The position numbers and the translations under genes were made by a program. A stretch of 30,545 bases of DNA from a virus. Location: positions 1-30,545 of the IMG/VR virus record IMGVR_UViG_3300028550_002288; one strand, 5' to 3'. The notes beneath the pieces are model-generated. The model did not search any database. It was given only the letters and a program-made list of their open reading frames with translations, and had not been told where the DNA came from. Below are positions 1-30,545 of the stretch, one piece after another (the stretch's first letter is position 1; each line of letters begins with the position of its first letter).

Positions 1-233
1 GTGGCAAGCGCCTCAATGGCATCCAGAACGTCTTGGCTGGATGTAGCCAGTGGGAAGAGGCTGACGTTGTCATTGCCCGTAAGGCTGGCCGTGCCGTCCT
101 CCGTGCGAATTATCACCGGGCTATTAAACATAGAAGCCAGTGTTGTCTTCCCCATGCCGCCTTCACCAAAAATGGTCGCTATAATCGGACGCTGACCACT
201 TGGTTTCGACAAACTTTTCAGATCAATTGCCAT
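1..233 (-). CDS. P-loop ATPase, Sak4/AAA_24-like (partial, C-terminus outside window)
   Basis: The reverse strand encodes a protein opening M-A-I-D-L-K-S-L-S, then the strand I-I-A-T-I-F followed at once by a Walker A loop G-E-G-G-M-G-K-T-T-L-A and the strand V-I-I-R-T-E-D-G. That layout is typical of phage RecA-fold ATPases annotated as AAA_24 or Sak4-like single-strand annealing or recombination proteins. Only about 77 codons lie in the window, so Walker B and the rest are not visible. Two ATGs are adjacent (236 and 233). GGAGG at 241-245 sits 7 bases from the second, which I chose. It overlaps the end of the upstream gene and is the last visible member of the leftward early operon. Recombination or replication support is inferred from the family type. 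Confidence 0.8.
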   Translation of the reverse strand, partial: MAIDLKSLSKPSGQRPIIATIFGEGGMGKTTLASMFNSPVIIRTEDGTASLTGNDNVSLFPLATSSQDVLDAIEALA

Positions 234-483
234 CATTATTCCTCCACGTTGGTTGCATGCCCGTACGCCACAACATTTTTTGTATAATTTCCTGTTGATC
301 CTCAACAACGTGTAAAAGATCATACCCACTATCGTCTTGAGTAAAGATCAACATTGATTGATTGCCACCCAAGTCTTCATCATCACTGACAAATTTTTCT
401 ATCATTTTAACGTGATCTAAATTGACAAGGATTTGTTTTGTCTTTTCCATAATTTTTGTTGTCAAAAAAACCAAACAAGCCAT
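223..483 (-). CDS. Small hypothetical protein, FlbD-like appearance
   Basis: Codes for 86 residues from an ATG that overlaps the upstream stop (TAATG at 481-485), with GGAGG eleven bases before it. The middle reads I-L-V-N-L-D-H-V-K-M-I-E, then S-M-L-I-F, then L-L-H-V-V-E-D-Q-Q-E-I-I. This two-strand plus helix pattern recalls small FlbD-like proteins, though I could not confirm homology. An internal ATG at 450 lacks a good ribosome site. The gene ends inside the start of the ATPase gene, so translation is probably coupled. Function is unknown. Confidence 0.65.
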   Translation of the reverse strand: MACLVFLTTKIMEKTKQILVNLDHVKMIEKFVSDDEDLGGNQSMLIFTQDDSGYDLLHVVEDQQEIIQKMLWRTGMQPTWRNNDGN

Positions 484-704
484 TATACCTGTACCCTCCA
501 CACTCTAAATTTATCGTCTTCGCCACGAACCGTGACATTCATTTGAAGCCCCTTGGCCGCTGCGCGAATTGTCATTGTTTCGGTTTTAGTATTTACCAAA
601 ATACTGTCGCCAACATTCATCGATAGCAGCAAGTCTTTCCACTTGCCCGACCGACTTTTATCGACTGGCGCAATCGGCACCCCCCGATCAATTTGAATTT
701 CCAT
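483..704 (-). CDS. Small phage protein, DUF7303-like
   Basis: Codes for 73 residues from the ATG at 704; a TTG two codons upstream is less likely because GGGGAGA lies 6 bases before the ATG. The pattern I-P-I-A-P (here V-P-I-A-P), S-G-K-W-K-D-L-L-L-S-M-N-V-G-D-S-I-L-V and a C-terminal F-R-V-W-R-V matches, from memory, a widespread phage family (DUF7303) often found with early DNA-metabolism genes. It overlaps its neighbours on both sides by single bases (TAATG). Biochemical function is unknown. Confidence 0.75.
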   Translation of the reverse strand: MEIQIDRGVPIAPVDKSRSGKWKDLLLSMNVGDSILVNTKTETMTIRAAAKGLQMNVTVRGEDDKFRVWRVQV

Positions 705-772
705 TACCAATTCTCCCCAAAGACGAGTTCAAATACCTCGTCCAAAATTTCATCAATCGTTTTCAGTTTCAT
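704..772 (-). CDS. Micro-ORF, 22 residues, acidic helix
   Basis: Reads M-K-L-K-T-I-D-E-I-L-D-E-V-F-E-L-V-F-G-E-N-W. It has a strong ribosome site (AGGAGAAG, 7-8 bases before ATG on the reverse strand, about 777-784). Its TAA overlaps the ATG of the next gene. Its first 20 bases overlap the end of the upstream gene. The peptide would be an amphipathic acidic helix. It may be a genuine small protein or a translational coupler for the next gene. Confidence 0.5.
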   Translation of the reverse strand: MKLKTIDEILDEVFELVFGENW

Positions 773-932
773 CGTTCTTCTCCTCTTCATCCCAATTTGG
801 CTCTGGGCCAAGTGACACCTTCACGTCCTTGCGGTAGCGCATGGAACACGACTGCTTGTTTCTCATTGTGCTTTTGCGTTGCTGCTCTGATGTTTTATCA
901 CCAGAGCGCGGCCCCCTGTTAATCGACACCAT
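753..932 (-). CDS. Small charged hypothetical protein
   Basis: Codes for 59 residues from the ATG at 932, which overlaps the TAA of the upstream gene (TAATG). The N-terminal two thirds are basic (many R and K, e.g. S-E-Q-Q-R-K-S-T-M-R-N-K-Q). The C-terminus is acidic (P-N-W-D-E-E-E-K-N-D-E-T-E-N-D). The ribosome site is weak, suggesting termination-reinitiation. No family was recognised. A longer in-frame extension to 1001 exists but would lie within the upstream gene. Confidence 0.5.
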   Translation of the reverse strand: MVSINRGPRSGDKTSEQQRKSTMRNKQSCSMRYRKDVKVSLGPEPNWDEEEKNDETEND

Positions 933-1315
933 TACAGTGTCTCGATTTTGACGCCGATCTTGCCAGCGCGAGTTGCAAAGGCAGGCGCGATCTTGGCCCA
1001 CAACTTTGGCTCATTAGCCAGCAAGTAGCGGCAACCAGCACTGTCGGCGCTGATTATTGTCTTTACTGGGTGAAATGGTTTGGGGATTTTGCGGCTAACT
1101 TTGTCCCAAATAATGGCGTCAACTTTACGAGACACGGGCTGTGTCAGCGTAATTTTGTGGCCCTCAGTTTTGTGGGATATGGAGCCTTCATCTTTGGCTT
1201 CCAGCGCAGCGTTAAGCTGCTCTTCAATTGCGTGGCGCTTTGCCGTCAGCGCCTTTTCTTCTGCCTTGATTACCAGCCAATCGGCTGCAAGAATATCTAA
1301 ATTAATATTGTCCAT
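932..1315 (-). CDS. Phage early protein, DUF7173-like
   Basis: Codes for 127 residues from the ATG at 1315, with CGGAGAACGTA immediately before it; the in-frame ATG at 1342 is poorer. The N-terminal half is helical and charged (W-L-V-I-K-A-E-E-K-A-L-T-A-K-R-H-A-I-E-E-Q-L). The second half carries K-I-T-L-T-Q-P-V-S-R-K-V-D and a helix L-A-N-E-P-K-L-W-A-K-I-A-P-A-F. This matches, from memory, the family DUF7173 that accompanies phage recombination genes. It is the first gene of the leftward operon, next to the divergent control region. Molecular function unknown. Confidence 0.7.
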   Translation of the reverse strand: MDNINLDILAADWLVIKAEEKALTAKRHAIEEQLNAALEAKDEGSISHKTEGHKITLTQPVSRKVDAIIWDKVSRKIPKPFHPVKTIISADSAGCRYLLANEPKLWAKIAPAFATRAGKIGVKIETL

Positions 1316-1432
1316 TACGTTCTCCGTTTCGCGTTCATTCATTCATTCGTTCATTCTCTACAGAAATTGGTTTACTCTGAAACTTTCAGACTGTAAAGCT
1401 ATTTTTACACTATTTGTAAAATGGAGCGAAAA
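1316..1432. promoter_or_regulatory. Divergent control region with operator-like palindromes
   Basis: The only gap between the leftward and rightward early genes. It contains the perfect palindrome CTGAAAcTTTCAG (1377-1389). Three alternating half-sites follow: TGTAAA (1392-1397), TTTACA (1404-1409) and TGTAAA (1415-1420), forming two overlapping inverted repeats. A tetranucleotide TTCA-type repeat runs 1333-1357. The adjacent HTH gene is the obvious candidate binder. Exact promoter boxes are not clear to me. Confidence 0.55.
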
Positions 1433-1612
1433 ATGGAAGAAATGATACCCATTGAGACTATAAGGGCTTCCCTGCAAGACCGCCGACTTACAGTGGTCGC
1501 AGAGAAATCTGGCCTCAGTCACCCAACAGTAAAGGCAGTCGCAACAGGCAACGAACGAATCAGTTTGCAGACGTGGAAAAAGCTGTCGGATTATCTGAAG
1601 GTGAACAAATGA
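1433..1612 (+). CDS. Small Cro/C1-type helix-turn-helix regulator
   Basis: Codes for 59 residues. The start is taken at the ATG at 1433 because GGAG (1422-1425) is 6 bases before it; in-frame ATGs at 1421 and 1442 are alternatives. Residues about 17-35 read L-T-V-V-A-E-K-S-G-L-S-H-P-T-V-K-A-V-A-T, a classic helix-turn-helix, followed by W-K-K-L-S-D-Y-L, as in compact Cro-like or MerR-N-like proteins. It faces the leftward early operon across the palindromes at 1377-1420 and overlaps the primase start by ATGA. It probably controls the early switch. No integrase is visible, so this alone does not show lysogeny. Confidence 0.75.
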   Translation: MEEMIPIETIRASLQDRRLTVVAEKSGLSHPTVKAVATGNERISLQTWKKLSDYLKVNK

Positions 1613-3909
1613 TAGTACAAGATTACTGCTCAAAGCTAGGCTGGTATCTGGTCACTATCCCCGCTGGCTCCAAGGGTCCGACCCGCTTTGGCTGGCAGAA
1701 GCCAGAGCAGGCGCTGTCTGATCCAGAAGCCGCCAGAAAATATTATGAGCAGAATCCGAACCACAATGTAGGTCTACTACATGGGGCCAGCGGAACGTGC
1801 GCCGTAGACATCGATCATGTGGAATATACACAGATGATCTTTGAAGCACTTGGCATCGATTTCTCAGAGCTAATGCAGTCGGCACCCCAGATAATTGGCA
1901 GGGAAAATCGAGGCAAGTTAATCTTTAAGGCACCGCCCGATTTAATCACCCACAAGATTAGTTGGCCTGTCGAGGGGGATCCAAGAAAAAGTGAAGTCGT
2001 GTTCGAGCTAAGAGCAGGTGCAGTCCAAGATTGCCTCCCACCAAGCATCCATCCAGACACAGGTAGACCTTACACTTGGGCAGGTCGATCTATCTTTGAT
2101 GGTCTGCCAGACCTACCAACCCAGCTTCTGACAATATGGAGAGAGTGGGATAAGTTCCGACCGCAAATGATGGACGTTTGCCCTTGGAAACGAGAGCCAG
2201 ACTTTCAGCCACCGCGCAAGCAGCGGCCAAAAAATGACAGTACATCTGTCATCGATGCCTTCAATCAGGCCCACGATATGCACAGCTTATTAATACAGTA
2301 TGGATTTAAGCATACGTTCAAGGACAGATACTTGTCGCCAAACTCTACGTCAAAGCTGGCAGGCGTAAAGTTGTTTGAGGATGGCCGTGCCTTCAGCCAC
2401 CATGCGTCTGACCCCTTCGGAAATCACAGCTTCGATTGCTTTGAGCTATGGCTGCAAATGGAACATCAAGGCAATATCAGAGAGGCCATAAAAGATGCCG
2501 CTGGCTTCCTGCACATAAAGCAAGAGCCAGAGGAGATGTCTGCCCAAGAAAAGGCAGAGATATTTTTAAATGGGACAGAACTCTTAGCCAAGATGACAAC
2601 TAAGCCAAAGCCCAAAACAGACGCAGGGCCATTGGATCACATTCCAGCACATCTGCTGTCGATACCGGGCTGTCTGCAAGACGTTGTCAATGGATATTCA
2701 GTGTCAGCCATCAAGCCGCAGCCCCAGTTTGCTGTTCAAGCGGCCATCGCCTTTGGCTCCACAGTGATGGGCAGGCGCTGGGTGACAGACAGGCGCAACT
2801 TCTCCAGCCTGTACTTGCTTAACATTGGTGAGACAGGATCGGGCAAGGAACATACCAAGACCGTGCTGGAGCAATATTTGGAGCAGGCTGGACTTGAAGA
2901 CCTGATCGGCCCCGCAGGCTACACCAGTGGGGCAGGCGTGATGTCTACCCTGATTAATAAGCCAGTACATGTCGCGGTGGTCGATGAGCTTGGCAGGCAG
3001 CTAAAGGCGGCAAGTGCATCTGGTATGCAGCACAAGGCAGATGCGTTGACTGCCATCATGGAGTGCTTTGGCCGCACAGACGGCACTCTGAGACCGCAGG
3101 GCTATTCCACAATGACGCTCAAGTCATCTGAGGCCGAAAAGCTGGAGAAATATGTGCGGCGTCCAAGCTTGACCTTAGTGGGAATGTCCACCCCCAGCGA
3201 GTTTATGAAGGCAATTGGCGGGGGAGATGTGGCAAGCGGCCTGCTGAACAGGTTCCTGATTGTAAAGTCTGAAATCGGCGTCCAGCTATCGCAGCGCAAT
3301 ACAACGTCCACAATCTCAGACCGCCTCGCAAAGTGGGCAAACGAACACGCCCACGCCCACGATGGCGATCTGGACGCAGGCAATATACATGACATGCCCT
3401 CCAACCCAATTGAGGTGCCATTTACCCAAGAGGCTGAGAAGCTCTTGCGCGAATACGAAGAGCGGCTGGTGGAGGCCATTAGGAAAGAGACCGGGTCAGG
3501 TCTGGAGGCCATGTACAATCGGTCACGCGAAATTGCCATGCGTCTGTCTCTAATTATTGCCCGATCAATGGGACAGGACAGTATCGGCGTGGATGCCATG
3601 CAGTGGAGCATCGATTATGTCGAGCATTATGCAGCGGAAACCATCGCAATGTTTCGATCCAATATGTCTGAGGGTCCGTTCGATGCGGCCTGCAAGGCTG
3701 TCTTTGTTAAAATCGATGAGGCGGGGCAGGAGGGCATCACTGAGAGCCAACTTGCGAGAGGCGTGTCAGCATTCGCTAATATGGATCGGCGCAAGAGGGC
3801 AGACGTTCTGGACGTTCTGGTGATCGACAAGGGCATCCACTGCAAAAATTTAAATGAGGGCAAGCGGGGCCGTCCGACGATGGCGTGGCTGTCAGCAACA
3901 ACACACTAA
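1609..3909 (+). CDS. Primase-polymerase / helicase fusion protein
   Basis: Codes for 766 residues; the ATG at 1609 overlaps the regulator stop and is preceded by AAGGTG. Residues about 1-165 look like a bifunctional primase-polymerase domain: G-L-L-H-G-A-S-G-T-C-A-V-D-I-D-H (55-70) holds the acidic metal-binding pair, and E-L-R-A-G-A-V-Q-D-C-L-P-P-S (133-146) is the second conserved block. Residues 240-300 (Y-L-S-P-N-S-T-S ... G-R-A-F-S-H-H) form a linker domain common in phage primases. Residues 400-470 carry a P-loop G-E-T-G-S-G-K-E-H-T (408-417) and Walker B V-A-V-V-D-E (455-460), as in DUF3987-type helicases. The residue after GK is Glu, not Ser/Thr. Likely the replicative primase-helicase. 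Confidence 0.85.
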   Translation: MIVQDYCSKLGWYLVTIPAGSKGPTRFGWQKPEQALSDPEAARKYYEQNPNHNVGLLHGASGTCAVDIDHVEYTQMIFEALGIDFSELMQSAPQIIGRENRGKLIFKAPPDLITHKISWPVEGDPRKSEVVFELRAGAVQDCLPPSIHPDTGRPYTWAGRSIFDGLPDLPTQLLTIWREWDKFRPQMMDVCPWKREPDFQPPRKQRPKNDSTSVIDAFNQAHDMHSLLIQYGFKHTFKDRYLSPNSTSKLAGVKLFEDGRAFSHHASDPFGNHSFDCFELWLQMEHQGNIREAIKDAAGFLHIKQEPEEMSAQEKAEIFLNGTELLAKMTTKPKPKTDAGPLDHIPAHLLSIPGCLQDVVNGYSVSAIKPQPQFAVQAAIAFGSTVMGRRWVTDRRNFSSLYLLNIGETGSGKEHTKTVLEQYLEQAGLEDLIGPAGYTSGAGVMSTLINKPVHVAVVDELGRQLKAASASGMQHKADALTAIMECFGRTDGTLRPQGYSTMTLKSSEAEKLEKYVRRPSLTLVGMSTPSEFMKAIGGGDVASGLLNRFLIVKSEIGVQLSQRNTTSTISDRLAKWANEHAHAHDGDLDAGNIHDMPSNPIEVPFTQEAEKLLREYEERLVEAIRKETGSGLEAMYNRSREIAMRLSLIIARSMGQDSIGVDAMQWSIDYVEHYAAETIAMFRSNMSEGPFDAACKAVFVKIDEAGQEGITESQLARGVSAFANMDRRKRADVLDVLVIDKGIHCKNLNEGKRGRPTMAWLSATTH

Positions 3910-3923
3910 CAGGGAGAGAAGAT

Positions 3924-4196
3924 ATGAACAGATCAGAAATACTCGACACCGCCAAGAAGTACGTCACCAAGGACCGGAACAAGACACACGGCGACATGGA
4001 AGATAACTTCACCCTGATCGCTGAATACTGGTCCCTACACTTGGACATGAATATTGAGGCCCATGACGTGGCCGCAATGATGACCCTGCTAAAACTGGCA
4101 AGGCTAAAGTCAAACCCAAACGCAAAAGACAATTGGATCGACGGATGTGGCTATCTCTCTTGCGGTGGAGAACTAAAAATCAAGGATGATAAATGA
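3924..4196 (+). CDS. DUF6378-like phage protein
   Basis: Codes for 90 residues. AGGGAGAGAAGAT directly precedes the ATG at 3924; the same GGGAGAG leader core precedes the small genes at 4724, 5142 and 26637. Motifs T-H-G-D-M-E-D-N-F, I-A-E-Y-W-S, H-D-V-A-A-M-M-T-L-L-K-L-A-R and D-N-W-I-D-G-C-G-Y-L match, from memory, the DUF6378 family, a helical protein found in many phage replication or nucleotide-metabolism clusters. Activity is unknown; a nucleotide-binding role is only suspected. It overlaps the next gene by ATGA. Confidence 0.8.
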   Translation: MNRSEILDTAKKYVTKDRNKTHGDMEDNFTLIAEYWSLHLDMNIEAHDVAAMMTLLKLARLKSNPNAKDNWIDGCGYLSCGGELKIKDDK

Positions 4197-4360
4197 TGTC
4201 GGGCGAAAATGAACTGGCTGTATTCAAGTCTAAGTGCGCCAAGCAGCGCAGTGAGATTTCGCGGCTAACACAGGCGCTCGATGCCGCTATACAGGCTAAT
4301 CGGGTTCTGGTGAGGGACTTGCAGTGGATGAGGGGGGAGAGGGGGGAGAGGGATGATTAA
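4193..4360 (+). CDS. Small coiled-coil hypothetical protein
   Basis: Codes for 55 residues. The ATG at 4193 overlaps the upstream TGA, and AAGGA at 4182-4186 is spaced 6 bases away. A second ATG follows immediately. The middle (K-C-A-K-Q-R-S-E-I-S-R-L-T-Q-A-L-D-A-A-I) should form a coiled-coil helix. The end is charged and repetitive (R-G-E-R-G-E-R-D-D). No family recognised. It is the last gene before the gene-free stretch. Confidence 0.65.
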   Translation: MMSGENELAVFKSKCAKQRSEISRLTQALDAAIQANRVLVRDLQWMRGERGERDD

Positions 4361-4369
4361 TTATTACAT

Positions 4370-4463
4370 TATTTATTGCATCGCTAAACATTGGGGTATT
4401 TATCAATGATTTCAACGGGTTCTGATTTAATGTATTTATTGCATTTAATGCGACACATTGGGG
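4370..4463 (+). repeat. Bipartite direct repeat (iteron-like)
   Basis: Two copies of TATTTATTGCAT plus ACATTGGGG, 63 bases apart from start to start: 4370-4396 and 4433-4463. The spacer between the halves differs (6 versus 10 bases), so the two halves may be separate protein-binding sites. Confidence 0.7.
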
Positions 4464-4522
4464 GTGTGTACCCCACTGCCCCCCCTATACCCCCCCCTTA
4501 AAGTGGGGGAGGGGGAGGGTAC
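4460..4522. other. C-run/G-run imperfect hairpin with quadruplex potential
   Basis: A GTACCCC arm at 4468-4474 and runs of 7 and 8 C (4479-4485, 4490-4497) face runs of 5, 5 and 3 G (4505-4509, 4511-4515, 4517-4519) ending GGGTAC at 4517-4522. The ends form an inverted repeat and the interior pairs imperfectly. The C-rich arm gives G-quadruplex potential on the reverse strand. It could pause a fork or polymerase. Confidence 0.55.
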
Positions 4523-4661
4523 TGTAGTAATACAATATATATAATAATATATATATATATATATATAATAACTATAAGAACAAGGTGTCTGGGCGTGTCC
4601 GATTTATTGCGAAGAGGGGTTCGTAATAATTATGCAATAATTAATTAAATAATCTCACGTT

Positions 4662-4723
4662 TAACCCTTGAAGTATCCTTAAATGTATCCTATATATAAT
4701 TGTAGAAACAGGGAGAGAAAAAA
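4662..4723 (+). promoter_or_regulatory. Repeated promoter-leader element, copy 1
   Basis: Bases 4662-4687 are identical to 5081-5106. Within this, TTGAAG (4668-4673) is spaced 17 bases from TATATA (4691-4696, part of TATATATAAT), a plausible sigma70-type promoter. The leader that follows contains TAGAAACAGGGAGAG, whose GGGAGAG serves as ribosome site for the ORF at 4724. The segment from CCTATATATAATT onward recurs at 26601 ahead of another small gene. Confidence 0.65.
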
Positions 4724-4849
4724 ATGTTATATTATGGTCACCAAATCTTTGAAGAAGACAATGGAACTTTCAGCGTATCCGTTGGCGGTTGGGTTTACGA
4801 ATGTAAAACAATCGAAGAAGCAAAAAAACATATCCGTGACCATAAATAA
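4724..4849 (+). CDS. Small hypothetical protein (41 residues)
   Basis: Reads M-L-Y-Y-G-H-Q-I-F, with E-E-D-N-G-T-F-S-V-S-V-G-G-W-V-Y and C-K-T-I-E-E-A-K-K-H-I at the end: two short strands and a helix. It has its own promoter element and a strong GGGAGAG ribosome site. The longer ORF 4683-4955 in another frame spans it but lacks such signals. No family recognised. Short early phage proteins of this kind often modify host functions, but nothing here shows that. Confidence 0.65.
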   Translation: MLYYGHQIFEEDNGTFSVSVGGWVYECKTIEEAKKHIRDHK

Positions 4850-4855
4850 TCAAAA

Positions 4856-4869
4856 GGGGCTACGGCCCC
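4856..4869 (+). other. Small hairpin GGGGC-TACG-GCCCC
   Basis: A 5-bp GC stem with a TACG tetraloop just after the stop of the 41-residue gene. There is no T-run after it, so it is probably an RNA stability or partial termination element rather than a full terminator. Confidence 0.4.
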
Positions 4870-4893
4870 ACCACCAATCTGGGAGAAAGAATA

Positions 4894-5058
4894 ATGAGCG
4901 ATCTAGAAGCATTCACGCTGGCGCTGCGCCTGTCAGTAACCGCGCCAACAGATGAACTCGCAGAGGGGCCACTGCAAATCGCGCAGGAACTCTCAAGGCG
5001 GCTAACCGCCAAGCAAGTCAATCAGGCCAAATCAATCATCGAACTGGAGATAGCATAA
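4894..5058 (+). CDS. Small hypothetical protein (54 residues)
   Basis: The ATG at 4894 has GGGAGAAAGA just upstream. The sequence M-S-D-L-E-A-F-T-L-A-L-R-L-S-V-T-A-P-T-D then a helix I-A-Q-E-L-S-R-R-L-T, K-Q-V-N-Q-A-K-S-I-I-E-L-E is fully helical in appearance. GC content is clearly higher than in the gene before it. No family recognised. It shares the transcript started by the first promoter element and is followed directly by the second. Confidence 0.65.
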   Translation: MSDLEAFTLALRLSVTAPTDELAEGPLQIAQELSRRLTAKQVNQAKSIIELEIA

Positions 5059-5080
5059 TTTTTTTTAAATACTTTACATA

Positions 5081-5141
5081 TAACCCTTGAAGTATCCTTA
5101 AATGTAACTATATGTATATCAAGCAACAGGGAGAGACGAAC
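5081..5141 (+). promoter_or_regulatory. Repeated promoter-leader element, copy 2
   Basis: The first 26 bases (5081-5106) match copy 1 exactly. TTGAAG is at 5087-5092 and TATATG at 5109-5114 (spacer 16), or TATGTA at 5111 (spacer 18). The leader again ends CAACAGGGAGAGA before the ATG at 5142. The -10 box is weaker than in copy 1. Confidence 0.6.
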
Positions 5142-5333
5142 ATGGGATATCAAATCTTAATCAACGGCAGAAGCGCCTTCGGAACAACTTATGGCTTGAG
5201 TGCTTTGCAAATGACTATCCGTGACGCCCAGTCGAAAAGCAGGAACAAAAATTTTGCTGGCGATAAAATTGAAGTCGTAAATGAAGATCACACAAAAACA
5301 TTTTGGTCTTCAGAACTGGAGACAGCACAATGA
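5142..5333 (+). CDS. Small hypothetical protein (63 residues)
   Basis: The start at 5142 is chosen because GGGAGAGA lies 7 bases upstream; an ATG at 5112 would put the ribosome site inside the gene. The protein opens M-G-Y-Q-I-L-I-N-G-R-S-A-F-G-T and ends T-F-W-S-S-E-L-E-T-A-Q, with a central helix L-Q-M-T-I-R-D-A-Q-S-K-S: a mixed alpha/beta mini-protein. No family recognised. First gene of a chain of seven overlapping small genes. Confidence 0.7.
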   Translation: MGYQILINGRSAFGTTYGLSALQMTIRDAQSKSRNKNFAGDKIEVVNEDHTKTFWSSELETAQ

Positions 5334-5527
5334 GTGGCGCAACAGCACAAGAGTTCACAAAGTGGACAGACCACGCCAAGACCGTCGATCAAGACGCCCT
5401 CATCTACATCATCCAAGACTGCCGCAATGCGCGGCAGGCAATGAGTGGCTGGAACCCAGCCAAAGAGAATTATTATGCCGATCAGGGCATGACATATTCA
5501 GATGAACTCAGGAGGAGAATGAAATGA
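5330..5527 (+). CDS. Small hypothetical phage protein (65 residues)
   Basis: The ATG overlaps the upstream stop (ATGA). The sequence contains D-A-L-I-Y-I-I-Q-D-C-R-N-A-R-Q-A-M and W-N-P-A-K-E-N-Y-Y-A-D-Q-G-M-T-Y-S-D-E-L-R-R-R. The final Y-x-D-Q-x-x-T-Y-x-x-E-L-R-R-R pattern is one I associate with small helical proteins of other phages. Function unknown. Confidence 0.7.
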   Translation: MSGATAQEFTKWTDHAKTVDQDALIYIIQDCRNARQAMSGWNPAKENYYADQGMTYSDELRRRMK

Positions 5528-5688
5528 CCGATTACAAAGAACACCTAAAAATTCTAAATAACGCAGCACACGATGCTCTCAGAAAATGCCCACACAAACA
5601 CCCGCACAAAGAATTTGCTGATCTCCTTCAAGTTGCAAGGATTGTCGATGATATTATCGATCAACAGATAGAGCAACCGCATGACTGA
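5524..5688 (+). CDS. Small His-rich hypothetical protein (54 residues)
   Basis: ATG overlaps the previous TGA; AGGAGGAG is 8 bases upstream. The sequence holds a striking K-C-P-H-K-H-P-H-K-E segment, with one cysteine and three closely spaced histidines, before a helix F-A-D-L-L-Q-V-A-R-I-V-D-D-I-I. The Cys/His cluster could bind metal, but a full zinc finger is not visible. No family recognised. Confidence 0.65.
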   Translation: MTDYKEHLKILNNAAHDALRKCPHKHPHKEFADLLQVARIVDDIIDQQIEQPHD

Positions 5689-5857
5689 AGAGCAATTCAA
5701 CCGCATCATTAATGCAATGCCAAATAAAATCGATGAAGACCAAATGATCGCAATCTTCGCAACCATCATTGAGGGATACCAAATGGAAGACAAGTGGCCC
5801 GAAATTATGATCGGCATCACAAGATCAATCGGATACCAAGAGGGGACAGTGCATTGA
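5681..5857 (+). CDS. Small hypothetical protein (58 residues)
   Basis: The ATG at 5681 overlaps the end of the upstream gene by 8 bases. The sequence M-T-E-E-Q-F-N-R-I-I-N-A-M-P and then Q-M-I-A-I-F-A-T-I-I-E-G-Y and W-P-E-I-M-I-G-I-T-R-S-I is helical and hydrophobic in heptad spacing. No strong ribosome site, so translation is probably coupled. No family recognised. Confidence 0.6.
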   Translation: MTEEQFNRIINAMPNKIDEDQMIAIFATIIEGYQMEDKWPEIMIGITRSIGYQEGTVH

Positions 5858-6060
5858 CCAGACAGGCCATCAACCGTCAACAGTTCAAGGTGGATCACCT
5901 AACCTTTGAGCTTACAGACACAACTTACGCAGTCATAGCTGGTGAGGCCGTACACGCCAAAGACCGTAAGCCGATATTTACCGCCACCATAACCAAGGGA
6001 ACCGCAACAGAGCTTCGCAGACTGGCCCACCAGTTTGATGAGCGGGAGGATAAATTGTGA
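5854..6060 (+). CDS. Small hypothetical protein (68 residues), TTG start
   Basis: I place the start at TTG 5854, which overlaps the previous stop (TTGA) and has AGAGGGG about 8 bases upstream. A GTG at 5794 in frame would give 88 residues but lies deep in the previous gene. The core V-D-H-L-T-F-E-L-T-D-T-T-Y-A-V-I-A-G-E looks beta-stranded. It is followed by I-F-T-A-T-I and a helix A-T-E-L-R-R-L-A-H-Q-F-D-E-R. No family recognised. Confidence 0.55.
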   Translation: MTRQAINRQQFKVDHLTFELTDTTYAVIAGEAVHAKDRKPIFTATITKGTATELRRLAHQFDEREDKL

Positions 6061-6191
6061 CTAACAATCTAAGCAAGGCATCGTTTCCCTCAAAAGTAGG
6101 AAAAGATAAGAAATCAACTGACGGATTAAAACCAATTAATCGGGCAGCAAAACGCGCAATCAAAAGCGGAACGAAAAGGAAAAAGAAATGA
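6057..6191 (+). CDS. Small basic protein (44 residues), GTG start
   Basis: GTG at 6057 overlaps the previous stop (GTGA), with GGGAGG 7 bases upstream. Very lysine/arginine rich: ends R-A-A-K-R-A-I-K-S-G-T-K-R-K-K-K. Nucleic-acid binding is likely from charge alone. No family recognised. Confidence 0.55.
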   Translation: MTNNLSKASFPSKVGKDKKSTDGLKPINRAAKRAIKSGTKRKKK

Positions 6192-6469
6192 TAACTAAAT
6201 CTTGGGAATTTAGGGGCTACGAGTGGAGCCACGACATGCCAAAATGGGTCCAACAAAACTCATGCAAACGAACGGGTAGCCCAGACCTGTTTGTATACAC
6301 ACAAGCAGCAGAAACCCCCTGCAAGAGCGGCCAGTGGGTGTCAATCGATATGAGAGGCAACATGGAAATCCATGACAAAAAACCAGATGGATGGAAAAAA
6401 GAAGTCATCGCCAGTGCCGCATTCGTAATAACAGTTGTAATTGCAATCGTGGCAATGCTATCAATCTAA
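6188..6469 (+). CDS. Small C-terminally membrane-anchored protein
   Basis: Codes for 93 residues; the ATG overlaps the previous stop (ATGA). Residues 1-70 are soluble, with a Trp-rich start (K-S-W-E-F-R-G-Y-E-W-S) and two cysteines. Residues about 73-93 form one hydrophobic helix, I-A-S-A-A-F-V-I-T-V-V-I-A-I-V-A-M, preceded by W-K-K-E. This is a tail-anchored topology with the bulk probably in the cytoplasm. It could be an inner-membrane host modifier or a lysis regulator; no holin family was recognised. Last gene before the terminator at 6491. Confidence 0.65.
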   Translation: MITKSWEFRGYEWSHDMPKWVQQNSCKRTGSPDLFVYTQAAETPCKSGQWVSIDMRGNMEIHDKKPDGWKKEVIASAAFVITVVIAIVAMLSI

Positions 6470-6490
6470 ATGCACTTTCTGCTCAAACTA

Positions 6491-6518
6491 GCCCCGCTAT
6501 TTCGCGGGGCATTTTTTT
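6491..6518 (+). terminator. Strong intrinsic terminator ending the early operon
   Basis: Stem GCCCCGC (6491-6497) pairs with GCGGGGC (6504-6510) around a 6-base loop, followed by ATTTTTTT. It separates the small early genes from the terminase operon. Confidence 0.9.
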
Positions 6519-6587
6519 ACTACCAAAACAACAAACCTTTTTTTTAATATAATTTTGTATTATATGTAATTTTAAGGGAGTAACGTC
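6519..6587 (+). promoter_or_regulatory. AT-rich leader of the late operon, possible promoter
   Basis: Very AT-rich with TATAAT at 6548-6553 and TATTAT at 6558-6563, but no convincing -35 box. A phage-specific or activator-dependent late promoter is possible. AAGGGAG at 6574-6580 is the ribosome site of the terminase small subunit. Confidence 0.4.
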
Positions 6588-7082
6588 ATGGCAAAGAAAA
6601 AATCAAAAAATCCTGTAGGTAGACCTAAGTTTGAAATCACGCCAGAAGTTCTGGAAGAAGTCGAAGAGATGGCAGGACGTGGATTAACCGTTAATCAAAT
6701 TGCTATTTGCTTGGGCGTTTCACCCGCAACTATTTACAATAAACAGGCACAATATTTAGAGTTTTTAGAGACTATAAAAAAAGGGAAGGCTGTGGGCCTC
6801 AGTAAAGTAACCAATAAGCTATTTGAAAATGCTGCTGTCAAAGGCGATAATGTCGCTATTATTTATTACCTAAATAACAGGGACAAAGACAACTGGTCGA
6901 ACAAGCATGAGGTCGCAACCACTGTCGAACATAAAAATGTCATAGATTTAACGAGGGTGAGCGATGACCAACTCAGCGCAATTACAGCAGCTTTTAAGCA
7001 AGTTGACACTGGAGCAAGTTCAAGCGGAGCGTTACCGCAGATCATTGAGGGAGTTTACGAAGGCAGCTTGGCCGACGATTGA
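6588..7082 (+). CDS. terS: Terminase small subunit
   Basis: Codes for 164 residues. N-terminus N-P-V-G-R-P-K-F-E-I-T-P-E-V then a helix-turn-helix L-T-V-N-Q-I-A-I-C-L-G-V-S-P-A-T-I-Y-N-K (about residues 34-53), as in small terminases that recognise the packaging site. The middle A-V-G-L-S-K-V-T-N-K-L-F-E-N-A and W-S-N-K-H-E-V are typical of this group. Its last 119 bases overlap the large subunit gene in another frame. Position directly before terL supports the call. Confidence 0.85.
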   Translation: MAKKKSKNPVGRPKFEITPEVLEEVEEMAGRGLTVNQIAICLGVSPATIYNKQAQYLEFLETIKKGKAVGLSKVTNKLFENAAVKGDNVAIIYYLNNRDKDNWSNKHEVATTVEHKNVIDLTRVSDDQLSAITAAFKQVDTGASSSGALPQIIEGVYEGSLADD

Positions 7083-8472
7083 ACCGGGCGTTGAGTTCAA
7101 AAACAATTGGCACATAGATGCCATCAGTGATCACCTGCAAGCCGTGGTTGAGGGCGACATCAAGCGCCTGATCATCAACGTGCCGCCACGACACATGAAG
7201 TCCATCAGCGTGGCCGTGGCGCTGCCTGCGTGGACTTGGGCATCGCAGTCGTCTAAAAAATTCTTATTTGCGTCATACGCCGCCTCCCTGTCGATCAGGG
7301 ATAGCGTTAAGTGCCGAAGGCTGATCGACAGCCCGTGGTACAAGGCGCACTTCGGTGACAAGTTTAAGCTCACCGACGATCAAAACCAGAAGCAGCGGTT
7401 TGAAAATGATCAAACAGGCTATAGGATCGCCACCAGTGTCGGGGGCGCTTTGACTGGGGATGGGGGAGACATTATCGCAATTGACGATCCCCACAATTCG
7501 ATAGAAGCAGATAGTTCTAAAGTTAGGGAGGGCGTTCTGGAGTGGTGGGATCAGGCCATGCAGACGCGCCTTAACGACCCAAAGACTGGAGCCTTCATCA
7601 TCATCATGCAAAGATTGCACGAACAAGACCTGACGGGCCATATTTTGGCAAATCAACTTGAGGGAGAGTGGGATCATTTAATGCTACCTGCGCGGTATGA
7701 AGTTGGAGCGCCAAATCCAATGCGGTCATCCCTTGGCTTCACAGACCCACGCACAGAGGAAGGCGAACTGCTGTGGCCCGACAGGATGGATGAGAAGACC
7801 CTCACCAACCTAGAGCGGTCTCTTGGCTCCTACGCTGCCGCTGGGCAGCTACAGCAGCGACCCAGCCCTAAGGGCGGCGGGATACTGAAGGCGTCATGGT
7901 GGGTGCCGTGGGAAAAGGAGGAGCTACCCGAAGTGTCTTATGTAATCCAATCTTGGGACACCGCCTTTGAAACAAAAGAAAGCTCAAGCTACAGCGCACG
8001 AACAACGTGGGGCGTCTTCAAGAAAGATGGCTACGACTGCTTGATCGTGCTGGAAGCGTGGTATGACAAAGTCAACTATCCAGAGCTACGCAAGTTAGCG
8101 CAGGAGGCATACGATGACTGGGAGCCAGACGCAGTTTTAATAGAGAAGAAGGCCAGCGGAGCAAGCCTTCTCGCTGATTTGCGCATGGCGGGGGTGCCAG
8201 TATTGGCATATTCCCCAGATCGTGATAAGGTGGCCCGTGCTCATGCGGCATCTGCCCTGCTAGAAGACGGCAGGATTTACTACCCAAAACGCAAATGGGC
8301 CGAAGATTTGATCTCAATATGTGCGGCTTTCCCGGCTGCAAAAAATGACGATATAGTAGACACATGCACTCAGGCGTGGTTAAGGTTACGCAAGGGCTGG
8401 TTCCTTGGTCACACTGAAGACCCAGAAGAAGACTACGCTCCAGAGACACAAAGGATGACGCTCTATGGCTGA
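6964..8472 (+). CDS. terL: Terminase large subunit
   Basis: Codes for 502 residues. The packaging ATPase has a Walker A-like V-P-P-R-H-M-K-S (73-80) and Walker B I-I-A-I-D-D-P (170-176). The C-terminal RNaseH-like nuclease has S-W-D-T-A (D332), L-I-E-K-K-A-S-G (E394) and N-D-D-I-V-D (461-466) as acidic site residues. Length is normal for the family. The ATG at 6964, with GAGGGTGAGC upstream, lies inside terS; no later start keeps the conserved N-terminal helix F-T-K-A-A-W-P. It docks on the portal encoded next (7-base overlap). Confidence 0.95.
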   Translation: MTNSAQLQQLLSKLTLEQVQAERYRRSLREFTKAAWPTIEPGVEFKNNWHIDAISDHLQAVVEGDIKRLIINVPPRHMKSISVAVALPAWTWASQSSKKFLFASYAASLSIRDSVKCRRLIDSPWYKAHFGDKFKLTDDQNQKQRFENDQTGYRIATSVGGALTGDGGDIIAIDDPHNSIEADSSKVREGVLEWWDQAMQTRLNDPKTGAFIIIMQRLHEQDLTGHILANQLEGEWDHLMLPARYEVGAPNPMRSSLGFTDPRTEEGELLWPDRMDEKTLTNLERSLGSYAAAGQLQQRPSPKGGGILKASWWVPWEKEELPEVSYVIQSWDTAFETKESSSYSARTTWGVFKKDGYDCLIVLEAWYDKVNYPELRKLAQEAYDDWEPDAVLIEKKASGASLLADLRMAGVPVLAYSPDRDKVARAHAASALLEDGRIYYPKRKWAEDLISICAAFPAAKNDDIVDTCTQAWLRLRKGWFLGHTEDPEEDYAPETQRMTLYG

Positions 8473-10948
8473 CCCAAATATTATTCCGTTCGCTGAAGGA
8501 TCGCCCCTAGATGACCTGATGGTCGAAGAACTCCCAGACGGTGACGTTCTAATCGGTGATCCAGAGCTAGACATGCAAGACGAAATCGGTGAGGCAGAGT
8601 TCGACAAAAACCTCGCAGAAGAAATCGATGCCCGTGAGCTTGCCCGAAAAGGCCAAGAGCTAATCGGCTTTTACGAAAACGATGAAGCCTCCCGATCAGA
8701 ATGGCTTGAACGATACAAGGCAGGGCTGCGTACCTTAGACCCAGATGGTGGTTTAGATCAGGGCGATGATGAACGCGCCACCCGTGGACTGTCCATCGTT
8801 GTTCACCCCCTAATCGCTGAAGCGGCAACCCAGTTTAATGCCAAGGCCATTGCAGAGCTTTACCCGTCAGGCGGTCCAATTAAGACCGTCATTATTGGCG
8901 ATCCCGACGAAAAAATCGAGGAGCAGGGCCGTAGGGTGCGCGAGTTTATGAACTGGCAAATCCAAAACGAAATGGTCTCATACTTTCCAGACTTGGATCA
9001 AATGCTGTTTCACCTGCCGCTGGTAGGTCAGACGTTCAAGAAGGTTTGGTGGAACGTAAACCTAAATCGACAGTGCAGCGACTTTGTGAAGGCCGAAGAC
9101 TTCTGCGTGGCACCAGAGACCAAAGACCTCTACACCTCCCCCCGATATACCCACGTCATTAGAATGCCAAAGAACGATTACAATAAGTACGTTCAAAACG
9201 GCTACTATCTCCAGACAGAATATGATGGTGGAGACGGTATCGGAACAGGCAGCGGCGATACCATTGGCGAAATCGAGGGCGTCGATGAGTACGGCGACAG
9301 CAGTGAAGACGGCACCATGACACTGCTGGAAATGCACGTCTATGATCTGTTCGACGGCATTGACGGCCAAGAAATGGATGAGGACGAGGCCGACGAGAAC
9401 GCTGTCGCGCTGCCCTACGTCATTACCATCGATTACGATAATCAGAAAGTTGTCAGCGTCAGACGCAATTGGCGCGAGGACGATGAGACAAAAAAACGCC
9501 GCGACTGGTTTGTGAGCTATAAGTTCCTACCGGGCTTGGGCTTCTACGGCTTTGGCCTGTATCACATGATCGGTGGACTAGGCAAAGCAGCCACGGGATC
9601 GCTCCGCGCTCTCTTAGATTCCGCAGCGTTTAGCAATATGCAGGGTGGCTTTAAGCTGCGTGGCCGTGTTCAAGGCGGCGATATGCAGATCAGTCCCGGT
9701 GAATTTGTTGATCTCGACAGTACCGTCGATGACGTGAATAAAGCCATAATGCCCCTGCCCTTCAAGGAACCGTCAGGCTCTTTGTTTAATCTGCTTGGCT
9801 TTATGGTTGAGGCAGGCCAGCGTTTTGCCAGCACTGCCGATCTAAATGTTGGTGACGTAAATCCCAACGCGCCAGTTGGATCAACGGTCGCCCTAATTGA
9901 GCAGGGCAGTAAGTCGTTCTCAGCAATTCACAAGCGACTGCACTACTCGCAGGGCCAAGAATTTAAAATGCTGGCGGCTCTAAACGCAGAAAACCTGCCA
10001 GAAGAATTTACCTTCGCAGTGGCTGGTGCAGCGGAAATCGTTTACGCCGCTGACTTTGATGACCGAATTGACATCGTGCCAGTGTCGGACCCCAACATAT
10101 TCAGCACCGCACAGCGCATCTCGCAGGCGCAGGCCGTCCTGCAAATGGCGCAGTCAGCGCCACAGCTTCACGATCTTTACGAAGCCTACAAGCGGATGTA
10201 CGAGGCGCTACGCATAAACAACATCGATGAAATCTTGCAAAAGCCAGAGCAGGCTGTGCAAATGGACCCCATCGATGAAAATATGAGTGTCATGTATGGC
10301 AAGCCAATTCGTGCATTCTTGGAGCAGGATCACGATGCCCACATTGCGGTTCACATGCAGTTCATGCAAGACCCCTCTCTGGCAGGCAATCCAGCCGCAC
10401 AGAAGACAATGGGGCCAATTCTAATCGCGCATATCGCGGAGCATATCGCGCTGCTGTATCGCCTTAGAATGCAGGCAGGCGTGGCAATGGAACTGCCGCC
10501 ACTGCCAAACTTCAGAGACCCCAAGTTTAAGTTTGAAGAGGTCGATCCAGAACTTGATCGCGTTATTAGCCAACGTGCGGCAGAGGTTGTGCAGGCCGCA
10601 CCGCAGATGAAGCAAATCGAGGCCATGCGTGGCATGATGGGTCAGCAGGGTCAGCAGGGTCAGGGCAATCCGCTGCAATACGCACAGCAGCTTGCACAGC
10701 TTGAGACAGAGGCACTTAAAGCCAGAACGCAGGCGCAAATCCAAGCGGATCAGGCGAAGGCCAAGTCCAGTATTGAGATTAAGCAGGCAGAGGCGCGTCA
10801 GGACATGCAGATCGATGCAGCTAAGGCGCAGGCAGACTTGCAGGCAAAGGTTACTAAGCTGGAGGCAGAATTGCAGCTAGAGCGAGAAAAGAACGCCGCA
10901 AAAATTCAAATGGAGGCAATGAAGAATGTTCCCCCCACAATCCTATGA
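8465..10948 (+). CDS. Portal protein, P22-like long type
   Basis: Codes for 827 residues, longer than most portals. It has an acidic N-terminus (1-60), then the portal core with L-P-L-V-G-Q-T-F-K-K-V-W-W-N-V-N and A-E-D-F-C-V-A-P-E-T, blocks typical of large podovirus-type portals. An acidic insertion lies around 255-315. The C-terminal 100 residues are a Gln/Ala/Lys coiled coil (Q-A-Q-I-Q-A-D-Q-A-K-A-K and onward), comparable to a barrel extension. It forms the dodecameric DNA channel at the capsid vertex. It sits directly after terL as expected. Confidence 0.9.
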   Translation: MADPNIIPFAEGSPLDDLMVEELPDGDVLIGDPELDMQDEIGEAEFDKNLAEEIDARELARKGQELIGFYENDEASRSEWLERYKAGLRTLDPDGGLDQGDDERATRGLSIVVHPLIAEAATQFNAKAIAELYPSGGPIKTVIIGDPDEKIEEQGRRVREFMNWQIQNEMVSYFPDLDQMLFHLPLVGQTFKKVWWNVNLNRQCSDFVKAEDFCVAPETKDLYTSPRYTHVIRMPKNDYNKYVQNGYYLQTEYDGGDGIGTGSGDTIGEIEGVDEYGDSSEDGTMTLLEMHVYDLFDGIDGQEMDEDEADENAVALPYVITIDYDNQKVVSVRRNWREDDETKKRRDWFVSYKFLPGLGFYGFGLYHMIGGLGKAATGSLRALLDSAAFSNMQGGFKLRGRVQGGDMQISPGEFVDLDSTVDDVNKAIMPLPFKEPSGSLFNLLGFMVEAGQRFASTADLNVGDVNPNAPVGSTVALIEQGSKSFSAIHKRLHYSQGQEFKMLAALNAENLPEEFTFAVAGAAEIVYAADFDDRIDIVPVSDPNIFSTAQRISQAQAVLQMAQSAPQLHDLYEAYKRMYEALRINNIDEILQKPEQAVQMDPIDENMSVMYGKPIRAFLEQDHDAHIAVHMQFMQDPSLAGNPAAQKTMGPILIAHIAEHIALLYRLRMQAGVAMELPPLPNFRDPKFKFEEVDPELDRVISQRAAEVVQAAPQMKQIEAMRGMMGQQGQQGQGNPLQYAQQLAQLETEALKARTQAQIQADQAKAKSSIEIKQAEARQDMQIDAAKAQADLQAKVTKLEAELQLEREKNAAKIQMEAMKNVPPTIL

Positions 10949-11204
10949 CTTGCCCCCTGTAAACCCCGCAGCGTTCGGCGGCTTGCCGCAAGAAACGCCG
11001 CAGCCGGGTGCGCCCCCGCTTGCCTCCCCAAGTGGGGGTCAGCCGCCACCGATGGACATGAATAAATATTTAATAGACAAGGTTGCTGAGATTCGGCAGC
11101 GAATGGGCGCAGGCGATATGGGAGCGTTAAGTAATATCGCTAGTGCCATGCAGCCACCCGCGCAGCAGCCACCCGCGCAGGAACAGCAAAGAGGTATGGC
11201 CTAA
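10926..11204 (+). CDS. Proline-rich small hypothetical protein
   Basis: Codes for 92 residues. The ATG lies inside the end of the portal gene, with GGAGG 9 bases upstream. Residues 1-45 are very proline-rich (Y-D-L-P-P-V-N-P, P-Q-P-G-A-P-P-L). The middle is a helix M-N-K-Y-L-I-D-K-V-A-E-I-R-Q-R. The end repeats the motif Q-P-P-A-Q. Low-complexity linker character suggests a virion-associated or assembly peptide. No family recognised. Confidence 0.7.
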   Translation: MFPPQSYDLPPVNPAAFGGLPQETPQPGAPPLASPSGGQPPPMDMNKYLIDKVAEIRQRMGAGDMGALSNIASAMQPPAQQPPAQEQQRGMA

Positions 11205-11749
11205 TGGCTGACATTGGAGCATTAACGGGGCTTGATGAGCTACCATTCTCTGGTGATTTAAATATTCAGCCAAAAGGTATTGGAAATTATTCTGCCGATC
11301 TTAATTTCTTCAAAACAATTGATGGTAAATTAGGTTCCATAACTCCATTTGCTGGGTACGGGAAAGAATTTTCATCTTTCCAAGATGGCCCTGTTGAGAT
11401 CGATAATAAAAACAGAACCATAAGGATCGGGATTGATGGACAAACATCGCTAGGCCCAGTTGATGTAAGCGGCAACGTGATGGGTAGCAGGACAAGGCAA
11501 CAACAAAACGTGTCTTTCCCAGATGGATTTAACTTTAGCAATTCCAATATCGGCACTTTCACAAAACTGGGAATGGCTGCAAAATATGGCGCTCTTGATG
11601 CTGGAATACAGAGAGAAAAGTATACTGGTATGGACCCTATTTATACTGGCAATGTAGGAATGAACTTTGGTAATGGCGGCAGATTTGAAATATCTGACAC
11701 AAACAAAGGCGATCCAACATACAGAGTTAATTACAGAATGGATTTTTAG
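11204..11749 (+). CDS. Beta-barrel-like protein of unknown function
   Basis: Codes for 181 residues; TAATG overlap with the gene before. No signal peptide. The sequence is a series of short strands with alternating polar and apolar residues, many glycines and aromatic ends, e.g. G-S-I-T-P-F-A-G-Y-G, F-T-K-L-G-M-A-A-K-Y-G-A-L-D, N-V-G-M-N-F-G-N-G-G-R-F-E-I. It closes Y-R-V-N-Y-R-M-D-F, ending in phenylalanine like outer-membrane barrels. It is AT-richer than the portal gene. The lack of a signal peptide argues against export, so it may instead be ejected from the virion. Function unknown. Confidence 0.7.
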   Translation: MADIGALTGLDELPFSGDLNIQPKGIGNYSADLNFFKTIDGKLGSITPFAGYGKEFSSFQDGPVEIDNKNRTIRIGIDGQTSLGPVDVSGNVMGSRTRQQQNVSFPDGFNFSNSNIGTFTKLGMAAKYGALDAGIQREKYTGMDPIYTGNVGMNFGNGGRFEISDTNKGDPTYRVNYRMDF

Positions 11750-11751
11750 CC

Positions 11752-13446
11752 ATGAACAATCGCTACATGAGCCAGATGAACGATTATCTTGAGGGCGGTC
11801 AGGGTTCGGCCCCCCGCCAGAACGGCGCATTTGCTAACATGGTGCCACGGCAGGCGCAGTTAATGGATCAGCCACACATGCTGGCCTACATTAATCCAGC
11901 CGAAGAGCAAATGCTGCGTGATATGGGTGGCGCTGGTATCCCCGGTCCTGATGGCATTCCCGTTTATGGTTTGTATGAAAGTATTACAGGCACAAAGTTT
12001 GAAGACACAGCACTTGGTGGTGCATTAGGTGTTAATACTGGCGGCACTTTTGGAAGCGGAGGTTCGTTGGATAACGCTTACAACGCTGTTACGGGCGGTG
12101 GTTATACTGGTAACAGTGGAAGCTCAGAGGATATGGATTATGCTGCGATGGTCGCTAGGAATGCTGCCGCTGCTGCCGCTGCCGCACTCCCTACATATTA
12201 TTATGATTCGGCGGGTAGTTCTCACCGAACACAAGCCGCAGCTAATGCTTCTGACATATCAATTGCTAGGGCTGCAACCGAAGCCGAATTGGCAAGCAAA
12301 GGGCCAGCAGCAACCAAAGGTCTTTATGAAAACCTGACTGGCACAAAGTTTGAAGATACGTTAGTTGGCGGTGCATTGGGTGTTACGTCTGATAGCACTT
12401 TTGGAAGCGAGGGCAGCGCAGACGATTTATATACGTCTGGAGTTGATCTTGTGGATGGTGGTGGCGCAGGAGCGTCTGGGGATACCTTTGTGGGTGATGG
12501 TGCCTTATCTAACATTGTTGCTGGCACTGCTAATACGTTAGCCGTGACGCCATACAACGAAAATGCTGGTTTGTTTGGATCGGGCGGTGCGCTTGACGTT
12601 ATTACGGACGTAATAGACCCAACTAAAATTATCACAAATAAATTAACTGGCGGCGTAGGTGTTTTAGGAACAATTGGAAATATTGTTGGTGGCGCTCTTG
12701 ATAACACCGCAGTTGGAGAGCTTTTGTTAAACAACAAATGGACCGCAAATTTAGCTAACAGTATGGGCATTACAAATCTAACGGCGGCTGATTTAAAGGG
12801 CAAAGTAATAGTGTTAAATCCTGACACTGGCGAACCTATTAAATATGATAGCATAAATGATGTTCCAGCAAGTTATATGCTGGGGGGTGATACGGCCACT
12901 GAATACACCTTGGCTAGTAATGAGGGGTCTTCTTACAGTGGTGATACGGGTTTAATTACTGGCGCAGATGGCAACACGTTAGAAGTTGGTGCAAACGTAA
13001 ATATAAATGATTTTATTGATCCTAATACTAACCAAGAATATGAAGTATTAGGCAATTTAAACACTGATCAGCCTGCTTCTGAAATCACTTCCAGTGATGA
13101 TGACCCCGCGACATCTGGGGCAGTCAGGGAAGACATTATGGGCGCTGAAATGGGCGACTATATACGCAAATACAAGGGCGGCAGTGGGGCGTATTTGCCA
13201 TCTTATATGCAGCGGTATATGTCAGGCGAAACCATTGATGATATGTTTAGGCAATTCACTGGGGAAGACGGCAAGCAATATTACATAACGCCCACGGGCG
13301 AAGTCTATGACGCAGATGCCTTTATAGGCGCGGCAACAGGCGATACATCAAGGCTTGAGACAGGCAATGAAATCGTTGTCGGATATACAGAGACAGACGC
13401 CTCTGGAAATGTTACATCTTACAACAACGATGGAACCCCACTTTAA
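11752..13446 (+). CDS. Large Gly/Ser/Thr-rich virion-associated protein with internal repeats
   Basis: Codes for 564 residues. N-terminal block H-M-L-A-Y-I-N-P-A-E-E-Q-M-L-R-D-M-G-G-A-G-I-P-G is a pattern I associate with marine phages. Two copies of a unit G-L-Y-E-x-x-T-G-T-K-F-E-D-T-x-x-G-G-A-L-G-V occur at about 73-105 and 190-223, with a diverged third trace near 265. A run of eight alanines lies at 138-145. The C-terminal region has A-Y-L-P-S-Y-M-Q-R-Y-M-S-G, another block seen in such phages. Probably structural or internal. Exact role unknown. Confidence 0.75.
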   Translation: MNNRYMSQMNDYLEGGQGSAPRQNGAFANMVPRQAQLMDQPHMLAYINPAEEQMLRDMGGAGIPGPDGIPVYGLYESITGTKFEDTALGGALGVNTGGTFGSGGSLDNAYNAVTGGGYTGNSGSSEDMDYAAMVARNAAAAAAAALPTYYYDSAGSSHRTQAAANASDISIARAATEAELASKGPAATKGLYENLTGTKFEDTLVGGALGVTSDSTFGSEGSADDLYTSGVDLVDGGGAGASGDTFVGDGALSNIVAGTANTLAVTPYNENAGLFGSGGALDVITDVIDPTKIITNKLTGGVGVLGTIGNIVGGALDNTAVGELLLNNKWTANLANSMGITNLTAADLKGKVIVLNPDTGEPIKYDSINDVPASYMLGGDTATEYTLASNEGSSYSGDTGLITGADGNTLEVGANVNINDFIDPNTNQEYEVLGNLNTDQPASEITSSDDDPATSGAVREDIMGAEMGDYIRKYKGGSGAYLPSYMQRYMSGETIDDMFRQFTGEDGKQYYITPTGEVYDADAFIGAATGDTSRLETGNEIVVGYTETDASGNVTSYNNDGTPL

Positions 13447-13458
13447 GGAACACACGAC

Positions 13459-13812
13459 ATGAACCCAGATTTAGATTTAGTAATGCGTTATCTGCAATCA
13501 ATTACGCCCGGTGATATGTCGCCAGAGGCGTCTGACCAGTTAATGATGATTGGCAGACGCATTCAAGCTGGTGGCTCATTAACTGATCAGGAACGAGAAA
13601 TGTTTGGAAGTGTTGTCGGCGCTATGCCCCAGTCAGCACAGGCAACTGCCGAAATGAATGCCCTAAACGATGCCAAGGATATGTCATCGCAGGTCTTTCA
13701 GCCGCCAGAGCCAAACGTGCCAAGCCTGCAAGGCAATTATAATAGCACTGTACAGGTCGATCCAATGTCTCTGGTTCGCCCACGATTACGTCCAGATAAC
13801 TTAGGAGGCTGA
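13459..13812 (+). CDS. Hypothetical structural-region protein
   Basis: Codes for 117 residues. TAAGGAACACACGAC precedes the ATG and supplies AAGGA. N-terminal helix D-L-D-L-V-M-R-Y-L-Q-S-I-T-P-G, then L-T-D-Q-E-R-E-M-F-G-S-V-V, and a Pro-rich, disordered C-terminus ending P-R-L-R-P-D-N-L-G-G. No family recognised. It is co-transcribed with the neighbouring virion genes. Confidence 0.7.
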   Translation: MNPDLDLVMRYLQSITPGDMSPEASDQLMMIGRRIQAGGSLTDQEREMFGSVVGAMPQSAQATAEMNALNDAKDMSSQVFQPPEPNVPSLQGNYNSTVQVDPMSLVRPRLRPDNLGG

Positions 13813-13813
13813 T

Positions 13814-14116
13814 ATGGCTGAAGTAAACGTAGAAAACATGGAAGCAAACGCTGAATTGTTTATGGAAAAAATGGGCTTCCCACACAATGCAGACGGCCTT
13901 GATCTGTCCGACGATCAGTTGGTGAACTTCCTGCTGCTGTGCCACCACACCATGATGGGCGTCGATAGCGAAGATGCCATGTACGAAGATGATATGTACG
14001 AAGACGTTGAGGAAGAAATGATGGAAGTGCCAAGCGGTGACGTTAAAGTCAAAGTTATGAAACTTGATGGCGGCAATGTCCACGAAATGATGAACAAGCT
14101 GCTTGGCGGTCACTAA
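13814..14116 (+). CDS. Acidic hypothetical protein
   Basis: Codes for 100 residues. TTAGGAGG just upstream is an excellent ribosome site. It is rich in Asp, Glu and Met, with a repeat M-Y-E-D-D-M-Y-E-D-V-E-E-E-M-M in the middle. The C-terminus is a short strand and helix, V-K-V-K-V-M-K-L-D and V-H-E-M-M-N-K-L-L. The strong acidity contrasts with the basic protein encoded next, and the two could pair. No family recognised. Confidence 0.7.
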   Translation: MAEVNVENMEANAELFMEKMGFPHNADGLDLSDDQLVNFLLLCHHTMMGVDSEDAMYEDDMYEDVEEEMMEVPSGDVKVKVMKLDGGNVHEMMNKLLGGH

Positions 14117-14250
14117 TGCCCGTCATGAAGGTTAAGGGCGGCTACCGCTGGGGCAGCAAGGGCAAGGTCTATAAGACCAAGGCCGAAGCTGCCAAGCAGG
14201 GCCGTGCTGCCTACGCCAGCGGATACGGCAAGAAGAAAAAGGGCAAGTAG
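14116..14250 (+). CDS. Tiny basic protein, phage KGGYxWG type
   Basis: Codes for 44 residues; the ATG overlaps the previous stop (TAATG). Reads V-M-K-V-K-G-G-Y-R-W-G-S-K-G-K-V-Y-K-T-K-A-E-A-A, then A-A-Y-A-S-G-Y-G-K-K-K-K-G-K. This short pattern is common in phage structural operons. The strong positive charge suggests a DNA-binding or packaging-related peptide, which is inference. Confidence 0.8.
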   Translation: MPVMKVKGGYRWGSKGKVYKTKAEAAKQGRAAYASGYGKKKKGK

Positions 14251-15411
14251 ATGGGGATAAATCCAGTAGGATTATTTGGAAGGCTTGCCTTTGAACTTGC
14301 CAAGGCTGGCGTTACTGAGGTTCAGCAAAAACTTATTGATGCTGGTGATTATTCTGTTCTTGCAGAAATCTTCAAACGACCTACAAAAAAAATGCTTGAT
14401 CCTGCTGGTTTGGGAAGCGTGAAGCTACCAGATTTTGTCGAAAATATTCAATACGACTTTGTGCCAGATGGTTCTTTGCAGCCCAGAAAAGAATTAAATA
14501 TTGGCGCGTTGCAAGGCAAAATGCTGATACCAGCGTATGGCGACAGAACCTATGCTGGGGGCGCTCTTAGGGGCATTGGAGACACTACGTTTTCCCAGCC
14601 TGTTAATATGCAAGGCGGCAATCAATTTATGCGCTCTGCTGGAGATGGCATATGGGCATCTGAAAAAGACCCAATGACTATAAAAGGTAAATTCTCAGAA
14701 TTTCTTCAAAACGAAGACAAAGAAGATGTGCGATTGATGTTCACGTCTATGGCTGCTCAATCTGGCGACTTTTCCAAAATGATGTCAAACGCCACAATGG
14801 GAATGATCGAGCAAAGTAAAATTACCAAAAAAGCTGCAAACGAATATGATAAATGGGTAAGAAAAGGTGGAGGAAAAGACTCGCCAAACGACCCAAATTG
14901 GCCCGGTATTCTAAGCCCTAACGCCCGTGATTATATAAATAACAATATGACGGGTACAAAAAGACGTTTGCTGTGGCAGCAAATGGATAAAGATAAATAT
15001 GTAAAAGTTGGGTTTCCAAATGTTGGGGTCATTAGAGCGGCCATTACAGAGCGAGAGCTTTTAACAACACCGACTTTTGCCACAGGCCGTGCAATTGGTA
15101 CTATGGATGGCCCCGCCAGAGAAGTGAAGCCAAGAAGGGGTGCGAATACAACCGACCCTAGAAACTTGATTTTTGCGCCTCACGATACTTATAGTCATCA
15201 GGTTGCTGGTGAATATGCAGGCGCGTTGCCATACGATGTGCCGGGGGGTATGGTCTGGAGGGATTACTTTGCGTCACGCAGGGCATCTGGTGCAAAAACA
15301 GGCGATGACACTAGATCGTTTATGATGTCGCCGTACAACAGGCAAAGAGTGGATCAGCAAATGGTTGACGAAATCAGTGCGTATCTTGAATCTTTGAAGC
15401 AATCGGAGTGA
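14251..15411 (+). CDS. Tagged protein 1: N-terminal tag plus polyvalent-protein-like domain
   Basis: Codes for 386 residues. It starts M-G-I-N-P-V-G-L-F-G-R-L-A-F, a diverged form of the tag in the five proteins starting at 16737, 17300, 18239, 19693 and 20832. The body includes M-L-I-P-A-Y-G-D-R-T, a block F-P-N-V-G-V-I-R-A-A-I-T-E-R-E-L-L (about 257-273), and H-D-T-Y-S-H-Q-V-A-G-E-Y-A-G-A-L-P followed by F-M-M-S-P. Similar blocks occur, from memory, in modules of large polyvalent phage proteins, but I cannot name the family or an activity. It starts directly after the previous stop codon. Probably virion-packaged, by analogy with its siblings. Confidence 0.75.
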   Translation: MGINPVGLFGRLAFELAKAGVTEVQQKLIDAGDYSVLAEIFKRPTKKMLDPAGLGSVKLPDFVENIQYDFVPDGSLQPRKELNIGALQGKMLIPAYGDRTYAGGALRGIGDTTFSQPVNMQGGNQFMRSAGDGIWASEKDPMTIKGKFSEFLQNEDKEDVRLMFTSMAAQSGDFSKMMSNATMGMIEQSKITKKAANEYDKWVRKGGGKDSPNDPNWPGILSPNARDYINNNMTGTKRRLLWQQMDKDKYVKVGFPNVGVIRAAITERELLTTPTFATGRAIGTMDGPAREVKPRRGANTTDPRNLIFAPHDTYSHQVAGEYAGALPYDVPGGMVWRDYFASRRASGAKTGDDTRSFMMSPYNRQRVDQQMVDEISAYLESLKQSE

Positions 15412-15415
15412 CCTA

Positions 15416-15592
15416 ATGGCGGCAAAGAAAAAGAAAGCCAAGCGAGACGCCTGCTACAGTAAGGTCAAGGCGCGATATACGCGCAACGGTGGGACATGGC
15501 CGTCAGCCTATGGCTCTGGCGCTTTAGTGAAATGCCGCAAGGTCGGCGCAAAAAACTGGGGCAATAAAAGTGGCAAAAGCAAAAAAAAGTAG
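15416..15592 (+). CDS. Small basic Cys-containing protein, DUF5872-like
   Basis: Codes for 58 residues. Motif D-A-C-Y-S-K-V-K-A-R-Y-T-R-N-G-G-T-W-P-S-A-Y, then A-L-V-K-C-R-K-V-G-A-K-N-W-G-N and a Lys tail, is a widely shared small phage protein type (DUF5872-related, from memory). The two cysteines and the high charge are conserved features. Its end overlaps the next gene by 23 bases. Function unknown; probably capsid- or DNA-associated. Confidence 0.8.
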   Translation: MAAKKKKAKRDACYSKVKARYTRNGGTWPSAYGSGALVKCRKVGAKNWGNKSGKSKKK

Positions 15593-15812
15593 CGGCAACA
15601 GTCTGAAAGACTGGTTCGGTCAGAACAAAGGCAAGGGCTGGGTTGACTGCAAAACAGGCAAGCCTTGTGGCCGTAAATCTAGAACTGCTAAAAGCAAAAG
15701 AGGTTACCCCGCCTGTCGCCCCACAATGGCACAATGCAAAAGCAAGTCTGCCAAGTCGGCATCAAAGCGCAAGACATCTGCAAAGCGCGTAAACTGGAAA
15801 GGCAAGAAATAA
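15570..15812 (+). CDS. Small basic Cys-containing protein, DUF5872-like, GTG start
   Basis: Codes for 80 residues from a GTG start with GGGG upstream. It reads S-L-K-D-W-F-G-Q-N-K-G-K-G-W-V-D-C-K-T-G-K-P-C-G-R-K, then R-G-Y-P-A-C-R-P-T-M-A-Q-C and a Lys/Ser tail. This four-cysteine pattern is a recognisable small phage family also reported in large DNA viruses. The cysteines could bind zinc. It lies beside the related basic gene at 15416. Confidence 0.8.
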   Translation: MAKAKKSSGNSLKDWFGQNKGKGWVDCKTGKPCGRKSRTAKSKRGYPACRPTMAQCKSKSAKSASKRKTSAKRVNWKGKK

Positions 15813-15955
15813 TGGGTATTTTAAATAACGATCCCGATGATTTTGAAGAGCAATGGGAAGAAGATGCTATAGAGGAAGCAATTGAAGATGCTGCGATTGA
15901 AGCAGACATGAAGCGTCAAGACGCTGAAATTGAAATGGAGTATCATAATGGCTAA
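15812..15955 (+). CDS. Tiny acidic helical protein
   Basis: Codes for 47 residues; TAATG overlap fixes the start at 15812. About every second residue of D-D-F-E-E-Q-W-E-E-D-A-I-E-E-A-I-E-D-A-A is acidic; a single long helix is expected. It is flanked by Lys-rich proteins and could neutralise or chaperone them (inference). Its end overlaps the next start by 8 bases. Confidence 0.6.
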   Translation: MGILNNDPDDFEEQWEEDAIEEAIEDAAIEADMKRQDAEIEMEYHNG

Positions 15956-16121
15956 AGGCGTAAAGCACTACTTTAAGAACGGCGTCGAGCATAAGGGCGC
16001 TACCCACAAGGATGCCAAGGGCAAGGTTATGTCTGGCGCAAAGCACACGGCGTCCAGTAAGTTCTTAGTCCACATGAAAGACCTGTCGGACACCGCAAAG
16101 AAAAAGGCCAAAAAAGCATGA
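15948..16121 (+). CDS. Small basic protein, phage KGVxHYFKxG type
   Basis: Codes for 57 residues, with GGAG 7 bases before the ATG. Reads A-K-G-V-K-H-Y-F-K-N-G-V-E-H-K-G-A-T-H-K, then H-T-A-S-S-K-F-L-V-H, L-S-D-T-A-K-K-K-A-K-K-A. A recurring type in structural operons of marine and T7-like phages. Rich in His and Lys, so probably nucleic-acid or capsid associated. Confidence 0.8.
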   Translation: MAKGVKHYFKNGVEHKGATHKDAKGKVMSGAKHTASSKFLVHMKDLSDTAKKKAKKA

Positions 16122-16228
16122 AAAAACTAAACAAGGCGCAGCAAAATATTGCCAAGCAGGCCAAGCCCAAAAATAAAATCAATGGGGCTGACTTTAAAAG
16201 GCTGAAGGAAAAGAAGAAGAAAAAATAA
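16118..16228 (+). CDS. Tiny Lys-rich protein (36 residues)
   Basis: ATGA overlap with the previous gene and TAATG overlap with the next. Reads M-K-K-L-N-K-A-Q-Q-N-I-A-K-Q-A-K-P, then K-I-N-G-A-D-F-K-R-L-K-E and a final K run. The N-K-I-x-G-A-D-F-K-x-L pattern is shared by short phage proteins. Function unknown. Confidence 0.75.
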   Translation: MKKLNKAQQNIAKQAKPKNKINGADFKRLKEKKKKK

Positions 16229-16737
16229 TGCCTGACAATTACGCACGGGGGGAAATCGGCGCACTGGCTGGTATCAGAGAGCAATATCCTATGTTCTCTG
16301 ACATTGAGGTTTCTGATCAACGAAACTCAGGCATTCAGAATGGCCGAAAGTTAGAGTTTACCGAAGCCTACGACGATAGGTATAACAGCCCATTGATCGA
16401 AGTCTTTGATCCCTCCTTGCAAGGCGAAGAACTAGAGCAGGCAATTATTGGCGAATATCTGCATGAAGCTCCTCGACGCAGTCCAGAATACGCAGAAATG
16501 CGTGAGATACTGCAAAGCCTAAAAACGCCAGATCAATTGCAGCACGATGTTGAAATGTATTTTAATGATGTGCAAGAGCGCGGTGAGCAAAGGCCATTTG
16601 AACAGTGGAACGAGGTATCCCGCAAGGACGCATTTATTCGCGGGTATGCTGTCGGTCAATGGGAACCAGAATACTATACGGATGAGCAGAAATCTGTCAT
16701 TGATGCTATGATGGGATTAATAAGGGGCGGCGAATAA
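16228..16737 (+). CDS. Hypothetical virion-region protein
   Basis: Codes for 169 residues. Contains a segment I-I-G-E-Y-L-H-E-A-P-R-R-S-P-E-Y-A-E-M-R (about 73-92) and an aromatic C-terminus V-G-Q-W-E-P-E-Y-Y-T. A HE pair is visible but no HExxH metalloprotease motif, so I do not call an enzyme. It is acidic overall. It overlaps the first canonical tagged gene by one base and may be its partner. Confidence 0.7.
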   Translation: MPDNYARGEIGALAGIREQYPMFSDIEVSDQRNSGIQNGRKLEFTEAYDDRYNSPLIEVFDPSLQGEELEQAIIGEYLHEAPRRSPEYAEMREILQSLKTPDQLQHDVEMYFNDVQERGEQRPFEQWNEVSRKDAFIRGYAVGQWEPEYYTDEQKSVIDAMMGLIRGGE

Positions 16738-17300
16738 TGGCAAACCCAATTGGAGGATTAGGCAGGGCACTGTTTGGGAATGTAATTGATTTTTCTACAT
16801 CAGGCGCAGAGGTTACTAGACAAAAATTTATAGACAAAGTTAGGGGTGTACTTGAAGATATGCCTTATACGATGAATTTGCCTTATGAGATTGGTAAAAA
16901 ATTAAATTCTGAAGGCAAGCTACCTCTTCCTCTGGGAACTAAATTAATGCCAATAGGAGGCCAAGTAGCTAGGAGAAAAGGTTACCCACATGAAGTACAT
17001 AAAGTAATAGGTTATAAGGGGGATATTCACAACCCAGATTTATACGGTTATGAAATACAAGCACCAAATGGAAAGGTTTTCTTTCAAGCTATTAGCAATC
17101 CAGTTACTGGATTAAGTGAACAAAGAGCGGATAAGGTTGGGTCTTTTACAGCGGCACTTGGCCCAGACGGGTTAGAGCAAATGCCATTTGTTGCTCCAAG
17201 CCGAACGGCAAGACGGGCTACAGAAAAAACACAAAGATCAGAAGCAGAGCAAAAAATTATTGATCAAGAGTATGATGATTTGTTTGGAGGCGGCGACTAA
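16737..17300 (+). CDS. Tagged protein 2
   Basis: Codes for 187 residues. Begins M-A-N-P-I-G-G-L-G-R-A-L-F-G-N-V, the shared tag. The remainder is different from its siblings: G-T-K-L-M-P-I-G-G-Q-V-A-R-R-K-G, then V-H-K-V-I-G-Y-K-G-D, Y-G-Y-E-I-Q-A-P-N-G-K-V-F-F. This looks like a small beta-sheet domain, followed by a charged tail. The gene is AT-richer than its neighbours. The C-terminal domain is unrecognised. It is tightly coupled on both sides (TAATG). Confidence 0.75.
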   Translation: MANPIGGLGRALFGNVIDFSTSGAEVTRQKFIDKVRGVLEDMPYTMNLPYEIGKKLNSEGKLPLPLGTKLMPIGGQVARRKGYPHEVHKVIGYKGDIHNPDLYGYEIQAPNGKVFFQAISNPVTGLSEQRADKVGSFTAALGPDGLEQMPFVAPSRTARRATEKTQRSEAEQKIIDQEYDDLFGGGD

Positions 17301-17980
17301 TGGCAAACCCAATTGGGACATTAGGCAAGGTACTGTTTAGGGGTGTTGGGCAAGATATTGTTGACACCCTTAGCCGCAAGATTGGCGCGTTGCCGTCTAA
17401 TCCATTTATGGCAGAGGTTGCGGCAAAATCTTACACGCCAAAGGCAACCGCCCGTGCGGCACGGGAGCAGGGTCTTGATATTAGCCAGAACCAAGTTAGA
17501 CAAATTAGAGACTTGAAGGCTCAAAGAGCAGAGGGCGCGAATTTCACAGACCCCTTGATTTCAGCCGCAGCAACAAGAGAATTTAGAACGCCGACAGTAA
17601 TTGGTCAAAAGAACGCAGCAGATTTAGAATATCACAACAATATGCTTGATAGAATTATGAAAGCCGAAGCTGAACAGGCGGCAAGAATTGCCACAAAAGA
17701 CAATCTTTTATTTGCAGCCCGTGAGGCCAGAAAGTTAGGTTACAACGTGAAAAAATCAACAGATAGAAACGGCAATGTAAGCAGCTATTATGTTGAGACA
17801 CCATCTGGAGATGTTCGGATTAGCGACCACGAACTGCCTTATTCTCCACGACGAGATTTTATGGCGACAGAACACGGGCAGGCGGGGTTTAGTGGATTTC
17901 ATGGTGGAGAATTAATTGTTGATCATAACACTACTTTGGACGATGTTCTGGACACATTAATACCAAAGGACACAGACTAA
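17300..17980 (+). CDS. Tagged protein 3, C-terminal polyvalent-type domain
   Basis: Codes for 226 residues. Tag M-A-N-P-I-G-T-L-G-K-V-L-F-R-G-V-G-Q-D is followed by a helix and S-R-K-I-G-A-L-P, comparable to R-K-F-G-V-L-P in the 19693 protein. C-terminally, S-S-Y-Y-V-E-T-P-S-G-D-V-R-I-S-D-H-E-L-P (about 168-187) is a short domain I associate with large polyvalent phage proteins. H-G-G-E-L-I-V-D-H closes it. No catalytic site identified. Confidence 0.75.
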   Translation: MANPIGTLGKVLFRGVGQDIVDTLSRKIGALPSNPFMAEVAAKSYTPKATARAAREQGLDISQNQVRQIRDLKAQRAEGANFTDPLISAAATREFRTPTVIGQKNAADLEYHNNMLDRIMKAEAEQAARIATKDNLLFAAREARKLGYNVKKSTDRNGNVSSYYVETPSGDVRISDHELPYSPRRDFMATEHGQAGFSGFHGGELIVDHNTTLDDVLDTLIPKDTD

Positions 17981-18237
17981 TGGCAACGTACAAGGGCAAG
18001 AGCGTAAAGCTAAACAACCCCCGCCGCATTTCCAAGGGCGAAACCTCTTACGGCAAGAAGAAGTCTGTGGTATACGTTACGGACGGCGATAGGGTAAAGC
18101 GCGTGACCTTTGGCGATCCCAACATGACCATTAAGAAAAACCAAAAGGGCCGACGATCTAATTTTAGGGCGCGTCACAACTGCGATAACCCCGGCCCCAA
18201 AACTAAGGCCAGATACTGGTCTTGCAAGGCGTGGTGA
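17980..18237 (+). CDS. Small basic protein, DUF6321-like
   Basis: Codes for 85 residues. V-K-L-N-N-P-R-R-I-S-K-G-E, then V-Y-V-T-D-G-D-R-V-K-R-V-T-F-G-D-P-N-M, and the strongly conserved end F-R-A-R-H-N-C-D-N-P-G-P-K-T-K-A-R-Y-W-S. This is a recognisable phage family (DUF6321, from memory), often found near capsid or protease genes. The Cys/His/Trp end suggests a structural or nucleic-acid role. Confidence 0.85.
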   Translation: MATYKGKSVKLNNPRRISKGETSYGKKKSVVYVTDGDRVKRVTFGDPNMTIKKNQKGRRSNFRARHNCDNPGPKTKARYWSCKAW

Positions 18238-18238
18238 T

Positions 18239-19693
18239 ATGGCAAATCTTATAGGTGATGCAAGTAGAGCGGTTTTCGGAAATGTCGGGAAAGACGTGTC
18301 GCGTAAAATTCTCGACTTATTAGGCATGGGCCGTGGCGCAGAGGTCACCCCCGAAATGTATTCAGCCGCTGACAAGCAGTTTTTAGTGGAGAACTATGAT
18401 CTGCCGACTGATACGGCAAGCAGGCTGGAGCGTGGCCGTGAGGGTGGCTTTGACTTCGACGCAGATCGGTATCACGGCGGCTTTGATGAAATAGAATACA
18501 TGGCCGACCCCAGTGACGTTTACATGAACCCACAGGCCAAGCTGGAAGGCACAGAGAGCGGCACATACAGCGGTCAGGCGCACAGTGGGGGCGGTCTGTA
18601 CACATCCACCGACCCTAGTGACGCAGGCGATAATTATGCGTCCCTGACAGGCCCAGACGTAAGAAATCAAGTCAATATGGAGATTGATAGAATTACTGAC
18701 AGCAGTAATTTGTATGACGCCGCCAATTTTATGTTTGATGATATGAACAAGGCTGAAGTGCAGCTAATACCCCAGCTATTGCAGCATCAGGCCATTAGAA
18801 ATTCAAACATCGATCCCAAGGATGCACAGAAAGTTGTTGATCGTTACAATGAATTAATGAGCCGTGATTATTTCTCAACGGGTGACGGCATTGAATTTGA
18901 AGAATTTGTTGAAGATGTTTTTGGCACCGCAGACCCAGACAGTACGGTTAGGTCAGGATCGTTCCCACCCGGCTTTATGCAGGCACTGGCAGAGTACAGA
19001 ATTACGCGAGGTGGCGGTCAGGTTGTTAAGCTGGTGGATCGCGTTGAAAACCCTGTCATCATTGAGGGAAGAGACGCCACCGTCTTTAAGGGTGGACGCA
19101 GGGAGCTAGACCCAGCGGATTACATTGACGATGCAGAGAAAGAAATCGATCAGTCGGCATACCCCGATAAGATAGAATACCGTGAGGCCGTACAAGAACG
19201 CGCTGAAGAGCTTGCCAATGATGACAGCTATGGCTTTGACCGCGAGGGGCCAGCGGTTGATATTATTGATGACTTGCTGGATAACTTGCCAGATAATGGC
19301 ACTGACGCATATGACAATATTAGGTCTGAACTATATATGCACCTTGATGACTATGGCGAAATTGACGCAGAAGATTTAGAAAGAATATTTAGAACCAATT
19401 ACAACAGTAATTACTATGACCCCGACCAAGCTGGGCCGGGCCAGATTTTAAATCAGGTCTATCGAAACGCAGGATTTGACGCCATTGATTTGCCAAGGGC
19501 GGGAACAACTTTTGGCTTCGGCCCAGCGGGAGCCACGCACAGGGTTGAGCTTGATCCCAAAAAAGTACGCAGTCCGAATGCAATGTTTGATCCGCGCCTA
19601 TCGCAGCTACCAAACCTCACGGCAGCAACAGCCCCAGTGGCAGTTGGTCTGGGTGCGTTAAGCCAGATAGATGAAGACGAGGAGGCCCAGTAA
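18239..19693 (+). CDS. Tagged protein 4 with ART-PolyVal-like ADP-ribosyltransferase domain
   Basis: Codes for 484 residues. Tag M-A-N-L-I-G-D-A-S-R-A-V-F-G-N-V-G-K-D. Then L-P-T-D-T-A-S-R-L-E-R-G-R-E-G-G-F-D and R-Y-H-G-G (77-81), S-G-G-G-L-Y-T-S-T-D-P-S-D-A-G-D-N-Y-A (116-134), a strand V-V-K-L-V-D-R-V-E-N-P, G-F-D-A-I-D-L (412-418) and V-E-L-D-P-K-K-V-R-S-P-N-A-M-F-D-P (425-441). This order of blocks is that of ADP-ribosyltransferases of polyvalent phage proteins. Long acidic insertions (140-400) make it larger than usual. It ends in a hydrophobic stretch and an acidic tail. Likely modifies a host target after injection (inference). Confidence 0.8.
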   Translation: MANLIGDASRAVFGNVGKDVSRKILDLLGMGRGAEVTPEMYSAADKQFLVENYDLPTDTASRLERGREGGFDFDADRYHGGFDEIEYMADPSDVYMNPQAKLEGTESGTYSGQAHSGGGLYTSTDPSDAGDNYASLTGPDVRNQVNMEIDRITDSSNLYDAANFMFDDMNKAEVQLIPQLLQHQAIRNSNIDPKDAQKVVDRYNELMSRDYFSTGDGIEFEEFVEDVFGTADPDSTVRSGSFPPGFMQALAEYRITRGGGQVVKLVDRVENPVIIEGRDATVFKGGRRELDPADYIDDAEKEIDQSAYPDKIEYREAVQERAEELANDDSYGFDREGPAVDIIDDLLDNLPDNGTDAYDNIRSELYMHLDDYGEIDAEDLERIFRTNYNSNYYDPDQAGPGQILNQVYRNAGFDAIDLPRAGTTFGFGPAGATHRVELDPKKVRSPNAMFDPRLSQLPNLTAATAPVAVGLGALSQIDEDEEAQ

Positions 19694-19776
19694 TGGCAAA
19701 TCTTATAGGTGATGCTGGAAGGGCTGTCTTTGGCGATGTTGGCAAGGACTTGGCCGACTACTTAGGCAGGAAGTTT
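19693..19776 (+). repeat. 5-prime module repeated at 20832-20915
   Basis: The first 84 bases of the genes at 19693 and 20832 differ at only 5 positions by my count. The sequences after about codon 28 diverge completely. The start of the gene at 18239 is a more distant copy. This points to duplication or recombination at the tag-coding segment. Confidence 0.8.
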
Positions 19777-20832
19777 GGTGTGCTGCCAGAGTTAGATGCT
19801 CAACGTATTGAGCCTCCGATGACTGCTTCAAATTCTCCTCAAACAGCGTTAGGTGCGCTGCGTAGATCGCCAGAAGATCAGGCGTTCTTTGAAGAGTTTA
19901 GCCCAGATATGTATTATCACGGCACCCGTGGCGACTTCTCAGAGTTTGATCAAAATATGCTTGATCTGGGCGTACACGTTGGCACACCAGAACAGGCAAA
20001 TGAGCGCCTTCTGGCCGTTGCGAGAGCCAAGAAAGAAATTCCAAGTTATGGTGATTTTGATAGCGACAACCCACCAATCATACCAGACGCAAAGGTCATG
20101 CCCGTTCGTATAAACGTACATAATCCACTTAGAATGCCTGACGTTGGTAATTGGAAAAACAGTTCCAAAGTAATTGAAGAACTTGAAAAGCAACAATACC
20201 AAAGCTCTGGTATAAATATAAACGAAATAATGGAAGCCTTCGATGACATTGCGATGGGCGATCCCATTGGTAAATATGGTGATCCAGATGATTGGATCGA
20301 CAGCATGGAAAACAGAGAACTGCTTGAGATAATTAACACACAAATTCAAAAGGCTGGATACGATGGCATTGTGTATAAAAACATCGTGGAAACAACGTCA
20401 GGAGGCATGGGGGAAATCCTACCAGAAGCAAGGTCCAAGATCGCTGAGATAAAAAAAGAATTAGCGACTTTAAGTGACGTTGCAAATGCTCGACTTGAGG
20501 CGGCAAGGCCACCAGAAGCTACATTACCTGATGCTGACGCTCAACTGGCTGGAGGAGAGGCAGAGAAGAGAGTGCAGGCGTTTCTTAATTATAATATGCA
20601 AAATTCTCCAATGAATTTTAGAACACCAGAGGAAATAACCCGTGAAAATCAACTTATGGATTTGCGTGACGATTTGGAAACGCAGCGATATTCGCCAGAC
20701 AGCATGATTATTCTAAATCCTTCTGACATCAGATCGCCCAATGCAGCCTATGACGTAGACAAGCGGGACAGTGATGACATAATGTCGGACGCAGGCGCAT
20801 TGGCTGGCGCTCAAAATACAGGGATCGCGTAA
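19693..20832 (+). CDS. Tagged protein 5 with ART-PolyVal-like ADP-ribosyltransferase domain
   Basis: Codes for 379 residues. Tag M-A-N-L-I-G-D-A-G-R-A-V-F-G-D-V-G-K-D-L and R-K-F-G-V-L-P. The ART blocks are clear: Y-Y-H-G-T (74-78), F-S-E-F-D, L-G-V-H-V-G-T-P-E-Q-A (92-102), V-R-I-N-V-H-N-P-L (138-146), G-Y-D-G-I-V-Y-K-N-I-V-E (222-233) and S-M-I-I-L-N-P-S-D-I-R-S-P-N-A (337-351). A helical insertion of about 100 residues separates the last two blocks. The H/Y/E-type site would be His76, an aromatic or Gly region near 95-100, and possibly Glu233. Ribosome site GAGGAGG lies just upstream. Confidence 0.85.
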   Translation: MANLIGDAGRAVFGDVGKDLADYLGRKFGVLPELDAQRIEPPMTASNSPQTALGALRRSPEDQAFFEEFSPDMYYHGTRGDFSEFDQNMLDLGVHVGTPEQANERLLAVARAKKEIPSYGDFDSDNPPIIPDAKVMPVRINVHNPLRMPDVGNWKNSSKVIEELEKQQYQSSGININEIMEAFDDIAMGDPIGKYGDPDDWIDSMENRELLEIINTQIQKAGYDGIVYKNIVETTSGGMGEILPEARSKIAEIKKELATLSDVANARLEAARPPEATLPDADAQLAGGEAEKRVQAFLNYNMQNSPMNFRTPEEITRENQLMDLRDDLETQRYSPDSMIILNPSDIRSPNAAYDVDKRDSDDIMSDAGALAGAQNTGIA

Positions 20833-20915
20833 TGGCAAATCTTATGGGCGAGGCTGGAAGGGCTGTCTTTGGCGATGTTGGCAAAGACTTGGCCAACTAC
20901 TTAGGCAGGAAGTTT
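20832..20915 (+). repeat. 5-prime module, second copy
   Basis: Counterpart of 19693-19776, encoding the shared tag of tagged protein 6. Confidence 0.8.
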
Positions 20916-21716
20916 GGAGCGTTACCTGATGCCCGTAATGAGGCTGAAGAGATGGCAAAGCGCATTCTTGTTTTGCGTCAGGCTGGTCGATCAGATGAAG
21001 TCACTGAGCAGATGATGTCTGCGGCAGACGATCCGTATATGTATGCCAACACGCCAATAGACATGAGTAAAGTATCAAGAGATACTAGGGCTGACGAGAT
21101 GTTCCCAAGAAAAGGCTACCACGGAACAAACGAAGATATATCTGGCTTTCAAGGAAGCGTGTTCACTTCAGACAACCCAACTTTAGCAAGCACGTATGCA
21201 AGGGGCAGCGCAGATGCCCAAATTTACCCTTTGCGCCTTGGAAGCAAACTTGGCGATGCAGTTGTTGAAGGTAAAGGCAAAAACTGGAACCAATTTGATA
21301 TTGATGAAGTGAATAAATCCAATCCTGAACTAGATGTTAGCTATGGGTTTAGTAGTTTTGGCGATGGATCAATGTCAACTTCTACCCGCGACATAGAGCA
21401 AGCCGCTAAACAAGCTGGCCTAAGTGGTGTTCAGTTCAAAAACATTAACGACACAGGGCCGGGGGTTAATTCTACTCAATTTAAAAACTTAGGGTATACA
21501 CCTGCTGAAGAAGAGGCTTTGCGCTTGCAATATTTACAAGAGCTTTCCAAGCCTTCAAATGTTGACGTTAGATTATCTCCTAACTTAGTTCGCTCTGAGT
21601 TCGCCCGTTTTGATCCAGAGTTTCGTAATTTAGCAAATTTATCTGCTAGTATTCTTAGCACTATAGGATTTAGTGGACTTGCTGCGGCACTGAGAGAAAA
21701 AGAAGAGGGAATGTAA
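20832..21716 (+). CDS. Tagged protein 6 with ART-PolyVal-like ADP-ribosyltransferase domain
   Basis: Codes for 294 residues. The tag is almost identical to that of the gene at 19693. Then G-Y-H-G-T (95-99), S-V-F-T-S-D-N-P-T-L-A-S-T-Y-A (109-123), Y-P-L-R-L-G, G-L-S-G-V-Q-F-K-N-I-N-D-T-G (196-209) and V-D-V-R-L-S-P-N-L-V-R-S (244-255), then R-F-D-P-E-F-R-N-L-A-N-L. This is the compact, near-canonical ART layout of the three. The conserved acid after the K-N block is Asp here. The C-terminus is hydrophobic (about 268-287) with a charged end, like the 18239 protein. Confidence 0.85.
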   Translation: MANLMGEAGRAVFGDVGKDLANYLGRKFGALPDARNEAEEMAKRILVLRQAGRSDEVTEQMMSAADDPYMYANTPIDMSKVSRDTRADEMFPRKGYHGTNEDISGFQGSVFTSDNPTLASTYARGSADAQIYPLRLGSKLGDAVVEGKGKNWNQFDIDEVNKSNPELDVSYGFSSFGDGSMSTSTRDIEQAAKQAGLSGVQFKNINDTGPGVNSTQFKNLGYTPAEEEALRLQYLQELSKPSNVDVRLSPNLVRSEFARFDPEFRNLANLSASILSTIGFSGLAAALREKEEGM

Positions 21717-21907
21717 TGGCAAGAGCAGCAATTAAAAAGGTAGCGCAGGCTGAGATCAGAGCGGCCAAGAGTTTTCTGGAGCGGCGCGGATTAAAGACAA
21801 GCGATATATCGCCCCGCAAGTTTGCCATGGCGGCAAAGGAACTAGACAAGGGCTTTGCTGATACCCTAAAAATATTGGCGCGTGAATTGTCTGGAGGACA
21901 GGTCTGA
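21716..21907 (+). CDS. Small helical basic protein
   Basis: Codes for 63 residues, overlapping both neighbours by single bases. Reads A-A-I-K-K-V-A-Q-A-E-I-R-A-A-K-S-F-L-E-R-R-G, S-P-R-K-F-A-M-A-A-K-E-L-D-K-G-F-A-D-T-L: two amphipathic helices. Position between the tagged genes and the Gly/Ala-rich protein suggests a virion or ejection role. No family recognised. Confidence 0.7.
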   Translation: MARAAIKKVAQAEIRAAKSFLERRGLKTSDISPRKFAMAAKELDKGFADTLKILARELSGGQV

Positions 21908-22812
21908 TGGCTGAAATGGATAACTTACCTTTTGATTTATCGAACCTGTCCCGCGAGGACATGGATCGCATGATGAGTGATTACAATTCAGACGCGATTG
22001 ACATAAGACCACTGTTTACGAAGGGTGGCGCAAGGGCGGCAGTACAAGGTCTGACATTTGGCACAGGCGATGAAGTGGAGGCTGCGGTCAGGTCTCTATT
22101 GCAAGACGGCGTGAGTTTCAACGATGCCCTGACCCAAGTGCAAGGCGAAATAAATCAATTCTCTAAAGAAAACCCCGGTATAGCTTTAAGTGCTGAAATT
22201 GCGGGAGCAATACCGACAATGTTTGCGGCAGGGCCACGCGCTTTTCAAGTTTTATCTAAAAGCCCCGTAGGGGCAACAGCCCTTGGTGGTGGCGTTGGCT
22301 TTGCTTATGGAGCAGCGACAGGCGAAGGCTTTGAAGACAGAATGCAAAAAGGGATTGATGAAGGTGTATTCACCGCCCTTGGTTCTGGTGCTTTGGGTAC
22401 GGCTATAAAAATAGCCAAAAGAACAAATCCATACGTCAGTCCATTTTTGCGCCGTTTTAAAAATAAGGTTTTTGGCGGCGGATCGGTCATGGATGACATG
22501 AAGGCAAATAGCATAGCAAGCCTTCGGCAGTATGGCCGCAGTGACGCACCAAGGGCTGATATTGATCCGCTTGGTGCCTTGGGCGTCTTAAAAAAGCCGA
22601 TGCCATCACAAGCAGACACGCCCCTAACGGCCCAGCAGCTTGATGACTTAATCTATGGGTCGCCCATGACAGCCTCAGAACGCGCAAGGCTGATGGAAAT
22701 GCAAAACCCCGCTGATGTTTTTGATGATGCGGGGGTTATGTCTTTGGAAGAATTAAAGCGTAATCCCGAAATTAGTAGACCGCAGCGAATGTCGGTCTTT
22801 TACAATGAATAG
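21907..22812 (+). CDS. Gly/Ala-rich ejection-like internal virion protein
   Basis: Codes for 301 residues. Residues 41-64 read A-A-V-Q-G-L-T-F-G-T-G-D-E-V-E-A-A-V-R-S. Then E-N-P-G-I-A-L-S-A-E-I-A-G-A-I-P (88-103) and a long Gly/Ala-rich hydrophobic segment to about 170, e.g. A-L-G-G-G-V-G-F-A-Y-G-A-A-T-G. This combination recurs in phage internal or ejection proteins and in polyvalent proteins, and suggests membrane insertion during DNA entry. The C-terminal part is polar. Membrane activity is inference from composition. Confidence 0.7.
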   Translation: MAEMDNLPFDLSNLSREDMDRMMSDYNSDAIDIRPLFTKGGARAAVQGLTFGTGDEVEAAVRSLLQDGVSFNDALTQVQGEINQFSKENPGIALSAEIAGAIPTMFAAGPRAFQVLSKSPVGATALGGGVGFAYGAATGEGFEDRMQKGIDEGVFTALGSGALGTAIKIAKRTNPYVSPFLRRFKNKVFGGGSVMDDMKANSIASLRQYGRSDAPRADIDPLGALGVLKKPMPSQADTPLTAQQLDDLIYGSPMTASERARLMEMQNPADVFDDAGVMSLEELKRNPEISRPQRMSVFYNE

Positions 22813-22849
22813 AGCCAGCTTCTCATCACTCTTGAAAGGAGGATCGACA

Positions 22850-22942
22850 ATGAATTATGGCAAAAAAAAACCTGCAAAGGTTGTAAAGAAAAAGAAAATG
22901 GTAAAGAAGACTAAGAAGAAAGCAATGAAGAGGGGATATTAA
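22850..22942 (+). CDS. Tiny Lys-rich protein (30 residues)
   Basis: AAAGGAGGA sits 6 bases before the ATG, one of the best ribosome sites in the window. The protein M-N-Y-G-K-K-K-P-A-K-V-V-K-K-K-K-M-V-K-K is over 40 percent lysine and ends M-K-R-G-Y. Probably a DNA-binding internal peptide. Its TAA overlaps the next ATG. Confidence 0.7.
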   Translation: MNYGKKKPAKVVKKKKMVKKTKKKAMKRGY

Positions 22943-23073
22943 TGCCAGAAAATAAAGACGTCACAATTCACGTTACTGGCGTAGCTATGTCAGGAGGCGT
23001 GAAGAATGACAGTCAGCGATCTGCTCCAGCAGATCAGAAAAAATCTGGAGATAAAACGGCTGGAAATAGCTGA
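22942..23073 (+). CDS. Small hypothetical protein overlapping the next gene
   Basis: Codes for 43 residues from an ATG in a TAATG overlap, with GAGGGG upstream. Reads V-T-I-H-V-T-G-V-A-M-S-G-G and then a polar, disordered tail. Its last 68 bases overlap the gene at 23006 in another frame. It could be real, or merely a coupling ORF for the better supported downstream gene. Confidence 0.45.
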   Translation: MPENKDVTIHVTGVAMSGGVKNDSQRSAPADQKKSGDKTAGNS

Positions 23074-23203
23074 CGGTATGGCCTCTGGTCGGATGTCCGA
23101 CTTTGAGGCTTACCAAAGAAATGTGGGTATCGCAGAAGGCTTAATGCAAGCGTCAGAGATTATCCGACAAACAATAAAAGACTTAAATGAAAAGGATGTA
23201 TGA
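23006..23203 (+). CDS. Small helical phage protein
   Basis: Codes for 65 residues; AGGAGG lies about 9 bases upstream of the ATG. Reads L-L-Q-Q-I-R-K-N-L-E-I-K-R-L-E-I-A-D-G-M, Y-Q-R-N-V-G-I-A-E-G-L-M-Q-A, I-R-Q-T-I-K-D-L. The pattern of a short helical hairpin with A-x-G, Y-x-x-x-x-G and x-G-L is common in small proteins just before capsid genes of phages. Function unknown. Confidence 0.75.
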   Translation: MTVSDLLQQIRKNLEIKRLEIADGMASGRMSDFEAYQRNVGIAEGLMQASEIIRQTIKDLNEKDV

Positions 23204-23204
23204 C

Positions 23205-23609
23205 ATGTCTCATCAACATGATGCAATATATACGGATGAAGAAACCAGTGCAACAATTGGCTCTCATCAATTACCAATTCCCATGAATTGGAAGGTCTTA
23301 GTTCAACCTAATCAGGTTAAAATGAAGACCGCAGGCGGTATCCTGCTTCCCGAAACCTCAAAAGACAACGAAGAATACCTAACCGCACACGGCACTGTCT
23401 GTGCGCTGGGCGATCTTGCGTATCGTGATCGTGATACGGGGGAACGCTGGAAGTCTGGCGTCCTACCAAAAAATGGTGATCGCGTGACCTACGGTAAATA
23501 TGCTGGTCAGAAAATTGTTGTAAAAGGCGTGAAATTCCTTCTGCTGAATGATGACGAACTAACGTCAATTCTGCCAGATGGTGTTGAAGTCGCCGCTTAT
23601 CTGGGGTGA
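23205..23609 (+). CDS. GroES-like co-chaperonin
   Basis: Codes for 134 residues; AAGGA is 8 bases before the ATG at 23205. After a 27-residue extension, the GroES fold is clear: W-K-V-L-V-Q-P (29-35), the mobile loop K-T-A-G-G-I-L-L-P-E (41-50), A-H-G-T-V-C-A-L-G (61-69), K-N-G-D-R-V-T-Y-G-K-Y-A-G (89-101) and F-L-L-L-N-D-D-E-L-T-S-I-L (111-123). Such phage caps work with host GroEL, as known for T4 gp31, to fold capsid protein. Its place directly before scaffold and major capsid fits this. Confidence 0.9.
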   Translation: MSHQHDAIYTDEETSATIGSHQLPIPMNWKVLVQPNQVKMKTAGGILLPETSKDNEEYLTAHGTVCALGDLAYRDRDTGERWKSGVLPKNGDRVTYGKYAGQKIVVKGVKFLLLNDDELTSILPDGVEVAAYLG

Positions 23610-23613
23610 ACAG

Positions 23614-24513
23614 ATGTCAGAACAAGGCAAAATCATGGAAGAAATCGAGGCCGAAATCAAATCGGCCAAGGGGGATGCAGAAGATTTTGAAATAGAAATC
23701 TCTAACGATCCCGTTAAGGAAGCCAAGGAAGAGGCTGTGGATGTTGCTGAAGAGGAGCCAGACTACGGCCCCAAAGTTCAGAAGCGCATCCAGAAGCTGG
23801 TAGGTCAGCGCAGGGAGGCTGAAATACAGGCACGTCAAATCCAAGAGCAAAACGCGCAACTGCAAAAGCGATTGGAGCGGCTAGAGCAGGGATCACAGCA
23901 ATCTGCTGAAAAGCAGTTTAATGATCGATACGCTCAAACCAAGCAGGCGCTGCACACGGCTGTTGAGGAGGGCGATACTGAAGCCCAAGTTAATTTCCAA
24001 GAGCAAATGGCCGACATGAGAGCGGCCATGCGCGTGGCACAGGCGCAGCAGCAGGGGCGTCAGCAGCAACAGCAGCAACGTCAGCGGCAACCGCAACAAC
24101 AGCAACCGCAACGCCAACAGCAGGCAGAGCCACCCGAAAAGGCTATGGGATGGTGGAAGCAAAATGACTGGTTTAATGCCCAAGGCTTTGAGCGAGAAAC
24201 AGCGGCGGCACGGGCAATTGACGTGCAGCTTGATCTGGAAGGCTTCGACAAGAACAGCGACGATTATTATATGCAACTTAATGGTCGTTTACAAAAAGTA
24301 TTTCCTGAGCTAAACTCAGGTCCAAGTCCTAAGCAGCGTCCAAAAGGTAGGTCTCCGGTCGCCCCAACTACAGGCGGGTCAGCAGCTTCAAAGACTAATC
24401 GTGTGCGTATGACGCAAGAACAACTTCGCATGGCTAGGGAACTTGGAATAAACGATGAACGTGGTCTCAAAAAATATGAAGCCGAAATTCGCCGTCAACA
24501 GAGGGATCAATAG
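23614..24513 (+). CDS. Capsid scaffolding protein
   Basis: Codes for 299 residues from the ATG at 23614. It is highly charged and helical: an acidic N-terminus (E-I-E-A-E-I-K-S-A-K, E-E-A-V-D-V-A-E-E-E-P), a coiled coil (Q-A-R-Q-I-Q-E-Q-N-A-Q-L-Q-K-R-L), then a poly-Gln/Arg tract around residues 140-175. A conserved block W-W-K-Q-N-D-W-F-N-A-Q-G-F-E-R follows, and the C-terminus is basic. Composition, size and location two genes before the capsid genes fit a scaffold. Confidence 0.8.
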   Translation: MSEQGKIMEEIEAEIKSAKGDAEDFEIEISNDPVKEAKEEAVDVAEEEPDYGPKVQKRIQKLVGQRREAEIQARQIQEQNAQLQKRLERLEQGSQQSAEKQFNDRYAQTKQALHTAVEEGDTEAQVNFQEQMADMRAAMRVAQAQQQGRQQQQQQRQRQPQQQQPQRQQQAEPPEKAMGWWKQNDWFNAQGFERETAAARAIDVQLDLEGFDKNSDDYYMQLNGRLQKVFPELNSGPSPKQRPKGRSPVAPTTGGSAASKTNRVRMTQEQLRMARELGINDERGLKKYEAEIRRQQRDQ

Positions 24514-24515
24514 TT

Positions 24516-24998
24516 ATGTCTGAGAAAAGAAATGTTCGTGCAGAGCAATCACGATCTTCCATGCGGGATGACGAAGTTCGTCCAGAAGCAGCATGGAAAC
24601 CACCATCACTTTTGGACGCACCAGAAGCCCGTCCCGGCTATGTCCAAAGGTGGGTCGCAACATCCATCCAAGGCAAGGATACACCTGACAATGTCTATAA
24701 ACGTATGCGGGAAGGATGGGAGCCGCGCTCTGCTGAAACTGTGAAAAGTAAGTTGTTTCCGACTATCAATCACGGACAGTGGACAGGATCAATCGGAATT
24801 GAGGGTATGCTCCTCTGCGAAATGCCAAAGGAACGTCACGCTTCCATGAAAGCGTACTACCTTAACAAGAGCGATGAGCAAAATGAATCAGTTGTGGGTG
24901 AGCTTGATGCGCTTGGGCGGCAAAGTGGATTACCGATCCATCAGGATCGACAGTCTGAAACAAGTCGCGGCAGAACACTTTCTGCCATGAGCGATTAA
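24516..24998 (+). CDS. Conserved capsid-neighbour protein of unknown function
   Basis: Codes for 160 residues. The core R-P-G-Y-V-Q-R-W-V-A-T-S-I-Q-G-K-D-T-P-D, N-V-Y-K-R-M-R-E-G-W-E-P-R, F-P-T-I-N-H-G and I-G-I-E-G-M-L-L-C-E-M-P is a pattern I recall as a conserved protein encoded between scaffold and major capsid in many marine phages. The C-terminus is polar, R-Q-S-G-L-P-I-H-Q-D-R. Role in head assembly is inferred from position. Confidence 0.75.
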   Translation: MSEKRNVRAEQSRSSMRDDEVRPEAAWKPPSLLDAPEARPGYVQRWVATSIQGKDTPDNVYKRMREGWEPRSAETVKSKLFPTINHGQWTGSIGIEGMLLCEMPKERHASMKAYYLNKSDEQNESVVGELDALGRQSGLPIHQDRQSETSRGRTLSAMSD

Positions 24999-25022
24999 AA
25001 CTTTACGCTATAGGAGCGAAAA

Positions 25023-25577
25023 ATGGCAAATGTAGACGCCGCATTTGGGTTCGTCCCAACTCGTCACATGAGCGGTAACATACCTCGCACGAATAGATAC
25101 ACATGCGCCAGTGGACTGGCTGAGAACATCTTCAAGGGTGATCTTTGTGTATTGATTAGTACAGGCTTGATAACCCCTCACACTGCAACAGAAACTAATA
25201 ACATTGGTGTGTTTGATGGGGTATCGTATACCGCAGCAGACGGGTCATATGTTTACAGTGAGTATTGGCCGTCAGGCACAGTAGCCACTGACATCATTCT
25301 GTATATCTACGACGATCCAATGATTGTGTATAAAGCACAGTCTGCGGGAACTCCCGCTCAGACAAATATCGGCAACTGTGCTGATGTTGTCGCTGGGGCA
25401 GGATCAACTGTAACAGGCCAATCTGGTTTTGAATTGAGCGGAACAATGGCTGCAAGTGTTGCTACCTGCAAAATCATTGCGCGACATGACACTCCAGATA
25501 ATGCCTTCGGCGCAAATGCAGTCTTGGAGGTGCTAGTTACTGAGCATGTCCTTGGTAGCAATGTCGCTGGTATATAA
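25023..25577 (+). CDS. Capsid decoration-like protein
   Basis: Codes for 184 residues; TAGGAG is upstream. N-terminal A-N-V-D-A-A-F-G-F-V-P-T-R-H-M-S-G-N, then C-A-S-G-L-A-E-N-I-F-K-G-D-L, G-V-F-D-G-V-S-Y-T, and E-Y-W-P-S-G-T. These blocks, the beta-rich composition and the position directly before the major capsid gene fit a head decoration or capsid-stabilising protein. The precise family is not certain. Confidence 0.75.
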   Translation: MANVDAAFGFVPTRHMSGNIPRTNRYTCASGLAENIFKGDLCVLISTGLITPHTATETNNIGVFDGVSYTAADGSYVYSEYWPSGTVATDIILYIYDDPMIVYKAQSAGTPAQTNIGNCADVVAGAGSTVTGQSGFELSGTMAASVATCKIIARHDTPDNAFGANAVLEVLVTEHVLGSNVAGI

Positions 25578-25591
25578 GGAGGGTATGAACA

Positions 25592-26497
25592 ATGGCAATG
25601 AATAGAGCAAGTTTTGCGAAAACACTAGAGCCGGGTCTGAACACTCTCTTTGGACTTGAGTACGACCGCTATCCAGCAGAATACGAAGCTGTCTTTGAAT
25701 CGAATACCTCGCAAAAGGCATACGAAGAAGATTTGCTTCTCAGTGGATTTGGCCTAGCGCCAACGAAAACTGAAGGTGGATCAGTATCCTACGACCAAGC
25801 AGGTCAGCAATGGACTGCGCGTTACCAGCACGAAACTGTCGCCTTGGCGTTCTCAATCACTGAGGAAGCTGAAGAGGATGGTCAGTATGGTAGCTTGGCG
25901 TCACGGTACACCAAGGCACTGGCACGGTCGATGGCATCGACCAAAGAAATCAAGGCTGCAAACGTCTTGAATAACGCACAGACCGCTGGTGTAACTGGTG
26001 GTGACGGCGTTGTATTGTTGAGTGCATCGCACCCAACACAGAACGGCATTCAGTCCAACGTGCTTGCCACGGCGGCTGATCTGTCCGAAACATCACTTGA
26101 GTCAATTCTTATCCAAATTTCGGATATGAAAGATGATCGTGGCCTTCGGATTGCAGCGCAGGGTACTCAGTTAATCATCCCAACTGCGTATCAGTTTGTT
26201 GCAGAGCGTCTGCTGGAAAGCCAGCTTCGCACAGGTACTGCCGACAACGACATTAATGCGATTAAGGCTGGTGGCTATCTGCCACAGGGCTATCACATTA
26301 TGCGCCGTTTGACAGACGGCGATGCGTTCTTTGTTCAGACTGACGTGCCTGACGGACTGAAAATGTTCCAGCGTTCAGCCATGAAAAAAGGCATGGAAGG
26401 CGACTTCGAAACTGGAAACGTGCGCTATAAAGTACGAGAGCGTTACAGCTTTGGCGTCACCGACTGGCGTGGCGTGTTTGGCACCGAAGGCGGATAA
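25592..26497 (+). CDS. Major capsid protein
   Basis: Codes for 301 residues, with AAGGAGGG upstream for strong translation. Motifs L-E-P-G-L-N-T-L-F-G-L-E-Y (12-24), E-T-V-A-L-A-F-S-I-T-E-E-A-E-E-D-G-Q-Y (80-98), K-A-L-A-R-S-M-A-S-T-K-E, L-S-A-S-H-P-T, D-D-R-G-L-R-I-A and G-D-F-E-T-G-N-V-R-Y-K-V-R-E-R-Y near the C-terminus are diagnostic of an HK97-fold, Mu gpT-type major head protein. Followed by a strong terminator, consistent with a highly expressed transcript end. Confidence 0.92.
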   Translation: MAMNRASFAKTLEPGLNTLFGLEYDRYPAEYEAVFESNTSQKAYEEDLLLSGFGLAPTKTEGGSVSYDQAGQQWTARYQHETVALAFSITEEAEEDGQYGSLASRYTKALARSMASTKEIKAANVLNNAQTAGVTGGDGVVLLSASHPTQNGIQSNVLATAADLSETSLESILIQISDMKDDRGLRIAAQGTQLIIPTAYQFVAERLLESQLRTGTADNDINAIKAGGYLPQGYHIMRRLTDGDAFFVQTDVPDGLKMFQRSAMKKGMEGDFETGNVRYKVRERYSFGVTDWRGVFGTEGG

Positions 26498-26524
26498 TCT
26501 AAAAACCTAGTTTTGGTTTGATTG

Positions 26525-26550
26525 GGGCGGTCTTCGGATCGCCCTTTTTT
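26525..26550 (+). terminator. Terminator after the capsid gene (UUCG hairpin, copy 1)
   Basis: GGGCGGTC and GATCGCCC pair around a TTCG loop closed by C-G, followed by TTTTTT. The 19 bases GGCGGTCTTCGGATCGCCC (26526-26544) recur exactly at 26925-26943. Confidence 0.9.
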
Positions 26551-26580
26551 ATTTAAATGTATTTAATTTGTATCTAGCTA

Positions 26581-26636
26581 TTGTAACTCCTGATATATAC
26601 CCTATATATAATTTATAGAAACAAGGGAGAGATCAA
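26581..26636 (+). promoter_or_regulatory. Promoter-leader element, copy 3
   Basis: CCTATATATAATT (26601-26613) followed by TAGAAACAAGGGAGAGA is nearly the same as the segment before the gene at 4724. A -35 candidate TTGTAA (26581-26586) is 16 bases from TATATA (26603-26608). It lies right after a terminator, so the next gene should be transcribed on its own. Confidence 0.65.
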
Positions 26637-26876
26637 ATGAAAAACGCATATATGAGTGAATGGGAAATCCAAGCGTTAGCCGAAGCAGCTTTGACATCTT
26701 ACGAAGGCACAGCTTCTTGGAGCCGCGCATTTGAAGCCGCTGTTGAGTTTTCCGCTGATGAATGGGAAATCAAAGCAACTAAAGCGCAGGCAGCAACTGC
26801 TGTAGCAATTGCCAAGACAGGCTGGCAGGGAATTAAGCAAAGCGTCCAGAAAGTACAATACCGACCACAGTATTAA
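26637..26876 (+). CDS. Moron-like small protein (79 residues)
   Basis: The ATG has GGGAGAGA 6 bases upstream. Reads M-S-E-W-E-I-Q-A-L-A-E-A-A-L-T-S-Y-E, S-W-S-R-A-F-E-A-A-V-E-F-S, E-I-K-A-T-K-A-Q-A-A-T-A-V-A-I-A-K: an alpha-helical, Ala-rich protein with a basic end (Q-K-V-Q-Y-R-P-Q-Y). It is set between the capsid and the next structural gene but has its own promoter and terminators, the usual layout of a moron expressed outside the late programme. No family recognised. Confidence 0.75.
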   Translation: MKNAYMSEWEIQALAEAALTSYEGTASWSRAFEAAVEFSADEWEIKATKAQAATAVAIAKTGWQGIKQSVQKVQYRPQY

Positions 26877-26893
26877 CCAAGCCTAATCAAAAC

Positions 26894-26918
26894 GTAACAC
26901 TAACGCCGTTAGCGTTAC
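26894..26918. repeat. Inverted repeat after the moron gene
   Basis: GTAACACTAACG (26894-26905) and CGTTAGCGTTAC (26907-26918) are inverted copies with one mismatch and a one-base centre. It could form a cruciform, bind a protein, or act with the next hairpin in termination. Confidence 0.65.
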
Positions 26919-26954
26919 AAAAAAGGCGGTCTTCGGATCGCCCCTTTCTTTTTG
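26919..26954 (+). terminator. Terminator (UUCG hairpin, copy 2)
   Basis: An A-run, then GGCGGTC-TTCG-GATCGCC, then CCTTTCTTTTT. Hairpin sequence identical to copy 1. The A-run before it may let it work in both directions. Confidence 0.85.
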
Positions 26955-26987
26955 TTCAGACCTGTTGTATTGTGCCAGCATCCCTGA

Positions 26988-27006
26988 CAGCCGCACAATG
27001 TGGCTG
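26988..27006 (+). other. Hairpin in the leader of the next structural gene
   Basis: CAGCCGCA (26988-26995) pairs with TGTGGCTG (26999-27006), one G-T wobble, loop CAA. It lies 16 bases before the GGAG ribosome site of the gene at 27032 and may protect the transcript or tune translation. No clear promoter is visible between 26955 and 27031. Confidence 0.4.
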
Positions 27007-27031
27007 ACATTTGCCACGACAGGAGATTATC

Positions 27032-27580
27032 ATGGCTAATACAACATTCACAGGACCAGTGCGTTCCGAAGGCGGCTTCCAAGTAGTATCAAAAAATGCA
27101 ACAACTGGTGTTTATACAGACATTGCAACTATTGCATCCACGGGCATTGTTACCGATAAATTTGTTAAGCACGTTGGCTTTGCCACAGGCGTAACAGTAA
27201 ACTCAACTGCTGGTGACTCGCCAACTATTGGCGAGTTTACACAACCAGCGAATACAATTATCACTGACATTAAGATTTTTTGTGACGTTGCTCCAGTTAT
27301 TGGATCAGGTGATATTGGTTACGAAGTAGGTACATCTTCTTCAGGCGCACAAATTGTAGCTACTCAAGCTGACGAAATCTTGGATGCTGGTACAACCGTT
27401 GTTGTACACAACGTAACAGTGACTGCATTAGTTCTTCAGACGCAAGATGGTACAACAGCCCCAGCTTCTGTTCAATATACAGACGCCGAAAGAACTATTT
27501 TCTGCAACATCACTAATACAGTGAATGCGACAACAGCAGGATCGTTTACGTTCATCATTGAGTATGTTCAAATTGCGTAA
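27032..27580 (+). CDS. Beta-rich virion structural protein
   Basis: Codes for 182 residues. Start at 27032 with AGGAG upstream. N-terminus A-N-T-T-F-T-G-P-V-R-S-E-G-G-F-Q-V-V-S-K-N-A is a pattern seen in phage virion proteins near the capsid gene. The rest is Thr/Val/Gly-rich, e.g. Q-P-A-N-T-I-I-T-D-I-K-I-F-C-D-V, typical of beta-sandwich decoration or fibre-like proteins. Likely on the head surface (inference). Confidence 0.7.
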   Translation: MANTTFTGPVRSEGGFQVVSKNATTGVYTDIATIASTGIVTDKFVKHVGFATGVTVNSTAGDSPTIGEFTQPANTIITDIKIFCDVAPVIGSGDIGYEVGTSSSGAQIVATQADEILDAGTTVVVHNVTVTALVLQTQDGTTAPASVQYTDAERTIFCNITNTVNATTAGSFTFIIEYVQIA

Positions 27581-27588
27581 TTAATCTG

Positions 27589-27606
27589 GTGGGGGGCAAC
27601 CCCCAC
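27589..27606 (+). other. GNRA-loop hairpin between structural genes
   Basis: GTGGGGG-GCAA-CCCCCAC: seven GC-rich pairs and a GCAA tetraloop just after the stop of the preceding gene. No T-run, so more likely an RNA stability or partial termination signal. Confidence 0.6.
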
Positions 27607-27627
27607 TTTACAATCTAGGAGATTAAT

Positions 27628-28233
27628 ATGAGCGTACAAACAGACGTACAGGTCGGGTTTATAGCCGACGAGAATGCGGCAGACCCTGATCGGCTGGTAA
27701 CCGCAGCACGACCAAATACATCAGCGACAATGGCAGCAACAACCTTTTTAGGTGGTGGTGCTAGAAATGTTACTGTCACAACGGCTGGAACTGGTGACAA
27801 CAATAAGACGTGTACTATTACTGGCACTGACGTTTTCGGAAGTTCTATCACTGAAGTAATAACTTCAACTGGGTCTGCTGAAGCGGTCGCAGGCGCTAAG
27901 TTATTTGTCACAGTTAGTGCAGTGGAATGTTCTGCCCAATACGCTGCGAACATTACAGTAGGCTCTGGCTCACTGTGTGCCAGTGCAGTGGCTGGTGGTG
28001 GTCGTACAAGGCTGAAAGGCTATTCCATTGTATCGGCAGGCACAGCAGGGCTGGTTGATTTCTTTAATGGTACGCCAGATAGTGGTACTATTATATTCAA
28101 AGCACAAACAATCGGCACAGACAACTTAACTCTGGACAATACTATTCCAGATGAGGGCATGTTGTTTAAGGCTGGCTTATCTGTAAAATATACCGTTGCC
28201 ACAGTCGTGCTAATGAATGTGTTCTTCGCGTAG
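27628..28233 (+). CDS. Beta-rich virion structural protein
   Basis: Codes for 201 residues; AGGAG upstream. Thr/Gly/Ala-rich throughout, with N-V-T-V-T-T-A-G-T-G-D-N-N-K-T-C-T-I-T-G-T-D and I-T-E-V-I-T-S-T-G-S-A-E-A-V-A-G-A-K. Composition and strand pattern resemble the neighbour at 27032, so both may be head-surface or fibre-base proteins. It ends with a hydrophobic V-A-T-V-V-L-M-N-V-F-F-A. No specific family assigned. Confidence 0.7.
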   Translation: MSVQTDVQVGFIADENAADPDRLVTAARPNTSATMAATTFLGGGARNVTVTTAGTGDNNKTCTITGTDVFGSSITEVITSTGSAEAVAGAKLFVTVSAVECSAQYAANITVGSGSLCASAVAGGGRTRLKGYSIVSAGTAGLVDFFNGTPDSGTIIFKAQTIGTDNLTLDNTIPDEGMLFKAGLSVKYTVATVVLMNVFFA

Positions 28234-28242
28234 GGGAAATAA

Positions 28243-28926
28243 ATGGCACTCTCAGGCACAGTAGCTTTTAAACCAGATGTAGAGGAAATAATTGCTGAAG
28301 CATTTGAGCGTTGTGGAATTGATCCCCAAACGCAAACAGGTGACAGGGCCGTGTCAGCACGGCGCAGCCTAAACCTTCTCTTCTCTGAGTGGGCCAATCG
28401 GGGTATCAATTACTGGACGCTAGAGCAAAAAACTTTGACCTTAGTTAAGGATCAAACAACGCCCTACACCCTAGACTTAGGTACGATTGACATTCTGGAC
28501 GCTGTCGTTCGCGATAGCTCTGGGACAGATACGTCCGATCAAATCATTAATCGTGTGTCGATCTCTGACTACAATCAACTGCCAAATAAAACGTCAAGCG
28601 GCAAGCCAAGCCAATACATGCTGGACAAGCAAATTACGCCGATCCTGTACATCTGGCAAATACCAGACAGGACAACATACAGTCTTGTGTACTGGGCAAT
28701 AACCCAACTTCAAGACATTACAGCATCAGATCAAAACGCCGACATTCCATATCGATGGAACGAATGCATCTGCGCTGGGCTGGCAAGCAAGCTGTCACTA
28801 AAATACGCGACAGATAAGTTTTCAATACTAAACGAAATGTATGAGAGGTCGTTTGATTTCGCAGCGGCTTCTGACAATGATGGTGTGTCTCTGAGGGTTC
28901 AGCCCACTGCGCTGAATTTATATTAA
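28243..28926 (+). CDS. Head-tail adaptor, P22 gp4-like
   Basis: Codes for 227 residues. F-K-P-D-V-E-E-I-I-A-E-A-F-E-R-C-G-I (9-26), A-R-R-S-L-N-L-L-F-S-E-W-A-N-R-G-I-N-Y-W (39-58), L-D-L-G-T-I-D-I-L-D-A-V, G-K-P-S-Q-Y-M and L-Y-I-W-Q-I-P-D are hallmark blocks of the phage adaptor family related to P22 gp4, which sits under the portal ring and closes the filled head. The upstream GGGGAAATAA gives the start. Order after the capsid genes supports the role. Confidence 0.75.
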   Translation: MALSGTVAFKPDVEEIIAEAFERCGIDPQTQTGDRAVSARRSLNLLFSEWANRGINYWTLEQKTLTLVKDQTTPYTLDLGTIDILDAVVRDSSGTDTSDQIINRVSISDYNQLPNKTSSGKPSQYMLDKQITPILYIWQIPDRTTYSLVYWAITQLQDITASDQNADIPYRWNECICAGLASKLSLKYATDKFSILNEMYERSFDFAAASDNDGVSLRVQPTALNLY

Positions 28927-29531
28927 TGGCAAAGTACGCAAGAGGAAAAAAATCTCAGGCGATAAGCGACATAAGTGGCCTTCGGGTTCCCTATACCCAA
29001 CTCAAAACCACATGGGATGGCCTGCGCGTATCTCCAGAAGATTATGAGCCAAAGCAGCCGCAGCTAACGCCAGCAAAAAATGTTATCGATGCCACGGCTT
29101 TATTTGATCCACGGCCCGATAACGACCCAGAAAATGTTGAAATCTTTATTGGTTTCACGCAAGACTGGACAATTGATCGCAGATTACTGCCGCCCGTTGG
29201 TGTTCCTGCATTTGCTAGTGTTGGTGACGTATTAATTTCATCTGGCCCAGATGCAGTAGGCGCGGCAGGCGAAGGCGAAATAGGTACTGAAGCCTTTGAG
29301 GTTACACTGACAGAAACTGGTGTTGCTGGTGTGGGTGCTGTTGGCACAATAACGCCGACAGGCGTTAGGGGCGTATCTGGTGCAGGCGGTACGGGCGGCG
29401 TTGGTGTGGAGGCTCTCAGCCTGTCTATTGATGAGGCTGGTGTTGGCGGCACGGGCGCGGTAGGTTCTGAAAGCGTCGAAGTTCTTGGCTGGGGTCAGGA
29501 AGGCTTTGGTATAGCAGAGTGGGGCGACTGA
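28926..29531 (+). CDS. Conserved tail-region protein with Gly/Val repeats
   Basis: Codes for 201 residues. The N-terminal block A-K-Y-A-R-G-K-K-S, S-G-L-R-V-P-Y, L-K-T-T-W-D-G-L-R-V, E-P-K-Q-P-Q-L and D-P-R-P-D is a conserved phage type found beside adaptor genes. Residues 105-185 consist of repeated G-V-x-G-x-G-A-V-G units alternating with short strands, a beta-helix-like or fibre-like stretch. It ends G-I-A-E-W-G-D. Structural role inferred. Confidence 0.75.
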   Translation: MAKYARGKKSQAISDISGLRVPYTQLKTTWDGLRVSPEDYEPKQPQLTPAKNVIDATALFDPRPDNDPENVEIFIGFTQDWTIDRRLLPPVGVPAFASVGDVLISSGPDAVGAAGEGEIGTEAFEVTLTETGVAGVGAVGTITPTGVRGVSGAGGTGGVGVEALSLSIDEAGVGGTGAVGSESVEVLGWGQEGFGIAEWGD

Positions 29532-30154
29532 TGAATTACACAACATTAAAAGCAAACATCCAGAATTTCTTGGAAGACGATTCCACAGAACTTGTTGCCT
29601 CTATCGATACAATCATAAGTCAGGCCGAAGACGTTATCTTCCAGCGACTGCCAAATCTGCCGTGCTATCGGCAGACAACCTCCGCAAGCCTTACTGTCGG
29701 TGACTTTGAATACATTGTAGCATCTGCGCGAATGATACGTCAGGTATCAGTGACAAGCTCTAGCGTTTTGTCTTACTTAGATCACAGGATTGACTCATAT
29801 GTTCGTGACTATTGGCCCAACACTGCAAACACTGGAAAGCCCAGAATGTATAGCACAAAAAGCGCGGGAACTTCTGGAACCACGATCACAATCGCCCCAA
29901 CGCCAGACTCGACAGACACATATAGAGTAGACTTCATAGCCCCAGAGACGGGGCTAAGTTCTAGCAACGCAAACACATGGGTTGGCGACAACGCAGAAAA
30001 TGTGTTATTAGCAGCGTGTCTGTATGAGGCGTCAGCCTTTCTCAAGGCACCAGAGACATTGGCGCTCTACAAAACACAATTCGATGAGGCAGCGGGTCTG
30101 CTGGCTCAAGAAATGCAACGCGACTATGCGGCAGAATATAATGGAGGCATATAA
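29531..30154 (+). CDS. Phage adaptor protein, DUF6682-like
   Basis: Codes for 211 residues; TGATG overlap. L-K-A-N-I-Q-N-F-L-E-D-D-S-T-E, I-D-T-I-I-S-Q-A-E-D-V-I-F-Q-R-L-P, Y-I-V-A-S-A-R-M-I-R-Q-V and E-N-V-L-L-A-A-C-L-Y-E-A-S-A-F-L form the pattern of a head-tail adaptor or closure protein family seen in many phages. It lies with the gp4-like gene, so both probably form the neck. Confidence 0.75.
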   Translation: MNYTTLKANIQNFLEDDSTELVASIDTIISQAEDVIFQRLPNLPCYRQTTSASLTVGDFEYIVASARMIRQVSVTSSSVLSYLDHRIDSYVRDYWPNTANTGKPRMYSTKSAGTSGTTITIAPTPDSTDTYRVDFIAPETGLSSSNANTWVGDNAENVLLAACLYEASAFLKAPETLALYKTQFDEAAGLLAQEMQRDYAAEYNGGI

Positions 30155-30545
30155 TGGCTATCACACAAGCGATGAGTACACTATTTAAAAAAGACCTGTT
30201 GCTTGGTGATCAGCACCTCGACAGCGATACACTGCACATTGCGCTCTACACAAGTTCGGCAACACTAAACGCTACCACAGACGGCTACATAACAGCCAAT
30301 GAGGTGGCTAACGGTAACGGTTACACCACGGGCGGCGAGGCTCTGGGAAGCAAAACAGTAGGGGAAAACAGCACTAGCGGTGTATTTGATGCTGCCGATC
30401 CTGAGTGGACAAGCGCAACATTTACTGCCCGTGGCGCATTAATCTACAACAAGACACTGGGCGATGCCTCCTCAAACGCAAGAGGCGCAATCGCAATTTT
30501 GGACTTTGGTGGTGACTTCACCGTCAGTGGCGGTACGTTTAAAAT
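30154..30545 (+). CDS. Virion or tail structural protein (partial, cut at window end)
   Basis: 130 codons visible; the end lies outside. TAATG overlap with the adaptor gene. Reads L-F-K-K-D-L-L-L-G-D-Q-H-L-D-S-D-T-L-H-I, then A-L-Y-T-S-S-A-T-L, G-N-G-Y-T-T-G-G, F-T-A-R-G-A-L-I-Y-N and A-I-L-D-F-G-G-D-F-T. This is a common phage structural protein pattern (fibre-base or tail-associated), with a jelly-roll-like strand content. Exact place in the virion is unknown. Confidence 0.75.
   Translation, partial: MAITQAMSTLFKKDLLLGDQHLDSDTLHIALYTSSATLNATTDGYITANEVANGNGYTTGGEALGSKTVGENSTSGVFDAADPEWTSATFTARGALIYNKTLGDASSNARGAIAILDFGGDFTVSGGTFK

What the first reader, a model, noticed from the sequence alone, without database searches (positions are those of the whole stretch)
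4662..5141. A promoter-leader module repeated ahead of small genes, also linked to the distant moron
Bases 4662-4687 and 5081-5106 are identical over 26 bases. The downstream half, CCTATATATAATT plus TAGAAACA and GGGAGAG, recurs at 26601-26630 about 22 kb away. Three small unrelated genes therefore share one regulatory sequence, suggesting a coordinated early regulon or mobile small-gene cassettes.
Basis: seen in the sequence. Interest (0 to 1): 0.6.

Follow-up and report, generated by a model that had tools for sequence, protein, structure and literature searches.

The report
Phage promoter with swappable small genes
In a widespread group of ocean viruses that infect Roseobacter bacteria, one conserved promoter sits in front of a slot where small genes of unknown, possibly host-taming, function are swapped almost cleanly, so the promoter can be used to find such genes.

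Summary
The repeat is real. Bases 4662-4687 and 5081-5106 are identical over 26 bp, where composition-matched random sequences never exceeded 17. A diverged copy lies before the moron at 26637.

The window belongs to a CRP-901-type roseophage. Thirty-two related contigs carry the module (class 1) at one syntenic place: ~300-770 bp after the primase gene, beside an origin-like region, heading the small-gene operon before the terminase. Thirteen unrelated gene families occupy the first position behind it. Identical modules precede different genes, and one gene family occurs behind several module variants. Contig L091 matches the window at 99.85-99.94% over 11 kb, yet has a different open reading frame exactly between start and stop codon.

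Two other lineage-specific modules do the same job elsewhere: class 2, and class 3 (four copies in each isolate, CRP-901 and CRP-902). All share TTGnnn, 16-17 bp, TATATR, but have unrelated operator-like cores. They draw on a partly shared gene pool that includes homologues of the window's first gene and moron.

Best reading: a promoter-Shine-Dalgarno module holding an exchange slot for accessory genes. Early timing and counter-defence are inferred. New variant of a known kind (morons, SAS/ESAS, archaeal anti-defence promoters).

The parts
4361..4661 (.). Conserved intergenic, origin-like region before copy 1: TTWAYTGC repeats, G/C-run dyad, AT-rich tract
   Evidence: Aligns across 26 contigs; repeats 3-7 per 325 bp in that type against at most 2 in shuffles
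4634..4717 (+). Class 1 module, copy 1: A/T-rich upstream part, 26-bp core, -10, leader, Shine-Dalgarno
   Evidence: nhmmer family of class 1 modules, E about 1e-16
4668..4673 (+). -35-like hexamer TTGAAG, copy 1
   Evidence: TTGnnn, 16-17 bp, TATATR kept in classes 1, 2 and 3
4691..4696 (+). -10-like hexamer TATATA, copy 1 (an overlapping alternative TATAAT lies a few bases further on)
4724..4849 (+). Exchangeable small gene 1 (41 aa)
   Evidence: Replaced start-to-stop in L091 (88 aa) and L008 (41 aa, unrelated); homologue behind class 3 in L155
4894..5058 (+). Small gene between the two modules (54 aa)
   Evidence: Kept in L008, L088, L089, L091, L105; second in the operon of L112, L114 and L122
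5053..5135 (+). Class 1 module, copy 2 (-35 5087-5092, -10-like TATATG 5109-5114)
5142..5333 (+). Exchangeable small gene 2 (63 aa)
   Evidence: Replaced by an unrelated 71-aa gene in L105; sits behind a different class 1 variant in L096
5330..6469 (+). Rest of the small-gene operon behind the module
   Evidence: Syntenic in related contigs
6491..6510 (+). Terminator closing the operon before the terminase genes
   Evidence: 7 G-C pairs and a T run; -16.6 kcal/mol
26524..26545 (+). Terminator after the major capsid gene (first of two near-identical copies)
26581..26629 (+). Moron promoter and leader: TTGTAA, 16 bp, TATATA(TAAT), TAGAAACAAGGGAGAG
   Evidence: -35 region as in class 3 of CRP-901
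26637..26876 (+). Moron gene (79 aa), absent from CRP-901 and CRP-902
   Evidence: Empty site in CRP-901/902; homologues behind class 2 modules
26925..26942 (+). Second terminator copy, closing the moron unit
   Evidence: both copies match the single terminator at the CRP-901 empty site

Best explanation
The element is a sigma-70-type promoter fused to a very short leader and Shine-Dalgarno site. It marks and drives an accessory-gene exchange slot in CRP-901-type phages. SHOWN by comparison: a module of about 85 bp stays at one place in the genome while the gene behind it is replaced, ORF for ORF, and modules with their genes are sometimes stacked in tandem. SHOWN: two other module classes with the same -35/-10/leader layout, but a different sequence between -35 and -10, head small accessory genes at the end of the replication operon, and some families are shared between classes. 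INFERRED: host RNA polymerase transcribes these genes soon after infection. INFERRED: the class-specific core (direct GTATC repeats in class 1, palindromes in classes 2 and 3) is a binding site for a regulator, most likely a repressor that limits a strong promoter, as Aca proteins do at acr promoters. INFERRED: homology between modules on the left and conserved operon genes on the right lets co-infecting phages exchange whatever lies between. INFERRED: the genes mostly act on the host, counter-defence being the most likely role.
For: Class 1 modules in 32 contigs besides the window, syntenic between primase (with or without DUF6378) and terminase wherever the flanks are held. Thirteen unrelated first-gene families; identical cores before different genes (window and L091; L096, L097 and L098), and one family behind 2-4 module variants. 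Exact ORF replacement with flanks 99.85% over 4.7 kb and 99.94% over 6.3 kb. Class 2 and class 3 modules; 33 families behind the three classes, some shared: window gene 1 and L155 (51%, 2.6e-13), class 2 and class 3 (62-83%), moron and class 2 (44% over 43 aa, about 1e-8). TTGnnn-N16/17-TATATR-like in nearly all distinct cores of the three classes. Terminators bound the units. In prokaryote genomes the class 1 core occurs once, without the rest of the module. Precedents: PMC11065993, PMC9410906, PMC3203893.
Against: No transcription data. Loci were fetched with patterns from the core, so core conservation is partly built in; only the flanks, -10 and leader are independent. Contigs are not independent events, and metagenome assembly can join strains. 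A plain sigma-70 scan does not list these sites, because the -10 ends in R rather than T; a TATAAT about 20 bp from the TTG hexamer is an alternative -10. No encoded small protein has a known anti-defence domain. No cognate regulator was identified.
Confidence: 0.7

Rival explanations
1. Ordinary vertical inheritance: the module is simply the promoter of the post-primase operon, and small phage genes come and go everywhere. The first position is no special slot, and tandem copies are local duplications.
For: The module is syntenic and one per genome in most relatives. Several 'first' genes are second or later genes in other contigs (families FAM5, FAM6, FAM10, FAM12), so part of the variation is loss or gain in a variable operon.
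Against: Identical modules precede unrelated genes, and one gene family lies behind several module variants, which needs recombination. Over 11 kb, L091 and the window differ essentially only in this ORF. L090 carries two modules of different types side by side. Families are shared between module classes at other sites.
Confidence: 0.2
2. The element is part of the replication origin (for example primer transcription or an initiator site) rather than a gene-expression module.
For: It adjoins a conserved region with iteron-like repeats, an AT-rich tract and a G/C dyad just after the primase gene.
Against: Copy 2 lies 419 bp away without an origin region. The repeats switch from TGCA type to ACGTC type in L090, L106, L111 and L113 while the module does not. 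Modules of the same layout lie at sites without such a region. A transcript from here could still help origin opening.
Confidence: 0.08
3. It is a target of a recombinase or homing enzyme, so the sequence is kept for exchange and not for transcription.
For: Left-hand exchange breakpoints lie at the module's end.
Against: Right-hand breakpoints carry no module copy in most cases, and no recombinase accompanies the genes. -35/-10 spacing and Shine-Dalgarno are kept across three otherwise unrelated sequences, as a promoter needs. Breakpoints at the end of homology are what ordinary homologous recombination would give.
Confidence: 0.07
4. It acts mainly after transcription, as a translation-start or leader-RNA element like mycobacteriophage SAS.
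For: AAACAGGGAGAGA is kept next to the start codon, and ACAGGGAGAGA also occurs at 3909 before DUF6378.
Against: Most conservation lies upstream of any likely transcription start. No credible Rfam match. The leader differs between classes and within class 1 (TAGAAACAGGGAGA or GTAAGAGAGAGAGG).
Confidence: 0.05

Closest known systems
Morons (accessory genes with own promoter and terminator; definition as in PMC4378225)
   Same: Small genes inserted between core genes, own promoter, terminators, absent from close relatives. The 26637 unit fits closely; classes 2 and 3 look like moron arrays.
   Different: The promoter is shared and stays in place while the gene is swapped. Several units share a lineage-specific module. 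The isolates of this group are described as strictly lytic (PMC10149686), so lysogenic conversion is not the role.
Conserved early promoters of archaeal anti-defence genes (SIRV2, SSV and others; PMC11065993)
   Same: One conserved regulatory sequence in front of many small unrelated genes; sequence differs between virus lineages while the layout is kept.
   Different: Here a bacterial (sigma-70-type) promoter. Early timing and anti-defence function are not tested. Exchange behind a fixed promoter is seen directly between near-identical strains.
acr-aca promoters (PMC9410906)
   Same: Inverted repeats within the core promoter (classes 2 and 3), as expected of a repressor site.
   Different: No clear aca-like gene found in the operon; class 1 has direct repeats rather than a dyad.
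Start-associated sequences SAS/ESAS of Cluster K mycobacteriophages (PMC3203893)
   Same: Repeated sequence just upstream of many small genes of different families; ESAS adds inverted repeats whose sequence differs by subcluster.
   Different: SAS is a 13-bp GGGATAGGAGCCC tied to translation starts in many copies. Here -35/-10 spacing is the constant part, with 1-4 copies per genome.

Membership tests
Moron (unit at 26524-26942) | Own promoter directly upstream | tested here: inconclusive
   TTGTAA-N16-TATATA with leader similar to class 1; activity not tested
Moron (unit at 26524-26942) | Own terminator | tested here: met
   Terminators at 26524-26545 and 26925-26942
Moron (unit at 26524-26942) | Absent from relatives at the same site | tested here: met
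   CRP-901 and CRP-902 have one terminator and no gene there; window flanks 26512-26557 and 26924-27037 both match it in CRP-901
Moron (unit at 26524-26942) | Base composition unlike its neighbours (usual, not required) | tested here: not met
   G+C 46.7%, against 50.7% and 42.3% for neighbours and 47.8% for the window
Moron (exchangeable gene at 4724-4849) | Unit with own terminator, inserted between genes adjacent in relatives | tested here: inconclusive
   Promoter module present; hairpin after the gene without a T run on this strand; the gene is replaced, not inserted
Anti-defence-gene promoter family (PMC11065993 type) | Conserved regulatory sequence before several unrelated small genes of one genome | tested here: met
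   Two full copies and one partial in the window, four each in CRP-901/902; 33 families in the group
Anti-defence-gene promoter family (PMC11065993 type) | Transcribed immediately after infection | not testable with these tools
   Needs an infection time course
Anti-defence-gene promoter family (PMC11065993 type) | At least one downstream gene inhibits a host defence | not testable with these tools
   No Pfam, PHROGs or PADLOC annotation of the small proteins points to it
acr-aca operon | Inverted repeat inside the core promoter | tested here: not met
   Class 1, the class in this window, has direct GTATC repeats; classes 2 and 3 do have dyads
acr-aca operon | HTH aca gene in the same operon | tested here: inconclusive
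   The one clear HTH (1421-1609) lies before the primase, outside the operon; 5681-5857 has only a sub-threshold KorA match (14.9 bits, cut-off 26.7); not every operon protein was scanned
SAS/ESAS of Cluster K mycobacteriophages | 13-bp GGGATAGGAGCCC-like sequence at the start codon | tested here: not met
   Sequence read directly: AAACAGGGAGAGA(n)ATG
Promoters of a phage-encoded T7-type RNA polymerase | T7-type RNA polymerase gene in the phage | tested here: inconclusive
   No PF00940 hit in the window, CRP-901 or CRP-902, but the control did not ring either

The most novel reading that the evidence does not exclude
CRP-901-type phages keep a library of interchangeable counter-defence genes that circulates between phage lineages. 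Each lineage plugs the genes into docking slots held by its own promoter class, with its own operator and regulator. The promoter is thus both the switch and the address for gene exchange, and single ORFs are swapped between strains that are otherwise 99.9% identical.
Probability: 0.3. Interest if true: 0.78.

Novelty: new variant of a known kind. Interest (0 to 1): 0.6.

Why it matters
CRP-901-type phages are described as widespread and abundant in the ocean (PMC10149686), and nearly all their small genes are unknown. If the module marks host-takeover or counter-defence genes, it gives a sequence handle to list them in bacterial viruses (33 families here), as was done for archaeal viruses. 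It also offers a clear natural case, near-identical strains differing in one ORF, for measuring how fast phage populations exchange such genes.

Tried and rejected
Plain DNA search of annotated phages with 4000-6500: no match; relatives came through primase and terminase proteins instead. A sigma-70 consensus scan did not list the elements and found no excess over shuffles, so it was not used for or against. A T7-type RNA polymerase was not found (weak negative). Rfam found nothing credible. The idea that the module is an iteron of the neighbouring origin-like region was dropped: the repeat specificity switches while the module does not. A Tamlana genome hit (L123) and hits L116, L117, L121, L134, L138 and L142 match the core pattern only, lack the rest of the module, and were set aside as chance. 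One search failed for a query that was too short, and for an illegal search word.

Full report
WHAT THE WINDOW IS. The window is a 30.5-kb linear virus record. Its terminase large subunit is 82-83% and its primase 71-72% identical to those of the isolates Roseobacter phage CRP-901 and CRP-902. These two define the CRP-901-type genus of lytic phages of the marine CHAB-I-5 lineage (PMC10149686; that paper does not mention promoters). The window runs from divergent early genes through HTH, primase, DUF6378 and a block of small genes to terminase, portal and capsid. It is cut at both ends.

THE OBSERVATION. 4662-4687 and 5081-5106 are identical over 26 bp. Composition-matched random sequences of this length have a longest repeat of 13-17. 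Similarity continues on both sides, downstream as far as the start codons. The third copy, before the moron, is real but partial: 84% over 45 bp, E about 1e-6 in this record. It shares -10 and leader with copy 1 and lacks the 26-bp core.

CLASS 1 IN RELATIVES. Exact and degenerate scans of IMG/VR, followed by an nhmmer model, found class 1 in 32 contigs besides the window. Where flanks are held, it always sits after the primase (or DUF6378), beyond an intergenic gap of about 300-770 bp, and heads the small-gene operon that ends at the terminase genes. In the window a strong terminator at 6491-6510 closes that operon. The conserved part is about 85 bp: AAAATAAAgTAAATAA, about 14 bp, CCCTTGAtGTATCcgTAAAaGTATC, TAtaTaTAATTgTAGAAACAGGGAGAGA, start codon. 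The core was used to fetch loci, so its conservation is partly built in. The upstream A/T-rich part, the -10 and the leader were not in every pattern and are independent evidence. In 84,980 prokaryote genomes the core pattern occurs once, in Tamlana, without the rest of the module.

THE GENE BEHIND IT CHANGES. The first gene behind class 1 falls into 13 families without similarity to each other (E < 1e-2 linkage). The module is identical up to the Shine-Dalgarno site in the window (41-aa gene) and L091 (88-aa gene), and again in L096, L097 and L098 (three different genes). Conversely one family lies behind four module variants (L097, L106, L113, L114). The sharpest case is L091: 99.85% identical to the window over 4729 bp up to base 4726 (the start codon) and 99.94% over 6321 bp from base 4847 (the stop codon), with an unrelated ORF between. 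L008, from another metagenome, has a third gene at the same place. Behind copy 2, L105 carries a 71-aa gene in place of the window's 63-aa gene. L091, L088 and L089 come from one metagenome, so strains with different genes coexist there; assembly artefact is possible for a single contig but unlikely for all cases.

STACKING. The window's clade has two modules, most relatives one. L096 has module-MGYQ gene, and L112 has module-gene-s4894-MSGATA gene. An unequal crossover between such arrangements in the homologous modules would give the window's order (module-gene-s4894-module-MGYQ gene-MSGATA gene). L090 has two modules of different subtype in a row. The crossover itself is inferred.

TWO MORE CLASSES. 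The homologue of the moron in L126/L129 lies behind ATACCCCTTGATATATCTTGGGGTATCACTATATGTATT. This class 2 occurs in 24 contigs, where mapped at the end of the replication operon (CRP-901 coordinates about 12-15 kb), before seven families, twice in tandem in L145 and L148. Five records examined whole or in large part carry one class 1 and one class 2 module on opposite strands, 10.7-12.2 kb apart. At the same place CRP-901 and CRP-902 have four copies each of TTGTAATCTGTGACAnnTGTCA...TATATA...GTAGAGAGAGAGG, before gp24, gp25, gp27 and gp29 in CRP-901. This class 3 occurs in 35 more contigs, before 16 families counting the isolates. Across the three classes there are 33 families. Some occur behind more than one class: window gene 1 and L155 (51% over 43 aa, 2.6e-13); the MKVF family (class 2 and class 3, 62-71%); the MAYD family (class 3 including CRP-901 gp29, and class 2, 78-83%). 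The window's moron is homologous to a class 2 family (44% over 43 aa, about 1e-8).

COMMON LAYOUT. With the first TTG as -35, a TATATR-like hexamer follows after 16 or 17 bp in all 25 genuine class 1 cores, in class 2 and in most class 3 cores. It also does so in the moron promoter, TTGTAA-N16-TATATA. The sequence between and around the hexamers is different in each class: direct GTATC repeats 12 bp apart in class 1, palindromes in classes 2 and 3. That is the pattern expected of one promoter type carrying different operators. The alternative -10 TATAAT, about 20 bp from the TTG hexamer in class 1, cannot be excluded. If it is the true one, the GTATC repeats would look like an activator site.

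THE MORON. 26637-26876 lies between the major capsid gene and the next structural gene. CRP-901 and CRP-902 have no gene there and a single GGCGGTCTTCGGATCGCC terminator. The window has two copies of that terminator, one on each side of the unit. Two other contigs have the same moron at the same site. L092/L095 carry a different small gene with the same -10 and leader, inverted, near the GroES-like gene.

WHAT IT LIKELY DOES. Shown: conserved promoter-like module, exchange of the ORF behind it, a partly shared gene pool, terminator-bounded units. Inferred: host polymerase use, early timing, regulation through the class-specific core, recombination anchored in the module, counter-defence as the commonest role. 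There are precedents: archaeal viruses whose conserved early promoter precedes many unrelated small genes, with tested inhibitors among them (PMC11065993); acr promoters with an inverted repeat in the core bound by Aca repressors (PMC9410906); SAS/ESAS before many small genes in mycobacteriophages (PMC3203893); morons (PMC4378225). None of these memberships is complete here.

LIMITS.

Noticed in passing
window 4361-4661; L090, L106, L111, L113 upstream of class 1: Origin-like conserved intergenic region after the primase gene: repeats of TTWAYTGC type in most phages, replaced in concert by TAACGTC-type repeats in four contigs, followed by a G/C-run dyad and an AT-rich tract. It looks like an iteron origin whose initiator specificity has switched.
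   Followed up: partly
window 16737, 17300, 18239, 19693, 20832: Five consecutive genes begin with related N-termini (MANxIG...F...), a repeated start of about 20 residues on otherwise different proteins; perhaps a sorting or packaging tag of virion proteins.
   Followed up: no
L092 3300-4300; L095 700-1700 (reverse): Inverted cluster of small genes near the GroES-like gene; one has the same -10 and leader as the window's moron, the next a TTGACA-N17-TAGTGT promoter-like site.
   Followed up: partly
CRP-901 12017, 12647, 13266, 14279 (L083): The class 3 palindrome TGTGACAnnTGTCA reads as TGTGA-N6-TCA(C), which recalls a CRP/FNR-type site (from memory, not tested). Terminator-like hairpins directly precede three of these four promoters.
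   Followed up: partly
genes behind class 2 and class 3 in L145, L148, L156, L160: A few accessory products hint at enzymes: a SprT-like metalloprotease motif (HEVAHYVQF, E 0.001, below Pfam's cut-off) and, by eye, C39-peptidase-like N-termini (YCGPAVISAVTG, DCGVRAMSIAL).
   Followed up: no
window 5681-5857: Operon protein of 58 aa with a sub-threshold match to the KorA/TrfB repressor (E 0.03); a candidate regulator of the module.
   Followed up: no
L109, L110, L118 leaders: A class 1 subtype has TAGTGTGTAAGAGAGAGAGGAA instead of TATAATTGTAGAAACAGGGAGA, a leader resembling that of class 3, as if halves of modules recombine too.
   Followed up: no
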